The notes beneath the pieces are model-generated. The model had not been told where the DNA came from and did no database searches. It was given only the letters and a program-made list of their open reading frames with translations. Positions 1 to 64,000 of a DNA stretch of 64,000 nucleotides are shown here, piece after piece. Every line of letters starts with the position of its first letter. The stretch's first letter is position 1. The stretch lies in NCBI GenBank assembly GCA_022072055.1, contig JAJVIK010000002.1, positions 293,615-357,614 on the forward strand, read 5' to 3'. Made by a program: the position numbers and the translations under genes. This DNA is from a bacterium (GTDB lineage Bacteria; Hinthialibacterota; Hinthialibacteria; OLB16).

Positions 1-2712
1 CCTGAGGTGCTCCACCAGGGCTTTGGCGCAGCTGCGTTGTCCGGCGATCCGGAGCGCGTCGGTCACCTCGACCCCATCCGGGAATTTCGGGGTCGGAGGC
101 CCCCCATACAGCAGCAGGTGGAGGTCCTTGGCCTGCTTGAGGAGAGCATCATGAGCGCTCCAATCGATCTCCCCGACCAGCTCCCCCTGTTCGTTCGCGT
201 TCATGGTGGGGATCGGAAACTGGTACCAGACATTCTGTCGGTGCGCGATGAGATCGGGGATTGTGTTGATCTCGCCGAGCTGGGTCTTGGCCCAGAAGTG
301 CATCGCGAAATGGCTCTCCTCCGGAAGCCGGACGGGAGAGACATCGATCCGAAGGGTCAACTTGTTTGAAATCGAAGCCGTGTCCAGGGTGCGGAGGTCC
401 CATTCGGCGAGGTAATGCCCCGACTCAAGGTCGTGGGTCTTCACATTCAGCCAGAGCTGGCGAACCTCCCCCGCGGGGATGTCGAGCAGGAACCCATCTC
501 CGAGCGGCGGCAGGAGGTCCGGGACCACCGGACCAAAGCGGCTGGGAAGATGGACCACTCGAAGAAAATCGATAGACCCATGCGCCGGTCGGGGTTTCTC
601 TCCCGTCCCTTCCCGTCGCAGGGTTCCCGGCTCCACACGAACCGTCATCCCCTTGGACTCCAGGTTGACCAAGCTGATGACCACCGGTTCGACCTCGTTC
701 CCGGCCGCCCACAGCGAGGTTTCCAAGGGACCGCCGGCCTCCGGCAGTTCGGTGCCGGGATCCACATTGTCCCAGGGGTTCTCATCCCTCCACATCACAA
801 AAGCCGGAGCGCGACCCGCATCGACCTCCCCCCGGATGAGCGCGGCCAGCTTCCGAGTCGAGTCGATCTTGGGAAAGAACTTTTCCACATCGCGGGACAG
901 AATGTCCTTGTCCGCCAGAGTGAGGTTCTTCGAACCGCGAATTCGTTCCGCGAGCGCGGCGAAATCCTCCTCCAAGCCGACACGGTGCAGGCGAAGGTTG
1001 GCGGCGGCGTCGCGAGCCTCGGCTCGAAGCTTGCCCTCCACCTCCTTGAGCTCCTTGGCGGTCGCGGAGTGAGCCTTCTTAAGTCCGGCCAAGAGGTTCG
1101 GGACCTGAAAGACCACCCGTTGCGCGCCGAGGACCTTCCTCCCGCTGATGTCCAACAGCCGGAGCGTGAGGGAATACTGTCCTGTTGAAAACACGGGAAC
1201 CTCAGCCTCGGAAAAACCCTCCTCGGCGGTCATGCGATAGGCCCTGAGCTGAGTCCACCCTTCCGGGGACCTGGTCGCGGTCTCGAGGATCCTCTCGGCC
1301 GGCTCCTCCGGGAGCGCAATCGGCAAGGGGAACAGGCCGAAATGATTGGGCCTGAATTTTCCCCCTAGGAGCGGCATGGACTCGGATTTCTTGGAGCCGC
1401 GGGGAGCGGCGGTCCCGATGCGAATCGGATACGGAGGGTTCGGCCAGCTGGAGAGAACCGCGGCCCCCTCGCCGGCCTTGCCGCCGAAGGTGTAGGCGTG
1501 GACCTTGGTTACGCTTCGGGAGGTGACAATCAGGTCGAGGACTCCATCCCGCTCCAGGTCCATGACCAGCGGGGAGCCGAAACACCCGCCCTCCATCATG
1601 TAACTTCCAAGGATTTCCCCTTTGGGATTCAGGACATACCAACCGTACCCCTCCGGCGAGCTGCCCCGCACGGTCTGAATGATCTCAAGCGTCCCATCGC
1701 CATCGAGGTCGGCCACCGCCGGACGGGTCCAGATTCCGCGCCCTCCCATCTGGGTGCGCCAACGCAGGGTCCCATCGGGGCTGAAACAGGCCAGGGTCGT
1801 GCCCTTGTCTCCCGCCAGGATTTCATCCTTCCCATCCCCATCCAAATCCACGACGGCGAGCGCGCAGTATGCCATGTGGGTCATCTCTCCATGCCAACGC
1901 ACCGCGCAATCCGCGCCGTTCACACACACCAGGCCGGAATGAAGCGACTTGGCGGCGCACATGGTGTAAACCTCAGCGTTCCCGTCTCGGTCGGCGTCGG
2001 CGATCACCGGAAGCGTTCTGCCCATGTTCAGCGGTTCGATCAACGCGTCCCATTCCAGATGCCCGTTTGCATCCAGCGCGATCAGATGGCTGTCCCGTGT
2101 TCCGTACACAATTTCCGGGGCGCCATCCCGGTCGATGTCGCCCACCGCCGCCATGGAAATCATTCCCTCCGAGGAGCGCTGACGCCACAACAGTTTGCCG
2201 TCATGGGACAGGCAGTGCATCCAACCGTCCATGTTGGGCTGGAGGATCTCCTGTTTGCCGTCGCCATCCAGGTCGGCGGCGGCGGCCATGTGAAACATGT
2301 CCAGCGTGGTTCCGAGATCGAAACTCCAGATCACCGAACCATCCGCGCCATTGAGGGCGAAGACGGATTTGTAGGCTCCGCCGAGGACCTCCTCGACCCC
2401 ATCCCCGTCCAGATCCACCGGCAGGGAATGGAAGTGATACGAGTCGGAAGAGGAGCCATCCGGCGCCCCGGGGATGACCACGTCATAGAGGACCTTCCCG
2501 TCGGTCCCCACCCGCGCCAGGCGACCGGGAACTCCGATCAGGATGCTGTCGGGATCCTTGCTCGGATACGCGATCGGGCAGGAGTCGCCCGTGGCGGTCA
2601 CCTCGGCGCTCCATTTGAGTTGTGGCTCCGGCAAAGCGGAAACGCCATCGTTGAGAAGCGCCAAGCAAGCGAGCATGGCCAGGGTGAAACGGTTAGGGGT
2701 ATGCAAAAACAT
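1..2712 (-). CDS. FG-GAP/VCBS-repeat exported protein (3' end beyond window)
   Basis: The frame is open from an ATG at 2712 to the window edge, 904 codons with no stop, so the C-terminus is missing. A short hydrophobic N-terminus (MFLHTPNRFTLAMLACLALL) looks like a signal peptide. Residues about 80-420 hold at least seven Asp-rich FG-GAP-type loops (DLDGDGVEEVL, DLDGDGKQEIL, DIDRDGAPEIV, DADRDGNAEVY, DLDGDGKDEIL, DLDGDGTLEII, DLDRDGVLDLI). These indicate a calcium-binding beta-propeller outside the cytoplasm. The C-terminal half has coiled-coil-like stretches and then a beta-rich part (FAMHFWAKTQLGEINTIPD) that may be a DUF4091-like glycan-associated domain; that assignment is a guess. It lies 87 bp downstream of a co-oriented sugar isomerase-like gene. 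The propeller assignment is secure, the function is not. Confidence 0.8.
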   Translation of the reverse strand, partial: MFLHTPNRFTLAMLACLALLNDGVSALPEPQLKWSAEVTATGDSCPIAYPSKDPDSILIGVPGRLARVGTDGKVLYDVVIPGAPDGSSSDSYHFHSLPVDLDGDGVEEVLGGAYKSVFALNGADGSVIWSFDLGTTLDMFHMAAAADLDGDGKQEILQPNMDGWMHCLSHDGKLLWRQRSSEGMISMAAVGDIDRDGAPEIVYGTRDSHLIALDANGHLEWDALIEPLNMGRTLPVIADADRDGNAEVYTMCAAKSLHSGLVCVNGADCAVRWHGEMTHMAYCALAVVDLDGDGKDEILAGDKGTTLACFSPDGTLRWRTQMGGRGIWTRPAVADLDGDGTLEIIQTVRGSSPEGYGWYVLNPKGEILGSYMMEGGCFGSPLVMDLERDGVLDLIVTSRSVTKVHAYTFGGKAGEGAAVLSSWPNPPYPIRIGTAAPRGSKKSESMPLLGGKFRPNHFGLFPLPIALPEEPAERILETATRSPEGWTQLRAYRMTAEEGFSEAEVPVFSTGQYSLTLRLLDISGRKVLGAQRVVFQVPNLLAGLKKAHSATAKELKEVEGKLRAEARDAAANLRLHRVGLEEDFAALAERIRGSKNLTLADKDILSRDVEKFFPKIDSTRKLAALIRGEVDAGRAPAFVMWRDENPWDNVDPGTELPEAGGPLETSLWAAGNEVEPVVISLVNLESKGMTVRVEPGTLRREGTGEKPRPAHGSIDFLRVVHLPSRFGPVVPDLLPPLGDGFLLDIPAGEVRQLWLNVKTHDLESGHYLAEWDLRTLDTASISNKLTLRIDVSPVRLPEESHFAMHFWAKTQLGEINTIPDLIAHRQNVWYQFPIPTMNANEQGELVGEIDWSAHDALLKQAKDLHLLLYGGPPTPKFPDGVEVTDALRIAGQRSCAKALVEHLR

Positions 2713-2799
2713 GATAGACCTCAAAGAAAGGGTTCCGTGACACGCGGTGGTGATGGGGAAATGCCTCCGGGGGCACGGTTCAAGTAGGTGAACCTCACC

Positions 2800-3666
2800 C
2801 TACACGATTTCCTCCATCAACTTACGCCAGCTCTCCAGGCACAGGCGCGTGGCGGTCTCGGCGTTGGCGGAATAGGCGGAGCCGCCGGGACGGTCCATCA
2901 ACTCCTTCGAGATGTCGGTCGGCCGCCAATGGGTTTCAAGGGAGACATACCCGCTGTAACCATCCTCGATCAGCGCGCGGAGTTGACCCCGGTAGTCGAT
3001 CTGACCCTCGCCGATCCTCGTGCAGCGGGCCTCATTCGGCCCTGTGCGCTCGCCATCCTTAAGGTGCATGTGGATCATGTGCTTGCGGATCGCGCGGTAA
3101 CCATCGGGGAAGGGCTTTTCCTCCATGTCAAAATCGAAGAGGACATTGCAGGGATCCCACACCGCGGCGAGACGGGGGTGGGCGATCTCATCCAGAAAGC
3201 TCGCGGTGATCGCTCCGGTGCCGAGATAGGTCGAGGCCTCGTTCTCGATCACCATCCGGCAGTCCTCCTCCTCCAGGATTTTGATGGGGGCCTCGAAGTT
3301 GGCGATGATCCGATTCCAGACCGGCTCCACCGGGCCGCGACGCCAGAAGGTGAACCCGCGAATCAGGTCGGTTCCAAGCCTGCGCGCCACCTCGCAGCAG
3401 CGCTTAAGGTAATCGTGGTGTTCCTTGGCCTCGGTGGGGTTGTCGAGCTCGCACTTGTAAAATGGGGTGCCGAGGCAGCACACCGCGAGGCCAAGATCGC
3501 TGGTCTTGCGGCGGACCTCCTCCACCTGAGCGTCGGTCATCTTATGGACCCCGGTGTCCCAGGCCGAACGAATCTCCACCGCCTCGCAGCGGTATTCCTT
3601 GGCGACCGAAAGGGCGAGATCGAGGTCCTGGCTGATTTCGTCGGTGAACACGGCGTATTTGTACAT
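2800..3666 (-). CDS. Sugar phosphate isomerase/epimerase-like TIM barrel (AP endonuclease family 2 fold)
   Basis: The protein has 288 residues starting MYKYAVFTDEISQDLDLAL. The start at 3666 is preceded by AAGGAG about 6 bases upstream, so I prefer it to an in-frame ATG 48 bases further out. Metal-ligand motifs of the xylose-isomerase-like TIM barrel occur in order: VIENEAST (Glu), WDPCN (Asp), HMHLKD (His) and a C-terminal SLETHW (Glu). The family isomerises or epimerises sugars and inositol derivatives with a divalent metal; the substrate cannot be told from sequence. No signal peptide is visible, so it is cytoplasmic. The FG-GAP gene follows on the same strand. In bacteria with many sulfatases this family often accompanies polysaccharide breakdown, which fits the rest of the window. 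Confidence 0.85.
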   Translation of the reverse strand: MYKYAVFTDEISQDLDLALSVAKEYRCEAVEIRSAWDTGVHKMTDAQVEEVRRKTSDLGLAVCCLGTPFYKCELDNPTEAKEHHDYLKRCCEVARRLGTDLIRGFTFWRRGPVEPVWNRIIANFEAPIKILEEEDCRMVIENEASTYLGTGAITASFLDEIAHPRLAAVWDPCNVLFDFDMEEKPFPDGYRAIRKHMIHMHLKDGERTGPNEARCTRIGEGQIDYRGQLRALIEDGYSGYVSLETHWRPTDISKELMDRPGGSAYSANAETATRLCLESWRKLMEEIV

Positions 3667-3841
3667 GGGATGGCTCCTTGATCTGATTCGCGGGAATGGA
3701 CCGGCGAGGGGCATTTTAGGGAGGAGAGAGCGGAAAGGAACCCGAACGGCGCGCCCGCGAAGGGCGGTCTGCTTCTCAATTCCATCCCCCGCGAAGTAGT
3801 ATCGCGGATATGACTCTCACCTCGTGATTTTGGAGGACCTC

Positions 3842-4603
3842 ATGCGTAAAAAGTTCGTGGCCGGAAACTGGAAGATGTATTGTGGCGATCCCGCCAAGGC
3901 GGTGGAGCTCGCCAAGGGGGTTGTGGCGAGCGTGGGAAGCCAAGCCGCCGTGGAAGCGGCCGTGTGCCCTCCTGCCACCGCGCTCGCGGCGGTCGTCACA
4001 GCCTGCGCGGGCTCCCAGGTCGGAGTCGGAGGCCAGAACCTCTATCCCAAGGATGAGGGCGCCTTCACCGGCGAGCTTTCGGCCCCGTTTCTCAAGGCCC
4101 TCGGCTGTCGCTACGTGATCCTCGGTCACAGCGAGCGGCGGACGTACTTCAAGGAGGATGACGCCTTCATCAACCTCAAGGTCAAGGCCGCGCTGACCGC
4201 CGATCTCGTTCCGATCTTCTGTTGCGGGGAAACCGAACAAGAGCGCGAACAGGGGATCACCGAAAAGGTGGTCGAGGCCCAGGTTCGCGGGGGCTTGGCC
4301 GGTTTGGATGTTGAACAGTTGGGCAAGGTTGTGGTGGCCTACGAGCCGGTCTGGGCCATCGGCACAGGGAAAAACGCCACTCCGGAGGATGCGCAGGCGG
4401 TCCATGCCTTCATCCGCGGGCTTCTCGGCTCTCTCGCCAGCGCCTCCGTGGCGGAGAGCATTCGGATTCAGTACGGCGGGAGCGTGAAACCCGACAACGC
4501 CGCCACGCTGCTCTCTCAGAAGGACATCGATGGCGCACTGGTCGGCGGGGCGAGCCTGAAGGCCGACTCCTTCGCCGCCATCATCCAGGCCGCCGGAGGC
4601 TGA
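3842..4603 (+). CDS. tpiA: Triosephosphate isomerase
   Basis: This 253-residue protein interconverts dihydroxyacetone phosphate and glyceraldehyde-3-phosphate in glycolysis. All signatures are present: GNWKM with substrate-binding Lys11, GHSERR with catalytic His96, YEPVWAIGTGK with catalytic Glu168, and the phosphate-binding motifs QYGGSVKP and DGALVGGASL. Length is normal for the family. The start at 3842 has GGAGG at the right distance; an in-frame ATG 18 bases upstream lies before that site and is unlikely. A short inverted repeat (CCGCGA/TCGCGG, 3789-3807) lies in the leader. It is a lone gene, with pgk, gapA and secG absent. An RHS remnant begins directly after its stop codon. Confidence 0.97.
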   Translation: MRKKFVAGNWKMYCGDPAKAVELAKGVVASVGSQAAVEAAVCPPATALAAVVTACAGSQVGVGGQNLYPKDEGAFTGELSAPFLKALGCRYVILGHSERRTYFKEDDAFINLKVKAALTADLVPIFCCGETEQEREQGITEKVVEAQVRGGLAGLDVEQLGKVVVAYEPVWAIGTGKNATPEDAQAVHAFIRGLLGSLASASVAESIRIQYGGSVKPDNAATLLSQKDIDGALVGGASLKADSFAAIIQAAGG

Positions 4604-4621
4604 GTGATCCAGGAATCTCCG

Positions 4622-5043
4622 ACCGCCCCACTCCGCTCTCATACCACCTGTGGTGGAAGAGATAGAGGCCCGTGAACGGATCGATCCATTTCCCGGTCTG
4701 GTGTTCCGTGATCCCAGCGTTGCGCGCGGTCTGCCACGAGGTCCCCGCGAAGGGGGAGATCGACAGTTCGTTCCCGAACGCATCCTGGCTGAACCAGTAC
4801 ACCTCTTCCCCATCATCGGAGAGAATCACCCACACATTCCCGACCGGATCATACACATACGCGTAGTCGGTGGTCGAGGAGGGCGTGGTGCTCTGGCCGT
4901 TGGCGTAGAGGTACGCGCGTTTGCCGAGTTGCGCGCCGAGCGCGCCGGGGCGGTGGCTGTTCACCTCCACATGCCGCCAAGCGGTCTCGCCCGCCTCGAT
5001 CACCCCATCGCCGTCCGTGTCCACCCGCTGATCCACGCGCATT
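4622..5043 (-). pseudogene. RHS core remnant (copy A), truncated at both ends
   Basis: Translation on the minus strand gives the RHS-associated core found in the two other copies of this window (RVDQRVDTDGDGVIEAGET, YAYVYDPVGNVWVIL, WIDPFTGLY, RWYESGVGR). Homology begins abruptly near 5040, inside the core. It ends at GVGR, exactly where the variable tip should start, so no toxin tip is left. The frame then runs into unrelated sequence overlapping the end of tpiA. The upstream edge abuts a 14-bp tandem repeat. No plausible start codon with a ribosome-binding site exists. It is best read as a decayed leftover of the RHS array rather than a functional gene. Confidence 0.8.
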
Positions 5044-5140
5044 GTCATACCCTCGTTGTCACACCCTCGTTGTCACACCCTCGTTGTCACACCCTCGTTG
5101 TCACACCCTCGTTGTCACACCCTCGTTGTCACACCCTCGA
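5043..5140. repeat. 14-bp tandem repeat, about seven copies
   Basis: The unit ACCCTCGTTGTCAC repeats head to tail without spacers from 5049, with a slightly diverged first copy and a last copy that merges into the REP-like element beginning near 5128. It lies between the RHS remnant and the immunity-like gene. The unit equals the outer arm of that palindrome, so it probably arose by slippage or amplification of the arm. Confidence 0.9.
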
Positions 5141-5201
5141 AAGTGGGTATCCGTCTGGCCACCACGCCTCTCTGGACTCCCGCCTGCACGGGAAGGACGT
5201 G
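5128..5201. repeat. REP-like imperfect palindrome
   Basis: The left arm GTCACACCCTCGAAAGTGGG and the right arm CTGGACTCCCGCCTGCACGG flank a short centre and are imperfect inverted repeats. The pattern (a GGA-TCC core with GGGAATGAC-like ends) resembles the dispersed palindromic element of many bacteria whose spurious translation reads VIPAQAGIQ or DSRLRGND; here one frame reads LDSRLHGKD. I see only one copy in this window. Such elements are mobilised by REP-associated Y1 transposases; none is visible here. Confidence 0.6.
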
Positions 5202-5364
5202 ATCAGTCGCCACCATTCCTTCAACCGCTGGCGCTCTTATCCATTTTCGCGCCAAGCGGATTGGGATAGGAGCCCCCGTGTGTGTTGTGGCGAGAAGGAA
5301 TTCATGTCTCAGAACCGTGGACGGACTTGAAGCATCACCACAGACACATCCGTCTTGAATTCAC

Positions 5365-5856
5365 TCAAGTAACATTGTCTTCTGGGATCCATCCTTCCGC
5401 GATCCTCTGGACCCAACTTCGGGCCTCTCTGAGCCTACTGACAGGCCCGAAAAGCATGATATAGACAAGAGGTTCCACGTCATCTGGTGCATCAACGTAT
5501 CCCGTGAACCCACCCCGCCAAATGGCTGCTGGTAGTGAAAGGGAATTTGAGGTGAGGATGGAGTCGGGGTGTTCGAAGGGGTTTTCATCTCCTGCTAATT
5601 GTTCAACGACGTGGTCCTCCACACGGTACCCCCAGCGGCCTCCAAATGCGAATGTCCTCGCTCCGTGATCAAACCAGAAATGAAAAAGTGACGTTATGTC
5701 AGTGATAGGGATCCTCTTGCCGCAATCCCAAACAACAATCGCCGGATAATTGTCAATACACCACTTATTGATGTCACTTGGCAATTGAACGGAAACTCCA
5801 AGAACTCTCTTACTCAACATCATTCCAAGTAGAATAGGCGTCCTCTTTCCAATCAT
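5365..5856 (-). CDS. Hypothetical protein, candidate immunity protein for RHS tip B
   Basis: This 163-residue soluble-looking protein begins MIGKRTPILLGMMLSKRV. No family could be named with confidence. It starts 13 bases after the stop codon of the RHS copy B gene, with a GGAG-type site just before the ATG, so the two are probably co-translated. Its base composition is clearly AT-richer than the neighbouring chromosome and matches the tip of copy B rather than the conserved core. A small unrelated gene directly behind a variable RHS C-terminus is the usual position of an immunity gene in polymorphic toxin loci, so that role is inferred from context only. Confidence 0.6.
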   Translation of the reverse strand: MIGKRTPILLGMMLSKRVLGVSVQLPSDINKWCIDNYPAIVVWDCGKRIPITDITSLFHFWFDHGARTFAFGGRWGYRVEDHVVEQLAGDENPFEHPDSILTSNSLSLPAAIWRGGFTGYVDAPDDVEPLVYIMLFGPVSRLREARSWVQRIAEGWIPEDNVT

Positions 5857-5869
5857 CGCTCACTCCAGC

Positions 5870-7057
5870 CTAATATGCTCCCCCTTGACAAAGGCCGGGG
5901 TCTATTAAATCGATTACCCATCCCCATGGATCCCCACCATCCCCATCCATCGAGCATGATCCAGTGGGACACGAGGCGTTTCCATCGCACGGGAGGCATG
6001 GCGTGCAACAGGCAATCGTGAATAAGCTCTTCCAGGTCGTCTCCTTGCCATTCTTCCACGTCCCATTCGCCTTTCGCTTTGCGAATTCATTGAAAAAACA
6101 TGCAAGTAGTGAAATCTGGTTCGACGCCTGTCCCTCGACACCTCGTTCAATATGTTTTGCGATTGTGGCAGCTGTGCTTTGAATTCCCTTTTCGATTTGT
6201 TCATCGTCCAAGTTACACAGGTCTCGTATCGTTCCGGCATGCTTTCCAGCTACAGGCAAACAGTTCCTCTTGCAGAGGCTCTTCACCAAATCACCAAGGC
6301 AAGTGCCACCCCTCCGGAGACAATCTACGATAGGGTTGAGCGAGATAAGCCCCGTTGTGTCAAACCATGTGACTGGATTATTGGCAGAGTATTCATACGG
6401 CATTTCCCAATACATTGGCAGTGTGGTCCTCCCCACAAACCTCCCCACTCCCGCGTCCAGCCAGCGGGCGTGGAAATAGTAGAGGCCCGTGAACGGGTCG
6501 ATCCATTTCCCCGTCTGGTGTTCCGTGATGCCCACGGTGCGCGCGGTCTGCCACGAGGTTCCCGCGAAGGGGGAGATCGACAGTTCGTTCCCGAACGCAT
6601 CCTGGCTGAACCAGTACACCTCTTCCCCCATGTCCGACAGAATCACCCACACATTGCCGACCGGATCATACACATACGCGTAGTCGGTGGTCGAGGAGGG
6701 CGTGGTGCTCTGGCCGTTGGCGTAGAGGTAAGCGCGTTTGCCGAGTTGTGCGCCGAGCGCGCCGGGCCGGTGGCTGTTCACCTCCACATGCCGCCAAGCG
6801 GTCTCCCCCGCCTCGATCACCCCATCACCGTCCGTGTCCACCCGCTGATCCACCCGCAAGAGGTTGAGGCCGTCGTACTCATAGCGCCGCTCCTGAATGA
6901 TGTTCCCGGACTGGCTCGTGCTGTACTCGCGCCGCTTGGAGAGCGCCCCATCGCAGGACAGGCAGTACTCGTACTCGACCTTGCCCGCGTAGGTGTCGGA
7001 GGTCCCGGTGAACTTCTCCGCCTTGGTCTGGAACCGGGCTTCATCAGCTTTGCTCAT
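5870..7057 (-). CDS. RHS core with Cys-rich variable tip (orphan tip cassette B)
   Basis: The 395-residue frame starts MSKADEARFQ and enters the RHS core at once (KAEKFTGTSDTYAGKVEYEY). The core ends with GVGRFVGRT, a variant of the usual GVGRFVSWDP, followed by PYEYSANNPVTW. The last 170 residues form a separate tip rich in Cys (LFTIACCTPCLPCDGNASCP) without a recognisable nuclease or ADP-ribosyltransferase motif. It lacks the thousand or more N-terminal residues, signal and YD repeats of a full RHS protein. The ATG lies 4 bases after the stop of the preceding immunity-like gene, without a clear ribosome-binding site, so it may be silent, coupled, or a reservoir that recombines into a full rhs gene through the core. 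Confidence 0.7.
   Translation of the reverse strand: MSKADEARFQTKAEKFTGTSDTYAGKVEYEYCLSCDGALSKRREYSTSQSGNIIQERRYEYDGLNLLRVDQRVDTDGDGVIEAGETAWRHVEVNSHRPGALGAQLGKRAYLYANGQSTTPSSTTDYAYVYDPVGNVWVILSDMGEEVYWFSQDAFGNELSISPFAGTSWQTARTVGITEHQTGKWIDPFTGLYYFHARWLDAGVGRFVGRTTLPMYWEMPYEYSANNPVTWFDTTGLISLNPIVDCLRRGGTCLGDLVKSLCKRNCLPVAGKHAGTIRDLCNLDDEQIEKGIQSTAATIAKHIERGVEGQASNQISLLACFFNEFAKRKANGTWKNGKETTWKSLFTIACCTPCLPCDGNASCPTGSCSMDGDGGDPWGWVIDLIDPGLCQGGAY
6441..7027 (-). repeat. RHS core repeat, copy B
   Basis: This stretch is nearly identical to 8041-8628 and, over its lower-coordinate two thirds, to 4622-5040. The homology ends sharply on both sides: at the start of the variable tip, and at 7027 where the 5' part of the core is missing. 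Such repeats allow homologous exchange of tips. Confidence 0.85.
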
Positions 7058-7061
7058 TGCG

Positions 7062-7523
7062 CTATTTCTGAGGAGATGCAGATCGCCACATGAATGCAAG
7101 TATGCTGACCACAATCACTAAGATCGCGAGCATGCATGTCGCAATACTCACGCGTGTCAATATATTAGAAAAAGCATGGCCCAATCCATCAGATCCGTTA
7201 CGAACAAGTATGAGATCGCATAGGGATATTGCGAGGAGAAGGAAGACACCATAAACAAGGGAAATGATAACAGGACATGCACGTCTAGGGATAGAGGCGA
7301 TTCGCAGTGCAGCCAGGAGCGGATGCCATGAAGCGAAAAGAAATCCGACCCAGGATGCTATTAATGCCGTGATCAATCTCCAACCAATAACCGTATCTGT
7401 CGATACTATACGATCCACCACGATTACAACAAGTGTTACACACAGGCAGAGCAAGGCACCCTGAGCAGCAACGTATATCCTAAGTCCGCCAATTACAGTT
7501 CTGTCGTTCTTGCCTCGTCCCAT
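7062..7523 (-). CDS. Small membrane protein, candidate immunity protein for RHS tip C
   Basis: This 153-residue protein begins MGRGKNDRTVIGG and has four hydrophobic segments: YVAAQGALLCLCVTLVVIVV, LITALIASWVGFLF, CPVIISLVYGVFLLLAIS and ATCMLAILVIVVSILAFM. The start at 7523 lies 4 bases after the stop of RHS copy C. A longer in-frame ORF upstream is antisense to that tip and was not used. Composition is AT-rich like the tip. Position and membrane location fit an immunity protein against a toxin acting at the inner membrane, and the copy C tip itself has a long hydrophobic segment. No family is recognised; the role is inferred from position. Confidence 0.6.
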   Translation of the reverse strand: MGRGKNDRTVIGGLRIYVAAQGALLCLCVTLVVIVVDRIVSTDTVIGWRLITALIASWVGFLFASWHPLLAALRIASIPRRACPVIISLVYGVFLLLAISLCDLILVRNGSDGLGHAFSNILTRVSIATCMLAILVIVVSILAFMWRSASPQK

Positions 7524-7527
7524 TGTC

Positions 7528-8703
7528 TCACTCCGGTGTCTGCAGATCTTGTACAATATCCTCAACATGGTCCAGGATGGCATGGCAGGTGTCCCGACAA
7601 AAGTTGTTGCCTTTAACGTCATCAAGGAGTCTGTTGACATTGGCAATGTGCGCTTCCACCTTGGCCTTTGTCGTAAGTGCTTCCGGATCAGTTAGTAATT
7701 GCGGGTTGTTGATGAATAATGCGGATACTGTGGCGGAGAGCGCAATTGCTCTTGCCCTGCACTTCAAGTCTAGCACAGCGATGAGGAGAAGTAAGCTGAT
7801 TATGAGAGCAATCAAGACGACGATCAAACCAACCAATACAATTGAAGATTCCCCATTGGGATCGGGATAGATCACGGGATTTCCGAGGCTGATGCTGTAA
7901 GGATTTAGAGACACAGGATTGTACAGATTCAAATATGTCATGGGATGGGCCGAGATTGGAGCATTCGTCCCACCACATAATTGACAACCAGAGTCAACTG
8001 ACACAACCGCCGACCTGAGAGCTGGGTCCCAGCTCACGAACCTCCCCACCCCGCTGTCATACCACCTGGCCGAAAAGTAGTACAAGCCCGTGAACGGATC
8101 GATCCATTTCCCCGTCTGGTGTTCCGTGATCCCCGCGTTGCGCGCGGTCTGCCACGAGGTTCCCGCGAAGGGGGAGATCGACAATTCGTTCCCAAAAGCA
8201 TCCTGGCTGAACCAGTACACCTCTTCCCCCATGTCCGACAGAATCACCCACACATTGCCGACCGGATCATACACATACGCGTAGTCGGTGGTCGAGGAGG
8301 GCGTGGTGCTCTGGCCGCTGGCGTAGAGGTACGCGCGTTTGCCGAGTTGCGCGCCGAGCGCGCCGGGGCGGTGGCTGTTCACCTCCACATGCCGCCAAGC
8401 GGTCTCCCCCGCCTCGATCACCCCATCGCCGTCCGTGTCCACCCGCTGATCCACCCGCAACAGGTTGAGGCCGTCGTACTCATAGCGCCGCTCCTGAACG
8501 ATGTTCCCGGACTGGGTGGTGCTGTACTCCCGCCGCTTGGAGAGCGCTCCGTCGCACGAGAGGCAGTACTCGTACTCGACCTTGCCCGCATAGGTGTCGG
8601 AGGTCCCGGTGAACTTCTCCGCCTTGGTCATCTGATCCCTCGGATTCCAGGAATACACCCACTTCTCCTGCTTCGTCCCCGCGCCGTTCTGTTTCTCGGC
8701 CAT
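7528..8703 (-). CDS. RHS core with membrane-helix tip (cassette C), 5'-truncated
   Basis: RHS similarity starts near 8740 (LYTYDTNGNL), passes through YSWNPRDQM and the core shared with copies A and B, and ends with GVGRFVSWDP. The tip of about 160 residues has the hydrophobic segment IVLVGLIVVLIALIISLLLL followed by a soluble helical part with two Cys (FCRDTCHAILDHVEDIVQDL). The ATG at 8703 is the first start inside RHS sequence. The frame stays open to 9069, but that part is antisense to the next gene and has no RHS similarity. The body of the rhs gene is absent from the window, so this is the head of an orphan array, probably cut off by a rearrangement near 8740. Confidence 0.65.
   Translation of the reverse strand: MAEKQNGAGTKQEKWVYSWNPRDQMTKAEKFTGTSDTYAGKVEYEYCLSCDGALSKRREYSTTQSGNIVQERRYEYDGLNLLRVDQRVDTDGDGVIEAGETAWRHVEVNSHRPGALGAQLGKRAYLYASGQSTTPSSTTDYAYVYDPVGNVWVILSDMGEEVYWFSQDAFGNELSISPFAGTSWQTARNAGITEHQTGKWIDPFTGLYYFSARWYDSGVGRFVSWDPALRSAVVSVDSGCQLCGGTNAPISAHPMTYLNLYNPVSLNPYSISLGNPVIYPDPNGESSIVLVGLIVVLIALIISLLLLIAVLDLKCRARAIALSATVSALFINNPQLLTDPEALTTKAKVEAHIANVNRLLDDVKGNNFCRDTCHAILDHVEDIVQDLQTPE
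8041..8628 (-). repeat. RHS core repeat, copy C
   Basis: This is the counterpart of 6441-7027 and, in part, of 4622-5040, differing at scattered single bases. It retains a little more upstream core (to about 8740) than copy B. Confidence 0.85.
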
Positions 8704-8740
8704 GGTCAAGTTGCCGTTCGTGTCATAAGTGTACAGCCAG

Positions 8741-8953
8741 GGAGCGACAGTTGGAATCCTAGCGCCGCAATCAGCGGATCTCCCATTCGTGCGAGGGGAG
8801 CCCGGTCGAAGCTCGCCATCCCACAAGGCGGGGGAAAAGCTTCGCCTCGGTGTCGCGGCCCCCCAAAACGGGGGTGGAGCGTGGAATCCTTCCGGTAGGC
8901 GCGCAGTTTTCGATTGCCCCCGCCCAGCGGGTTTGGTACTTTCCCTTGGGATC
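8741..8953. other. Junction region between RHS array and next gene
   Basis: These 213 bases join the truncated RHS sequence to the plus-strand gene starting at 8954. No convincing gene, promoter or terminator is seen. GC content is high, as in the chromosome, and RHS similarity stops at the left edge. It probably contains the breakpoint of the deletion or insertion that removed the rest of the rhs gene. Confidence 0.5.
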
Positions 8954-11590
8954 GTGAAACGCTTCCTTGTCCTTCTCTTTCTTCTGAGCGCTGTTCGGTC
9001 CGCGCAATCCCAGGGAGACCTCCCAGGGGGTGGGGATGTCTTTTCGGTCCGCCTGCTGCCCGGCTTCACCGAATCCGGGAGCGCCTACCGTCCCAACCAA
9101 TGGATTCCGCTCAACCTGGAGGTCGATAACCCCACCGACCGGGAGATCGCCACCACCCTGCTCGTCACCCCCAAGTCCGACAGCACCCTGGTCGAATCCC
9201 GCGTCGAGGTCCCGATTCGCTTCGCGCCGGGCCAGCGGAAGCTGATCCGCGCGCTGGGCATGCTCCCCGAATTCACTCAAGACCTGGAAGTCAGTCTTTT
9301 TCCCGGTCCCTTCAGGGAGCCGCTCGCTACAGTCGGGGTCCGTGCCATGGATGAACGCGAGCGCCTGGTCGTGGTCTTGGCGGAAAGGACCCGAACCTAC
9401 AGTTGGCTGGAGAGCTCGGTGGGGGGCGAGGACCTCGCCGGTCGGCGGCTGGTGACCGTTCAGACCCTGTCTCGCAGCGAACTCCTGCCGGAAAGAGTCC
9501 AGGGTTATGACAGCATTTCGATGTTGGTCTGGGATGGACTCCGACCGGACCCGACCACCCCGGAACAGATGGAGGCGCTGCTGGAGTATGTCGAGCTCGG
9601 CGGGACCCTGGTGCTGGCGCTCGGAGATCGCGGCGAGTTCCTGAATGCCCCAGGATGGTCGCGTCTCCTCGAGGGGATCCTCGCGGGGAGCGAGCCGCTC
9701 CTGCTCCCCAAGGGGGTGATCCGGAAAAAGACTCCCGCCTCGCGCTCCCTACGGAGCGCGGTTTTCGAGTGGACCACGGATCCGGCCGGTGGGCCGACCT
9801 CCGCCACCGCGGGCGCGGTGCTGGTGGCGCGCGGGAGCTTCACCGGCGAAGCCTGCGTCTCCCTGGATGGGACCCCGGTGCTGTTCCGGAGGGACCACGG
9901 CGCGGGCAGAGTCTTTGTCTCGACCCTCTCCTTCGGAGATTGGGCCAAATTCGGGGGCAACGGAACGGACCCTTGGCGGGGGCTTGTGGAGAGCCTCCCG
10001 ATGCACGCCCCTTCGTTTTCGCGGGAGCTTTCCCCCTTCAACCTGTACCTCAAGGTTTCGTTACTCGGCGAGCTCCCCGGCCCGCTCTTCATCGGCGGAT
10101 TTCTCGGGCTTTATACCGTCCTGGTCATCCCGGTGAACTACTTTGTGTTTCGGAAACGCAAGCGGAGGGAGCTGGCGTGGCTGTTCCTTCCGCCGCTTGC
10201 GATTGGGTTTTCCCTCTTGGCCTATCAGATGGGCGCGCTCCAGCAGAAGGGGGGAATTCTCCAACGCGGGATCACGGTCGCCTTTCAGCCCCACAATAGC
10301 CGTTATGCGCGCGCTCAAACCATGACCGGAGTCTATTCGCCGGCCCGGCGGAACTTCGCCGTCCGCTCCGATCCCTCCGCGCTCCCGATCCCCGCCCAGA
10401 TGGAAGAGTACAGTTTGCGGAACACCCTCCATCGTGTGGCCTTTCGGCCCGATCCCGCGGGCGGTTCCACCCAGGTCCTACCCCCGGAGCTTCTGGTTTA
10501 CACCTGGGCCTCCTCGAACCTGGCGCTGGACACGGTCGTGGACCTCGGCGGACCGATGCTCGCGGAGATCCGCCAGGGCGAAAACAGCCGTGTGCTCCAT
10601 TTCTCCAACCACAGCCGATTCGCCATCTCCGGCCTGGGGGTGACTGTCCTCGGGGCGAGCGCCAACCTCGGAGCCTTGGGCGCCCTACCCTCCGGGGCCA
10701 GCCGAGAGGTGGATCTGCGGGAAGTGGGGATGGGATCGCTGCCTGACACCATGCTCCGAAACCGGTACGGGAGCTCGATTTATTACGCCCGCCAGTTCGA
10801 AAACAAGCCGCTCCAGGCTTTCGTCGACCAGGAGGGTCGAACTTATCTGACCGGTCTGCCGGAAATCCTCATGAGCGGGGGACGGAGGTTCCTGGATGAT
10901 TTCGGCGCCTCGGATTCGGACCTTTCGGGCGCGTACTGTCTCGCGGAAATCCATGCCTCCATCGCGCCCATTGAGATCGAGCCGCCTCCCATCGGGAACG
11001 AATCCGTCTCCTTTGTCCTCTTGCCCGTGGCGGTGCGGCAGTTGTCTTCCTTCTTTGAGATCCATCCGTCCGATTGGGATGTGTATGTCATCAAGGCCTC
11101 CACACAGGTATCGCGCGGGTCCTCCTATGAGAACCTCACCATGGGCGCTCAGATTCGACCCACCGAGCCGCTGGTGCTTATCGGCGGGGGAACGGATACC
11201 GTCACCGGGGAACTCTTCTTCCGTCCCGCGCAACGAGGAAAACTCAGTCCGCTCTCGCTTTCCACCAGCTTCCCCAAGAAATCTCCCGAAGACAGATCCG
11301 TACAGGGTGGTTGGGGTTTCATGAGCGGTTTGATCTCCGATGTCACCTGGGAGGTCCAAGACCCAACATCCGGGGGATGGATGCGACTCCGGCAAGAGGA
11401 GGAGCTTCGAGGGGATGCCCTGCGGGCGAGCTGGGAAAGGGAGGGCGGGGCGTTACGCGTGCGCTTCAAGGCGATCTCCTCCCTTAAGGAGTTTAGGACG
11501 TCCTGGATGCGCATGGGGATCACCCTTCCCGAACTTTCTCTCAGAGTCCAAAACCTGGAGGATCAAGCGGATGCCGGAAAACAAGAGTGA
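8954..11590 (+). CDS. Large exported/membrane protein of unknown function
   Basis: The protein has 878 residues. I place the start at the GTG at 8954 because the signal peptide begins there (VKRFLVLLFLLSAVRS, then AQSQG); the in-frame extension upstream is not protein-like and no strong ribosome-binding site is seen. Residues about 20-360 are a beta-rich exported domain with a segment (YDSISMLVWDGL, EYVELGGTLVLALGD) like the glutamine-amidotransferase-like fold of envelope proteins. Two transmembrane helices follow near residues 375-430 (PLFIGGFLGLYTVLVIPVNY and LFLPPLAIGFSLLAYQ), separated by the basic stretch RKRKRRE. A long C-terminal exported region completes it. The 3' end overlaps the sulfatase start by 20 bases, so the two are probably co-translated. 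Confidence 0.75.
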   Translation: MKRFLVLLFLLSAVRSAQSQGDLPGGGDVFSVRLLPGFTESGSAYRPNQWIPLNLEVDNPTDREIATTLLVTPKSDSTLVESRVEVPIRFAPGQRKLIRALGMLPEFTQDLEVSLFPGPFREPLATVGVRAMDERERLVVVLAERTRTYSWLESSVGGEDLAGRRLVTVQTLSRSELLPERVQGYDSISMLVWDGLRPDPTTPEQMEALLEYVELGGTLVLALGDRGEFLNAPGWSRLLEGILAGSEPLLLPKGVIRKKTPASRSLRSAVFEWTTDPAGGPTSATAGAVLVARGSFTGEACVSLDGTPVLFRRDHGAGRVFVSTLSFGDWAKFGGNGTDPWRGLVESLPMHAPSFSRELSPFNLYLKVSLLGELPGPLFIGGFLGLYTVLVIPVNYFVFRKRKRRELAWLFLPPLAIGFSLLAYQMGALQQKGGILQRGITVAFQPHNSRYARAQTMTGVYSPARRNFAVRSDPSALPIPAQMEEYSLRNTLHRVAFRPDPAGGSTQVLPPELLVYTWASSNLALDTVVDLGGPMLAEIRQGENSRVLHFSNHSRFAISGLGVTVLGASANLGALGALPSGASREVDLREVGMGSLPDTMLRNRYGSSIYYARQFENKPLQAFVDQEGRTYLTGLPEILMSGGRRFLDDFGASDSDLSGAYCLAEIHASIAPIEIEPPPIGNESVSFVLLPVAVRQLSSFFEIHPSDWDVYVIKASTQVSRGSSYENLTMGAQIRPTEPLVLIGGGTDTVTGELFFRPAQRGKLSPLSLSTSFPKKSPEDRSVQGGWGFMSGLISDVTWEVQDPTSGGWMRLRQEEELRGDALRASWEREGGALRVRFKAISSLKEFRTSWMRMGITLPELSLRVQNLEDQADAGKQE

Positions 11591-13136
11591 GCTTACCAAG
11601 CTGGGGCGCAGGACCCTGCTCAAAGCGGGAATGGCCGGAGCCGCCTGCGCGCTCGCGCGTCAGCGCCTCGCCTTTACTCAAGCGCCCAAGGAACGCCCCA
11701 ACATCCTGTTCTTGATGTCCGACCAGCATCGCGGCGACTGCATGGGGTGCGCCGACAACCGCGCGATCAAGACCCCCAACATGGACCGGCTCGCCTCCGA
11801 GGGCATCCGCTTCACCTCGGCTTACAGCTGCACCCCCAGCTGCACTCCGGCCCGCGCGGCGCTGCTCACCGGCATGTCTCCCTGGCGTAACGGCATGCTG
11901 GGCTATCACAAGGTCGCTCCGAAATACCCGGTCGAGATGCCGCAACTGCTCCGGGACGCGGGCTATTACACTTTCGGCATCGGCAAGATGCACTGGACTC
12001 CCCAACGCTGTCTGCATGGCTTCCATCGAACGGTACTGGACGAATCGAGCCGGGAGCTCACGGTCGATTTCCGTAGCGACTACCGCTCCTGGTTCTTCTC
12101 CCAGGCCCCCAATCTCAACCCGGACGCCACCGGCATCCTCTGGAACGACTATCGCTCCAAGACCTATGTCCTTCCCGAACGACTTCATCCCACAACTTGG
12201 ACCGGGGACACGGCGGTCCATTTCCTCGAGACCTACACAAATCCGGAACCATTCTTCCTGAAGGTATCCTTCGCCCGCCCACACAGCCCCTACGATCCGC
12301 CCCAGCGATGGATGGACGCCTACTCCGACACGGACCTTCCTCCGGCGGCGGTCGGCAAGTGGGCCGAGCGCTATCGGGAGCGGAGCGACGACTCCTTTCA
12401 GATTTGGCACGGAGACATGGGGGCCGAGCAGGTCCGCTCTTCACGGCAGGGTTATTACGGATCGGTGTCCTTTGTCGATGAGCAGATCGGGCGAATCCTG
12501 GAGGTTCTCGAAAAGCGCGGGCTCCTGGAGCGCACCCTGATCGTTTACACCTCGGATCATGGAGACATGACCGGCGACCATCACCTTTGGCGAAAGAGCT
12601 ACGCCTACGAGCCTTCGGCTCACATCCCGATGCTCATGCGGGTCCCAAAGATGCTGGAGGGTGGAGGAGGGGGTCGAGTCCAGCCCGAACCGGTCGAGCT
12701 CCGGGACCTGCTCCCGACCTTCGCGGATGCCGCGGGGGCGCCTATCCCCGAGGGGGTGGATGGGATGAGCCTCCTCAACCTGGCGCGCGGAAAAACCGAC
12801 GGCTGGCGCCCCTGGATCGACCTGGAACATGACATCTGCTACAGCAAGGAGAACCACTGGAGCGCGCTCACCGACGGTCGCGAGAAGTACATCTTCCACG
12901 CCATCGATGGAGAGGAGCAGTTTTTCGATCTGGAGAAGGACCCCCAGGAGCTCCAGGACCTGGCCTCGGATCCGACCCATGCCGAGCGGGTGCGAACCTG
13001 GCGGAACCGACTGATCGAGCACCTTTCCCCACGGGGAGAGGAATATGTCTCCGTCGGGAAACTGGCGCTCCGACCGGAGTCGAACCTCCTCTCGCCGAAC
13101 TACCCCGGTCCGGGGAAAGAAGAAAAGCCGCTCTGA
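11571..13136 (+). CDS. Tat-exported sulfatase (arylsulfatase family)
   Basis: This 521-residue protein hydrolyses sulfate esters, probably on sulfated glycans; the exact substrate is unknown. A twin-arginine signal (GRRTLLKAGMAGAACAL) directs the folded enzyme across the membrane. The metal-binding start of the fold is NILFLMSDQHRGD. The formylglycine signature CTPARAALLTG has Cys91 as the residue to be modified, so a formylglycine-generating enzyme is needed, and none lies in this window. Further conserved parts are GKMHW, SFARPHSPYDPP and YTSDHGDMTGDH. The start is fixed by GGAGG 9 bases before the ATG, inside the end of the preceding gene. The C-terminus (EQFFDLEKDPQELQDLA) is typical of the family. 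Confidence 0.93.
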   Translation: MPENKSELTKLGRRTLLKAGMAGAACALARQRLAFTQAPKERPNILFLMSDQHRGDCMGCADNRAIKTPNMDRLASEGIRFTSAYSCTPSCTPARAALLTGMSPWRNGMLGYHKVAPKYPVEMPQLLRDAGYYTFGIGKMHWTPQRCLHGFHRTVLDESSRELTVDFRSDYRSWFFSQAPNLNPDATGILWNDYRSKTYVLPERLHPTTWTGDTAVHFLETYTNPEPFFLKVSFARPHSPYDPPQRWMDAYSDTDLPPAAVGKWAERYRERSDDSFQIWHGDMGAEQVRSSRQGYYGSVSFVDEQIGRILEVLEKRGLLERTLIVYTSDHGDMTGDHHLWRKSYAYEPSAHIPMLMRVPKMLEGGGGGRVQPEPVELRDLLPTFADAAGAPIPEGVDGMSLLNLARGKTDGWRPWIDLEHDICYSKENHWSALTDGREKYIFHAIDGEEQFFDLEKDPQELQDLASDPTHAERVRTWRNRLIEHLSPRGEEYVSVGKLALRPESNLLSPNYPGPGKEEKPL

Positions 13137-13164
13137 GAGTAATGGTTTGCCGAATTAATGTATA

Positions 13165-13183
13165 TTTACGTTCAGAACGTAAA
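13165..13183. promoter_or_regulatory. Perfect 9-bp palindrome, candidate operator
   Basis: TTTACGTTC-A-GAACGTAAA is a perfect inverted repeat with a one-base centre, 28 bases after the sulfatase stop codon in an AT-rich gap. The short spacing and symmetry suit a dimeric repressor site better than a transcription terminator, and no T-run follows. It lies about 200 bases upstream of the histidine kinase gene. Confidence 0.45.
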
Positions 13184-13193
13184 ATTTCATTTC

Positions 13194-13209
13194 TTGGCTG
13201 GAGAGCCAA
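13194..13209 (+). terminator. Possible weak terminator hairpin after the sulfatase
   Basis: TTGGCT-GGAG-AGCCAA forms a 6-bp stem and is followed by CTGAATGTTTTTGTTT. The T-rich tract starts several bases late, so termination is uncertain. Confidence 0.35.
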
Positions 13210-13383
13210 CTGAATGTTTTTGTTTAGGGTGTATGCTCTAACCCACTTAATTCCGGGGAGTTTTCATCCGAAACTGAGACTGGCCTGGAATCTGCGCTTG
13301 GAGTTCGCAGCGATGTTTGAATGGGACTCGCCTCCTTTCCGAGAAACACGCTGAGCTGGGCGACGAGAAGGAGGAATTTGGGG

Positions 13384-14199
13384 ATGAACGCCATGGGACT
13401 CAAGACACAACTCAGGACGCCCGAACCGGAGGCGGCCATGGGGAGGACACAGCCGAGCGAGGCCACGGCCGATGCGGCGCTCGCGATCAAGTCCGAGCAG
13501 CAATACTCGGAACGTCTTTCCGCCATCAGCCATTTCACGGTCGAGATTGCCAGCCATTTGAACAACAGCTTAACGCCGATCATCTGCTATGCGCAGATGC
13601 TGGAGCAGGCCTCCTGCACCCCCGCGCAAGGGACCAAGTTGCGCAAGATCACCGAGGCCGCCTATCGCGCCAAGGAGATCATCGATGGGCTGATGGCCTT
13701 CGCGGATGAGCAGCCGGTCCGGGTTCGCAGAATCGACCTGAACGAACTGGTCAGGGAGACCGTGGTTGTGGCCCGCGATCTCCTCTGGCTTCCTGAGAAC
13801 CAAGTGAGTCTTGAGCTTTCCCCGGAGCATCCCACCATATTGGGCGATCCTCATCAGATCTCCCAGGCGGTTCTGCACCTCCTCCGCAATGCCATGCAGG
13901 CTGCGCGAACCTCCGGAGCGGGGACGGAGCTCCTGGTGCGGACCTTCCTCAACAACGAAGGCAAGGCGGGGGTGGAGGTCGTGGACCGTGGGCATGGGAT
14001 CCCCCAAGAGATCCTTCCGAAGATCCTGCTCCCTTTCTTCACCACGCGTCCCGATGAGGGTGCGGGCCTGGGTCTCTCGATCGTGCACGGGATCACCGAG
14101 GCGCACGGCGGCGAAATCGGCATCGAGACGCGGGAAGGGAACGGAACGGCGGTCAAGCTGTCCTTCCCGGCGGTTGCCACCGCCCCGATGGTCGATTGA
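13384..14199 (+). CDS. Orphan sensor histidine kinase (HisKA + HATPase, no sensor domain)
   Basis: The 271-residue soluble kinase starts at an ATG 9 bases after AAGGAGG, which rules out the ATG 63 bases upstream. A weakly conserved dimerisation segment holds the probable phospho-acceptor His59 (VEIASHLNNSLTPI, where related kinases have AHELNNPL). The ATP-binding domain is intact: N-box HLLRNAMQA, G1 DRGHGIP, F-box PFFTT and G2 GAGLGLSIVHG. No transmembrane or PAS domain is visible before it. No response regulator lies nearby, so the partner is elsewhere. It is followed by the promoter of the ribosomal protein operon. Confidence 0.85.
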   Translation: MNAMGLKTQLRTPEPEAAMGRTQPSEATADAALAIKSEQQYSERLSAISHFTVEIASHLNNSLTPIICYAQMLEQASCTPAQGTKLRKITEAAYRAKEIIDGLMAFADEQPVRVRRIDLNELVRETVVVARDLLWLPENQVSLELSPEHPTILGDPHQISQAVLHLLRNAMQAARTSGAGTELLVRTFLNNEGKAGVEVVDRGHGIPQEILPKILLPFFTTRPDEGAGLGLSIVHGITEAHGGEIGIETREGNGTAVKLSFPAVATAPMVD

Positions 14200-14225
14200 A
14201 GTAGGCAGTTCTTCGATCATCGGGC

Positions 14226-14254
14226 TTGACATTGACCGTCGAGTTTTCTATAGC
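14226..14254 (+). promoter_or_regulatory. Sigma70-type promoter of the rpmG-rplL operon
   Basis: TTGACA at 14226 and TATAGC at 14249 are separated by exactly 17 bases. It is the best promoter match noticed in the window, and it stands about 160 bases upstream of rpmG, as expected for a strongly expressed translation operon. Confidence 0.75.
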
Positions 14255-14301
14255 TTACCGTTGGTCGAGAAGAGAAGTTCCGAAGTGTGAGTGAACCCCG
14301 A

Positions 14302-14330
14302 CCTCTCCGGTCCTCCTGGAGAGGTTTTTT
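14302..14330 (+). terminator. Intrinsic terminator / attenuator in the rpmG leader
   Basis: CCTCTCC and GGAGAGG form a stem (8 bp if the flanking A-T pair is added) with a 9-base loop, directly followed by six T. It lies about 50 bases past the -10 box and 86 bases before rpmG. Most transcripts would therefore stop early unless read-through is allowed, which suggests attenuation of the operon or a short leader RNA. Confidence 0.75.
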
Positions 14331-14415
14331 GTGTGGAAGCGGGGCATCCGTGACGCTTCGGGCTTGCTCCCTGGGGATCTGTCCGCCCATTGGCCGTGGC
14401 GGCGAGGACCAACCG

Positions 14416-14568
14416 ATGCCCCGTGTCACCCTTGTCTTGGAATGTGTGGAGTGTAAGGCTCGTAATTACACGATCACCAAGAACAAGCGGGAACATCCGG
14501 GCCGGGTCGAGGTCAAGAAATTCTGCCCGAGGTGCAAGAAGCACCTCCCGCACCGAGAGACCCGGTGA
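14416..14568 (+). CDS. rpmG: 50S ribosomal protein L33
   Basis: This 50-residue protein starts [13 protein letters not shown] and carries two CxxC pairs (CVEC and CPRC) that bind zinc, so it is the zinc-containing form of L33. [20 protein letters not shown] is the typical core. An in-frame ORF extends 129 bases upstream through the attenuator hairpin; that part is not conserved, so the ATG at 14416 is chosen. It is the first gene of the operon with tRNA-Trp, secE, nusG, rplK, rplA, rplJ and rplL, an arrangement common in bacteria. Confidence 0.93.
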
Positions 14569-14591
14569 GAGAGAGTTCGACTTTCATCTGA

Positions 14592-14668
14592 AGGCCAGTA
14601 GCTTAGCCCGGTAGAGCACCGCGCTCCAAACGCGGGGGTCGGGGGTTCAAATCCCTCCTGGCCTGCCA
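14592..14668 (+). tRNA. tRNA-Trp (anticodon CCA)
   Basis: The 77-base cloverleaf has acceptor AGGCCAG paired with CTGGCCT, then discriminator G and an encoded CCA tail. The anticodon stem CCGCG/CGCGG encloses loop CTCCAAA with anticodon CCA at 14626-14628. The T arm contains GGTTCAAATCC. Its place between rpmG and secE is conserved in many bacteria, so it is probably cut out of the operon transcript. Confidence 0.96.
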
Positions 14669-14699
14669 CTCTGCGAAAGAAGGATGGTCCGCGCGTTCG

Positions 14700-14945
14700 A
14701 TGGAACAGTTTCTTCAACGCTGCATTGACAACCTGAAAAAGGTGAAGTTCATCCGGGAATCCCGGTTTGGGCAGTTCCTCATCTCGGTCCTCGCAGAGCT
14801 CCAGAAGGTGACTTGGCCCAGCCGCGAGGAAGTGAAAAACTCGACGATTGTCACGATCGTGGTGATGGTGATCATGGCCATCTACATGGGCGGCGCGCAG
14901 GCCATCGTTGAGGTCATCTACAACGGGATCAAGCGGTTCATCTGA
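14700..14945 (+). CDS. secE: Preprotein translocase subunit SecE
   Basis: The short single-helix form of SecE has 81 residues. It clamps SecY in the inner-membrane Sec channel. The conserved amphipathic segment LAELQKVTWPSREEV is followed by one transmembrane helix (STIVTIVVMVIMAIYMGGAQ). AAGGA lies upstream of the ATG. It lies between tRNA-Trp and nusG as usual. Confidence 0.95.
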   Translation: MEQFLQRCIDNLKKVKFIRESRFGQFLISVLAELQKVTWPSREEVKNSTIVTIVVMVIMAIYMGGAQAIVEVIYNGIKRFI

Positions 14946-14967
14946 AACGGAACGCGACTGAAAAAGC

Positions 14968-15507
14968 ATGAGCGAAATGAAGTGGTACGCCGTTCACACC
15001 TACGCCGGGTTCGAGAACCGGGTCAAGGAGTCCCTGGATAACGCGGTTCGCAGGGACCGTTTGGAGGACCGCATCGGTCAGGTCATCATCCCGACCGAAG
15101 AATTCGCGGAGATCAAGGACGGCAAGAAGCGAATCTCCACCCGAAAGATCATGCCGGGGTATGTGCTCCTTGAGATGATCCTCGATGAGCAGACTTGGGG
15201 GCTTGTGAAGGAAACCCCGGGCGTCTCCGGATTTGTCGGACCGGCCAAGGCCCCCACACCGCTAACCGAGGAGGAAATGAAGAACATCCTCGGGATGATG
15301 GAGGTGAGCGGCGAGGCGCCTCGTCCCAAGATCACTTTCGAGAAGGGGGATCGGGTCAAAGTCATCGATGGTCCGTTCCTCAATTTCGCCGGGACCGTGT
15401 CCTCGATTAATGTGGAGCGGGGACGTCTGACCGTGATGATTGAAATGCTCGGGAGGGCCACTCCCGTGGAATTGGATTTCCTCCAGGTAGAGAGGACCGC
15501 GGCGTGA
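14968..15507 (+). CDS. nusG: Transcription termination/antitermination factor NusG
   Basis: This 179-residue protein binds RNA polymerase and links it to Rho or the ribosome. The NGN domain begins [20 protein letters not shown] and includes [11 protein letters not shown] and the segment [14 protein letters not shown] domain follows ([19 protein letters not shown]). Length and both domains are normal. It starts 22 bases after secE. Confidence 0.97.
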
Positions 15508-15538
15508 GTTTGCCCGCCGTTTAAGCAAGGAGCGGAAG

Positions 15539-15973
15539 ATGCCACCCAAAAAAGAGGTTGTCGCGATTGTTAAACTCCAGTGTGTGGGCGGGAAGGCCAC
15601 ACCGGCCCCGCCGGTCGGTCCCGCGCTCGGTCAGCACGGGGTCAACATCATGGCCTTTGTCAAGGAGTTCAACGACCGCACCAAGGATCAGGAAGGGGTG
15701 ACCATCCCGGTCGAGATCACGGTCTACGCCGACCGCTCGATGACCTTTGTCACCAAGACCCCCCCCGCCACCTACCTCCTCAAGCAAGCCGCCAAGATCG
15801 AAAGCGGCTCGAAAGCCTCCCACAAGGACAAGGTCGGGAAGGTGACCAAGAGTCAGGTCGAGAAGATCGCCCAAACCAAGATGCCGGATCTGAACGCCAA
15901 GGACCTCGACGGCGCGATGCGGATGATCGCCGGCTCCGCGCGGAGCATGGGCCTGGAGGTTGTCGAAGGGTGA
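15539..15973 (+). CDS. rplK: 50S ribosomal protein L11
   Basis: L11 forms the GTPase-associated centre with 23S rRNA. The 144-residue protein starts [20 protein letters not shown], contains the Pro-rich [19 protein letters not shown], and ends with the rRNA-binding domain ([31 protein letters not shown]). AAGGAG lies before the ATG. It is 31 bases after nusG. Confidence 0.97.
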
Positions 15974-15980
15974 TTTCACC

Positions 15981-16070
15981 GAGCCGCGCGCGTAAGCAAG
16001 CGGGTTTGGTGAACGGAAGCCAAGTGAGCCGCGCGCCTAAGCAAGCGGTTCGTGGGTCCCGCTTGGCGGG
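15981..16070 (+). repeat. 23-bp direct repeat and hairpin between rplK and rplA
   Basis: The sequences at 15981-16003 and 16026-16048 (GAGCCGCGCGCSTAAGCAAG, then CGG) match except at one base. A hairpin TCCCGC-TTG-GCGGGA follows at 16056-16070, just before the rplA ribosome-binding site. The 125-base gap is long for this operon. It may be a duplicated regulatory element, for example a site for L1 feedback; that link is speculative. Confidence 0.7.
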
Positions 16071-16098
16071 AAATGAAAACGATTAAAGGAGGGAGAGA

Positions 16099-16794
16099 GT
16101 GAAACACGGCAAGAAGTTCGCGGCGGCTCAGGCCAAAATTGACCGCAACCGCCAGTATCCGCTGGATGACGCCATCGCTCTCGTTAAGGACACCTCGCCC
16201 GCGAAGTTCGACGCCACGGTCGAATTCACGGTGAACTTGGGGGTGGACCCGCGCCACGCCGATCAGCAGGTGCGCGGCACAGTCTCGCTGCCGCATGGCA
16301 CAGGGAAGACCGTGCGGGTTGTGGTGTTCGCGGATGGCGATCATGTGCGCGCGGCCCAAGAGGCGGGCGCGGACTTTGTCGGACTCGATGACCTGATCGA
16401 GAAGATCACCAAGGAGGGCTGGACGGATTTCGATGTCGCCATCGCCACTCCGAACGTGATGCGCGAGGTCGGTAAACTCGGGAAGGTGCTCGGTCCGCGC
16501 GGCCTGATGCCGAACCCGAAGACCGGAACGGTGACCCCGAACGTGGGCCAGGCGGTGACCGATTTCAAAGCCGGTCGCATCGAATATCGCGTGGACAAGG
16601 GCGGGGTGATTCACGCCCCCGTCGGGAAGGTGTCCTTTTCCTCGCCATTTCTGCATGAAAACATCAAGGCGGTGGCGGATGCCCTTGTCAGGGCCCGTCC
16701 GGCCTCCGCCAAAGGGACTTACATGAAATCGATTTACCTCTCCAGCACCATGGGTCCGAGCGTTCGAGTGGATCCGACCGAGCTGAGAGGCTGA
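16099..16794 (+). CDS. rplA: 50S ribosomal protein L1
   Basis: L1 forms the mobile stalk at the E site and in many bacteria represses its own operon. The 231-residue protein starts with a GTG 6 bases after GGAGGGAG. Family motifs are [46 protein letters not shown] and [11 protein letters not shown]. Length is normal. Confidence 0.97.
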
Positions 16795-16929
16795 AACAAA
16801 ACGACCATCGGTCGAAGACAGTAGGAGCCCCCCCGGGGGCTTAAACCGAAACATCCTACCGAGACCGGGCGCGATTCACGCGGTCGGCGGTCCCGATCCG
16901 GGGGCAGCCGGCGATTTGTTGCGTTATCG
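16795..16929 (+). ncRNA. Probable ribosomal protein L10 leader
   Basis: The 233-base gap before rplJ is GC-rich and full of inverted repeats, for example GGAGCCCCCCCGGGGGCTTA. It contains ACCGAAACATCCTACCGAG, similar to the L10/L12-binding kink-turn part of the L10 leader found before rplJ in many bacteria. Together with the terminator that follows, it would let excess L10 stop its own synthesis. The consensus was judged by eye. Confidence 0.6.
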
Positions 16930-16957
16930 AAAGCCCGCTCGGTGAAGCGGGCTTTTT
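16930..16957 (+). terminator. Attenuator terminator before rplJ
   Basis: AAAGCCCGCT-TCGGTGA-AGCGGGCTTT is a 10-bp perfect stem followed by a T-rich tail (TTCGTTTTT). It lies 70 bases before the rplJ start, inside the operon, as expected for L10-controlled attenuation. Confidence 0.85.
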
Positions 16958-17027
16958 CGTTTTTGCGAGACATCGTGGGGCAGGGGTCCCGCCTGTCCGC
17001 GCGGGATGAGGAAAGGAGGTGAGGGAA

Positions 17028-17555
17028 ATGGATCGGAACACCAAGGCCGAGGTGGTCGCCGAACTGACCGAGAAGTTTGACCGCGCCAAGGCAATCGTCT
17101 TCAGCGAGTTCAAGGGGATCAGTGTCAAGCAGGCCAACCTCCTGCGGCGCGAGTGCGGCAAGGCCGGACTCGATTACATTGTCGCCAAGAACACTCTGAT
17201 CCGTCTCGCGCTCCCCGCGGAGCTGCGCGACAAGGTCAGACCGTTTCTGACCCAGACCACGGCGGTGGCGGTGGATTACGGTGATGGGGTCACGGGCGCC
17301 AAGACTCTCTTCAAAGTCGCCAAGGACATCGCGGCGATCAAGCCCAAAGCGGGCATCCTTGAGAACGAGGTGTTGAATTCGGCCCAGGTGGAGGCGCTCT
17401 CGAAGATGCCCTCCAAGGAGGAACTCCTGGCGAAAATTCTCGGATCGGTTCAGGCTCCGCCGAGGAATCTGCTCGGCTGCATCAACGGAGTCGCGACCAA
17501 GCTCGCGGGCCTCTTCAAGGCCTACCACGACAAGCTGGAACAGCAGGCGGCCTGA
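17028..17555 (+). CDS. rplJ: 50S ribosomal protein L10
   Basis: L10 is the base of the stalk and carries the L7/L12 dimers. The 175-residue protein starts MDRNTKAEVVAELTEKFDRA. The start at 17028 lies 8 bases after AAAGGAGG; a GTG 9 bases upstream overlaps that site and is rejected. The motifs FSEFKGISVKQANLLRREC and IVAKNTLIRLAL are typical, and a C-terminal helix for L7/L12 binding (NGVATKLAGLFKAYHDKL) is present. Confidence 0.96.
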   Translation: MDRNTKAEVVAELTEKFDRAKAIVFSEFKGISVKQANLLRRECGKAGLDYIVAKNTLIRLALPAELRDKVRPFLTQTTAVAVDYGDGVTGAKTLFKVAKDIAAIKPKAGILENEVLNSAQVEALSKMPSKEELLAKILGSVQAPPRNLLGCINGVATKLAGLFKAYHDKLEQQAA

Positions 17556-17578
17556 GCGCCGACCGCATGGAAAAATTC

Positions 17579-17601
17579 AGGCGTGGGCGCGGCCCGCGCC
17601 T
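17579..17601 (+). promoter_or_regulatory. mRNA hairpin between rplJ and rplL
   Basis: AGGCGTGGGC-GCG-GCCCGCGCCT forms a 10-bp stem with one G-T wobble and a three-base loop, 23 bases before the rplL start. No T-run follows. It could set the higher expression of rplL relative to rplJ by RNA processing or stabilisation. Confidence 0.6.
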
Positions 17602-17624
17602 AGAGGAAAGAAAAGGAGAACAAA

Positions 17625-18005
17625 ATGGCTAGCGAAAAGATTCAGGCGATTCTCGACCAGATCGGCGGACTCACCCTGTTGGAGGCGGCCGAGCTCGCCA
17701 AGGAGTTTGAGGAGAAGTTCGGCGTGACCGCCGCCGCTCCGATGATGATGGCTGGCCCGATGGCCGCCGCGGCGGCCGAACCGGTCGAGGAGAAGACCTC
17801 CTTCGATGTGATCCTGGCTTCCGCCGGAGCCGAGAAGATCAAGGTCATCAAGGTGGTTCGCGAGCTCACCAGTCTCGGCCTCAAGGAAGCCAAGGACCTG
17901 GTGGATGGCGCTCCCAAGCCCCTCAAGGAAGGGGTCTCCAAGGAGGAGGCCGAGAGCATCAAGGCCAAACTCACCGAGGTCGGAGCGACCGTCGAGGTCA
18001 AGTAA
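17625..18005 (+). CDS. rplL: 50S ribosomal protein L7/L12
   Basis: The 126-residue stalk protein recruits translation GTPases. The N-terminal dimerisation domain ([20 protein letters not shown]), the Ala-rich hinge around residues 38-55 ([13 protein letters not shown]) and the C-terminal factor-binding domain ([33 protein letters not shown]) are all present. AAAGGAG precedes the ATG. It is the last gene of the operon here; rpoB, its usual neighbour, is replaced by a convergent oxidoreductase gene. Confidence 0.97.
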
Positions 18006-18017
18006 TATCGACGCGAA

Positions 18018-18043
18018 GGTGGGGGTGGCTTGCCGCCCCCACC
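18018..18043. terminator. Hairpin between convergent rplL and oxidoreductase genes
   Basis: GGTGGGGG and CCCCCACC form an 8-bp stem with a 10-base loop, 13 bases after rplL and 6 bases after the end of the opposing gene. No T-run is present on either side, so it may stabilise 3' ends or act with Rho. Confidence 0.5.
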
Positions 18044-18048
18044 GCGTG

Positions 18049-19038
18049 TCAGAGACGAACCACGGACTCCGTCTCCAGCGACTCAATCGCCGCCGCGAGG
18101 ACCTTCTGGGCGGCGAGCCCGTCCGCCCCGGAGCCGTCGATCTCCTCCGGGGCGACTCCCTCGCTCACCTGTTCGAGGAATCGCCCGATGCGGTTCCGAA
18201 AGGTGTCGCTGAAATCCCGCATCCCGCCGAAAATCGGATTAGTGTAAACCGTCTTTTCCAGGTTCCCCGCGGGGTAAAGAGTCAGTTCCCGGAACATGTC
18301 CTCGAGCACGAAGCGGCCCCCGGTCCCGGCAACCTCGCAGCGCTCCATCGGATGCCCGCGCTCGATGTCATAACTGCCGACCAAGTGCCCGACCACGCCG
18401 CTCTTGAAACGCAGGTTGAATTGAGCGGTCGACCAGATTGATCTACCGGGAGCCTTGGTGGCGAAGCACTGAACCGCCTCGATGTCCCCGCAGTAGTAGC
18501 GCATGATGTCCACGGTGTGGGGATGGAGGGCCTTGATCTGAAAATAGGGCGAGCTTTCGGCGGGGTTCTTGATCCACATGCTCATGTTGACAAAAAGGAG
18601 ATGCCCCAGCCGACCCTCCTCCACCCAGCCTTTGGCGAGACTCGCGGCGGGGGTGAAGCGGTGGTTCAGGTTGACTCCGAGGCAGACACCCCTCTCGCGC
18701 GCCTCGGCGACCATCTCCTCGGCCAGGGAGATCTCGTTGGAGATCGGTTTTTCGCAGAGCACATGGCATCCCGCCGCCAGGGCCTGCATTGCCGGTCGAT
18801 AATGGTCGCTCCCGTATTCATGCCCCCCGGTGCAGATGTCGGCGATATCGGGAGCGAGCGCTCGCAACATCTTCTCCGCGTCGTGGAAGGCGGGAACTCC
18901 GAGTCGGTCGGCGGCCAGGTCCGCGCGCTCTTTTAGGATGTCGCACACCCCAACCAGTTCGGCGAGCGGATGTTCCTTGTGAATGTCGGCGTGGAGGTTC
19001 CCGATGGGACCCATCCCGATCACCGCGACACGCGGCAT
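18049..19038 (-). CDS. Gfo/Idh/MocA family NAD(P)-dependent oxidoreductase
   Basis: The protein has 329 residues. The N-terminal Rossmann fold begins RVAVIGMGPIGNLHAD, then LVGVCDILKERADLAADRLG. The family's EKP motif is present (HVLCEKPISNE), as is a C-terminal substrate domain containing GVNLNHRF and KALHPHTVDIMRYY. Such enzymes oxidise sugars, inositols or their acids; the substrate is unknown. It lacks a signal peptide. It is on the minus strand, followed by the ribosomal operon in opposite orientation, and lies 17 bases downstream of the STAS gene. Confidence 0.9.
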   Translation of the reverse strand: MPRVAVIGMGPIGNLHADIHKEHPLAELVGVCDILKERADLAADRLGVPAFHDAEKMLRALAPDIADICTGGHEYGSDHYRPAMQALAAGCHVLCEKPISNEISLAEEMVAEARERGVCLGVNLNHRFTPAASLAKGWVEEGRLGHLLFVNMSMWIKNPAESSPYFQIKALHPHTVDIMRYYCGDIEAVQCFATKAPGRSIWSTAQFNLRFKSGVVGHLVGSYDIERGHPMERCEVAGTGGRFVLEDMFRELTLYPAGNLEKTVYTNPIFGGMRDFSDTFRNRIGRFLEQVSEGVAPEEIDGSGADGLAAQKVLAAAIESLETESVVRL

Positions 19039-19055
19039 GGAGGCGTCCCTTCGGT

Positions 19056-19379
19056 TTACTGGATGGTGACCAGGGTGTCGAGCTGGGCCGCGACAAACAC
19101 CTGCTTGATACGGTCATTGGCGCCCGAAATGGAAACCTTGCCGCCCCGGCTGTCCAGTTCCACATAGGACCACATGATGATCCCGAGCCCCAGGCTTTGG
19201 ATATAGGTCAACTTGGACAGGTCGTAAGTGATCTTGGTCACTCCCTTTGCGATCAGGTCATTGATCGCGCGCTTGAAAGCGGTGTAGATGGAATAGTCCA
19301 GTTCTCCATCGAGCACGATCACCGCCGTGCCGGCGTTGGTGTTGATATCCTTGACCTCGAATTGCCCGGTTCCCGTCAT
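19056..19379 (-). CDS. STAS-domain anti-sigma factor antagonist
   Basis: This 107-residue single-domain protein starts MTGTGQFEVKDINTNAG. The start at 19379 has AAGGAGG upstream, so the longer reading frame is not used. It has the STAS pattern: VIVLDGELDYSIYTAFKRAI, then KITYDLSKLTYIQSLGLGII. Ser62 is at the place phosphorylated in SpoIIAA-type proteins. It probably binds an anti-sigma or switch kinase to release a sigma factor. No RsbW-type kinase lies beside it, so the partner is elsewhere. Confidence 0.88.
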   Translation of the reverse strand: MTGTGQFEVKDINTNAGTAVIVLDGELDYSIYTAFKRAINDLIAKGVTKITYDLSKLTYIQSLGLGIIMWSYVELDSRGGKVSISGANDRIKQVFVAAQLDTLVTIQ

Positions 19380-19547
19380 GATGTCAGCCTCCTTGGAGCA
19401 TCCTGTCTGGTTTGAGCGAGGAAAGCAGCGGCATGGGCGCCACTCGATAAAGCCGACACTTTGAGAATAGTCCAAAGCGGACGGTTAGGCCAGAGAGTCC
19501 GGGCGGCGCCCAGCCAAGTGCAACGGGAGGCATGGGGGATCACTGGG

Positions 19548-20909
19548 CTACCAGACACACATCCGGAGCAGTTCCCGCATGTCCCCCTGCTGTTCCATTC
19601 CCAACACGCACTCCACAATTCGACACCTTTGGGAGTCTCCGAGGAGAGGGGCGCCGAGATGGTGGAACTTGTCCATGACCTCCCCGTCGGTCATCGGGTT
19701 CCTCCAATGGCCCCTCGGATAGTCCACCCGATCCCGGATTACCCGCCCATCCTGGGTGCGGATTTCGATGTCGTTGGGGATGCCGTCCGGATACTTGGCC
19801 GAAAGGGCCTCGTCCCGCTCGATGCGGATGCGCTGCATGAGGGCGTGGATATTCGGGTCCGCGATCCGTTCTTCGTCGAAGGTCGGCAGGTCGACCTTGC
19901 CGTCCAGGAGCGCGGCCGCCACACAGTAGGGCATCGAGTGGTCGGCGGTCTCGCGGGACTTGGGGCTCCACTTTTCCTTCTCTTTCCCGATGATGTCCAC
20001 AGCGGCGTCAAAACTCCGGATCAGGATCGATTCGATCATGTCGGCGGGACCGATCTCCTCGCGGCGTTTGAGGCAGAGTTCGATGGCGCTCTGGGAGTGG
20101 TACTCGGCGGGCCAAAACTTGATGTAGGTCTGGAGGATCATCGAGGGGCTTTCCCCATGTTCCGGCAAGGTCAGGGCGAACGGGCCCGAGACACGGTCGA
20201 AGAATCCTTTCTCGCCTTCAAAGATCGGCGCCGGACCGGTCATCCCCGCCTCGGCCAGCATCGCGGCGAAGACCCCGCCGCGCGAGGCGTTGGCGAAGGC
20301 GCATCCCTTCCACATGGAGAGCTCGCCGACCCTCGTCTGACGGAGCGCGTTGTTCGGCGTTCCGGCCAACCCCAGGGCATGGACCATGGCCGCTTCCGAT
20401 AGCCCCATGAGCTTGGCGGCCGCAAGGGCCGTGGAAAAGTTCCCATAGGTCACATGGTCCCAGTTTCGCAACCGGATGCTGGCGGCATCGCACAGGCGGC
20501 AGAGGATCTCGTAGGCCAGCGCCGAGGCGGTGATGAAATCCTTCCCCGAAGCTCCATCCCTCCCGGCGATAGCCAGGGTGGCGGCAAAATTATCGCTGGG
20601 GTGACACGGTTCCAGGGACAGATAGGTGTCGTTGTAATCCAAATACCGGAACTGGGCCCCATTGGCGAAAGCGGCCATGTCCGGGGAGGTCATGCGGCCG
20701 GTTCCGAGAACTCCGGATCCGGGGCTTGCCTGGGAAGCTCCGGCGACCTTTTTGGCGATTTCCACCGGAGGAGCGCCGGAGGCTCCCAGCGCGCAGGCCA
20801 GGCTGTCCAACAGACGTCGCTTGACCTCATGCACCACCTCGGGGGCAAGGTGCTCAAAGCGGAGCTGGGCCGCGTAATCCGCCATCTGTTCGGCAATTGT
20901 GGTGGGCAT
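19548..20909 (-). CDS. MmgE/PrpD family protein
   Basis: This 453-residue protein belongs to the family of 2-methylcitrate dehydratase (PrpD) and cis-aconitate decarboxylase. The N-terminus TIAEQMADYAAQLRFEHLAP and VKRRLLDSLACALGASG are characteristic. FANGAQFRYLDYNDTYL matches the family's active-site region, and SDNFAATLAIA and MVHALGLAGTPNNALRQ follow in order. The prp partners prpB and prpC are absent, so the substrate is not clear and propionate breakdown is not demonstrated. It is cytoplasmic. It lies 168 bases upstream of the STAS gene on the same strand and is divergent from the metal efflux cluster. Confidence 0.9.
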   Translation of the reverse strand: MPTTIAEQMADYAAQLRFEHLAPEVVHEVKRRLLDSLACALGASGAPPVEIAKKVAGASQASPGSGVLGTGRMTSPDMAAFANGAQFRYLDYNDTYLSLEPCHPSDNFAATLAIAGRDGASGKDFITASALAYEILCRLCDAASIRLRNWDHVTYGNFSTALAAAKLMGLSEAAMVHALGLAGTPNNALRQTRVGELSMWKGCAFANASRGGVFAAMLAEAGMTGPAPIFEGEKGFFDRVSGPFALTLPEHGESPSMILQTYIKFWPAEYHSQSAIELCLKRREEIGPADMIESILIRSFDAAVDIIGKEKEKWSPKSRETADHSMPYCVAAALLDGKVDLPTFDEERIADPNIHALMQRIRIERDEALSAKYPDGIPNDIEIRTQDGRVIRDRVDYPRGHWRNPMTDGEVMDKFHHLGAPLLGDSQRCRIVECVLGMEQQGDMRELLRMCVW

Positions 20910-21002
20910 TGTTGAGGGTCTCTCTTAGGCGTTGATCGGTGAACCGCGGTAGTGTGCACGCGTGACTTTCGGAATCAAGGCTGAGCAGACCGAAGCCGAT
21001 CA

Positions 21003-21031
21003 TTGACACCGTTCGAGTCCGTTCCTAGACT
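21003..21031 (+). promoter_or_regulatory. Probable promoter of the metal efflux cluster
   Basis: TTGACA (21003) and TAGACT (21026) are 17 bases apart, 26 bases before the first gene. It lies in the divergent gap between MmgE/PrpD and the Cys-rich gene. The 17-bp spacing gives no sign of a MerR-type operator. Confidence 0.55.
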
Positions 21032-21056
21032 GAGGTCAAGTTTCGGAGATTCTTGC

Positions 21057-21467
21057 ATGGCACTCGATAAGCGCTGCTCGGCCGCTCTTCTGCTAGGGGT
21101 CTTCCTCATGGGGGGAGTCCTGTGTCCCTGTCGAGGGCTAGCCGGCGCCATCGAGCGGTACATGCAGCAGCGCGCCTCGGAGCACTCCCAGACAAGTTGC
21201 GCGTGCTGCCACAAGGGGGAGGAATCGAAAGGGCCTGAACAGCCGCCTCGAGATTGCGAGTGTCTGTCAGGTTGTTGCGATGCCTATCTCCCACCCAGCA
21301 CGGATTCGGAGGTGAACCTCCCGGCAATGGACCCGTGTTGTTTTGCCTCGACAGCCGGGACCGAGACCCGTTTCCCGGAGTTTGTCGCCATCCTTTCGCT
21401 GGATCCGCATCGGTTCCGGCCCCCGGAAAAGGCCCTAAGGGCCAAGCTCTGTTCGTTCCGCATCTGA
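21057..21467 (+). CDS. Small Cys-rich exported protein (possible metal binding)
   Basis: The 136-residue protein begins MALDKRCSAALLLGVFLMGG, a signal peptide followed at once by LCPC; the Cys could be a lipobox or part of a metal site. Cysteines are unusually frequent: TSCACCHKGE, RDCECLSGCCDAY and MDPCCFAS. No family is recognised. It is the first gene behind a good promoter and lies 99 bases upstream of the RND adaptor, which also carries many Cys/His motifs. A periplasmic metal-binding or metal-sensing role is therefore plausible but inferred. The gap to the adaptor contains an inverted repeat (CCTCTCG...CGAGAGG). Confidence 0.7.
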   Translation: MALDKRCSAALLLGVFLMGGVLCPCRGLAGAIERYMQQRASEHSQTSCACCHKGEESKGPEQPPRDCECLSGCCDAYLPPSTDSEVNLPAMDPCCFASTAGTETRFPEFVAILSLDPHRFRPPEKALRAKLCSFRI

Positions 21468-21566
21468 TTTCCTCTCGTTTCCCGTCGTCCGTCGGAATAT
21501 GCGGCGAGAGGTCTGCTCGCGGCCTGGATTGCCCTCATCACCGGGCATCAATCGGGAGGAAAAGAG

Positions 21567-23504
21567 ATGACAAGCAACCCAGAACCTTCATCCTACAAGA
21601 CCCTCGCCGGCGTCATCGTGGCGCTGGTCGCGGGGGTTGTGGGGTTTCTTAGCGTGCGCGAGGTGAATCCGGGCGAGATCCTTGTCGGGTTTTTGAATAG
21701 GTCCGAGGCGCTTGCCGCCGAACCGGAGTCCGGAAAAGGAACTGCATGCACCAAGCCTTGCTGCGCCGGCGGGGAGACCTCCTCCACTCCGGAGGACAAG
21801 GAACCCTGCTGCGACAAGTGTGCTGTCAAGGCGGTTTCCGAAGGAGCGGGCGTGGAGAAACCCGGCGGGGGCGAGGGGCAGAAGCCCTGCTGTGACAAAT
21901 GCGCCGCGAAGACCGCGGGGGCCGAAACCGAAACCTGTTCAATCGCCGTGCCGGGCGACTGGACCGCCGCCAAGATTCAAGAGTTCAAGACCCAAGGGGA
22001 CTGGTGCATCGAGCATGGAGTTCCCGAATCGATGTGTGTCAAGTGCAACCCCGCTCTGGTCGAGTCGTTCAAAGCCAAGGGGGATTGGTGCGGAGGACAT
22101 GGGCTCCCCGAATCGCTGTGCGTGCTCTGTCATCCGGATCTGGCCAAGCTTGGTCTGGGACGAGACTGGTGCGAGAAGCACGGTCTTCCCGCCTCGCAGT
22201 GCGTGTACTGCCGCGCCGACCAGGGCGCGCCCAGCGAAATGGAGGAGTCTTCCCTCGAGGCGATCGTGGAACGAAATGCCGCCGCGCTCTCGATGGAGGC
22301 GCGCGCGCCGGACTTGGCCGTCAGCGATCCCGAACATCGCGCGGGCCTGAATCCGAACTGCCCGCTTCACAGCCTCACCATCCGGCTTGCCTCGGACAAG
22401 GTGGCCGAGGAGGCCGGACTGGTCTTCGAGAAAATCGAGCGCCGCCCCATGACCCAGACAATCGGCTGCTATGGGGAGGTTCAATACGACCGTTCGCGGT
22501 ACGCCCTGCTTTCCCCGCGCGCGCCGGGCATCGTACAGGCCGTGACCGCGGACCTGGGGCGGAAGCTGAGCAAAGGGGAGATTCTCGCGCTGGTTGATTC
22601 GATGGAATTCGGGAAAGCCAAGGCGGACTTGCTGCGCGCGCAAGCGGAGGCGAACCGTTGGAAGTGGGTGGCGGAATCCTTGGAGAGCGGCGCGCCCTCG
22701 GGCGCGGTGGCTCGCAGGGATCTGATCGAGGGGCGAGCGGAGCATGAGCGCGCCCAAGTCGAGCTGGCCATCGCCCGCCAGGCGCTTAAGAACTTCGGGT
22801 TGTCGGACGGAGACATCGAGGCCGTCATTTCCGAACGGAACACGGATTCCCTGTTGCCCGTGCGCGCGCCCTTCGACTCGACCGTGGTGGAGCTCGCGGC
22901 GGTTCCAGGCGAGCTCGCGCAGCCGGGCAAACAACTTTTCGCCGTGGCCGACCTCTCAACCCTCTGGCTGTGTCTTGACTTGTTTGTGGAGGATGCGAAT
23001 CAGGTTTGCCTCGGCCTGCCGGTCACCTTCGCGGTGGACCGCCTCGATGGGGAGGTTTTTTCCGGGAAGGTCACTTGGATCGGCGCCGAGCTCGACCCCA
23101 AGACCCGCACCACCCGCGTGCGCGCCGAGCTCGACAACTCCGAGGGGTTGTTGCGCGCGGGCATGTTCGGAAAGGGAGATATCCGGATCCACTCCGGGGA
23201 AGAAGTCGTGGCGATTCCCAAGGAAGCGGTCCAATGGGATGGTTGCTGCAACCTGGTTTTTGTGCGGAAGGATCCCCTCACCATCGAGCCTCGCAAGGTG
23301 CGTCTGGGACTTGAGCGGGATGGCTTTGTGGTCGCGCGCGCCGGTCTGCTTCCCGGCGAGGAAGTGGTTACCCGCGGCAGCTACCTGATGAAGACCGAGG
23401 TTCTCAAGTCCAAGATCGGCGCGGGCTGTTGCGCCGCCGACTCGCCCGCAAGCGGGGCGCGGGAGGCCAAGGAGAACCCCAAAATCGCCGAGGCCGACCG
23501 CTGA
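21567..23504 (+). CDS. RND efflux periplasmic adaptor (CzcB/CusB type) with Cys/His repeat region
   Basis: This 645-residue membrane-fusion protein links an inner-membrane RND pump to an outer-membrane channel. One N-terminal membrane helix (LAGVIVALVAGVVGFLSV) anchors it. Residues 60-220 form an extra region: two copies of CCDKCAxK (81-88, 108-115) and three copies of WCxxHGxPxSxCVxC (146-160, 174-188, 201-215). The adaptor proper begins near residue 250: lipoyl/barrel halves (YALLSPRAPGIVQAV, LPVRAPFDSTVVEL), a hairpin between them (RRDLIEGRAEHERAQVELA) and a beta-barrel domain (LWLCLDLFVEDANQV). A final CC lies near the C-terminus (IGAGCCAAD). The Cys/His motifs look able to bind soft metals or zinc. 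The stop overlaps the pump start by one base. Confidence 0.9.
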   Translation: MTSNPEPSSYKTLAGVIVALVAGVVGFLSVREVNPGEILVGFLNRSEALAAEPESGKGTACTKPCCAGGETSSTPEDKEPCCDKCAVKAVSEGAGVEKPGGGEGQKPCCDKCAAKTAGAETETCSIAVPGDWTAAKIQEFKTQGDWCIEHGVPESMCVKCNPALVESFKAKGDWCGGHGLPESLCVLCHPDLAKLGLGRDWCEKHGLPASQCVYCRADQGAPSEMEESSLEAIVERNAAALSMEARAPDLAVSDPEHRAGLNPNCPLHSLTIRLASDKVAEEAGLVFEKIERRPMTQTIGCYGEVQYDRSRYALLSPRAPGIVQAVTADLGRKLSKGEILALVDSMEFGKAKADLLRAQAEANRWKWVAESLESGAPSGAVARRDLIEGRAEHERAQVELAIARQALKNFGLSDGDIEAVISERNTDSLLPVRAPFDSTVVELAAVPGELAQPGKQLFAVADLSTLWLCLDLFVEDANQVCLGLPVTFAVDRLDGEVFSGKVTWIGAELDPKTRTTRVRAELDNSEGLLRAGMFGKGDIRIHSGEEVVAIPKEAVQWDGCCNLVFVRKDPLTIEPRKVRLGLERDGFVVARAGLLPGEEVVTRGSYLMKTEVLKSKIGAGCCAADSPASGAREAKENPKIAEADR

Positions 23505-26500
23505 TGCTGGCCGCGATCATTCGCTGGTCGTTGGACAACCGGCTGGTGATTCTGATCCTCGTCGGGGCGCTCGTCCTTTCGGGGGTCTGGTCCTTCCTGC
23601 ACCTTCCGGTGGATGCGCTGCCGGACACCAGCCCGCTCCAGGTTCAGGTGAACACAGTCGCCCCGAGCCTTTCTCCCGAGGAGGTCGAACGTCAGATCAC
23701 CGCGCCGATTGAGATGGCTCTTTCGGGGCTGCCTGGGCTGGAGGTGATCCGCTCGCTCTCCAAATTCGGGTTCTCGCAGGTCATCACCCTGTTCGAGGAG
23801 CACGCCGACATCCATGTCTGCAGGCAAGTGGTCAACGAGCGGTTGCAGGGCGTGGAGCTTCCGGAGGGAATCGAGCGCCCGGAGCTTGGCCCGATCACCA
23901 CCGGGCTTGGAGAGGTGTTTCACTATCTGGTGACCTCCCCCACTCGCGAACTCGCCGACCTGCGAACCCTGCACGATTGGATCGTGAAGCCGATCCTCGC
24001 CTCGACCCCCGGCGTTTCCGAGGTGAACGCCTGGGGCGGCAAGGTCAAGCAGTATCAGGCGCTTCTCGATCCGGCCAAGCTCCTGGAGTTCGGTCTGGAC
24101 CTGGATGACCTCGAAAGCGCGCTCCGCGCGAGCAACGCGAATGTCGGCGGGGGGGGAGTCACCCGTGCGGGAGAGCAGCTCCTTGTCCATGGGATCGGCG
24201 TTTTGGAGAGCGTAGCCGACATCGAGAATGTGGTCCTTTCCGCGCATGAGGGGGTTCCCATTCGAGTGCGGGATGTGGCGCGCGTGGTGGAGGGCCATGA
24301 GATCCGCCGCGGAGCGGTGACCGCGATGGGCGAACGCGAGGTGGTCCTGGGGCTGGCGTTCACCCTCCGTGGGGAAAACACCCGCGAGGTGACCCGCAAG
24401 TTGGAAGCCAAACTCGCGGAGGCCCAGCGCGCGCTCCCCTCGGATGTCGCTCTGGATGTGGCGTACAACCGCATCGACCTGGTCGCCTCGGTGCTTCGGA
24501 CTGTCCGTGCCAATCTGATCGAGGGGGCGCTGTTTGTGATCGCGTTCCTGTTCCTCCTGATGGGGAACTTCCGTGCGGGAATCATCACCGCGCTGTCGAT
24601 CCCACTCTCGATGCTCTTCGCCTTCAACGCCATGCGCCTGTTTGGGATTGAGGGGAGCCTGATGAGTTTGGGGGCCATCGACTTCGGGATCGTGGTGGAC
24701 AGCTCGATCATCATTGTGGAGAACGCCGTTCGCCGGATCGCCGAGAGGCGAGGCGAGAAGGATTTTGTCGGCCTGGTGCGGGATGCCTGCATCGAGGTGC
24801 GCCGCCCGACCACCTTCGGCGAGGCGGTCATCGCGATTGTGTATCTCCCGATCCTCACCTTGCACGGGATCGAGGGGAAGCTGTTTCAGCCGATGGCGCT
24901 GACTTTCCTCTTCTGCCTGCTTGGGTCCTTCATCCTCTCGCTCACCCTGATGCCGGTGCTCGCCAGTCTGCTCCTTCCGAGGACCATCCGCCACAAGCAG
25001 AATGGGTTCATGCGGCTGTGCACCGCCCTGTATGACCCGATTCTTCGTCTTTCGCTGCGAGTCCGGTGGGCCGTTCTGGCCCTTTCCTTCGCGCTGCTCG
25101 GCGCGACCGCCGCGATCGCGCTCGATCTTGGGACCGAGTTTGTCCCCAGATTCTCGGAGGGCGCGATCATCGCCAACACAGTCCGCCTCGCCGGGGTTTC
25201 GCTGGAGGAGTCGGTGCGTTACGGCCGGCAGCTCGAGAAGGCGGTTCTCGAATCCTTTCCGGATGAAATCGACAAGGTCTGGACCCGGACCGGAACGGCG
25301 GAGGTGGCCACCGACCCGATGGGTCTGGAGGTCTCCGACCTGTTCATGACACTGCACCCGCGCGAAAAGTGGAAGCGGGCCGCCTCTCAGGCCGAACTCA
25401 CCGAGCTGCTCAGCAAGAAGCTCTCCGAGCTCCCGGGGATGCGAGCCGCCTTCACCCAGCCCATCGAAATGCGCATGAACGAGATGACCGCGGGCGCGCG
25501 CACCGATGTGGTGGTCAAGATTTATGGCGAAGATCTGGGACGGCTCGAGGAGCTCGCGCGCCAAGTCGAGTCGGTGGTGTCCGCGATTCCGGGGAACGCC
25601 GAGCCGCGAGTCGACCAGGTGACCGGGCTTCCCATGCTCCAAGTCCGCCTGAACCGCGAGGCCTTGGCCCGTCATGGTCTGCATGGGGATGGGGCGCTCA
25701 ACATGGTGGAGGCCATGGGGGGGCGGAAGGTGGGGGAAATCCGCGAGGGCAACCGTCGCTTCGACCTGGTGGCGCGACTCGATGAGACCTACTGGAAGGA
25801 CATCTCCACGCTCGAGAATCTGGTGGTCCCCTCCTCGACTGGAGTGGCGCTTCCACTCAGGGAGCTCGCCGACATCACCTACGCCGAGGGCCCCGCGACC
25901 GTGTTCCGCGAGTGGGGTCGGCGCGCGGTGGGGGTGCACTGCAATGTGCGCGGGCGGGATATTGGCTCCTTTGTGCGCGAGCTGGATGAGCGATTGCACG
26001 CCGAAATCCGACTCCCCACCGGCTCGTATTTCGAGATCGGCGGCCAATTCGAACACATGGTGAGCGCGCGAAAAAGACTCTATGTGGCTGTGCCGCTGGC
26101 CCTCGCGTTGATCTTCATGCTGCTCTATCTCACCTACAACTCGATGCGGGATGCCTTGATTGTTTCCTGCAAGATCCCTTTCGCCGCGGTGGGTGGGGTT
26201 CTCGCGCTGCACTGGCGGGGCATGCCGTTTTCGATTTCAGCGGCCATCGGTTTCATCGCTCTCTTTGGGATTGCGATTCTGAACGGTCTGGTGGTGGTGT
26301 CCTCGGCCAAGCGCCTGATGCTGGGAGGCATGGGGCTTCAGCAAGCGGTGGTTGAGAGCGCGCTTTCGCGCCTGCGCCCGGTGCTCGCCACCGCGCTCAC
26401 CGATGTGGCCGGTTTTGTGCCGATGGCTTTGTCCCAAGGGATGGGCGCGGAGGTCCAGCGGCCGCTCGCCACCGTGGTGATCGGCGGGATTGTCTCATCC

Positions 26501-26587
26501 ACGCTGCTCACCCTGGTGGTTTTGCCCGTCCTGTACTCTCTTTTCGGCAGACCACCCGAGGGGATGGCGGATTCGGATTGGGTTTGA
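23504..26587 (+). CDS. Heavy-metal efflux RND pump, CzcA type
   Basis: This 1027-residue inner-membrane proton/metal antiporter starts MLAAIIRWSLDNRLVILILV in a TGATG overlap with the adaptor gene. The helix-4 signature DFGIVVDSSIIIVEN carries the Asp-Asp-Glu triad of the Co/Zn/Cd (CzcA) class rather than the CusA pattern for copper and silver. Other landmarks are LPVDALPDTSPLQVQVNTVA, AFTQPIEMRMNEM and GIAILNGLVVVSS. Twelve transmembrane helices are expected and the hydrophobic pattern fits. No outer-membrane (CzcC-like) gene lies in the cluster, so the channel must be encoded elsewhere. Probable substrates are divalent metals, from the signature alone. Confidence 0.94.
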   Translation: MLAAIIRWSLDNRLVILILVGALVLSGVWSFLHLPVDALPDTSPLQVQVNTVAPSLSPEEVERQITAPIEMALSGLPGLEVIRSLSKFGFSQVITLFEEHADIHVCRQVVNERLQGVELPEGIERPELGPITTGLGEVFHYLVTSPTRELADLRTLHDWIVKPILASTPGVSEVNAWGGKVKQYQALLDPAKLLEFGLDLDDLESALRASNANVGGGGVTRAGEQLLVHGIGVLESVADIENVVLSAHEGVPIRVRDVARVVEGHEIRRGAVTAMGEREVVLGLAFTLRGENTREVTRKLEAKLAEAQRALPSDVALDVAYNRIDLVASVLRTVRANLIEGALFVIAFLFLLMGNFRAGIITALSIPLSMLFAFNAMRLFGIEGSLMSLGAIDFGIVVDSSIIIVENAVRRIAERRGEKDFVGLVRDACIEVRRPTTFGEAVIAIVYLPILTLHGIEGKLFQPMALTFLFCLLGSFILSLTLMPVLASLLLPRTIRHKQNGFMRLCTALYDPILRLSLRVRWAVLALSFALLGATAAIALDLGTEFVPRFSEGAIIANTVRLAGVSLEESVRYGRQLEKAVLESFPDEIDKVWTRTGTAEVATDPMGLEVSDLFMTLHPREKWKRAASQAELTELLSKKLSELPGMRAAFTQPIEMRMNEMTAGARTDVVVKIYGEDLGRLEELARQVESVVSAIPGNAEPRVDQVTGLPMLQVRLNREALARHGLHGDGALNMVEAMGGRKVGEIREGNRRFDLVARLDETYWKDISTLENLVVPSSTGVALPLRELADITYAEGPATVFREWGRRAVGVHCNVRGRDIGSFVRELDERLHAEIRLPTGSYFEIGGQFEHMVSARKRLYVAVPLALALIFMLLYLTYNSMRDALIVSCKIPFAAVGGVLALHWRGMPFSISAAIGFIALFGIAILNGLVVVSSAKRLMLGGMGLQQAVVESALSRLRPVLATALTDVAGFVPMALSQGMGAEVQRPLATVVIGGIVSSTLLTLVVLPVLYSLFGRPPEGMADSDWV

Positions 26588-26697
26588 ACGGGCCTCGGAA
26601 ATGGTCGCGCCGTGGAGGGAATTTGAGTAAACTAACCGAGGCTTCGCCCCGGTTTGCGGATGGAACCCCCCCAATGGGGCCAAAGGAGGATGCAATC

Positions 26698-27576
26698 ATG
26701 AAGATTGGCGCTGTGACTGTGGCCGCGGTTCTCTGCGCGGTGGTCATCGCTTGGATGAGTCCGTCAGTCGCGCAACCGGCCCAGTGGCCGGGGCTGGAGG
26801 AGCCCGTGACTGGGCAGGCCGCCTCACCGGCGCAGCGGGCGCAGGCCGCGCCGCCGGCCCAGGCCGCCGTGGCGAAGTATCAGTTCCTCTTCTTTCACAA
26901 GGACCAAAGCCCGGAGACACAGTCTCTGTACACAGTCTTCCAGGGGGCCATGCGGAAGGCGGCAAGCCGCGCCGAACCGCGCGTGGTCAACCTCAACGAC
27001 CCGTCTGAAACGGCGTTGGTCCGGCGCCTCGGTGTGGATCGCGCGCCGATGCCGATGGTGATGGCCATCGCCCCCAACGGCGCGATCATGGGCGGTTTCC
27101 CCGGAAAGTTCGATGAAACCCAAATCCTTGGCGCGTTTGGGACTCCCGCGCAGGAGAAGAGCCTCAAGGCCTTTCAGGAGAACAAGATGGTTTTCCTGTG
27201 CGTGCAGAATGAGCGGACCAAATTGAACGAGGAATCGGTCCGCGGGGTGTACGAGTTCAAGAATGACCCGCAGTTCAGCCGCCACACCGAGGTGGTGTTC
27301 GTGAACCCCGATGACCCCACGGAATCGCGCTTCCTTCAACAGCTTGCGATTGACCCCAAAACCGACACCGCGATCTCGGCGTTCATGACCCCGCCGGGGG
27401 TTGTGCTGGGTCTTTTTCCGGGACCCACCGACAAAAATGTCCTGGTTCAACATTTGACCCTGGGAGGCTGCGGACCGGATTGCCATTGCCTCAAGAGCCA
27501 GCAGGCGCAAGCCGACAGCGGCGGCGTGTTGAAGAAATTCTTCGGCAAGATCTCAAGCACCTTCGGTAAGAAGTAA
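26698..27576 (+). CDS. Exported protein with two thioredoxin-like domains lacking CxxC
   Basis: The 292-residue protein starts 8 bases after AAAGGAGG. Signal peptide MKIGAVTVAAVLCAVVIAWM is followed by a Pro/Ala/Gln-rich stretch to about residue 60. Two repeats with a thioredoxin-like strand-helix pattern follow (KYQFLFFHKDQ... and NKMVFLCVQNERTK...), each with a cis-Pro-like segment (RAPMPMVMAIAPNGAI and MTPPGVVLGLF), but the redox CxxC is missing in both. The C-terminus has a Cys-rich GGCGPDCHCL, a possible metal site. It lies between the RND pump and the ABC genes, so a periplasmic role in metal handling is inferred. No named family was recognised. Confidence 0.7.
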   Translation: MKIGAVTVAAVLCAVVIAWMSPSVAQPAQWPGLEEPVTGQAASPAQRAQAAPPAQAAVAKYQFLFFHKDQSPETQSLYTVFQGAMRKAASRAEPRVVNLNDPSETALVRRLGVDRAPMPMVMAIAPNGAIMGGFPGKFDETQILGAFGTPAQEKSLKAFQENKMVFLCVQNERTKLNEESVRGVYEFKNDPQFSRHTEVVFVNPDDPTESRFLQQLAIDPKTDTAISAFMTPPGVVLGLFPGPTDKNVLVQHLTLGGCGPDCHCLKSQQAQADSGGVLKKFFGKISSTFGKK

Positions 27577-27586
27577 GGGGGCCTTC

Positions 27587-28807
27587 ATGAAACTCAGCAC
27601 TCTGGTTGGCCGCGAGCTCTTCGAGCGGAGACACCAGCTGCTCACCGGTTTCCTCGCGATCTTTCTCGGGATTGCGGTGGTGGTCTCGATCCAACATGTC
27701 TCCCATTTCTCGGAGATGGCCGTGGCGAGGCAGCTCGACCAGCTCGGGGCCAATATCCTCATTCTGCCCAAGTCGGCCTCTCTCAAGGATTACTACAGCG
27801 CCGACATGCAGTCCGAGGTGATGCCCGAGGAGTATGTCACGGCGATCGCGCTCTCGGATGTCGAGGGGGTCAACAATCTTTCTCCCAAACTCTCGGTTCC
27901 GGTCCGGATCGGCGAACGTGAGTTCACCCTGACCGGAATCCTTCCCAAGAGCGAGTTTCAGGCCAAGGCGGCTTGGCAGGGAGCCGGGGTCTTCTCCCGG
28001 GCCACCGGGCATGTCTGCGCGGCGGACCTTCCGGGGTATGTGAAGCCCTCCGGCGACGAAATCCTGGTTCGCCGGCGGGTGGTCGAGATCTTGGGGGAAT
28101 CGGAGGCGCTTCTCGGCGCGGAAGCCGCCGCGCTTCTCGGAATCGAATCCGGCGGCGTCTTGGAACTCCTTGGGAAGAGCTTCTCGGTCAGCGCGGTCCT
28201 CCCGCAAACAGGAACCGTGGATGACACGCGCATCTTCGCTCACTTGCACACTGTCCAGGATCTCACCGGCAAGGGGCCAGCGCTGAACGCCATTGAGATC
28301 GTGGGATGTTGCCAACAGATCACCACGGGCATGGTCCGGAAGCTCAATGCTTTGCTCCCGGAGGCCAAGGTGGTCACCATCTCGCAAGTGGTGGACACCC
28401 AGGTGAAGACCAACGCGATGATGGCCAACCTTTCGGTCCTCTTCATGGTCATCATTGTGCTTGTGGGCGGAGCGGGGATCGCGAATTACATGTACGCCAA
28501 TGTCTTCGAGCGTCGCCGCGAAATCGGCACCCTGATGGCTTTGGGGGCGGGTTCGGGGATGGTGCTGCGGATCTTCCTCCTTAAGGCGGCGCTGCTTGGG
28601 GTCGCGGGTGGAATCGGTGGGTACATGGCCGGAACCGCGCTCGCGGTGGCGCTGGGGCCGCATCTCGCCGGGGTGACCGTGCTGCCGCTTCCGCTGCTCC
28701 TCTTCTGGGCCGTGTTGCTTTCAACCGCGATCTCGCTGGTCGCGAGTTATTTTCCCGCTCGACGAGCCGCGCGCCTGGACCCGTGCGCGAGCCTTCAGGA
28801 GGTGTGA
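27587..28807 (+). CDS. ABC transporter permease, FtsX/MacB-like
   Basis: This 406-residue membrane protein has one N-terminal helix (LLTGFLAIFLGIAVVVSI), a large periplasmic domain (residues about 45-275) and three C-terminal helices (LFMVIIVLVGGAGIANYMYA, AALLGVAGGIGGYMAGTALA, LLLFWAVLLSTAISLVASYF). The cytoplasmic coupling segment FERRREIGTLMALGAGSGMV is the FtsX/LolC/MacB signature. Such permeases move lipids, lipoproteins, antibiotics or signals rather than ions. The start is ATG 27587 after AAGGGGG, 10 bases after the thioredoxin-like gene. The final PARRAARLDPCASLQEV is typical of the family. Confidence 0.88.
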   Translation: MKLSTLVGRELFERRHQLLTGFLAIFLGIAVVVSIQHVSHFSEMAVARQLDQLGANILILPKSASLKDYYSADMQSEVMPEEYVTAIALSDVEGVNNLSPKLSVPVRIGEREFTLTGILPKSEFQAKAAWQGAGVFSRATGHVCAADLPGYVKPSGDEILVRRRVVEILGESEALLGAEAAALLGIESGGVLELLGKSFSVSAVLPQTGTVDDTRIFAHLHTVQDLTGKGPALNAIEIVGCCQQITTGMVRKLNALLPEAKVVTISQVVDTQVKTNAMMANLSVLFMVIIVLVGGAGIANYMYANVFERRREIGTLMALGAGSGMVLRIFLLKAALLGVAGGIGGYMAGTALAVALGPHLAGVTVLPLPLLLFWAVLLSTAISLVASYFPARRAARLDPCASLQEV

Positions 28808-28812
28808 ACGCG

Positions 28813-29505
28813 ATGTTGCGGATGGAGCATGTCGACAAAGAGTATCACCATCGCGGCAAACTGGTGCGGGCGCTCCACAATGTCACCCTCGAGATCGAGC
28901 GCGGGGAATTCGTGGCGGTTGTGGGTCCAAGCGGGAGCGGCAAGAGCACCTTCCTGCTGCTGTTCGGCGGGATGCTCTCCCCCTCCTCCGGACGAGTGTT
29001 GTTTGATGGGGCCTCACTGGGGGATCTGTCGGCGGAGGAGCGGGCCCGCTTGCGCGCGCGGCGGACCGGCTTTGTTTTCCAGACCTTCAACCTCGTGCCG
29101 TATCTGACCGCGCTGGAGAATGTGATGGTTCCGCTGTTCCTCGCGGGGATGGAGGAATCGGCCCAAAGGGAGCGCGCCGAAGGGTTGCTCGCGCGGGTCG
29201 GCCTGGAGGGGCGTCTCGACCACAAACCGAGCGAGCTCTCGGTCGGGCAGCAGCAGCGCGTGGCGCTTGCGCGGATGCTTGCCAACGATCCCGAGGTGAT
29301 TTTGGCCGATGAACCCACGGGAAACCTCGATCCGGAGACCAGCAGGAGCATCTTGGATTTCCTGGTCGAGCTTCATCGGGAAGGGAAGACCATTGTGTTG
29401 GTGACCCATGACCCGCGAGTGGCCGAGCGCGCGGGGCGCTCCCTTCGCCTGGTGGAGGGCGCCATTGTCGAGGATGGACGCCACGAATTCGCGGTGGTGG
29501 GCTGA
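28813..29505 (+). CDS. ABC transporter ATP-binding protein (LolD/MacB/YbbA type)
   Basis: The 230-residue ATPase has all motifs: Walker A GPSGSGKST, Q-loop FVFQTFNLVP, signature LSVGQQQRVALARML, Walker B VILADEPTGNLD and H-loop VLVTHD. The ATG at 28813 is 5 bases after the permease stop codon, with GGAGG inside the permease's last codons, so the two are coupled and form one transporter. The closest class by motif spacing is the LolD/MacB/YbbA family. A dedicated export substrate cannot be deduced. Confidence 0.93.
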   Translation: MLRMEHVDKEYHHRGKLVRALHNVTLEIERGEFVAVVGPSGSGKSTFLLLFGGMLSPSSGRVLFDGASLGDLSAEERARLRARRTGFVFQTFNLVPYLTALENVMVPLFLAGMEESAQRERAEGLLARVGLEGRLDHKPSELSVGQQQRVALARMLANDPEVILADEPTGNLDPETSRSILDFLVELHREGKTIVLVTHDPRVAERAGRSLRLVEGAIVEDGRHEFAVVG

Positions 29506-29535
29506 ACACCTATTTCCTCCCACTTGAGAACGGAA

Positions 29536-31134
29536 GTGGCCAAGCGCAAGAAAGCCAAGATTGAAGAACCGCCATTGGTGGATCCGGAGCAGCCCAAGCG
29601 GCAATCCGCTCACCACCGTCCGCTGTTCGTGATGGTCACCGTCGCGGCGGTGATCGGGCTCGCGCTCCTCCCCGCCGAGCTGGTCGCGCGCCGGTTTCTC
29701 CCGGAGGAGCCGCCGCCGGGGAAACAGGAGAACAACTTCCGTTGCCAACCCTCCGCGGACCCGGACACCACCTTTCAGCTGATTCCCAACGCCACCTTCC
29801 TCACCTATGGGGTCCGCTTCACCACCAACGAATATGGCTTCCGAGATGTTCCGGTCCAACCCAAGCGCGCGGGCATGTTTCGACTTGTGTGCGTCGGCGA
29901 TTCGGTCACCTACGGCACAGGGGTTTCCAATGAACAAACCTTCCCCAATGTGCTCGAATCGAAACTCCGGCATCGCGCGGGGAACGCGGTCCAGATCGAT
30001 GTGATCAACGCCGGGGTGAGCGCCTACAACATCCGCAATGTTCGCGGGCAACTCCAGACCACCATTGATGCGCTCAAGCCCGACACAGTGGTCTACACCT
30101 TTGTGGAAAACGATCTGGATGACAGTCTTTCGGCCACTTCGGAGGGGCTGCTTCAAGAGTATGATCCCCAAAAGCCCATCGACTCGGCCGCGATCAAAGG
30201 CTCGTTCGCCCCGGCTTGGATCATCCAGCGCGAGGCCAGGCAAGGCTCCGGCGGCTCCGCCCTTGGCCGCTTGTTCTCGAATTGGTTCAACCGCCTCCCG
30301 GACATTGTTCCGCCGCTTCTCGTCGGCGACCACCCCGAGACAGTCCGGCGCTGGGAGTGGACCGCGCGGGAGCTGGCCGCGATGCGCGACCTGTGCCGGA
30401 GCCATGGCGCGCGCTTCCTGGTGTACGCCTTCGGCACGCGCAACCACTCCGAACCGGTCAATCTCAAGGTCCGCGAAATCTGTCGCTCCCTGGAAATTCC
30501 GGAGGCTTCCACGCTTCCCCTGTTCGATCACCGGACCTACATGAAGGTTCATTCGCTCGGCTATGACCCTCACTGCAATCCGGCCGCCCATGTGTTGATG
30601 GCGGACCGTCTCCAAACGTTCTTGGAGGAGCAGCGCGCGATTCCCGATGTGTGCCAGCGTCCCCCACAAGACCGTCCGAGGTATGATGAAACACTCGATG
30701 AGGATCTGGCGGAGCGACTCGCCCAGGAGAGCTACCACGCCCCTCGTGAGATTGTCCCGGCGGAAGGGGAGGGCATGCTCGGGGTCTTGGGCGGCATTGA
30801 CTTGGAGGGGCGCATGGCGCGCAACTGCATCTTCCGCCTTTCGGGGTCAGGGAACGCACTCGAGGTGGATGTGACGGGGCTGTTTGCCACGCCGAGCGCG
30901 CCGCAGACTCTTTCGGCGCGGATCGAGGGTGGGGAGCCGAGCGCCGCGGTCAATGTGCCCGCGGCTCCGACTCGCGTCACCTTCCCGGTTCCCCAAGAGT
31001 TTTGGAATCGTCAGATCGAGGTGGAGCTGATCGCCGGCGGACCTTCGCATATCCCGCCGCCGGAGCAACGCGCGCGCGGCGCGGCGCCGTACACCCTGGC
31101 GCTGCATCGCGTGGCCCGAACCACGATTCGCTGA
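29536..31134 (+). CDS. Membrane-anchored SGNH/GDSL hydrolase-like protein
   Basis: This protein of about 530 residues starts with the GTG at 29536 (VAKRKKAKIEEPP); an in-frame TTG 12 bases upstream is the alternative, and neither has a strong ribosome-binding site. One membrane helix lies near residues 30-50 (FVMVTVAAVIGLALLPAEL), with the rest outside. The SGNH fold shows GDSVTYGTG (Ser nucleophile), INAGVSAYN (Gly/Asn region), VYTFVENDL (Asn) and a C-terminal YDPHCNPAAHVLMAD holding the His. It may act on acyl or acetyl groups of lipids or glycans. A beta-rich C-terminal domain follows. It lies 30 bases after the ABC ATPase, where YbbA/YbbP-type transporters often have a lysophospholipase-like neighbour. 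Confidence 0.78.
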   Translation: MAKRKKAKIEEPPLVDPEQPKRQSAHHRPLFVMVTVAAVIGLALLPAELVARRFLPEEPPPGKQENNFRCQPSADPDTTFQLIPNATFLTYGVRFTTNEYGFRDVPVQPKRAGMFRLVCVGDSVTYGTGVSNEQTFPNVLESKLRHRAGNAVQIDVINAGVSAYNIRNVRGQLQTTIDALKPDTVVYTFVENDLDDSLSATSEGLLQEYDPQKPIDSAAIKGSFAPAWIIQREARQGSGGSALGRLFSNWFNRLPDIVPPLLVGDHPETVRRWEWTARELAAMRDLCRSHGARFLVYAFGTRNHSEPVNLKVREICRSLEIPEASTLPLFDHRTYMKVHSLGYDPHCNPAAHVLMADRLQTFLEEQRAIPDVCQRPPQDRPRYDETLDEDLAERLAQESYHAPREIVPAEGEGMLGVLGGIDLEGRMARNCIFRLSGSGNALEVDVTGLFATPSAPQTLSARIEGGEPSAAVNVPAAPTRVTFPVPQEFWNRQIEVELIAGGPSHIPPPEQRARGAAPYTLALHRVARTTIR

Positions 31135-31187
31135 GGCATCAGGCCCTACGCCCGGATGGGCGACCTGAGTAGGGGCCGAAAACACCA

Positions 31188-31216
31188 TTGATATCGCGAA
31201 ATCGGAGCTCTAGGAT
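31188..31216 (+). promoter_or_regulatory. Probable promoter of the PadR operon
   Basis: TTGATA (31188) and TAGGAT (31211) are 17 bases apart and end 26 bases before the PadR start codon. PadR proteins usually repress their own promoter, so an operator may overlap it; no clear palindrome is seen. Confidence 0.5.
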
Positions 31217-31242
31217 ACCCCTTGCATTCCGAGGTATCGGCG

Positions 31243-31557
31243 ATGAACCTGAAAGGTCCACTCCCAGCCCTGATCCTCCAGTGCCTCTCCCGAGGCCCTA
31301 ACCACGGGTACTTGATCGCCAAACATATCAAGAGCACATCGAAGGGGGTCCTCGATTATCGAGAGGGAACTCTGTATCCCGCCCTGCATGACCTGGAGAA
31401 CAAGGGTCTCCTGGAGTCCTATGAACAGATCGAGAAGGGGAGGACCCGGCGGTACTACCGTTTGACTCGAGCCGGGAAAAAGAAATGCGCCGAGGAGCGT
31501 AGAGAGTGGAATCGGTTCAGCTCGGCCGTGACTCTGGTTCTGGAGGGGGTGCCATGA
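31243..31557 (+). CDS. PadR family transcriptional regulator
   Basis: This 104-residue regulator is a winged helix-turn-helix of the short PadR type: LKGPLPALILQCLSRGPNHG, YLIAKHIKSTSKGVLDYREG, TLYPALHDLENKGLLESY and RRYYRLTRAGKK are the family landmarks. The ATG at 31243 has GAGG upstream; an in-frame TTG 21 bases earlier is less likely. Its stop overlaps the next start in ATGA, which ties it to the HAAS-type membrane protein, a pairing seen in many bacteria. The ligand is unknown. Confidence 0.92.
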   Translation: MNLKGPLPALILQCLSRGPNHGYLIAKHIKSTSKGVLDYREGTLYPALHDLENKGLLESYEQIEKGRTRRYYRLTRAGKKKCAEERREWNRFSSAVTLVLEGVP

Positions 31558-32237
31558 GGCGGCGGCCCATGTCTCTTCAGGAATGGCTTTCGATCGCGAC
31601 CAAGGGCCTGGCCGCGGAGGGGAGGGAACGAGTGCGCCGGGAGATCGAGGCGCACTATGAAGCGGCAGTGGAGGAAGCCTCGGAGCAGGGACTGGACACA
31701 GAAGTTGCCCAACCCACGGCCCTCAGGGCACTTGGCGATTGTGGGAAAGCTCAAAGGCGATTCAATCGTGTCTTCTTGACAGAGGTCGAGGAGGCAGCCT
31801 GCAAGGAGATGTTGCGTGGAAATGGATTCTTCCAGACCGAGGTGGGAAGTTGGATGATGTGGTCATGTTTGATGATACCAGCATACACTTTCCCATATAA
31901 TCAAATGTTTCTTGGCCAACGCTGGATATTGCCTGGTTTGTGCGGGATTGCGCTGTTTGTCTTTTGGCACGTGTTCTCTCAAAGTTTGTCTCGTTTTCTC
32001 AATATTCCTATGGCACTGTTCGCCCATGCGGCTTTGTCAATTCCGCTGACCATCGCCCTGATTCTGTGCCTCCTCCACGGCCTTCAATGGGCAAGCCTGA
32101 TCAGCGATAGACAAGCGATGGTCGCGCAAAGTGACAGTGTTTTCTTGGTTCCTTTCATACTCTCACCCTCGGTATGGGTTACCTTTCGGATGTACCGCAA
32201 GGTTCGTGGACATGCTGGGGGGACCGCGACTACATGA
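31554..32237 (+). CDS. Membrane protein with HAAS/permease-prefix-like N-terminal domain
   Basis: The 227-residue protein has an N-terminal alpha-helical domain (LQEWLSIATKGLAAEGRERV, REIEAHYEAAVEEASEQGLD, ALRALGDCGKAQRRF), like the helical segment found next to PadR regulators. Four or five hydrophobic segments follow (MMWSCLMIPAYTFPY, WILPGLCGIALFVFWHVF, ALFAHAALSIPLTIALILCL and VFLVPFILSPSVWVTF). It is AT-richer than its neighbours. ATGA overlaps couple it to PadR upstream and to a 50-residue protein downstream. It may transmit a membrane signal to PadR; that is inferred. Confidence 0.75.
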   Translation: MRRRPMSLQEWLSIATKGLAAEGRERVRREIEAHYEAAVEEASEQGLDTEVAQPTALRALGDCGKAQRRFNRVFLTEVEEAACKEMLRGNGFFQTEVGSWMMWSCLMIPAYTFPYNQMFLGQRWILPGLCGIALFVFWHVFSQSLSRFLNIPMALFAHAALSIPLTIALILCLLHGLQWASLISDRQAMVAQSDSVFLVPFILSPSVWVTFRMYRKVRGHAGGTATT

Positions 32238-32386
32238 CTGACTTGCAGGGAGTACCAATCATCGTGGATGAGGTGCACCCGGAGGATGACTGGGAGGACC
32301 TCATGGAGATCTCGGAGTCCTCGTTCGACTTTTGGTACAACCCATTCGACGATGAGGCGTGGAATGCGGTGACCACTAAGGAATAG
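32234..32386 (+). CDS. Small acidic protein, coupled to the PadR/HAAS pair
   Basis: This 50-residue protein starts MTDLQGVPIIVDEVHPEDDW in an ATGA overlap with the preceding gene. It is strongly acidic and ends SFDFWYNPFDDEAWNAVTTK. The FWxNPxDDxxWN-like ending resembles C-termini of small antitoxins of the DUF2281 or AbrB type, a resemblance from memory only. No toxin gene follows. It could equally be a small partner of the membrane protein. Confidence 0.5.
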   Translation: MTDLQGVPIIVDEVHPEDDWEDLMEISESSFDFWYNPFDDEAWNAVTTKE

Positions 32387-32578
32387 AGCACTGTAAGGGT
32401 GAATGCTCCGCTGAAATCAGAACCTCGCCTTGAAAGGAAGTACAGTCGGCCTTCGCGGACTGAGTCCATGGATTACGGAATCGGCTTTGTCAAATCTCCA
32501 GGGAGAGTTTTCGCAAAGGTTGTGCGAGGTTTTAACACCGACCCCAAACACTACCTCAGGAGGCTCCGAGTCGTCACC

Positions 32579-34804
32579 ATGTGCCGATTGCTCTTACTCT
32601 CCATTCTCCAACTCACCACAGCTGTTCCGATCTCAACTTCCTTCGCCGCCCCTCTCTGGCGTCCTATCCCCGATACGGTCTACCTCCAGGAAACCGGCCG
32701 CAAGATCAAGACCGAGTTCCCCTTAACCGCGGTTGCGGTTTACAACGGGCAAGTGTTCTTGGGAAGTGACAGCGGACTCCTACGCTTGGACAACGACCAG
32801 ATTGCGCCTGACCCGGCGATTCCCGCCGCAATCCGCAGGCTCAAGGTCGCGGGCGACTCCCTCTGGGCGCTCGCCGAGGATGGGTTGTATCGCTTGGAAA
32901 CAGTGGGATGGACACAGGTTCAATCCGGGAAGGTCACAGCCCTATGCGAGCACCTGGGGAAGATTCATGTCGCCACCCCGGAAGGGGTCTACCGTTTGGA
33001 GGGGGAGGAGAAGGTCCCGCTTGTGGGCTGCCGGGTCCAAGACTCCCTGATCGACATGGCCTCCTACTCCGAGACCCTCTATTTCCTCTATCCGGGCCGC
33101 CTGGTTCTCTTCGATGGGAAGGAAATCGAATGGGAAAACGTGATCGACTGGGGCGCGCTCCCAAGCCACGCCTGTCGCGACATGCTCTCCCTTGGGAGCA
33201 GGCTCTTGATCGCCACCGACCGCGGAGTGGCGACCTTGCGCGGGATGGCCATGACCACGCTCACCGGCAAAGAGGGCCTGTGTTATGAAGACGCCACCTG
33301 CCTCGCGCCGGGGTTCGCGGATGACCTCTGGATCGGGACCCAGCGCGGCGCGATTCGTTCGGTCGGCGAGGAGTACCACTATTTCAGCGCCGACCGCTGG
33401 CTGCCGCATGAGGAGGTCCGCGCCATCGCCTGCGGCCCTCAAGTCGTCTACATCGCCACCGCCGGCGGTCTCGGAATCATCGAGTATGAACCCTACACCC
33501 TGGCCAAGAAGGCCGCGTACTACGAGCGTCACCTCGAGGAGTGGGGCCAGAAGCGCCTGGGCTTTGTCTACAAGCTCGAATGGGATGACACTCTCGGCGA
33601 ATGGGTCCGCGAAGTCAGCGATAACGATTGCGGCTGGTCCACCCATTACCTCACCGCAATGTCCTTCAAGTATGCCGTGACCGGAGATGAAGCCGCGCGC
33701 GCCGAGGCGGTCGACACCTTCAAGTCCCTCAAGTGGGCCCAAGACATCACACCGATCGGGGGGTATCCCGCGCGCTCGATCTGGGCCAAGGGAGAGAAGG
33801 GGCACAAGACCTCCGGCGGGTCCGGAGGGTACGCCGCCGAGTGGATCGACACCCCGGATGGCCTGTGGGAGTGGAAGAGCGACACCTCCAGCGATGAGAT
33901 CGACGCTCACTGCTATGCCACGCCGATCTTCCATGAACTCGCGGCGCAAGGAGAGGAAAAGGCCCTCGCGGTGGAGTTCTTCAGCGAGATGATCCGCCAC
34001 ATCATCGACAGCGGCTGGTATCTCAAGGACCTCGATGGGTTGCCCACGCGTTGGGGGCGTTGGGAGCCGGAGTACCTCCAGCGTCCCATCGGCTCCTATG
34101 CGCGCGGCCTGAATGGGCTGGAGGCCCTGGCCTTTGTCGAGACCGCGAGCGCCCTTTCCGGGGATCCGAAGTTCGAGCAGGGGCGCAATCAGCTGCTGGA
34201 GTGGGGTTATCACAAGGAGGTCATCCGACAGAAGCTCACCTTTCCACCCGGCAATGTCTTTCACTCGGACGACCGGCTGGCCTTCTATGTCTACCACCCG
34301 CTCCTTCAATACACCAAGGACCCGGAGCTCCGCTCGATCTATCGTCGGAGCCTGGAGCGCAGCTGGGAAATCGAGCGCATCGAGCATGTCCCCTGGTTCA
34401 ACTTCATCTATGGCGCGCTCACCGGGAACGATTGCGAGTTGGATCAAGCCACCGCGCACCTGCGTGAATGGCCGCTCGATTTGATCAAGTACAACTTCAG
34501 GAACTCGCACCGCGCCGACATCCACACGCCCAAGGGGTACACTCCTTACAGCGGGGGAGTGCGCCCCTTTTCGCCGCGCGAGACCAATGGCCGTCGCTGG
34601 ATCGACTCCTGGCTGGACCCGGACGGGGGGAGCAACGCGCGGGAAGTGGAGGACCCTTCCGGATGGCTGGATGCGTACTGGATGGCGCGATACCACGGCA
34701 TGATCACCGCCCCGGCCACCAATGATCCCGAGCTCACCTCGGTTCCGAAGCGGGGGCTTCAACTCGGCGCGGAGCCTTACAAAGGACCCCCGCGCCCGGA
34801 GTGA
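32579..34804 (+). CDS. Exported two-domain protein: beta-propeller plus alpha/alpha-barrel
   Basis: This 741-residue protein has a signal peptide (MCRLLLLSILQLTTAVPIST). The start at 32579 is chosen for that; AGGAGG lies 15 bases upstream, rather far. Residues about 40-350 show repeats such as LTAVAVYNGQVFLGSDSGLL, VTALCEHLGKIHVATPEGVY and LIATDRGVATLRG, the pattern of a sensor-type beta-propeller. Residues 360-720 are helical with aromatic-rich segments (WEWKSDTSSDEIDAHCYATP, HVPWFNFIYGAL, SGWLDAYWMARYHGMI) like an alpha/alpha-toroid glycan-active enzyme. I cannot name a family or a catalytic pair. A role in surface polysaccharide binding or breakdown is plausible. Confidence 0.75.
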   Translation: MCRLLLLSILQLTTAVPISTSFAAPLWRPIPDTVYLQETGRKIKTEFPLTAVAVYNGQVFLGSDSGLLRLDNDQIAPDPAIPAAIRRLKVAGDSLWALAEDGLYRLETVGWTQVQSGKVTALCEHLGKIHVATPEGVYRLEGEEKVPLVGCRVQDSLIDMASYSETLYFLYPGRLVLFDGKEIEWENVIDWGALPSHACRDMLSLGSRLLIATDRGVATLRGMAMTTLTGKEGLCYEDATCLAPGFADDLWIGTQRGAIRSVGEEYHYFSADRWLPHEEVRAIACGPQVVYIATAGGLGIIEYEPYTLAKKAAYYERHLEEWGQKRLGFVYKLEWDDTLGEWVREVSDNDCGWSTHYLTAMSFKYAVTGDEAARAEAVDTFKSLKWAQDITPIGGYPARSIWAKGEKGHKTSGGSGGYAAEWIDTPDGLWEWKSDTSSDEIDAHCYATPIFHELAAQGEEKALAVEFFSEMIRHIIDSGWYLKDLDGLPTRWGRWEPEYLQRPIGSYARGLNGLEALAFVETASALSGDPKFEQGRNQLLEWGYHKEVIRQKLTFPPGNVFHSDDRLAFYVYHPLLQYTKDPELRSIYRRSLERSWEIERIEHVPWFNFIYGALTGNDCELDQATAHLREWPLDLIKYNFRNSHRADIHTPKGYTPYSGGVRPFSPRETNGRRWIDSWLDPDGGSNAREVEDPSGWLDAYWMARYHGMITAPATNDPELTSVPKRGLQLGAEPYKGPPRPE

Positions 34805-34843
34805 AATCGCGCCCGCGAAAACGCTCCGATGCCGTGAATTCCC

Positions 34844-37800
34844 TCAGAACCCCTGAGCCATCCGCCAGCGGACCTCGTCCCTTCGTCCCAAGGCCAGTTC
34901 GCTGAAGCTGCTCACCGGGAAGTCCTTGAGCAGACGCGAGTAGGTGGAGTCCGCCTCGGAGAAGCGGTTCTCGAAGCGAAGGGATTCGGCCCACTGATAC
35001 AGCGCGCGCGCGGCCTCCTCACGGGAAAGCTGGGAGATATCCATGCTCCGATACAGGTCGATCGCGCGCTCGTACCGCTTCAGGTTGAAGTACGCTTGCG
35101 CGAGGAGGAACTGGGTCGGGGTCTGCGGTTTGTGCCCGCGCGCGGCGTTGTGATAGTACTCCAGGTCGCGCGCCGCGCGCTCATAGTCGCCAAGCTCGAA
35201 ATAGATTCGCCCCAGAAGCTGGAGGGGGGCGTCCTCTCCCGGGTAACGGACCCGAATCGCGTTGGCCGACTCCAGGGCAAGGTCGAGGAGTCCGCGACGG
35301 GTCGCGCTATCCGGACCGCGACTCTCGTTGAGGTAACTCTCACAGATCAGATACCGCGCCCACCTGCCCACTTCGCCGTTCGGGAACTTATCCACCAGGC
35401 GCTGAAGCTCCTCGCGCCCTTTCTCATAGTCGAAACGGGCGATGAGGGCGCGCGAGAGCGCCCAGCGGATCTTTCCCTCGGAGTCTTCATCCGGATACCG
35501 GGACAAAAAGCCCTGGAGCTCCTCCACCGCCTCGTCATACTGCCCGAGGGCGAAATGGGCCTCGGCGAGGATTCGCCATGCGGACAGCGCCTCCGGGGTT
35601 TTTTCGTACTTGAGCAGCCCGAGAAGAGACTTGAGCGTGGCGGTGGCGCGGGAGTAGTCCTGCTGGAGAAACTGACAATGCCCCAAGCGGAAATAGGACT
35701 CACGGAAGGCTTCGTCATCGGTGTACCGGGTCTGATTGAACAGGTCCACCACCTTCTGAAACTCCTGCTCGGCCTCAAGATACTCGCCCAGTTCGAACAG
35801 CGCCGTGGCCAGCCGGAAGCGCGCGCGGTAGGCGTACACATTCTTGGGGAAGAGCTCCAGAATCCTCCGGTAGGATTCGGCCGCGTCACGGAAGTCCTTG
35901 TTGATCGAGAACAGATAATTGGTTCGACGCATCATGGCGAGCAGCGAGTCGCGCCCCGCCGGCCCGAAGTGGTCGTTTCGAGCCAGCGCGCTCCGGTAGG
36001 CTGTTTCCATGCGATTGAAGATCGCGGCGGCTTTTCCCTCGGGCGTTGAGGATTTGAGCATTCCGATCTGGTATTCGGCGTGACCTCGTAAATAAAGGGC
36101 CTCGGTCAGCTCCTCTTCCGAGAACGGTCTTTCCTCACTGGGTTTGGTGAACTCCACCGCTTCCATGAGGTCAGCCTCGGCGGAGGCCGGTTTTCCCCCT
36201 GCGACGTAAGCCTCGGCCCGGCCGAGAAGAGACCGGGCCAACCCGGACACGACGGGAAACGGAGGCGGTTTGTCCGGTTCCTCTTCCACGATGTCCGACA
36301 GAATCTTCCGGTGCAGGGCCACGCTTTCCTCGTGACGTCCCAGTTCGCGGAGAACCCGACCTTGGGCGAGTTGAAGTCCACGAGGGTCCATCCCCGCCGC
36401 GACCAGGCGATCCCCTTGAGCCAGGAGCTTCTCGATACACCCCAAGGCCTTTTCCAAGTTTTCCTTCCGGAAGCCGAACTCCAGTTCCGCAAGCTCCTCC
36501 CAGAGTTCCGCCGAGCGCCGCAAGGTGGGGCAGGCGTACTCGCTTTCGGGCGAAGCCTCCAGCGCGCGTTCGTTGGCCGCGAGCAGTCCCCGAACCTCCG
36601 CCGCCTCGCGCGTCTCCACCTCCTCGGATTCGCGATGCCTGGCTTCGGCGTAACGATACAGGGATCTCTGCTTAAGGCGATCGTCGCGGGACTCATGAAT
36701 GACTTTTTCAAAGGACTCGGCCGCCGCCCCCCAGTCCTTTTTCTCAGCCTCCGTGTCTCCAATGGTGTAACGGCCCTCCCAGCGGAATCGGAGATCATCG
36801 AGAGACCACTCGGTGGTCGGTTTGCCCACGCGGACCTCATGGATCGCGAGCGCCCGCTCCAGGGTGGAAATGGATGCCTTGAGTTCCCCCAAAGCTCGCC
36901 TGGCCTCCGCCATCCGGCTCAAGCTTTGGGGGATCAGCGGGCTTTCGGGGAAGCGTTCTATCACCTTCCCGAAGCTCTCCAGGGCAAGCTCCGGATTGCG
37001 GCTCCGCAACGCGGCGACTCCCTCCCGATAGAAGCGCTCGTCCCCACCCTCGCCGTAGTTCACGTCTCGATAGTGCAGGGAAAGCCCGACCGCGACCAGA
37101 GCCGCGAGAATCGCCCCGGAAAGGGCTGCCTTGTGGCCCCAGGTGAGGGTCCTGTCCAGGTCACGGAGCACCCCGGCCAGGGACCGGTGAATGACCCGAC
37201 GGACCGGTTCCGAGGGGAGTTCGTCCACCCGCTCCAGCAAGTGGATGTCTCTCGTGAGTTCATCCACATAGGCCTGCAGCTGCGCCGAGCTCATCTCTTC
37301 CCGTGGTCCAGGGAGGACAAACTCCTCGATCTCCGGCTCGGCCTCCTCCGAGGGGACCATCCCCTCTTCGGGCACAACTTCGGGTTGAGGCGCATCAAGG
37401 GTCGGTTCGGGGACCTCGGCCAAAGACTCGCGGACCTTCTCAATCGCCTCCAGGGAGGTGAGCAGCAGGTCCGAATGAGCTTCTCCCGGAGAGGCCGAGG
37501 GAACAAACAAGGTTGAGAGGCGCTCCAGGTCATCCACCGGCGGAAGATCCAGCGGGGGATGCTCGACCGCTTCCCTTTGGACCGGGGGCGGAGCGATCGG
37601 GGCGGGCGCGGTCTCCAGGGCTTCTTCATGGGCGAATCCCTCCGCCTCCGGCGCGCTGGGTGGAAGGAGTTCCGTTAGGGTTTGGTCGGCACCCGGGGGT
37701 TCCTCCACCGCGCGCCATTCCTCAAGCGCCCTTTCCGCTTCATCGGCGGCAACGGGGGCGACCCCTCCCCGCTCGGCGCGAGCTGGGATCGGCGGCTCCG

Positions 37801-38017
37801 GCTCAGGTTTTCCTCTGAATGGGTTGAGGAGGGACGCAAACCGGGAGCGCAGCCGCTCCGAAAACGGAACATGAAAAGCATCCCTCAAAAAGGTCTCCAT
37901 CTCCCCCGGCAGGTTCTCATCCAGAGGGATGGCTCCGAGTCCGATCTCCTCCAACCGCTTCTGGAGAACCTCGGCCCGGACCTTCAGTTTTCGAGAGAGC
38001 TCGATCAGATTCGCCAT
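34844..38017 (-). CDS. Large TPR membrane protein with IF2-N-like N-terminus
   Basis: This is a 1057-residue protein. Residues 1-50 (LIELSRKLKVRAEVLQKRLE, EIGLGAIPLDENL) resemble the small N-terminal domain of initiation factor IF-2. A Pro/Glu-rich linker follows to about 240, then a helical part and one transmembrane helix at 296-315 (AALSGAILAALVAVGLSLHY). The rest, about 740 residues, is a long series of tetratricopeptide repeats of the BamD/YbgF type (for example RFRLATALFELGEYLEAEQE, WRILAEAHFALGQYDEAVEE and AQAYFNLKRYERAIDLY) on the periplasmic side. It is the last gene of an operon with a FlgN-like protein, a histidine kinase and an NtrC-type regulator; it begins 15 bases after the regulator's stop. 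It probably scaffolds protein contacts across the membrane. Confidence 0.82.
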   Translation of the reverse strand: MANLIELSRKLKVRAEVLQKRLEEIGLGAIPLDENLPGEMETFLRDAFHVPFSERLRSRFASLLNPFRGKPEPEPPIPARAERGGVAPVAADEAERALEEWRAVEEPPGADQTLTELLPPSAPEAEGFAHEEALETAPAPIAPPPVQREAVEHPPLDLPPVDDLERLSTLFVPSASPGEAHSDLLLTSLEAIEKVRESLAEVPEPTLDAPQPEVVPEEGMVPSEEAEPEIEEFVLPGPREEMSSAQLQAYVDELTRDIHLLERVDELPSEPVRRVIHRSLAGVLRDLDRTLTWGHKAALSGAILAALVAVGLSLHYRDVNYGEGGDERFYREGVAALRSRNPELALESFGKVIERFPESPLIPQSLSRMAEARRALGELKASISTLERALAIHEVRVGKPTTEWSLDDLRFRWEGRYTIGDTEAEKKDWGAAAESFEKVIHESRDDRLKQRSLYRYAEARHRESEEVETREAAEVRGLLAANERALEASPESEYACPTLRRSAELWEELAELEFGFRKENLEKALGCIEKLLAQGDRLVAAGMDPRGLQLAQGRVLRELGRHEESVALHRKILSDIVEEEPDKPPPFPVVSGLARSLLGRAEAYVAGGKPASAEADLMEAVEFTKPSEERPFSEEELTEALYLRGHAEYQIGMLKSSTPEGKAAAIFNRMETAYRSALARNDHFGPAGRDSLLAMMRRTNYLFSINKDFRDAAESYRRILELFPKNVYAYRARFRLATALFELGEYLEAEQEFQKVVDLFNQTRYTDDEAFRESYFRLGHCQFLQQDYSRATATLKSLLGLLKYEKTPEALSAWRILAEAHFALGQYDEAVEELQGFLSRYPDEDSEGKIRWALSRALIARFDYEKGREELQRLVDKFPNGEVGRWARYLICESYLNESRGPDSATRRGLLDLALESANAIRVRYPGEDAPLQLLGRIYFELGDYERAARDLEYYHNAARGHKPQTPTQFLLAQAYFNLKRYERAIDLYRSMDISQLSREEAARALYQWAESLRFENRFSEADSTYSRLLKDFPVSSFSELALGRRDEVRWRMAQGF

Positions 38018-38032
38018 GGGCGTGTTCCGGGT

Positions 38033-39388
38033 CTACGGGATTTCAATTCCCGCCTGACGGTATTCCGCGAGTTTGTTGCGAAGGGTCCGCACGCTGATCC
38101 CCAGGAGTTCCACCGCGCGCGTCCGGTTGTTTCCACAGCTCTTGAGGGTCTCCAGGATCAGCATGCGCTCCACCTCGTACGTGGTCATTCCAACCCTGAC
38201 CTCAAGACCCTCGCGATGCTCCGGTCGACCGATTTCCTCGGGCAGGCAGTCCGGCGAAATCACGCCGTTCCGGCAGAGCAAGGTCGCTCGTTCGATGACA
38301 TTCTCCAGCTCGCGGACATTCCCAGGCCAATTGTATCGCAACAGAACCTCCATCGTGGCCGACGGGATCTCGCCGATGGTCTTGCCGTTCTCCTCGGCAT
38401 ATTTCTTCCGGAAATAATCCGCGAGCAGCGGGATGTCCTCCTTGCGCTCGCGGAGCGGAGGAAAGGAGAGGGTCACCACATTCAGCCGGTAGTAAAGATC
38501 CTCGCGGAACTTGCCGCGCTTGATCTCTTCCCGGAGATTCCGGTTCGTGGAGGCGAGAATGCGCACATCCACGGGGATGGACTCCTTGCCGCCGACCCGA
38601 TCAATCTCCTCCTCTTGAAGCACTCGCAGAAGCTTGGCTTGAAGGCGCGGGGACATCTCCCCGATCTCATCCAGAAACAGGGTCCCGCCGCCGGCAATCT
38701 CGAACTTTCCGAGTTTCTGGGAGACCGCGCCGGTGAACGCCCCCTTCTCGTGTCCGAAGAGCTCGCTTTCCAGCAGCTCCTCGGAGATCGCCGCGCAGTT
38801 CACCGCCACAAAGCGCTTGTCCGCGCGGGCGCTGTGAGCGTGCAGCGCGCGGGCGATGAGCTCTTTCCCGGTGCCGCTTTCACCGACAATCAGGACCGTG
38901 GACCTGGAGGGCGCCACCTGCTCGACCAAGCTGAAGGTTCGCAGCATCGCGGGGGACTTTCCGATGATGCCATCCAGGCGATCCCGCTTTTGCGCCTCAC
39001 GGCGGAGAGCGCGAACCTCGTCCTTAAGATCGCGGACCGACAGCGCCTTCTCCACCACGACCTGGACTTCCTCCACGTCGAAGGGCTTTCTCAGATAGTC
39101 GAAGGCCCCGAGCTTCATCGCCTCGACCGCGGTCTCCACCGACCCGTGCGCGGTGAGGACAACCACCACAGCCTCATCCTTGCGGGCCCCGAGCTCCCGC
39201 AGAACCGCGAGCCCATCCACCTCGGGCATCTTCAGGTCGCAGATGACCACCTCCGGCGACCACTCCCGGCAAATCCGGAGCGCCTCCGCGCCGCCCGACG
39301 CCTCGCGGGTCTCATGCTTCTTGCCGAGAACCCGTCCGAGAACCGAACGAATTCCCGCCTCATCATCGACGATCAAGATTTTCGCCAT
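38033..39388 (-). CDS. Sigma54-dependent response regulator (NtrC family)
   Basis: The 451-residue activator has three domains. The receiver domain has Asp51 as phospho-acceptor ([14 protein letters not shown]) with the DDE acidic pocket (VDDEAG). The AAA+ domain has Walker A GESGTGKE, the sigma54-contact loop GAFTGA, Walker [10 protein letters not shown], and [13 protein letters not shown] Fis-type DNA-binding domain ends it ([20 protein letters not shown]). It switches on sigma54 promoters when phosphorylated by the kinase encoded 8 bases upstream. The start at 39388 is chosen because the receiver domain begins there; the longer frame overlaps the kinase gene. Targets are unknown, and no clear GG-N10-GC sigma54 promoter was noticed in the window. 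Confidence 0.94.
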
Positions 39389-39396
39389 GCCCCTTC

Positions 39397-40734
39397 TCAA
39401 TCTCCCCTCGGTTCCAGCGGAAAATACAGAGTGAACGCGCTTCCCCTGTCCACTTCGCTCTCCACCCGGATTGCTCCCCCGTGCTCCTCGACGATCCGGT
39501 GGCATAGGGCGAGTCCCAGTCCGGTGCCCCCATCCTTGGTGGTGAAGAACGGATCGAAGATCGACTCCAGATGACCCGCCTCGATCCCCCTCCCATTATC
39601 CTGGACCGTGAGGAACGCGAGGAGGGTTTCGCGCTCATCCGCGCCCCACGCCTCTCGCCGAGTCCCCAGGCGAACGTGGATCCGACCCTCGCCGGAAATC
39701 GCTTGGCGGGCGTTCAGCACCAGGTTCAGCAAGACCTGTTTGATCCGGTCCCGATCCAGCTGCGGCGGAGGCGCCTCCTTGAACTCGCGGCTCACCTCGA
39801 TCCCCTCGGCTCGAAGCGCTTCCTTCTGTTCCGCGAGCACCTCCTCGACAAGTTCGCGAAGGTCGACCGACACCCCTTCCACCCGGATGGGACGTGAAAG
39901 CTCAAGCAGACTGTCGGTGAGGCGCGCGAGACGGTCGATCTCCCGGATCAGCCGCGTCGAGCACTCCTCGCGGAACTCCGGATCCTCGAACTCGGTCGGG
40001 AGCAGTTGCAGAAAACCTCGCATGGTCGCTAGCGGATTGCGCATCTCGTGTGCCACGCCCGCGGCAAGCTCCCCAAGCGCCGCAAGCCTTCCCGAACGGC
40101 GAACCTTCTCCTCCAAGAGACGAAGCCTGGAGAGATCCTCGAAGGCGAGCAAAGTTCCGCAGTCTCCCGGTTCACCCTCCGCACCAGGGGTGAGCGGCAC
40201 GGCGGTGAAGCGAGCCAGAACGCTTCTTCCGTCACGACCCCGGAGGCGCATCTCTCCCGATCTCGGTTGCCCATCCGCGAGCGGGACTCTTAGCGGCGGG
40301 CGCGCGTCCCCGGAGCCCACCAGGTCCTCGAAGCGGGCGGGGGTTTCATCCACCCATCCCAGAATCTCTCGGGCGGATCGGTTGATTCGAGTCAGGTTGC
40401 CATCCGGGTCGAACGCGGCCAGCCCGGACTGCATGGAGTCGATCACGCGGTCCAGAAACTCGCGCACCTCCTCGGTCTCCAGTATCTTGCGGGCCAGCGC
40501 CTGGTTGACTCCCTCCAGCTCGCGGTTCTTGGCCTCCAATTCCTCCATCAGCGAGCAGACCTGCCGCTGAAGATGCTGGTGCGCGGCCACCAAGCGGTTC
40601 GTGGTCTCGGTGAAAACCTCGAAGTGACGGGAAAGGAGTTGCGCCTCCTCCGGCGAGAGCTTCGGAAGGTCCCCCAGGTTGAGTTCACCGGAGGCGCGCG
40701 AGGGCAGGGCAATTTCCTCAGGAGGACCGATCAT
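39397..40734 (-). CDS. PAS-containing soluble histidine kinase, partner of the NtrC-type regulator
   Basis: This 445-residue cytoplasmic kinase starts MIGPPEEIALPSRASGEL with GGAGG upstream. Residues 45-90 are coiled-coil (HQHLQRQVCSLMEELEAKNR), followed by a PAS domain at about 92-200 (MQSGLAAFDPDGNLTRINR), HisKA with phospho-acceptor His229 (GVAHEMRNPLATMRG) and HATPase (LNLVLNARQA, DNGRGI, GGTGLGLAL). There is no transmembrane segment, so the signal is internal, as for AtoS/FlrB-type kinases lacking a periplasmic sensor. The start overlaps the FlgN-like gene by 17 bases. Confidence 0.92.
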   Translation of the reverse strand: MIGPPEEIALPSRASGELNLGDLPKLSPEEAQLLSRHFEVFTETTNRLVAAHQHLQRQVCSLMEELEAKNRELEGVNQALARKILETEEVREFLDRVIDSMQSGLAAFDPDGNLTRINRSAREILGWVDETPARFEDLVGSGDARPPLRVPLADGQPRSGEMRLRGRDGRSVLARFTAVPLTPGAEGEPGDCGTLLAFEDLSRLRLLEEKVRRSGRLAALGELAAGVAHEMRNPLATMRGFLQLLPTEFEDPEFREECSTRLIREIDRLARLTDSLLELSRPIRVEGVSVDLRELVEEVLAEQKEALRAEGIEVSREFKEAPPPQLDRDRIKQVLLNLVLNARQAISGEGRIHVRLGTRREAWGADERETLLAFLTVQDNGRGIEAGHLESIFDPFFTTKDGGTGLGLALCHRIVEEHGGAIRVESEVDRGSAFTLYFPLEPRGD

Positions 40735-41197
40735 AGAACTTGGACCTCGCGTAGGCGTCCTTCGCGGCCCTTTGCTGATACCCACGATGGGCCGATTTGC
40801 GCTGCTGAATCTCTCTGAGTTTGCCGCTGAGTTCCTCGCCATGCAGACGGAGGTTCTGCTCGTTGCTCTGTTGCAGGTCGAGAATCCGGGCCATGACCGC
40901 GCGCAAGCCCTCCACCTGCTCCTGCAACCTCTCGCGCAGCTCAATCGGCGCGGATTCCCGCACCTCCTGCCATGCCCGATGCTCGCGATGGAGGCGATCA
41001 TCGATGCCCTGAATGGATTCCAGCAGTGCTTGCTTGAGGGAGATTCGCTCGGCCACACCCTCCAGGTCCGCCGATTCGATCAGCGCACCCTGCTCACGCT
41101 CCAACTCAAGGAGCGCGCAATAGGCTTCCTTGGATTCCTCCAGGCTCTTGGACAATCTCTCCGCGCGGACCTCGAGAGATTCGGTCTCCTCGGCCAT
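40718..41197 (-). CDS. Coiled-coil protein resembling the FlgN chaperone family
   Basis: The 159-residue, almost fully helical protein has the FlgN-like pattern: LSKSLEESKEAYCALLELER, ALIESADLEGVAERISLKQA, LLESIQGIDDRLHRE, then a long helix and a basic, Gln-rich tail. FlgN family proteins hold flagellar hook-associated proteins before export. Here the only further flagellar hint is the downstream kinase and sigma54 regulator, arranged like FlrBC/FlgSR; no flagellar structural gene is in the window, so the assignment is uncertain. The ATG at 41197 follows GAGGGGG; a longer frame starting 102 bases upstream was not chosen. Confidence 0.55.
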   Translation of the reverse strand: MAEETESLEVRAERLSKSLEESKEAYCALLELEREQGALIESADLEGVAERISLKQALLESIQGIDDRLHREHRAWQEVRESAPIELRERLQEQVEGLRAVMARILDLQQSNEQNLRLHGEELSGKLREIQQRKSAHRGYQQRAAKDAYARSKFYDRSS

Positions 41198-41454
41198 GCC
41201 ATCCCCCTCGTGCGGCGACCCGCCCCCACATCCCTCATGCGGGTGCAAGAGCACGCCTTCTCCAGCTGAGAGGCTAACCGTTTCGGGCCTGTCTGTCAAT
41301 TCCTATCTGGTTCATTTTATTTAGGCTAGATGATTGAACTTAAGATCGGTTGGAACCGTCGGTGTGGGCAAGTGGGCTTGACGGAAACCCGGACTGACCC
41401 ACACTTATCCCCCGACGCACAGAGACTTAGCCTGCTCAAGGAGGAACACGCCCG

Positions 41455-42126
41455 ATGATTCATCCAGTTCGCCGTTGCATCTCGCACTATTCCCGCTTCC
41501 TGCTGTTGGTCTGCCTGCTCCTCGGGCTTTCAGTCCACGGGAGCTGCTCCGACCAGATCGTCCTTTTTGACGGCTCCACTCTGGATGGCTGGGCTCACAC
41601 CGGTCCAGGCTATTTCGCCATCGACAAGGACCAGAAATCGCTGGTGGCGATGGGCGGGATGGGGATGCTTTGGTACTACGACCGCCAGTTTGGAGATTTC
41701 GAGCTCGAGCTTGAATGGAGGCGCAATATCGACAACGCCAACAGCGGGGTCTTCATCCGCTTCCCGAACATCCCCCAAAAAGTCCGACCCAATGACGCCG
41801 AAGGGCGCGGCCTCGCGGGACCCTGGGGGGCGGTGAACGAAGGCTACGAGATTCAGATTTACGATGCCGCCACGGATGGTTTGGGAACCGGCTCCCTGTA
41901 CTCGTTTTTCAATGCTACCCGAAATCCGAGCAAACCGACCGGCGAGTGGAATCAGATGAAGATCCGGGCCGTGGGGCAACACTACCAAGTCTGGATCAAT
42001 GGGGAGAAAGTCGGGGATTACACCGGCAACCGCGCGCTCAAGGGCTATGTCGGAGTTCAGAATCACGGACACGACAAAGAGGTGGAGTTCCGCAACATTC
42101 GGATTCGCGAACTCGACTCGAAGTGA
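41455..42126 (+). CDS. DUF1080 (3-keto-disaccharide hydrolase-like) exported protein
   Basis: This 223-residue protein has a signal peptide (FLLLVCLLLGLSVHGSC) with a Cys near the cleavage site that may be lipidated. The beta-sandwich starts with the classical DGSTLDGWAHTGPGYFAIDK and includes FELELEWRRNIDNANSGVFI and YEIQIYDA. DUF1080 proteins bind or cleave glycans, including 3-keto sugars, and are very numerous in planctomycete-like bacteria. AAGGAGG lies 9 bases before the ATG. It is divergent from the FlgN-like gene across a 257-base gap in which I found no clear promoter. Confidence 0.9.
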   Translation: MIHPVRRCISHYSRFLLLVCLLLGLSVHGSCSDQIVLFDGSTLDGWAHTGPGYFAIDKDQKSLVAMGGMGMLWYYDRQFGDFELELEWRRNIDNANSGVFIRFPNIPQKVRPNDAEGRGLAGPWGAVNEGYEIQIYDAATDGLGTGSLYSFFNATRNPSKPTGEWNQMKIRAVGQHYQVWINGEKVGDYTGNRALKGYVGVQNHGHDKEVEFRNIRIRELDSK

Positions 42127-42173
42127 GCGGGACGGCCACGCGCGCTTGGGGGACTGGGAAAGAAACGCGAACC

Positions 42174-43601
42174 ATGAGGAGAGGAATCGGCGGGAGCATC
42201 CTGTGGCGTCTTGGGGGCCTGTGCTTGGTTTTGGTCCTGGTCCCGACCTCAGCAAGGGGGGCGTTGATCACCAGCATCTTCGGAAAGCAGCGCCTCTCGG
42301 ACCAGGATGTGATCTACTTCACCAACGGGGATGTGCTGCGGGGCGAGGCGACCAACCGGGAGATCACCCTCCTCACCCCCTACGCGCGGGTGGCCTTGCC
42401 CCTAAGGAAGTGCGCGGGTTTCTCGCTGGAGGGTTCTGAAACCCTGGGAGAGAAGGTGGTGGCGATCAACGGGGACTCCTTCTCCGGGATTATTGAGGAT
42501 CGCCTGATCACCTTCCGCATCGGCGGCTCCGGCGCCGAGGTTCCGATCCGGAAAGAGCGAATCCGGCTGCTGCTCCTGCGCCGCTCCGCGCTTGAGACCT
42601 CCGCCGCCGCGCCCCAGACCGGAAGCCGCGCCTTTGTCATGGCCAACGGAGACCGAGTCACCGGAAAACTCTCCGCGGCGGGGTTGGCCGTGTTGACCGA
42701 GTATGGCGAGGTCTCCGTCCCCCTCTCCGAGGTCGAGTCCTTCGAGGTGGAGCGCGAAAGCGGAGGCAAGGTCCGTGTCCGGAAAACCGTCGGCGAATCG
42801 GTCAGCGGAATGCTCCAAACCGACGAGTTTGCCTTGTCCCTCGACCTTGGAATGCGCCTGGACGGGGTCTTCAAAGATCGCTTCCTGCGCGTGGAGAGTT
42901 TGGGCGCCTCGGTTGCCTCCGAACAGCAGCCCCCCACGGCGGAGTCTGTCGAGCCGGGAAACGTTCTTTCGGAACTCCCGGAAGAGGCCGAGGAGCCGCC
43001 GCCTCCTCCTTCGGTGGAGCCGACCGCGACCCCTTCCGAGACCCCTAAGCCGCTCCCGACCGCGACCCCGTTGCCCCTGATTTCACGGGTCTATGAGAAC
43101 AGCGAGTACGGCTTTCGGATGGACCGTCCCTCGGGCAAGTGGAAAGTCATCGACTCCAAAGTGGAGCTTGAGACTCTCAACCCCGACGCGGTGGTGGCGT
43201 ATGAATCCGAGGATGGCGTCTATTCCACGGTCATCGTGGAATCCCTTCCGGGAGTGGAACTCCGGGATTACGCGGACGCGGTGAAACCGGGGCTGGAGAA
43301 CCTTCGTCCGGTCAGCGATCAGCCCGGCACTTTGTCGGGGTTGCCCGCCCTCAAACGGGAGTGGCAGGCGATCAACAACGGAATTCCCGTGCGGTTCTTT
43401 CAAACCCTGATCGAGAAGGGAGATTACCGGGTTCAGATTGTGACTTACACCGCCGAAGCCAACCTGGATGACCAGAAGATCCAAGAAATCCGCGCGCTCG
43501 AGGACAGTTTCCGTCCCATGGCCACCGGTCTCCCCACACCCCAATCCCCAGCTCCGGTTGCCCCCCGAGGCGGATCGTCCGCGCTCTTTCCCCCCAGATG
43601 A
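42174..43601 (+). CDS. Exported protein with Pro/Thr linker, unknown function
   Basis: This 475-residue protein has a signal peptide (ILWRLGGLCLVLVLVPTSAR). Residues 35-260 contain three similar beta-rich units around a nucleic-acid- or ligand-like turn (YFTNGDVLRGEA, VAINGDSFSGIIED, VMANGDRVTGKLSA), each followed by a basic/hydrophobic strand. A Pro/Thr/Glu-rich linker follows at 260-305, then a C-terminal domain (RVYENSEYGFRMDRPSGKWK, YRVQIVTYTAEANL) of the PsbP/DUF1795-like kind found in secreted proteins. No enzyme motif is visible. The stop codon overlaps the next start in ATGA. Confidence 0.7.
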   Translation: MRRGIGGSILWRLGGLCLVLVLVPTSARGALITSIFGKQRLSDQDVIYFTNGDVLRGEATNREITLLTPYARVALPLRKCAGFSLEGSETLGEKVVAINGDSFSGIIEDRLITFRIGGSGAEVPIRKERIRLLLLRRSALETSAAAPQTGSRAFVMANGDRVTGKLSAAGLAVLTEYGEVSVPLSEVESFEVERESGGKVRVRKTVGESVSGMLQTDEFALSLDLGMRLDGVFKDRFLRVESLGASVASEQQPPTAESVEPGNVLSELPEEAEEPPPPPSVEPTATPSETPKPLPTATPLPLISRVYENSEYGFRMDRPSGKWKVIDSKVELETLNPDAVVAYESEDGVYSTVIVESLPGVELRDYADAVKPGLENLRPVSDQPGTLSGLPALKREWQAINNGIPVRFFQTLIEKGDYRVQIVTYTAEANLDDQKIQEIRALEDSFRPMATGLPTPQSPAPVAPRGGSSALFPPR

Positions 43602-45136
43602 CCCGCTTGGCGTGGGCCTCCCTGGGCCTCTTTCTGCTTCACCTTCCCCTACTGATCTGGGTGGAGGGGGAATTCACCGATGGCGTGCTCCAAGTGGCGT
43701 ACTTCGACCCTCCCACTTATGTGGTGGCCGAAGGGGCGGGTCCCGCGAGGTATGTCCCACCGGGATACCCGGCGCTGATCCGGGTAGCGGCGCCCATGGG
43801 GTTGGAGGGACATGTCGCCGGAAGGCTGCTTTCGATGGCCGCCCACGCCCTCACCGCTTACATCCTCGCCTGGGTCGCCTGGAGGCTTGCGCGCGACCCG
43901 AAACACAACCTTCCTGAGACCGAGTTCCCCTGGCTGGTCTGGTCCCTGTGGGCCCTTTCCCCGATGGGCAACCGATGGTCCTTCCACGCCATGAGCGACA
44001 TGACCTTCTGCCTCTTCGCAACCCTCGCGGTCGGTTGTTTCCTGGTCTGCAACTTGAGCGTGTGCCCGGCGCGGACCATTCCGCGTCTTTGGCTCCTCGG
44101 AAACCTGGCGGGAATTGCCGCGTTCGGAACTCGCTACCAGGGAATGGCGCTGGCGCCGATCGCCCTGTTCAGCCTCCTGATCCTCCATCTGCGCGGGAGG
44201 GGCGCGCGCACAAGTCCGTGGCCGCTCTCCACCGCGGGTGTGCTCTGGGTCGGCGCGGTGGCCGCCCTCTGGGGAGGTTTCACCATCCACGAGCAGCAGT
44301 TCGCGGAAAGGACCCATGAATTTGCCCTATACCGCGATTTCGCCGTGGCGGGACTGCGCGCGCTCCCCTATGCGGTCACTCCTCCGCTCCTGCTCCTTGG
44401 CTGTATCGGCCTGTTTCGCGCCGTGGCTTGGGGGAAAGTGGGGATGACATGGGCATTCCTGGGTCTCCTGGGCGGGGTCCTCGGGCTGATCCTTCAAACC
44501 CGCTTCCTCTCGTTCCAGTTTCGGTATGGCCTTCCCCTACTCCCCTGGCTCTGTCTGCTTGCGGGGTCGGGAGCCGCCTGGCTCCCTCGATTCTACTCGC
44601 GCGCGGCTTGGGGATTTACAGCGCTCTGGCTCCTTGTCCTTTCCTCGGCGGTTCTTTACTACCAGCACGAAACCTTCGCAGACATGGCGCGACTCGCGCG
44701 GGAGGTTCCCAAACATCGGAAGGCGGGTGGAATTCTCTGGGCCTGTGAGGAATACAACCCAGACTATCGGAATGTCAAAGTCTCGGTCTGGTCGGGCCAA
44801 AGCGCCAGGTGGCTGGCCGCCGACTCCCTGGGTCAGGTCAAACCGGGTGACCTGCTGTTCGATTCCAACATCTATTCGATCCCGACCGAACTGCTCCAAC
44901 AACTGCGCCGGAGATTCAAACTCACCGTCGTGGCCGAGGCCACCAGCGAAACCGTGCCGCTCTTCCCGGGTGAGTTCCTCCGGATTCCCGTCGGGCCTCC
45001 CGGACAGGAGCGGACCCTTGTTATTGGAAGTCAGCCCGAAGTCATGGCCTACCGCTTCATTCGCCAGTACTATGCCTCGGTGTTGTATCGGGTGACTGGA
45101 GCCACCCCAGGAAACGAAGAGACCGGCCAGCGATAG
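43598..45136 (+). CDS. Multi-pass membrane glycosyltransferase (GT39/ArnT-like)
   Basis: This 512-residue protein has about ten hydrophobic segments. Its N-terminal loop after the first helix carries FDPPTYVVAEGAGPARYVPP, where GT39/ArnT-like enzymes have the acidic residue that contacts the lipid-linked sugar. SFHAMSDMTFCLFATLAVGC and YGLPLLPWLCLLAGSGAAWL match the usual membrane core. Such enzymes move a sugar from a polyprenyl phosphate donor to a lipid or protein outside the membrane. A GT2-type polyprenyl-phosphate sugar synthase lies in the window at 49923-50636 and could make the donor. It overlaps the previous gene by 4 bases. Confidence 0.75.
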   Translation: MTRLAWASLGLFLLHLPLLIWVEGEFTDGVLQVAYFDPPTYVVAEGAGPARYVPPGYPALIRVAAPMGLEGHVAGRLLSMAAHALTAYILAWVAWRLARDPKHNLPETEFPWLVWSLWALSPMGNRWSFHAMSDMTFCLFATLAVGCFLVCNLSVCPARTIPRLWLLGNLAGIAAFGTRYQGMALAPIALFSLLILHLRGRGARTSPWPLSTAGVLWVGAVAALWGGFTIHEQQFAERTHEFALYRDFAVAGLRALPYAVTPPLLLLGCIGLFRAVAWGKVGMTWAFLGLLGGVLGLILQTRFLSFQFRYGLPLLPWLCLLAGSGAAWLPRFYSRAAWGFTALWLLVLSSAVLYYQHETFADMARLAREVPKHRKAGGILWACEEYNPDYRNVKVSVWSGQSARWLAADSLGQVKPGDLLFDSNIYSIPTELLQQLRRRFKLTVVAEATSETVPLFPGEFLRIPVGPPGQERTLVIGSQPEVMAYRFIRQYYASVLYRVTGATPGNEETGQR

Positions 45137-45142
45137 ACCTAT

Positions 45143-46483
45143 ATGTCGGGACCACCGGAACTGAAACCACGGGCCGCGATCCGACTCCGGTTTTACGAAA
45201 TCGGGTGTGGATTATTCTTGTTGGCCATCGCGATCGGGATATTCCTGATCCACCGCGCGGGGACTTCGATCCATTGGACCCCGATTCCGCCCGCCGCCGA
45301 GGGGCCGGTCCTGAGGGATGTTGAGAGGGTGACTCTCTCCCACTTCGGCCATCGTCTTGCTTGGACCGACAGCGCGCGTGGGGCGCTTTGCACCCATGAT
45401 TTTGAACGCCCCGGGGAGTTCACCTGCCTTAAGCCTCCCCCGAGCGCAGACATGCGCGCGATCGAGGTTCTGGATGGGAGCTTGGTTGCCCTGCGGAGCG
45501 CTCCAAAGGACACCCCATGGGAGGCGCTCGCGCGCGGTTGGCGGAAGACTGTCGGCGAAGCGGAGAACCTCGAGGATGAGGCTCCCGATCCCAAGGGAAA
45601 GGAGGTCCGCGCGTTTCTTGAGCGGATTTGTCTCGCGGATGGTCGGGTCGAGTCTCGCGTGACGGGCGCGACCTTCCGAGAGAACGACTCGGCGGAACCC
45701 GCAATCGAGTTCCTGGAGGGAAGAGTCTCCCTTTCACCCTCGGGTGTTAGTCTTGCCTGGTGGCGCGCGCGGGAGGAAGTAGGCGACGACCCGCTTTCCG
45801 CCACTGTGGCCGAGACCTTCGAGGTCCATTCCGCCGGCCCGAAGTTCGGGAAACTGTTCGCCCGGGAGTTTCGTGGAAATGGGACACTCTCGCTTCGGTC
45901 GAATCTCCTGCGGTCGGTGGGACGAACTTTCTGGCTGTCCGAGGATGTCTGTCTGATCCTCTCGTTTCTAGACGGCGGGAGCCTGGTCCCGTTTGACTGC
46001 CGTATCGGGGCCGTGCAGGCGACAATTCCGATGAGTGATCTGTTTCGCGCCATCCGGGAAACCGCCCCCGAGGTGGTGTATGATCCGGAAGGGTTCGAAG
46101 TGGTCAGGTCCAAGGAGGGTGTGGCGGAAGGGGTTCTGTTTTGGGCGCGCTCGGGGGATTCGCTGATGTTCTTCCTTTTCGACCCGATGTTTCACCTGAT
46201 CCGCCACTCACGGATTGAGTCGGCGGCCACGATCCCCTCGGACTCGGCATGGCTTGCGAGGAGCCAAACCCTCCTGGTTGAAGACCTCCATCAGGGCCGA
46301 TTGGTCTCCTACACGCCGAAAGGGGAGCGCCGCGCGGTCTTTCCGCTCCCTCCCGATTGGGGCGACAGTTTTCAGATCCTGGGCGAAGGCCCGGAAAACA
46401 CCTTGCTTGGGTTCAACCGTGGGTCAATCCTCCGGGCAAGGAACGGAGACCCCACCTGGGAAACCGTCGAAATCTCTCGATGA
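45143..46483 (+). CDS. Membrane-anchored protein of unknown function
   Basis: The 446-residue protein has one N-terminal helix (LFLLAIAIGIFLIHRAG, about residues 24-40) and a long extracytoplasmic part of beta character with no recognised family (SHFGHRLAWTDSARGALCTH, LSLRSNLLRSVGRTFWLSED, FQILGEGPENTLLGFNRG). The last stretches resemble repeated strands of a propeller. It starts 6 bases after the membrane glycosyltransferase and ends in an ATGA overlap with the GT4 gene, so it belongs to a glycan-related operon. Confidence 0.65.
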   Translation: MSGPPELKPRAAIRLRFYEIGCGLFLLAIAIGIFLIHRAGTSIHWTPIPPAAEGPVLRDVERVTLSHFGHRLAWTDSARGALCTHDFERPGEFTCLKPPPSADMRAIEVLDGSLVALRSAPKDTPWEALARGWRKTVGEAENLEDEAPDPKGKEVRAFLERICLADGRVESRVTGATFRENDSAEPAIEFLEGRVSLSPSGVSLAWWRAREEVGDDPLSATVAETFEVHSAGPKFGKLFAREFRGNGTLSLRSNLLRSVGRTFWLSEDVCLILSFLDGGSLVPFDCRIGAVQATIPMSDLFRAIRETAPEVVYDPEGFEVVRSKEGVAEGVLFWARSGDSLMFFLFDPMFHLIRHSRIESAATIPSDSAWLARSQTLLVEDLHQGRLVSYTPKGERRAVFPLPPDWGDSFQILGEGPENTLLGFNRGSILRARNGDPTWETVEISR

Positions 46484-47742
46484 ACCGGCCCCCCCCCCTC
46501 ATTGCCCACTTTGTTTCGGGATTCCCGGTCTTATCGGAGACCTTTGTCCAGGATGAGATCCAGGCATTCTCGCGGCGCGGATTCCGAAACCTGGTGGTGA
46601 GCCTGCGCCCCTGGCCCGAGGGACTCGATTCCCAGCAGGAGCAGCGTCTCATGGGAGGACGGACCCGCGCGGACCTCGGCATCGAGGAAGTCCTGTATCC
46701 CTGGAAATACCCCACCGCTCTAGTGGGTGCGGTGTCCTATTGGCCGCGTCGCGCCCTTTCCACCCTTTCCACCCTCCTTGCCGAGGGAATTCAGTATCCA
46801 CGCGAACTTGGGCGAATCCTCGTCACCGCCGAACGAGCCTTCGAGGCGGCCCTGGACTTGCGCGGAAAGGGGGTGATTCATTGCCACTCCCATTTCGCGC
46901 ACTACCCGGCTTCGCTTGCCTGGGGTTGCTCGCGGGTGCTTGGCTGTGGCTTCACATGGAACGCCCACAGCTATGACCTCTTTCTCTATCGCGCGCATCT
47001 GGAGCGGAAGGTCTGTGATGCCGCCCGAATCTTCCCGGTGTCCGACCGAAACCGGGATTTCCTCCGCGATTTGGCCGCGCGTCAGGGCGCTGACCCGGAG
47101 AAAATCGAGGTGATTCGCTGCGGGATCGCACTGGCGGATTTCCCTTGGCGGACGACGCGGGTCCCGGGGAGTCCGCTTCGGATTGTGGGGGTCGGGAGGT
47201 TGGTCGACACCAAAGGGTTCGACACCCTGATCCAGGCCGTCTCACTCCTGGTTGGGGAAGGGGACCTTGATTTTCTGGTCGAAATCATCGGCGAGGGACC
47301 AGATCGTGAGAATCTGGTGACCCTGACTAAACACCTGGGGTTGGAGGACCGGGTGCGTTTTGTCGGCGCGCTTCCCCGCGAGGAGACTCGTCGCCGCCTG
47401 GCCGAAGCGGACTTGTGCGTGCTTCCATGCCGTTCCGGCGCGAATGGCCTGGATGGGATCCCCGTGGTTTTGATGGAGGCGATGGCCCTGGGGACTCCTG
47501 TCGTCTCCACTGTATTCGCGGCCATCCCCGAACTGATCGAGGACCAAGTCTCCGGCCTTCTCGCTCCTCCTGGTCACCCCGGGGCGCTGTCCGAGGCGAT
47601 GGGACGAATCTTCCGGGATTCGACCCTCGCGGAATCGTTAAGCTTTGCCGCCCGCAAGGTCGTCGAACGGACCTATTCCAGCGCCGAAACCTATCCCCGC
47701 AAGGCGGAAATAATCGCTCGGCTCCTGGGGCAGGGACTGTAA
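46480..47742 (+). CDS. Glycosyltransferase family 4
   Basis: The 420-residue transferase has a GT-B fold. The N-terminal domain holds VSGFPVLSETFVQDEIQAF, VIHCHSHFAHYPASLAWGC and the HSYDLFLYR acceptor region. A linker (IRCGIALADFPW) leads to the C-terminal donor domain with GVGRLVDTKGFDTLIQAV, VEIIGEGPDRENL, VRFVGALPREE and EGxPxxxxEA-like GIPVVLMEAMALGTPVVST. The LSETFVQDEI opening and the GLDGIPVV segment are typical of enzymes making exopolysaccharide or cell-surface glycans. The start overlaps the preceding stop in ATGA. Confidence 0.9.
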   Translation: MNRPPPLIAHFVSGFPVLSETFVQDEIQAFSRRGFRNLVVSLRPWPEGLDSQQEQRLMGGRTRADLGIEEVLYPWKYPTALVGAVSYWPRRALSTLSTLLAEGIQYPRELGRILVTAERAFEAALDLRGKGVIHCHSHFAHYPASLAWGCSRVLGCGFTWNAHSYDLFLYRAHLERKVCDAARIFPVSDRNRDFLRDLAARQGADPEKIEVIRCGIALADFPWRTTRVPGSPLRIVGVGRLVDTKGFDTLIQAVSLLVGEGDLDFLVEIIGEGPDRENLVTLTKHLGLEDRVRFVGALPREETRRRLAEADLCVLPCRSGANGLDGIPVVLMEAMALGTPVVSTVFAAIPELIEDQVSGLLAPPGHPGALSEAMGRIFRDSTLAESLSFAARKVVERTYSSAETYPRKAEIIARLLGQGL

Positions 47743-47760
47743 TCGCACTTGCCCTGCTCT

Positions 47761-47788
47761 TTGACCGCCTTGAGGGTTGCGGTATCCT
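47761..47788 (+). promoter_or_regulatory. Possible promoter of gcvPA
   Basis: TTGACC (47761) and TATCCT (47783) are 16 bases apart and lie 37 bases before the gcvPA start. Confidence 0.45.
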
Positions 47789-47824
47789 CCTTGTTTCCAC
47801 AGATTCGAGGGGGTTTATTCATTC

Positions 47825-49165
47825 ATGCCGTACACACCGCACACCGAGGCCGACACACGCCGCATGCTGGAGGCCATCGGCCTACCCGATATCGATTCCC
47901 TGTTCGCCGAGATTCCCGCGGGCATCCGAAACCCGAACCTGGACCTGGCGCCCGCTCTCAGCGAGGCCGAGTTGCGCGAGGAAATTGGGGCCTTGGCGCG
48001 CCTGAATGGGACTGTCCAGGACCGCCTCTCGTTTCTCGGCGGGGGCGCCTATGAACGGATCCGCCCCAGCCTCGTGGATCGCTTGATCTCCCGCGCCGAG
48101 TTCTGCACCTCCTACACCCCCTATCAGGCGGAGGTGAGCCAGGGGACCCTCCAGTATGTTTTCGAGTTTCAGTCTCTGATCACACGGCTCACCGGAATGG
48201 AGGTGGCCAACGCGTCAATGTATGACGGCGCCTCCTCGCTGGCCGAGGCCGCGCTCATGGCGATGCGGATCACCCGCAAGAGTCGGGTCCTGTTCGCGGG
48301 GACCCTGCATCCGCGCTGGAAGGAGACCCTGCGTTCTTACCTGGCGGGGATGCACGCCGAGCTGGTCGAGATTCCCGAGCGCAATGGGGTTCTGGATGGG
48401 GATTCCATCCACGCCAATCTCAATCCGGAAACCGCCGCGCTGCTTGTCCAGCATCCGAATTTTTTCGGGTATCTTGAGGACCTGGAGATGATTGGCGGCG
48501 CCGTGCAAGCGTGCGGGGCGCTCTGGATTCAAGCCTCGGATCCGGTATCGCTTGGATTGCTCAAGTCTCCCGGCGAATGGGGCGCGGACATCGCGGTGGG
48601 CGAGCTCCAGTCGCTCGGGATGCCTCTGTCCTTTGGAGGCCCTTACGCCGGGTACTTTGCCTGTAAGCAGAAATTCGTTCGCCAGATGCCTGGACGCATT
48701 GTCGGGAAGACCCTGGATGCCGAGGGTAAGACCGGGTATGTCCTCACCCTACAAACCCGCGAGCAACACATCCGGAGGGAAAAGGCCACCTCGAACATCT
48801 GCACCAACCAGTCGCTTTGCGCCCTGGCCGCGACCCTATACCTTGCGGCCCTTGGGGGGGATGGGTTCCGCGAGGTCGCATGCCGCAACGCGGACAACGC
48901 CCACTATCTGGCTGAGGGTCTCCGGCAGATTCGGGGCCTCAGATCGCTATCGGCCAACCCCTTCTTCAATGAGTTCACCCTGGTTCTGGACCGCCCGGCG
49001 TCGGATGTCGCCGCCCGGCTCAAAGCCAAAGGAATCCTCCCCGGCATTCATGACTCCAGATGGACAGGCGCGGAGAACCGACTGGTTGTGTGCGCCACCG
49101 AGACCAAGAAGAAACAGGACCTGGATCGCTTCATCGAGGCCTTTTCAGAGGTGATGGCGGGGTGA
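47825..49165 (+). CDS. gcvPA: Glycine dehydrogenase (decarboxylating) subunit 1
   Basis: This 446-residue protein is the alpha half of the split P-protein, which decarboxylates glycine with GcvPB, GcvH and GcvT. Motifs of the N-terminal half are present: SFLGGGAYERIRPSLV, YTPYQAEVSQGTLQYVFEFQ, NASMYDGASSLAEA, SLGMPLSFGGPYAG, REQHIRREKATSNICTNQSL and the C-terminal end. The PLP lysine belongs to the other subunit. The start at 47825 matches the conserved MPYTPHTEADTRRMLEAIG; the upstream extension is not conserved. gcvPB, gcvH and gcvT are not in the window, so the gene stands alone, next to a toxin-antitoxin remnant. Confidence 0.95.
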   Translation: MPYTPHTEADTRRMLEAIGLPDIDSLFAEIPAGIRNPNLDLAPALSEAELREEIGALARLNGTVQDRLSFLGGGAYERIRPSLVDRLISRAEFCTSYTPYQAEVSQGTLQYVFEFQSLITRLTGMEVANASMYDGASSLAEAALMAMRITRKSRVLFAGTLHPRWKETLRSYLAGMHAELVEIPERNGVLDGDSIHANLNPETAALLVQHPNFFGYLEDLEMIGGAVQACGALWIQASDPVSLGLLKSPGEWGADIAVGELQSLGMPLSFGGPYAGYFACKQKFVRQMPGRIVGKTLDAEGKTGYVLTLQTREQHIRREKATSNICTNQSLCALAATLYLAALGGDGFREVACRNADNAHYLAEGLRQIRGLRSLSANPFFNEFTLVLDRPASDVAARLKAKGILPGIHDSRWTGAENRLVVCATETKKKQDLDRFIEAFSEVMAG

Positions 49166-49195
49166 GGGGGCCTTCGGAAAGAAGAGAGCCTTAGG

Positions 49196-49641
49196 ATGAG
49201 AGTGCCGCGTTTCTATCTGGACAGCACCGTTTGGAATTTCACTTTGGCCGTGGATGCCCCACAGTAGCGCGATGCCACCGATGAATTCTTCGAGCATGTT
49301 CGTGCCCACGGATGGGAGTTTCTCACCTCAGATGTTGTTCTAGCTGAAATGCGTGAGCCAGACGAGCCCAAGCGGACCCATCTGCTCGAATTGGTTGCAC
49401 GATGGCAACCGGTGGAGATCTTGGTTGACCACCAAGTGCTTGCGTTGAGTGATGCCTATGTGACGAAGACTGCCTCCATGTGGCCTGCGCGACCATTGCC
49501 GAGTGCGGTTATCTGCTGAGTTGGAATTTCCGTCATCTTGCCAACGCCAGGCGGGCAACTCGATTTGTCGCTGTTAATATGCGTCACGGGTGTACTAAAG
49601 GAATCAGGATATGCACCCCACTGGAGGTCTACGCGGTATGA
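49196..49641 (+). pseudogene. Broken PIN-domain toxin
   Basis: The reading starts MRVPRFYLDSTVWNFTLAVD, a VapC/PIN-type beginning with the first Asp, but codon 24 is TAG (49265-49267). It continues (DEFFEHVRAHGWEFLTSDVV, LAEMREPDEPKR). Near 49468 the frame shifts into DCLHVACATIAECGYLLSWN, FRHLANARRA, and ends at TGA in CTPLEVYAV. All PIN landmarks survive across two frames. One stop codon and one frameshift with missing codons make it non-functional. Its last codons overlap the downstream antitoxin-like gene in ATGA, showing it was once co-translated. Confidence 0.8.
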
Positions 49642-49841
49642 AGGTGAGTGAGAGTCTTGAAGAGATCCGGCGAATCAAAGAGAGAATCTCCGGCGAGATT
49701 GCAGGCATGAGCCACGAAGAGATCATCCGGTACTTTCGAGAGCGACGCCCGCTAGAGGTTGGCCCATTACGCCGGTTTGTTGCGTCTGATTCCATGTCTG
49801 GCGGAGCGGAGCCTGCCCGGTCAACGGGGACCCCGGACTGA
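49638..49841 (+). CDS. Antitoxin-like small protein of the broken PIN module
   Basis: This 67-residue protein is MKVSESLEEIRRIKERISGE, then IAGMSHEEIIRYFRERRPLE, with a longer tail that is probably extended past the usual end. The helix IxRIxEEI...GMSxEExIxYxxxR is the pattern of small antitoxins found directly behind PIN toxins of the type seen upstream. The module has toxin first and antitoxin second. The antitoxin is still open while its toxin is dead, as expected when loss of the toxin comes first. Confidence 0.65.
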   Translation: MKVSESLEEIRRIKERISGEIAGMSHEEIIRYFRERRPLEVGPLRRFVASDSMSGGAEPARSTGTPD

Positions 49842-49922
49842 TTTTGCGGTTTGCGTCTCGCTGGAATCCATCAAGTGATGAAAGTGCGGTCCGAGCCCGC
49901 TGCCGCGTCCTGACCAGGAATT

Positions 49923-50636
49923 CTATCCCCTTCGAAAGCGCCCCAGTTCCCTTAGCCAGCGCAGGATCGTCATCGGGGTGACCTTCGAGGTCCCGCGTTG
50001 TCGTTCCACGAAGGTGATCGGGGTTTCGGAGTGACTGAGGCCCGCGCGCTCGAAGTGCATCAGGACCTCCTCCACGATCGCAGGACCGGTGGCGGACAAG
50101 GACTCCCACGGAATCGCGAGCAACGCGCGACGCGTGAAGCAGCGGTAACCGCTGGTGCAGTCCCGCGCCTTCAGCCCCAGCGCCCTCCGCGCCACCCAGT
50201 TGGCCACCGCGCTGTTCCAATGCCTCCAGCGGGGCCAACCCTCGATCTTCCCCCCGGGGATGTAACGCGAGCCGATGGCCAAATCGATTCCCGGGACTTC
50301 CTTGAAAAGACCCAGCAGGTTTGGGAGGTAACGGGGCGGATGGGAGAAATCCGCGTCCATTTCGACCGCAGCCTCGTAGCCCTGGTCTCGGGCCAAGACA
50401 AACCCTTCGATGCCGGCCAGTCCTCGACCCCGCGGCGGTTTTCGGTGTATAACCAACACCTCGGGGCGATCGCGAGAAAGCGATTCGGCGATCTCACCCG
50501 TGCCATCCGGGCTTTGGTCATCCACGATGAGGATCTCCAGACCGGGAATCTTGAGCGCGAGAATTTCCTCCACCAGCGAGGCCAGGTTTTCGCGTTCGTT
50601 ATAGGTGGGAAGAATGAGCAGAATCGATCCGAACAT
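49923..50636 (-). CDS. Glycosyltransferase family 2, polyprenol monophosphomannose synthase-like
   Basis: This 237-residue cytoplasmic enzyme resembles Dpm1/Ppm1: LPTYNERENL, ILIVDDQSPDGTGEIAESL, VLVIHRKPPRGRGLAG (normally R-x-GKLGLG), VEMDADFSHPPRYLP (DxD), AIGSRYIPGGKIEGWP, SGYRCFTRRALLAI, VEVPITFxxR-like ETPITFVERQRGTSK. It adds a sugar from a nucleotide donor to polyprenyl phosphate. The product could feed the GT39/ArnT-like protein at 43598-45136. The minus-strand ATG at 50636 has no clear ribosome-binding site. It is divergent from a small membrane protein gene. Confidence 0.9.
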   Translation of the reverse strand: MFGSILLILPTYNERENLASLVEEILALKIPGLEILIVDDQSPDGTGEIAESLSRDRPEVLVIHRKPPRGRGLAGIEGFVLARDQGYEAAVEMDADFSHPPRYLPNLLGLFKEVPGIDLAIGSRYIPGGKIEGWPRWRHWNSAVANWVARRALGLKARDCTSGYRCFTRRALLAIPWESLSATGPAIVEEVLMHFERAGLSHSETPITFVERQRGTSKVTPMTILRWLRELGRFRRG

Positions 50637-50742
50637 GGCGGCTTGGCAGCGGGAAGGACCCCTCTTTGGTTGCTACGATGACCCGCGTCTGCCGGGAGAT
50701 CGCCTTTGCGAGGAGACCCATAACACGTATCACCATGACCGG

Positions 50743-50919
50743 ATGGTACAGGTCGGTCCGTTCCACGTCCACAAGTCGATCTTTTCCGGCTATTTCTATC
50801 CCCCAAAACCGGAGGATTACATGGGAGCCGCTCCAGGCCTTTCTCCGGCTCGGATCGCAGCGCTCGCCATCGGCCTGCTTCTGGTGGGAATGGGAATCGG
50901 CCTGGTCCTGCCTGTTTGA
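50743..50919 (+). CDS. Small membrane protein of unknown function
   Basis: This 58-residue frame reads MVQVGPFHVHKSIFSGYFYP, then PKPEDYMGAAPG, and ends in a membrane helix (IAALAIGLLLVGMGIGLVLP). The open frame extends to an ATG at 50635, which would overlap the start codon of the divergent GT2 gene and leave no room for a promoter, so the internal ATG is preferred. Its stop overlaps the possible TTG start of the HAD gene. No family recognised. Confidence 0.55.
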   Translation: MVQVGPFHVHKSIFSGYFYPPKPEDYMGAAPGLSPARIAALAIGLLLVGMGIGLVLPV

Positions 50920-50921
50920 GC

Positions 50922-51713
50922 GTGTCCGCCAAGCCCTCGCTGCTCGACTTTTCAGGGTATGTCTTCGACCTGGATGGGACACTCTATCTCGGCCCCAACT
51001 TGATCGAGGGGGTCGGGCCGATGCTCGCGCGGCTCCGCGCCCTCGAAAAGAAGATTCGGTTCTTGTCCAACAATCCGCTCCAAACCCGCTTCACCTACGC
51101 CGCCAAGTTGCGCTCACTCGGCGTGGAGGCGCACGAGGCCGAGGTGATGAATTCCTCGGCGGTGGCGACCCAGTATCTGCTCGAACGGTTTCCCGGAGCG
51201 AAACTCTATGTGGTTGGAGAGGCCCCGCTGATCGGTGAATTGGTCGAGGCGGGTTTTCAGGTCGTGGATGGCAGCGCCGAATGTGATCTGGTGCTCCTGT
51301 CGTTTGACCGTGATTTCCACTATGTCAAATTACATCAGGCGATGGCGGCGGCGCGTCGCGGGGTTCCCCTGATCGCGACAAACCCGGATGTGGCCTGCCC
51401 GGTTCCTGGTGGCGTGATCCCGGATTGCGGCGCGATCATCGCGGCGGTGGAAGCGTGCTCCGGAAAGAAGGTTGAGGCGATCGTGGGGAAACCCTCGGAG
51501 ATTATGCTCCGGGTCATCCTGCGCGACCTCGGGTTGCCGCCGGACAGGGTGCTTCTAGTCGGAGACCGCCTCGAAACCGACATGGAGATGGGACGGCGCG
51601 CGGGGATGAGCTCGGCGCTGGTTCTAACTGGAGTGACCACTGAGGCTGAGGCGCGCGCTTGGCCACACCCTCCGACCTTCATCCTGGCGTCTGCCTCAGA
51701 GATCGGGAACTGA
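50922..51713 (+). CDS. HAD superfamily phosphatase, class IIA (NagD-like)
   Basis: This protein of about 263 residues shows the HAD motifs: FDLDGTLYLGP (nucleophile Asp), FLSNNPLQTR, GKPSEIML (Lys), and LLVGDRLETDMEMGRRAGM. The cap domain is of the C2a type shared by NagD, 4-nitrophenyl phosphatase and phosphoglycolate phosphatase. The substrate is a small phosphorylated metabolite that cannot be named. The start is either this GTG or an in-frame TTG at 50916 overlapping the small gene's stop; the GTG is preferred because it is the commoner codon. Confidence 0.9.
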   Translation: MSAKPSLLDFSGYVFDLDGTLYLGPNLIEGVGPMLARLRALEKKIRFLSNNPLQTRFTYAAKLRSLGVEAHEAEVMNSSAVATQYLLERFPGAKLYVVGEAPLIGELVEAGFQVVDGSAECDLVLLSFDRDFHYVKLHQAMAAARRGVPLIATNPDVACPVPGGVIPDCGAIIAAVEACSGKKVEAIVGKPSEIMLRVILRDLGLPPDRVLLVGDRLETDMEMGRRAGMSSALVLTGVTTEAEARAWPHPPTFILASASEIGN

Positions 51714-51738
51714 AGGCGGGTCCAAGACTAGAGGAACT

Positions 51739-52002
51739 CTACCTGTCTCTAGGCGTCGAACAACCTCTTGCGCAAGGGCCGATCCGAACCCATTTCGCCT
51801 GCTGCAAGTGGGCCCAAGCCTGATCCTCCTCGGGTCGGTTCCAATCGAATGCGAGAGCTGCCTCCGAGAGGAGGGCCGTCTCCCGTTTCTCTCAGTCGTC
51901 AGGGATCGTCATGATAGCACGACAGGGATGGGGCAGCCGAATCACCTCGCTTAGCTGCACAGGGCCGTCAGTCTCAATGGTAGCTTCAACGGACCTCCGC
52001 AT
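51739..52002 (-). pseudogene. Broken antitoxin-like gene (AbrB/MazE-type remnant)
   Basis: The minus-strand reading from the ATG at 52002 is MRRSVEATIETDGPVQLSEV, then IRLPHPCRAIMTIPDD, TGA, EKRETALLSEAALAFDWNRP, EEDQAWAHLQQAKW, ending at TAG (51741-51739). The LxEPxxLPxxRRAxVTIxxE and TALLSEAALAxDWNRPEEDxAWxxLQ patterns are those of widespread small antitoxins paired with MazF- or PIN-like toxins. The in-frame TGA (codon 37, 51892-51894) and loss of similarity at the 3' end make it a remnant. No toxin follows. The rest of the 51714-52036 gap shows nothing else. Confidence 0.55.
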
Positions 52003-52036
52003 CTGGCGTCACCTCCCGATCCCCATGGTACGCCAC

Positions 52037-52759
52037 TCAATGAAGATGCTCAAAGCTCCGCGCCACTTTGTGCTCATGCGCGCCCACCGGTTTGTTCCCA
52101 GGGCGGACCACGAGCGTTGTACGCATTCCCGCTTCGCTCGCGGCGTCGAGCTCCTCAACCATGTCGCTTAAGAACAGAATCGTCTCCGGCGGAGCATTGA
52201 ACGCCTTGGCAATGGCCCGATAGGAGCGCGCCTCACGTTTGGGACCGGTTGTGGTGTCGTGATAGCCCTCGAAGTGCGGGGTCAGATCGCCATGATCCGT
52301 GTGGCCAAACAAGAGCTTCTGCGCCAGCACGCTCCCTGAGGAGAAGATGCGCAGACGGATGCCCCGTTCGCGCCATTCACGGAGAGCCGGATAGACATCG
52401 GGAAACACCTCGGCCTTGAGCTCCCCGCTCCGGTATCCCTCCTCCCAGATCAACCCCTGAAGCGCCTTAAGTCCGGTTGATTTGCGGTCCTGTTCCATCA
52501 GCCAGAGCGCGAAGGGAGCTCCGTTTCCGAAGGGCGGCAACGCCTCCCCGAGTGCAAGCGCCTCACGGTGATGCTCCTCCCGCAGCAGCTCGATGGCATG
52601 GCGGAGGCTTTGGTTCTGAGAAGCGCGCTGACAGGCGGCTTCCAGACGCGACTTGGCGTAGGGGAACAAGACATCATAGACAAAGGTGATCGGGGTGGTG
52701 GTTCCCTCGATGTCGAGGAGCACGCCGAGTGTTCCGTTGGGGAGCGGCACAGATCTCAC
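52037..52759 (-). CDS. mtnC: Acireductone synthase (enolase-phosphatase)
   Basis: This 240-residue HAD-family enzyme (EC 3.1.3.77) of the methionine salvage pathway turns 2,3-diketo-5-methylthiopentyl-1-phosphate into the acireductone used by MtnD. Motifs are [20 protein letters not shown] (nucleophile Asp and the EGTT signature), [20 protein letters not shown], and [17 protein letters not shown] with [14 protein letters not shown]. The start is taken as GTG 52759, in a GTGA overlap with the mtnD stop codon; an ATG 36 bases further upstream lies inside mtnD. Length fits the bacterial family. Confidence 0.95.
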
Positions 52760-53316
52760 CTGGAAGCGGCGGGAATGTACATCGGCCCGAAGCACACCGG
52801 CTCGTATCGCGTGTCCACCCCCGACTCGGTGTAATGCGGGGTCCAGCCGGCGGGGTCCTGGAACAACCGTATGGCGCGAATCGTTCTATCCCCGCACAGA
52901 TCAAACCAGTGCAGCGTTCCCATTGGAACCTTGATCATGTCCCCCTTGGCCACTTCGATGCTGAAAACCGGGCCCTCTTTCGGGTGAATGTGGAAGAGAC
53001 CGCGGCCGTGCACGATAAACCGGACCTCGTCCTCGGTGTGCCAGTGCTCGGCGCTGAACTTGGCCAACATGGCGTCGAGACCGGGTGTGTCCGGCTTCAC
53101 ATTGATCACATCGGCGGTGACATACCCCCCCTCCGCCATGAGCTCCCGGATAGGGGCGTCGTAGGCCGCGAGGATCTCCTCATTCGTTGCGTCCTCGCGC
53201 AGGTTGTCCGAACCTTCAAATCGTCGATACCAGATTCCGAAACGGGTCAGAAACCCTCGAATCTCCTCAGCCTCATCGAGAACACGGTTCTCATCACGGA
53301 TGTTGACCGTGGCCAT
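52756..53316 (-). CDS. mtnD: Acireductone dioxygenase
   Basis: This 186-residue cupin enzyme oxidises acireductone to 4-methylthio-2-oxobutanoate and formate, or with nickel to methylthiopropionate and CO. The metal-binding motif is present: [20 protein letters not shown] and [20 protein letters not shown]. The N-terminus [20 protein letters not shown] is chosen over the longer frame because of GGAGGG 8 bases before the ATG. It precedes mtnC in the same operon with an overlap. The other salvage genes (mtnA, mtnB, mtnN) are not in the window. Confidence 0.95.
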
Positions 53317-53377
53317 ACCTGCCCTCCCTGCGCGTGGTTGCCGTGCGGCGCGCGACCCATGCCGCCGGCCCGCCCCT

Positions 53378-53983
53378 TCACACTCGGAGGCTATCACGCC
53401 GGATCGGGCACAGGGAAGGCAGGGGAGCATGGGCGCGCCCATGGAGCCGACCCTGGAGGACGATCAGACACAGCCCCGCGGCAAGGAGGCCCAAGGTCAT
53501 CGGTTCCGGAACCGCCTGATCTCCGGAGACCACATCCCCGGCGGTAAAGAACTGGACTGACCAATCCACTCGCGCATCCCGGCCATCGACAAACAGCTCG
53601 AAAAAGGCTGGAATGAAATCCAGGGTAACCAACGAGCCCAGACTTACGGGGCTGGGCGTGAATCCGCCCTCTCCTCCGGATAGGACAACCTCCTTCATGA
53701 GGGTCCCAAGCGCGTCATAGACCATCAAGGTGATCCCCGCCCACGTGCTGAAGTAGTTGCGGTTCGCTTCAGTCACATAGGTCCCGCCCTGAGGAGTAAC
53801 CCATGCCTCCAGCGCAAGGAGAGCGTTTCCGTCCCAGTCGGTGACCAAGGAGTGGTTCTCGCTCCAGGGAAGGCTGTGGAACTCATCGGCGGGTGTGAGA
53901 TAAGACCCGTCGAACGTGACTGGGGTCGAGGCGCAGGGAAGCGCCGTCAAAAGGGCGAAAAGGAGTAGCGAGAGACAACGCAT
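53378..53983 (-). CDS. PEP-CTERM exported protein
   Basis: This 201-residue protein has a signal peptide ([18 protein letters not shown]), a beta-rich middle with [15 protein letters not shown], and the sorting signal [20 protein letters not shown] at about residues 158-178, with a basic end (GRLHGR). PEP-CTERM proteins are processed by an exosortase and often belong to the extracellular matrix. Unusually, 18 residues ([18 protein letters not shown]) follow the basic end, where most PEP-CTERM proteins stop. AAAGGAGG lies before the ATG. It is 61 bases upstream of mtnD. No exosortase gene is in the window. Confidence 0.85.
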
Positions 53984-54191
53984 GGCGAAGTCCTCCTTTC
54001 AGGTAAACCCTCCCATCCCTCGCAAGAACAGGACCAGAAAGCGACTTATTGCAGAACCGTGGTAGATCAGAGGAAACCGTGAGATCTTGCGGGACCGCTC
54101 AGCTCAGGATGTACTATTCCATTACGTATGGGTTATTCAGTATGACACAGACATCCGTCTCAATGCAGGAATCCGACGGGTCCCATTCTCT
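53984..54191. other. Gap without recognised gene
   Basis: This stretch between the sulfatase-like gene's stop and the PEP-CTERM gene's start is AT-richer than the neighbours. It contains the PEP-CTERM ribosome-binding site. The open frames here are short and not protein-like. Confidence 0.4.
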
Positions 54192-56765
54192 TCAGCGCAT
54201 GTAACCCAGCCGTTCAAGCTCCTCAACATCCTCGGAGTCGAGGTCGGCGCGCTCGGCGTCGCCCTCCCGCTCGCGGACTCCGCGCATGAGCGCCAGGGCC
54301 TTATCGGCGCGGGCAAACTCCTCGGTGGCTTGGCGCGCCGGTTCGGCCACCAAGTTCCGGGTTTCGCCCGGGTCGGTCGTCAGGTCGTAGACCTCACGAC
54401 CGTCGTGCCTCTGAGCGGGAGCCATGGCATCGGCCTTACGGGTTGCGATGTACTTGGCGTTTTTCAGATAGACCGCTGAGAAGATAAACGGTTCACGGTG
54501 GAGCTCGCAAAAGATCCGTCGTGGCTCGCTTTTCGTTTCCCCGCGAACCAAGGGCAAGAGGGACCTGCCTTGCCAATCCTCCGGTGGTTTCCAGCCGAGG
54601 ACCTCGAAGAGTGTGGGGGCCACATCCAGCAGCGATACCCGCTCCTCGGACAGGGTTCCCGCGTGACGCCTGTCCGGGAAACGGATCAGAATCGGGACAT
54701 GCGTGAGCTCTTGATACACATTCCAGGAATGCGCCCAAGAGCCATGTTCGTAAAAGGACTCCCCATGATCCGAAAGCAGGATTACCACGGTGTTCTCGAG
54801 CAGGGGCGAGTTCGCGAGGTCCGAAAAGAATTCCTCCAGCAGGTGATCCACATACGAGACTCCGCCATCATAGAGCGCGCGCCAATACGCGGCGTACCGG
54901 CCATCGAGGGTCGGCTTGCCCTCCTCAATGGCGCGATTCTCGGTTTGAAGGACTACCGCTTCCGGCACAATCAGGTCCTTATCGGTTGGCGGAGCGATTC
55001 CCTCCTCCAGGAACCGGCTCCGGTAAGGCTCGGGCGAGGCATACGGGGCATGGACATCATAAGTGTGTAGGAAAAGGAAACACGGGGCGCCTTGGTCCCG
55101 TCGATGAAGCCATTCCTTCGCTCGCGGAAGGATGCCGGCGAAACGTCCGCCCTGCTGGTCGTAGAAACCAAACCCCTGATGAAAACCATAGCTCGCGTCA
55201 ATGAAACCCCCGTCCACAAAGGCCGCGGTGTCATACCCTTCTCGCGCAAAGTGTTCCGCGAGCAGCGTGCTTTCCGAGGAAATCCTCACACTGTCCGCGA
55301 TCACCCCATGACGCGAAAGGTATTGCGACAGGAATAGGCTCGCATGGGAGGGCAGGGTCCAGGTGCAGGGGGCCTCGGCGTGGGAAAAGCGAATCCCCTC
55401 CTCCCCGAAAAAACGCTCCATCCAGGGGCTGGTCTTTCGTCGATACCCCAGGACGGAAAGCGCGTCCGCGCGAAGGGTGTCAATCGAGATCAGAAGGACG
55501 TTCGGTCGCCCCTTCTGGAATGAGGCGCTCGGCGCAACACCGCTCGGTGGAACCAAGCGCGGCTCGGCGACAGAAACCGCGACCGTTCCTCCGCGCGGGT
55601 CTTTGGACTCGGTCTCGACATGGATACGGACCCTTCCAGAAAGCCTAAGCCCTAGAGGAACCCTCACTCCTTTCACCCAATAAGGTTCCGCTTCGGGACC
55701 CTCCATGGACACGGTCTCTCGCCAAAGAAGCCGTTTTTCCGCGCCGCCTGGCTCGACATAAACCGCCACCAGGGCCGCTGCTGCTGTCTTCCCCTCACGG
55801 GATTCAACGCATGGGTAGAATTCCAGTTCATGCCCACGAAGGGCCTCGACCTCCACGGTCCACCGCGAGGGCGTTGGGAGAAAGAGCGCGGTCCGCACCA
55901 CCCCGTTCCGCTCGACCGGACGCACCCAACGTTCGTCCTCATCATAGACCGCCCAAGGTGACCGGACACTTGGCCGGAGACTGCAAGGTTTCGCGATCTC
56001 CGAGAAAAGCTCGGCTTCCGGGTGTGCGGGACGGAATCGGATATAAGGCGCCTCGGAGCCTTCGGGAACACGCGCAACGACCGTGGTTGGCTCCTGGAGC
56101 CGCACTTGGCGCAATGCAATTCCATGTCCCGATGCTCGAAGGCAGCTCAACGTAAGGGTCTGCGTGCCTGCCGGGATATCCGGCGCGATTAGACGATGGG
56201 AGGTCCAAGCACTGCCATGGGCCTCGATCGTGGCGCTCCACATGTCTCCCAATGAAACTCGGAGTTGGGCCACGGCATCCCCGCTCCTGCGTGCCTCGAA
56301 CACAAGGACCCCGGTTCCACCCGAGATCGAGACCGGAAAAGCCAGCGGTGTGGTTGGGTCCGCCGGGACAGTCAGGTTGGGAATTCGGAGAATCTCGCGG
56401 CCTTCGCGTAGGACATATCCGGGACCGGGATTCGCTTGCGGGGAATTGAGGGGACCTTGTTTCAGTTCACTTGTTCCGGAACGGACTTCCCATCCCGGCG
56501 CGTCCCGATCGGCCTCAAGCGAACCGCTCCACGCCAGCTCCACAATCCCATTGGATATTCCGCGCGGCCTCCATGCGGGTCGAAGGGTTGTTCGATAGTC
56601 CCACAGCGGGGTGCTGAGCTCGATCCGCTCCGAGGATACGGTGAGAAGGCGAACGATCCTCCCGTTCGCCGCGGGGTGGAAAAGGCGATCAACAAGCCCA
56701 ACCCAGTCCGCGATGATCAGCAGGGCCAACAGAATCAGCGCGAGAACGACCAGGAAACGCTTCAT
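54192..56765 (-). CDS. Membrane-anchored sulfatase-superfamily hydrolase without CxPxR motif
   Basis: This 857-residue protein starts MKRFLVVLALILLALLIIAD, a signal anchor. Residues about 35-410 are a beta-rich exported domain of unknown family. The alkaline phosphatase/sulfatase domain begins NVLLISIDTLRADALSVLG (Asp429 binds metal). It continues EAPCTWTLPSHASLFLSQYL, where Cys467 stands in the formylglycine place but the expected Pro/Arg pattern (CxPxR) is CTWTLPSH instead. LHTYDVHAPY, VILLSDHGESFYEHG and LLDVAPTLFEVLGW complete the fold. The TxPSHxS pattern is common in a sulfatase subgroup whose activity is uncertain, so it may be a phosphodiesterase or a sulfatase. A Glu/Asp-rich tail ends it. 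Confidence 0.85.
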   Translation of the reverse strand: MKRFLVVLALILLALLIIADWVGLVDRLFHPAANGRIVRLLTVSSERIELSTPLWDYRTTLRPAWRPRGISNGIVELAWSGSLEADRDAPGWEVRSGTSELKQGPLNSPQANPGPGYVLREGREILRIPNLTVPADPTTPLAFPVSISGGTGVLVFEARRSGDAVAQLRVSLGDMWSATIEAHGSAWTSHRLIAPDIPAGTQTLTLSCLRASGHGIALRQVRLQEPTTVVARVPEGSEAPYIRFRPAHPEAELFSEIAKPCSLRPSVRSPWAVYDEDERWVRPVERNGVVRTALFLPTPSRWTVEVEALRGHELEFYPCVESREGKTAAAALVAVYVEPGGAEKRLLWRETVSMEGPEAEPYWVKGVRVPLGLRLSGRVRIHVETESKDPRGGTVAVSVAEPRLVPPSGVAPSASFQKGRPNVLLISIDTLRADALSVLGYRRKTSPWMERFFGEEGIRFSHAEAPCTWTLPSHASLFLSQYLSRHGVIADSVRISSESTLLAEHFAREGYDTAAFVDGGFIDASYGFHQGFGFYDQQGGRFAGILPRAKEWLHRRDQGAPCFLFLHTYDVHAPYASPEPYRSRFLEEGIAPPTDKDLIVPEAVVLQTENRAIEEGKPTLDGRYAAYWRALYDGGVSYVDHLLEEFFSDLANSPLLENTVVILLSDHGESFYEHGSWAHSWNVYQELTHVPILIRFPDRRHAGTLSEERVSLLDVAPTLFEVLGWKPPEDWQGRSLLPLVRGETKSEPRRIFCELHREPFIFSAVYLKNAKYIATRKADAMAPAQRHDGREVYDLTTDPGETRNLVAEPARQATEEFARADKALALMRGVREREGDAERADLDSEDVEELERLGYMR

Positions 56766-56792
56766 GCGGGAATTAAGGAGGATTTGATTGCG

Positions 56793-57176
56793 CTAGTCGA
56801 GGGAGAGGATCCCCTCGCGGAAATCGAGCGTGAGGCGATGCCCGCGTAGAAAATCCAGGCCCAGGAGGCCATCAATCTCGATGAATTCCGAGCTTTTGTT
56901 GGCGATAACCTTGAAGTTCTCCCGCTGCGTTCCCAGCGTCTCAAGTGAATTCACCGTGACCTTGAAGGCGGAAAGGACTCCCGCGGCGGTCGTCATCGTG
57001 ACCTCCTCGACGCTTTCACCAAATGGCGCCCCAATCTTCTTGAGGACTTCATAATTGATGACGGATGAAGTTGCCCCTGTGTCCAATACCATACTGAGAA
57101 CCTGCCGTTCCTTCGGTCCGGTCACCAAGGCGGGAACAATGATCAGTCTCCGAGAAATATCAAAGTAGCGCCTCAT
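56793..57176 (-). CDS. Retropepsin-like aspartyl protease family protein
   Basis: This 127-residue protein has one retropepsin fold: the active-site signature LDTGATSSVIN (Asp32), a flap (EEVTMTTAAGVLSAFKV) and GLLGLDFLRG near the end. It would act as a homodimer, like viral proteases. No signal peptide is visible. The start ATG overlaps the stop of the small gene upstream (ATGA). This two-gene arrangement of a small protein and an aspartyl protease recurs in many bacteria; the role is unknown. Confidence 0.85.
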   Translation of the reverse strand: MRRYFDISRRLIIVPALVTGPKERQVLSMVLDTGATSSVINYEVLKKIGAPFGESVEEVTMTTAAGVLSAFKVTVNSLETLGTQRENFKVIANKSSEFIEIDGLLGLDFLRGHRLTLDFREGILSLD

Positions 57177-57403
57177 AGGATGTACTCCATGTTCGGATCG
57201 AGCAATTCACCCATAAACAAGACAGCGGAGAACTCCGGCTGCAGTTCCATCGCTTTCTTGCGAAGTTCTTCTCGGTCCCTGCTATGGAACAGCACCTTTC
57301 CTCCGATCACGTCCAGGGCTTCCGTTGTCTGCGGGTCCTCGATCAACACCCATTCCGAATCGTACCTCCGCTTGATCTCCTCCATGCTCATCATTTCGCC
57401 CAT
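57173..57403 (-). CDS. Small protein coupled to the retropepsin-like gene
   Basis: The 76-residue protein starts MGEMMSMEEIKRRYDSEWVL with GGAGG upstream (57403). The sequence (LIEDPQTTEALDVIGGKVLF, HSRDREELRKKAMEL) matches a conserved small family found directly ahead of aspartyl protease genes: MxIEEIKxRYxxEWVLxExP and KVLFHSxDRDEVYRKA. The ATGA overlap indicates co-translation. It may be a partner or substrate of the protease. No enzymatic motif. Confidence 0.8.
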   Translation of the reverse strand: MGEMMSMEEIKRRYDSEWVLIEDPQTTEALDVIGGKVLFHSRDREELRKKAMELQPEFSAVLFMGELLDPNMEYIL

Positions 57404-57533
57404 GGTTCTCCTCCTAACCGTTGCGCGAGGGAAGTCCCACGCACACACCACTATAACCCACAAGGAGAGCCCCCGCCAATCGTGGGATGCCGCCGGCAAT
57501 GGACAGCATCCCCGTTCCCACCCAGATCCGGCA

Positions 57534-59453
57534 TCACTCAAACCGGACCTCGAGCGTTTCGCCCGCCACCAGCTCAACCCCCTCTCGAAGGGGAATCTCC
57601 TGCACGTTCTGATAGGTCTGCTTGTCGCTGATGACAATGCTGAAATCGTAGGCTCCCGGGTCCAGTCGGCGGAGGTACTCCTTCCCCGGTTCCACCTCGG
57701 TCCAGGGGTGTCCTCCACCAATTACGGCCCAGGTGTTCCCGCGCTTCGCCACCATCGCGACACCGTATTTGTGGTCCTTCAGCAGGAGTCCTCGGTCCAG
57801 TTTGGGGCCGATCGCTCTCGCCCAGTAATCCTCGCTGATGGAGATTGTGGCGACCGCCGCGTTCAGGATCCTGTGTTGAGAGATTAAATTGGTGTTCTTT
57901 CCGGACCCGTCGAAGGTCAGCGACACCTCATAGGTCTTGGAATGATCCTGCTTTTCAAGTTCGTACAACCAGGTCTCGCCTTCGACTTGAGGCTCGATCT
58001 TGTCTGGAGGTCCGCAGAGGTTCCGGACCTCATCCTTTGTCATCCCTTTACCATCCCCAATCCGATGACTGATTCTCCACGTCAGATCGGAATGCGTTTC
58101 GTAACTCAGTCCTAATAGGGCGGCCCTCACCTGATCTCCCCCATGTCCAAGCGGTTCAATCTCTCCGTTCTTCCAGATCAACCAGGTGGATGAGCCTCCA
58201 GTTACACCGAATGACTGACTTAGAGAGTTCTTGTATCCCTTGCCCGGCTCATGGAGCTGAACCCACTTGATGCCCTTGGCTCGGATGTAGTCCCGCACGG
58301 GTCCCGCCTCGAGGTCAAGGGCGACTCCGACCATCACAAAGTCCTCCCGATCCCCGAATTCCGCATAGGTCTCCTTCCACCAGTCCTCGTAATCAAACCC
58401 GGAATCGGTGCTCCAGAATCCCACCAGGATGGCTTTCCCCCGGTGCTCTCCGAGAGACCATGGCTTGCCGTCCAGCGTCATGGTCACGGTGGAGAACGCG
58501 CACTCTTCATTGATCGAATCCGATTGGACCTGCCTGCCTCCGGGATCATCCAGCGAGGCATAAGCTAGGCCCCATTTGCTTTGAGTGGGATCCTGGAGCT
58601 TGGTCGCAAAGGCTTCCGGATCATAGAATTCGGAGGGCTGCTCCGCTGAGTAGGAAAAGAAGAAGTCAACACATTCCCCGTCCTTCGGCTCCCAACCCCG
58701 CATCTGGATCGGCAGTCGGCTTCCACGCAGCGCCCACACTCGAAGCCAATCGGGGCTACCCGGCTGTTCCACGTCAAAAACCACCAGATCTTCCGAAATC
58801 ACGGCGTCCGCGTTGACCTTGGGGGTTGACTCCACCCAGTCTCCGCTAAACGCTCTCATCAGGGTTTCCAGGGAAAAGCCCCCCTTCGCCGCCATGAATC
58901 GGAGGATTTGAACGGCTTGCACTTCCGGCTTGGTTTCCCGCCGGTTCTCGAGGTCGAAGACACGTGTCACTTCCTCACCGGTCGCGAACAGAACCTGTGA
59001 CCCGGTCCGCAATCTCTTGCGCCCATCCGAGTTGACCCACAGCTCATATTGAATGGTTGGGGCGAACGTATCCTCACGGGCGTAAATGACCACGCTGTAG
59101 GACTTCACCGAGCGAAACCGCTCCTCGATGTCAGCCCAGGTCGGAACGCCCTTGCCCACGAACGTGGACTCGACGATGACGAACAGCAGGAACACAACCG
59201 CCCCCAGCAAGGCCAACTTCCCCGCGTTAAGGAATGACGGCCACGGCCAACTCGGCATGGACCGGGCTTCCTTCGCGCGGAGCCTGCTGACGTAAGGGTG
59301 ATGTTCGAGGTCCTTCCGAAAGCTCGAAAGCATGGCCGTCATTCTCCGATCCAACCCTTCGGGTATATCGTTCGAGAAGGTTTCCCGCAACACGCGCGTA
59401 ACCTCGTCCGAGGAGTCCTCCGGATGATCCGCAGATTCCAGGTGCTCGTTCAT
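57534..59453 (-). CDS. Composite anti-sigma-like membrane protein with thioredoxin-like and BamE-like domains
   Basis: This 639-residue protein is encoded 36 bases after an ECF sigma factor gene. Residues 1-75 are cytoplasmic and lack a zinc-binding HxxxCxxC. A transmembrane helix lies at about 79-100 (KLALLGAVVFLLFVIVESTF). Residues 104-290 resemble an RseB/LolA-type lipoprotein-binding fold (DIEERFRSVKSYSVVIYARE, YELWVNSDGRKRLRTGS). Residues 320-450 follow the thioredoxin/AhpC fold (GKPWSLGEHRGKAILVGFW), but STDS replaces the redox CxxC. Residues 466-530 look like a BamE/SmpA domain (KGMTKDEVRNLCGPPDKIEP, ETWLYELEKQ, LTFDGSGK). The rest is beta-rich. It probably keeps the sigma factor inactive at the membrane and senses envelope state; the domain calls were made by eye. 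Confidence 0.7.
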   Translation of the reverse strand: MNEHLESADHPEDSSDEVTRVLRETFSNDIPEGLDRRMTAMLSSFRKDLEHHPYVSRLRAKEARSMPSWPWPSFLNAGKLALLGAVVFLLFVIVESTFVGKGVPTWADIEERFRSVKSYSVVIYAREDTFAPTIQYELWVNSDGRKRLRTGSQVLFATGEEVTRVFDLENRRETKPEVQAVQILRFMAAKGGFSLETLMRAFSGDWVESTPKVNADAVISEDLVVFDVEQPGSPDWLRVWALRGSRLPIQMRGWEPKDGECVDFFFSYSAEQPSEFYDPEAFATKLQDPTQSKWGLAYASLDDPGGRQVQSDSINEECAFSTVTMTLDGKPWSLGEHRGKAILVGFWSTDSGFDYEDWWKETYAEFGDREDFVMVGVALDLEAGPVRDYIRAKGIKWVQLHEPGKGYKNSLSQSFGVTGGSSTWLIWKNGEIEPLGHGGDQVRAALLGLSYETHSDLTWRISHRIGDGKGMTKDEVRNLCGPPDKIEPQVEGETWLYELEKQDHSKTYEVSLTFDGSGKNTNLISQHRILNAAVATISISEDYWARAIGPKLDRGLLLKDHKYGVAMVAKRGNTWAVIGGGHPWTEVEPGKEYLRRLDPGAYDFSIVISDKQTYQNVQEIPLREGVELVAGETLEVRFE

Positions 59454-59489
59454 GGTTCCACCTCGTTTCCTTGAAGGGTTCTGCCGCGA

Positions 59490-60020
59490 TCACAAAAGAC
59501 TCGCGAGCGCCTCCGCGAGGACCGCCTTGCCCTTCGAGACATGCGACCGAGCTGTCTCTTCGCGACAGCCGATGACCCTTGCAATGGCCTGAAAGGACTC
59601 CCCCTCGACCAACCGGAGAAAGACCGCCTGCGCCTGCTTGGGAGGCAAGCTGGCGACCGCCGCCAGAATCTCGCGCTCCCTTTCCCGTTCGATGGCATGC
59701 GCGTCGGGCCAGCCTTGCGTTGAGGGCAGATCATGTGTGTGTTCCAGGGCAACCTCACGCTCGGACCGGCGGCTCCTCTTGCGCAAGGTGTCATAAGAGG
59801 AGTTTATGCATATCCCCAGAATGTAAGCTTGAGGATTGGGGTGGAGATGGATCTTCTTGAGGTTCTTCCAGATGGATGACAGCGCATCCTGAAGAGTGTC
59901 CGCGGCGTCATCGGGGTCACGAACGATTCGGGCAATGGTCCGTTTCATCCGCTCTTCGACTGGAGCAATCAGCTCCCGGTATATCAACTGGGATGGGTCC
60001 AATGAATCTCTCCCTGTCAC
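59490..60020 (-). CDS. ECF-type RNA polymerase sigma factor
   Basis: This 176-residue sigma factor has region 2 (TIARIVRDPDDAADTLQDAL, SSIWKNLKKIHLHPNPQAYI) and region 4 (AVASLPPKQAQAVFLRLVEG, ESFQAIARVIGCREETARSH). The start is a GTG at 60020. Regions 1.1 and 3 are absent, as in ECF factors. The next gene looks like its membrane-bound anti-sigma, so it probably responds to an envelope signal. The leader upstream holds an inverted repeat. Confidence 0.93.
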   Translation of the reverse strand: MTGRDSLDPSQLIYRELIAPVEERMKRTIARIVRDPDDAADTLQDALSSIWKNLKKIHLHPNPQAYILGICINSSYDTLRKRSRRSEREVALEHTHDLPSTQGWPDAHAIEREREREILAAVASLPPKQAQAVFLRLVEGESFQAIARVIGCREETARSHVSKGKAVLAEALASLL

Positions 60021-60052
60021 TCGGGGCCTGATAAGGCAGCCAAGCGGCCGGC

Positions 60053-60090
60053 TCTTCCGGCGTTCCTTTACTTGGTAGACGTCCGGAAGA
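60053..60090. promoter_or_regulatory. Inverted repeat in the ECF sigma gene leader
   Basis: TCTTCCGG and CCGGAAGA are perfect 8-base arms 22 bases apart, 33-70 bases upstream of the sigma start codon. It could be an operator or an mRNA structure; no clear ECF promoter pair was recognised. Confidence 0.4.
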
Positions 60091-60137
60091 CGGAAATTGT
60101 GTAAATGAGATATGCTTGTGGGAACCAGTGGCTGTTC

Positions 60138-61301
60138 TCAGATCGCCACGCGCCGACGGATCAGTCCCCCAAGGCTTGTGAAGACCTCATAGGGAATGGT
60201 TCCCGCCCAGCGCGCGAGCTCCTCAACCGAAATCCTTTCGTCCCCATCCGCGCCGAGCAGGGTGACCGTGTCGCCCATCCTTGCACCCTCGACATCGGAG
60301 AGATCGACACTGATCAGATTCATGGAGATCCTGCCAAGGATTCCACAGCGCTGGCCCCGGACCAACACACAGCCATACTCGGCCAATCGCCGGAAGAAGC
60401 CATCGGCGTAGCCCACGGCCGCCACTCCGACCCGGGTCGGTTGACGGACCCGGTAGTCTCTGCCGTATCCGACCGTCGCCCCCTTGTCGAGCGCTCGGAT
60501 CTGGACCAGCCCGCTTCGGACAGCCATCGCGGGACGAAGCCCAAGGCCGGTCCCGGCCTGTCCGCGAGGATCCGCGCCATACAGCGCGAGACCGCAGCGC
60601 ACCAGGTCGAAACGGCTTTCGGGATGAAACAAGAGCGCCCCGCTGTTGCCGATATGCTTGACCAAGGGGCGTCCGAACAGGCTCTCCACCTCTTTGGCAA
60701 GCAGACGGAATCGGTTGACCTCGCGAGTGGTCGTGTAGTCGTTCCTGTCCACGGAAACGGCGGATGGGTCAGGCGACTCCTCCGAGGCGGGAAGGTGGCT
60801 CATGAGCCCCACCCAATTGAAGATGGGCGACTTGGCGATCTCTTCCGCCTCACGCATGAAATCCGGATAGGAAAACCCCAAGCGCCCCATCCCTCGATCC
60901 ACCTTGAGGTGAACGGAGAGCTTCAGCCCCCGCTCGGAGAGCCAGGACTGCCAGCCGCGACGGTCCTCTTCCGAGGCAAGGGCCTGCTCGATGCCGTTGG
61001 TGGCGACAGCTTCATACTCCTCGGGCAGGGAAGGGACCATCTTCAGAATGCGGATATCCGGCCCGAGATGCTCCCGCAAGAAGACCGCCTCCTCGGTGCT
61101 CGCCACGCAAAACACTCGACACCCGGCCTCATGAAACGCTCTCGAGGAGAGGAGGAGGCCATGGCCATACGCATCCGACTTCACAATCGCCGCCACCTCG
61201 GTGGCGCCCCCCGCGAGCTCGGTAAGATGGCGGAAATTGTGCGCGAGGTCCTCCGCGTTGATTTCGACTCGCGCCAACGAATCAGGGATGAGCGTGGACA
61301 T
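60138..61301 (-). CDS. alr: Alanine racemase
   Basis: This 387-residue PLP enzyme makes D-alanine for peptidoglycan. The PLP lysine is Lys41 in AIVKSDAYGHG. Other landmarks are SVHLKVDRGMGRLGF, KHIGNSGALL, DLVRCGLALYG, VGYGRDYRVRQPTRV with the catalytic Tyr, and ISMNLISVDLS. Length is normal. The ATG at 61301 overlaps the stop codon of cca (TGATG). Confidence 0.96.
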   Translation of the reverse strand: MSTLIPDSLARVEINAEDLAHNFRHLTELAGGATEVAAIVKSDAYGHGLLLSSRAFHEAGCRVFCVASTEEAVFLREHLGPDIRILKMVPSLPEEYEAVATNGIEQALASEEDRRGWQSWLSERGLKLSVHLKVDRGMGRLGFSYPDFMREAEEIAKSPIFNWVGLMSHLPASEESPDPSAVSVDRNDYTTTREVNRFRLLAKEVESLFGRPLVKHIGNSGALLFHPESRFDLVRCGLALYGADPRGQAGTGLGLRPAMAVRSGLVQIRALDKGATVGYGRDYRVRQPTRVGVAAVGYADGFFRRLAEYGCVLVRGQRCGILGRISMNLISVDLSDVEGARMGDTVTLLGADGDERISVEELARWAGTIPYEVFTSLGGLIRRRVAI

Positions 61302-62668
61302 CAGTCTTCTCCCGGTTGTGCTTGCTTTGTCCGGACATATTCAAGCGCTTCCTCGCGCGAGGCGAGCCGTCCCTCCAGCTGCAAATCCTCCACTTCAGAC
61401 AGGATCTCCTTGAATTTCGGCCCCGGCTTGAATCCCAATTCAATGAGATCATGCCCCGAGAGCAGCCGTGGGGGACGGAGCTCCTCCTTGGGCAAGGTTG
61501 CGAGATGCTCGGCGCAGTAATCGTGGAGCTCAAGGTCACGGTGGGAGGCGAGGCAATCCAGGCGATGAAGCTCCAGGAGCTCCGGGAAAAGTTCGCTTCT
61601 CAGCATCCGCTTGAGGGTTGATGGCTTCATTTTCTTGGCTTGGCCGATGCGCATGTGCTGCGCGACCAGGTCGCGCACGCGTTCGGTCATGCGATTGGGA
61701 AAACGCAGCCTGTCCGCGATCCGGATCACCATCTCCGCGCCCAGCTTATCATGCCCGTTAAAGCGTATCCGGTCCGACACCGAATAAGTGTCGGGCTTGG
61801 CGATGTCGTGAAATAGCGCCCCAAGCGCAAGTTCGGGGGTCGGGTTGTCGAGGTGGTCGAGCAGGAGCAGGGTGTGAATGAACACATCCCCCTCGGGGTG
61901 GTATTCATCCGGTTGAGCAACTCCCTTCATCCGCTCCACCTCGGGGAGGATTATTCCAAGCAAGCCGGACTCGTCGAGGAGACGGAACGCCATCCCGGCC
62001 CTGGGCCGGACCAGCATCCGTAGGAGTTCATCGCGGATCCGCTCCACGCTGATCTCCCCAATTCGATGCGCCTCGAGCCGAATCGCCTCCCAGGTTTGCG
62101 CCTCGATCTGAAAATCGAGCTGCGCGGCGAAGCGGATCGCGCGCAGCAGTCGCAGACGATCCTCACGGAAACGTTCGCTGGGATCCCCCACTGTCCGGAG
62201 GGTCCGTGATGCCAAGTCTCTCGATCCCCCGACAAAATCCAAGACCCGCCCCTCCAGCGGGTCGTAGAATAGAGCGTTGACCGTGAAGTCCCTCCGGCGC
62301 GCATCCACCTCGGGATGATCCGCGTAGACCACCTCTTCCGGGTGACGGCCATCCAGGTAGGCTCCATCCCGGCGGAATGTGGCGACCTCATAGTCGGTCT
62401 CTCCAGCCTTCACTCGCACCACGCCGAAAGACTTTCCGACCAGAACCGAGGCTGGGAAGAGCCACTCCACCTCATCCGGTTCCGCGGAGGTGGCGATGTC
62501 GATGTCATTGTACGGAATTCCGAGCAATCGGTCCCGGACCGCCCCGCCGGCCCAGAGCGCCCGGTGTCCCGCCTCGCGGAGCGCCCGCACCACCGCCCGC
62601 GCCCCCTCGTCCAACCTTTCCCGGAATTCCGGATCCTCAAGAATCTGATGTTGGTTCGTCTGATTCAT
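61301..62668 (-). CDS. cca: CCA tRNA nucleotidyltransferase / poly(A) polymerase family
   Basis: This 455-residue class II nucleotidyltransferase repairs or adds the 3' CCA of tRNA. The catalytic region reads ALWAGGAVRDRLLGIPYNDI and DIATSAEPDEVEWLF (GGxVRD and DxD). RRDFTVNALFYDPLEGRVLD and EDRLRLLRAIRFAAQLDF follow. An HD domain lies in the C-terminal part (GALFHDIAKPDTYSVSDR, NGHDKLGAEM). It could instead be a poly(A) polymerase; the encoded CCA on the tRNA here means the enzyme would serve mainly in repair for that tRNA. It is the middle gene of the operon, 11 bases after the creatininase-like gene. Confidence 0.92.
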   Translation of the reverse strand: MNQTNQHQILEDPEFRERLDEGARAVVRALREAGHRALWAGGAVRDRLLGIPYNDIDIATSAEPDEVEWLFPASVLVGKSFGVVRVKAGETDYEVATFRRDGAYLDGRHPEEVVYADHPEVDARRRDFTVNALFYDPLEGRVLDFVGGSRDLASRTLRTVGDPSERFREDRLRLLRAIRFAAQLDFQIEAQTWEAIRLEAHRIGEISVERIRDELLRMLVRPRAGMAFRLLDESGLLGIILPEVERMKGVAQPDEYHPEGDVFIHTLLLLDHLDNPTPELALGALFHDIAKPDTYSVSDRIRFNGHDKLGAEMVIRIADRLRFPNRMTERVRDLVAQHMRIGQAKKMKPSTLKRMLRSELFPELLELHRLDCLASHRDLELHDYCAEHLATLPKEELRPPRLLSGHDLIELGFKPGPKFKEILSEVEDLQLEGRLASREEALEYVRTKQAQPGED

Positions 62669-62679
62669 TCCACCTGCAA

Positions 62680-63507
62680 TTATGGAGGATGGGGGAGGGA
62701 CTGATAATAGGATTCACTCACATGCGGGAAAGTCTCATCGAGCGGCGAATCGGCAACCTCGACAAGGAATTTGGCGATACGCTCGCAGACCAGCGCGAGG
62801 TATTTCTGTCCCTTCTCGGCGCTCGCAAGAGAAGGGTCGCCCGTGGCGCAGTGGTCATTGAGGCTGGCGAAGTTCCGACTGGTGCGCACCCATCCCTTCT
62901 CCAGCGCCTCGAATCGATAGGCGCGCGCCTGTCCATCCCGCGCCACCCCCGGCTCCACGAGTTGTGGGAAGAGCGCGAGCGCCACGGAGGTCTCCAGCTC
63001 CCCCGCGTGGTCGTCGGGCTTCTCAAAGATTTCAGCGTACTTGTCCGCTCCCACCAACCACCAGTTGCAAAGAAACACATGGACATCCAGGTCGCACTGA
63101 ACCTGCCGAATCAACGGGACAAAGTCGTTTCCGCCATGCCCATTCAGAACCACCACCTTTTGGATTCCATGGTGAACGAGCGATCCAAGAATGTCGCGGA
63201 TCACCGCATCCAGAGCAGCCTGGGAGACATGGATCGCGAGAGGAAACGAGAGGAGGTTACAGTCCACCCCGTATGGCAACGCGGGTAAGAGCAGAATCGA
63301 TTCGGATTCCTTCCACGCCAAGCTCACACTCCGCCTTGCCACTTCGGTGGTGTGAAGAGAATCTTGCCCCTCGGGAAGATGCAGATTGTGCGGCTCGGTC
63401 GAGCCGGTCGGGAGGACCGCCACTTCGTACTTCCGCTTGGAAAGGCGATGCAGATTGGTGGAGGCAAGGTCCCAATCCAGGACTTGGCGTGGGGCGAGTG
63501 AATCCAT
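62680..63507 (-). CDS. Creatininase family amidohydrolase
   Basis: This protein of about 275 residues belongs to the creatininase/MftE-like family of metal-dependent amidases: VLPTGSTEPHNLHLPEGQDS (His and Asp ligands), LNGHGGNDF, and DDHAGELETSVALALFPQLV (Glu and His). The substrate is unknown; related proteins act on creatinine or on modified peptides. The start at 63507 has GGGGAG 9 bases upstream; an in-frame ATG at 63552 is the alternative. It is the first gene of the operon with cca and alr. Confidence 0.9.
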   Translation of the reverse strand: MDSLAPRQVLDWDLASTNLHRLSKRKYEVAVLPTGSTEPHNLHLPEGQDSLHTTEVARRSVSLAWKESESILLLPALPYGVDCNLLSFPLAIHVSQAALDAVIRDILGSLVHHGIQKVVVLNGHGGNDFVPLIRQVQCDLDVHVFLCNWWLVGADKYAEIFEKPDDHAGELETSVALALFPQLVEPGVARDGQARAYRFEALEKGWVRTSRNFASLNDHCATGDPSLASAEKGQKYLALVCERIAKFLVEVADSPLDETFPHVSESYYQSLPHPP

Positions 63508-63652
63508 GGGCAGTGGCTCCCCTAGGTTGGAACGAGTCGGTGGAATCTTCATGGGAGATTACGACGGCAGGGAGGTCGCTGGAACCTCCCCCGCGAGGGG
63601 AACTTGGTCGGGAGGCGGCGCTGAGGTTGGAAACCTCCATGCCCTCAGAATC

Positions 63653-64000
63653 CTACTTTCGCCACTCCACCTGAAAGAGGAATAGATCGTCGCAGTCGAT
63701 ATCCCCGTCACAGTCCAGGTCGGCGTTGCCGCCGCCTGGAACCGGAATGCCCCTCATCAGTCTCAACATATCCAGCAAGTCATACGTATCAACCACTCCG
63801 TTCCCATCGATATCCGCCGAATTCTGGCAGGCGGTGCTCGTGACCGTGGGTGTCTCGAACACGGTCCCCGTCTGTGTTGGCGTTGCGGATGGACCTGTCA
63901 GGCTGGTGTCGGTCGGAGTGGGCGTCGGGGTGTTCACGGAGGGCAGCGTATCCGTGGGCGTCGGGGTGTTCACGGAGGGCAGCGTATCCGTGGGTGTCGG
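63653..64000 (-). CDS. C-terminal part of a dockerin-like exported protein (5' end beyond window)
   Basis: The frame is open to the window edge; its GTG at 63973 is inside a repeat and is not a real start. The visible part has a Thr/Pro-rich linker (PTPTDTLPSVNTPTPT), then DIDGNGVVDTYDLLDMLRLM and DLDCDGDIDCDDLFLFQVEW, two EF-hand-like Ca-binding repeats of the dockerin type I kind. A secreted or surface protein is implied. No cohesin is in the window. Confidence 0.8.
   Translation of the reverse strand, partial: PTPTDTLPSVNTPTPTDTLPSVNTPTPTPTDTSLTGPSATPTQTGTVFETPTVTSTACQNSADIDGNGVVDTYDLLDMLRLMRGIPVPGGGNADLDCDGDIDCDDLFLFQVEWRK
63920..64000. repeat. 36-bp in-frame tandem repeat
   Basis: Two full copies of a 36-bp unit (63920-63955, 63956-63991) and the start of a third encode a 12-residue Thr/Pro linker unit (PTPTDTLPSVNT). 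The array continues beyond the window. Confidence 0.85.

Follow-up and report, generated by a model that had tools for sequence, protein, structure and literature searches.

What does a bacterium keep in a locus where one RHS core is repeated three times, two of the copies end in different tips, and no full-length rhs gene is found beside them? We followed this question in a window of 64,000 nt, the whole stretch of DNA analysed here, whose coordinates equal those of locus L046 minus 5615. At 4622-8739 on its minus strand lie three tandem direct copies of the core (C, B and A in the direction of reading) with about 90-94% DNA identity. The 300-nt core copies were located at 4617, 6434 and 8035 with 89-91% identity to a reference copy, and full-length alignment to copy C gave 94% for copy B (7028-6434) and 93% for copy A (5041-4622).

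Layout of the array

Read 5' to 3' along the minus strand, copy C is followed after 4 nt by a 153-aa gene, after another 4 nt by copy B, after 13 nt by a 163-aa gene, and then by a 14-nt repeat and the stub of copy A. Up to the second small gene, this spacing looks like that of an operon. A GGAG motif stands upstream of the ATG of both small genes. The GC content of the cores is 0.62-0.64, that of the tips 0.48 and 0.50 and that of the small genes 0.47 and 0.49, compared with 0.61 for the window. Outside the motif region the two tips are unrelated to each other. The array is flanked on the plus strand by the convergent tpiA (triosephosphate isomerase, 3824-4603; PF00121, E 3e-95) and by a divergent gene (8987-11590, with an approximate start near 8990 or slightly upstream) that resembles DUF4350/ThuA only below the cut-off. 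No tRNA genes were found at the locus, nor any Rfam family inside it, and an empty-site comparison found that the two flanking genes are not adjacent in sister genera.

Copy C comprises an RHS core of ~243 aa (8010-8739, minus strand as for all array genes; TIGR03696, 38.2 bits) and a tip of ~160 aa (7528-8009), in which the motif NPVIYPDPNG is followed by a single transmembrane-type helix and then by a polar tail of short length. Hydropathy gave a single strong hydrophobic helix in the tip (tip residues 74-92) versus about four hydrophobic segments in the 153-aa product of candidate immunity gene C (7062-7523). The stop codon of copy C (7528-7530) is separated by 4 nt from the ATG of this gene at 7523. 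RHS similarity ends at 8739, where the 5' end is truncated. The 205 nt preceding it occur only once in the genome, which excluded a repeated sequence upstream of copy C, and neither a convincing start codon nor a good ribosome site was found near the truncated end.

Copy B is a complete ORF of 395 aa (5870-7057; TIGR03696, 38.3 bits), with the core at 7028-6434 and the tip at ~6433-5870. Its in-frame ATG at 7057 lies 4 nt past the stop of candidate immunity gene C (7062); about ten extra codons precede the core, and RHS similarity ends at 7028. Copy B is translatable in its present form. No N-terminal PAAR or other delivery domain was found in this ORF with Pfam. Tip B contains 13 Cys and the motif variant NPVTWFDTTG. 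Between its stop codon (5870-5872) and the ATG (5856) of candidate immunity gene B (5365-5856; 163 aa, soluble, GGAG upstream) are 13 nt, and neither the tip nor its neighbour has a hydrophobic segment. A PDB sequence search with this neighbour gave no useful match; a hit to a flagellin hook motif (E 0.004, 31 residues) was taken as chance. A single-sequence AlphaFold model of the same protein was uninformative (pLDDT 33) and was discarded.

Copy A (4622-5041) is a core remnant without a tip, recognised by alignment to copy C. It starts at the GTATGACAATGCGCGTGGA junction between repeat and core, also found at locus L055, and breaks off where core would pass into tip, leaving about 19 nt to the stop codon of tpiA; its tip would have been lost through a deletion that reached this stop. 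A tandem array of the 14-nt repeat (CACCCTCGTTGTCA; repeat family D2) occupies 5034-5140, between candidate immunity gene B and copy A. The NCBIfam model Rhs_assc_core matched copies C and B above the cut-off and copy A below it. Each of the three cores has the same promoter-like site (8295, 6694 and 4877; 9/12 matches), but because it falls within conserved coding sequence we treat it as no more than a lead.

The sequence-only reading had described three tandem cores on one strand, a copy A that has lost its tip and a copy C that stops being RHS near 8740, with small genes 4 and 13 nt behind the tips and an AT-rich composition common to tips and small genes. All of this was borne out, including the exact distances, as were the membrane-helix tip C with its four-helix neighbour, the Cys-rich tip B with its soluble one, and the overall layout of an orphan module: two differing tips, each with a tightly linked gene, plus a tip-less third copy. 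It had also placed neither tip in a recognised toxin class, and indeed no Pfam, NCBIfam or PADLOC family and no homologue among 386 genomes was found for the tips or the small genes. A plasmid tblastn search with tip B gave no useful match. Weak Kelch/EF-hand matches of the cores were taken as chance.

The core family in the genome

At the protein level the core matches the assembly (5.86 Mb, 32 contigs, 96.6% complete) 23 times, spread over about a dozen loci, one of which is the window array. At least ten short tip-bearing modules of the array core are scattered through the genome. The Rhs_assc_core model gave 11 matches, ten of them in short ORFs (277-673 aa, copies C and B included) and one in a 2360-aa rhs gene, which the core search did not match and which is unrelated to the array core. 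No long ORF with the array core was found in the genome, whose assembly has gaps, and a query with upstream YD-shell sequence returned short stretches only. A search covering the T6SS sheath gene VipB/TssC (PF05943) found it absent from the genome. Two contig ends (the end of contig C10 and the start of contig C7) fall within the array core, so the absence of a parent gene is not proven; the core copy at the end of contig C10 has a truncated 5' junction like that of copy C, and no shell. The earlier claim that the main gene has gone stands in part: our search found no full-length rhs gene of this core, but nothing shows that one was once at the locus and was later lost, and with the core dispersed over about a dozen loci the claim becomes a statement about the whole genome.

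The sister genus G002 has 25 core matches, and there an open 1002-aa rhs gene of the array-core type runs into a contig end and has an orphan downstream of it. Another genome of the same class (G010) carries five RHS cores with differing tips and small genes on a 6.3-kb contig (C86, locus L104). As the 25 matches and the five copies show, short tandem modules are habitual in this lineage.

No stop codons interrupt the cores of C, B, A, L047, L048 and L049, and within this 91% family dN/dS was 0.03-0.22 for all but the last few pairs. The cores thus differ mainly by synonymous changes. This speaks against a long period of decay, although the pattern may have arisen in full-length ancestors, before the truncation. 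Five modules share the 5' junction GG.TGTACA beside unrelated DNA (copy C at 8739, L047:10202, L049:14879, L051:10611 and L053:8871). For five of eight random breakpoints to fall within 9 nt, the chance is about 5 in a million, a figure to be read with the caution that the breakpoints are possibly not independent. We consider it doubtful that the headless modules are a mobile unit in which core, tip and immunity gene spread without a parent in this bacterial family, the 5' end being fixed at GG.TGTACA. Several arrays end in a core stub near the stop of a convergent gene, as copy A does at tpiA; such stubs would be explained by deletions that stopped short of a needed gene.

At L053:10986 and L058:6345 two core remnants break at core nt 593, directly beside the stops of different DUF1501-like genes. 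Two copies of a pair consisting of a large serine recombinase and a ~1055-aa protein (L047:13340-18021 and L057:2515-7257) each adjoin an RHS core remnant, and at L057 a ~60-nt stub of the 3' end of a DUF1501-like gene lies between recombinase and RHS. Small dispersed repeats of the IPAFAGMT and SPPPALSR-RERG types split core remnants at L053:10610-10691, at L055 (~9600-9670), and at L057 and L058. Since small repeats and deletions interrupt neighbouring core remnants, several loci are already decaying. A lone gene for a 113-aa membrane protein (L058:6612-6953) between two core remnants is possibly an immunity gene whose tip has been lost.

Tips and neighbours of the sibling modules

Behind a GC-rich core, tip and neighbour make up a single AT-rich block in each of eight further modules; across all modules the GC content was 0.61-0.66 for the core, 0.47-0.55 for the tip and 0.45-0.52 for the neighbour. 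The tip and neighbour ORFs were open in the modules examined. Tip and neighbour families change together across loci and genera. The tips of L047 and L055 are 46% identical (E 6e-38) and both have WD40 neighbours (E 2e-15); the tips of L048, L050 and L088 of the sister genus are related (E 4e-19 to 7e-6) and are followed by propeller-like neighbours (E 3e-10 to 1e-4); two modules at L089 of the sister genus have homologous neighbours (E 4e-13). A pairing between L051 and L090 was weak and unconfirmed.

At L053:8850-10013 (G000 C2:476725-477009) the tip is a serum amyloid A domain (PF00277, E 6e-11, above the cut-off; match to the human SAA1 structure, E 2e-6), the sole match to this family above the cut-off in the 386 genomes; the gene behind this tip encodes 161 aa and has a signal-like start. 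Prokaryotic SAA domains have been reported as polymorphic-toxin tips (PMC12419801). The tip of L056 carries HEFGHCCGCTH, a metzincin-like zinc site by its sequence. The neighbours are ankyrin at L054 and LRR at L056, both of which are described immunity types in the available part of the survey PMC3482391; the same part names neither WD40 nor propeller proteins as an immunity class. Many sibling neighbours begin with a hydrophobic signal-like stretch, which in some precedes a Cys, and the majority of tips are rich in Cys; several of these pairs may therefore act in the cell envelope.

Interpretation of the array

The array has these traits of orphan modules: Rhs_assc_core in copies C and B, a missing shell and a tip after an NPxxxxDPxG-like motif. 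The candidate immunity genes, directly downstream on the same strand, agree with such modules in position, spacing and composition, while a pairing of families was seen in the sibling modules only. Their usual context, a full-length parent rhs gene with the same core and often adjacent, was not found in this gapped assembly. On our best reading the array is mostly an orphan rhs module array of the known kind and, because the parent gene was sought and not found, we class it as a dispersed, apparently parentless variant. We put at roughly 65% the probability that it consists of two orphan Rhs toxin-immunity pairs (C with its membrane neighbour, B with its soluble neighbour) and one exhausted core. 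The assignment of tips and immunity genes made by the sequence-only reading gained indirect support, because sibling tip and neighbour families co-vary and the L053 tip is of the SAA type; for the window's own four proteins, which have no relatives, it rests on position and analogy. The layout, the spacing, the base composition, the dispersed family, the co-variation in siblings and the low dN/dS of the cores are observed; we infer toxicity, neutralisation, expression, maintenance and module movement, and for the window pairs toxicity and immunity from position.

Under this two-pair reading, each tip would be a toxin domain, neutralised by the product of the gene that immediately follows, and the RHS core would serve as the homology stretch for exchanging tip and immunity gene between loci. 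The most likely target of tip C is the membrane, where its neighbour would guard it; tip B would act elsewhere. Given the lack of a delivery shell, the modules are most likely kept as toxin-antitoxin-like pairs with internal expression, in which loss of the immunity gene would be costly, and as a tip reservoir.

Related systems are known. In Salmonella Typhimurium an rhs orphan likewise consists of a truncated core and a variable tip with a tightly linked small immunity gene (a candidate here), and this tip/immunity pair acts as a type II toxin-antitoxin module expressed from internal promoters, with neutralisation by binding (PMC7043789). That orphan, however, adjoins a full-length rhs gene beside a T6SS, whereas here about ten dispersed modules were found, none behind a long gene of the core, and the T6SS sheath gene was not found. 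The arrays described in PMC3482391 also have tip and immunity cassettes recombinable with a constant 5' gene body, including Imm-Ank and Imm-LRR types, but with a median of one active toxin per three cassettes, while here a complete toxin gene of the core was not found. The SAA (lipocone) toxin tips of prokaryotes (PMC12419801) are matched by the sibling L053, an SAA Rhs tip with a linked gene, and not by the tips of the window.

The modules might instead be relics, the decaying remains of once full-length rhs loci that no longer serve any function; we regard this as unlikely. The missing delivery shell, the tip-less core stubs that end most arrays, the small repeats within the cores of A, L053, L055, L057 and L058 and the lack of a clear start in copy C all fit such relics. 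Set against them are the open frames of all compared cores with their low dN/dS, the open tip and neighbour ORFs and the in-frame ATG of copy B just past the preceding gene. A full-length parent hidden in an assembly gap or contig break, which would make this an ordinary main-plus-orphan system compatible with the two-pair reading, is rather improbable in our judgement. The incomplete, 32-contig assembly, the two contig ends inside the core and the 1002-aa gene of the sister genus with its orphan behind leave room for it; the C-type junction in place of a shell at the end of contig C10, and the short stretches returned by the YD-shell query, point the other way. Finally, the tips may not be toxins nor the neighbours immunity genes, the RHS C-termini having a structural or surface role. 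The WD40 and propeller neighbours, which are not a named class in the available part of PMC3482391, would suit this reading, which is nevertheless very improbable given the co-variation of tips and neighbours, the SAA and zincin-like tips, the ankyrin and LRR neighbours and the AT-rich block of tip and neighbour in all modules measured.

The array supplies two tip/immunity candidates that fall into none of the families searched, including one pair of membrane type, and the genome adds sibling pairs whose WD40 and propeller partners are not an immunity class in that part of the survey. If the two-pair reading is true, Rhs toxin-immunity pairs are kept and spread in this lineage in the absence of the delivery gene that is commonly regarded as their justification, and a single genome holding about ten pairs would make it testable why orphan pairs persist, as a silent reservoir, as toxin-antitoxin systems or in decay.
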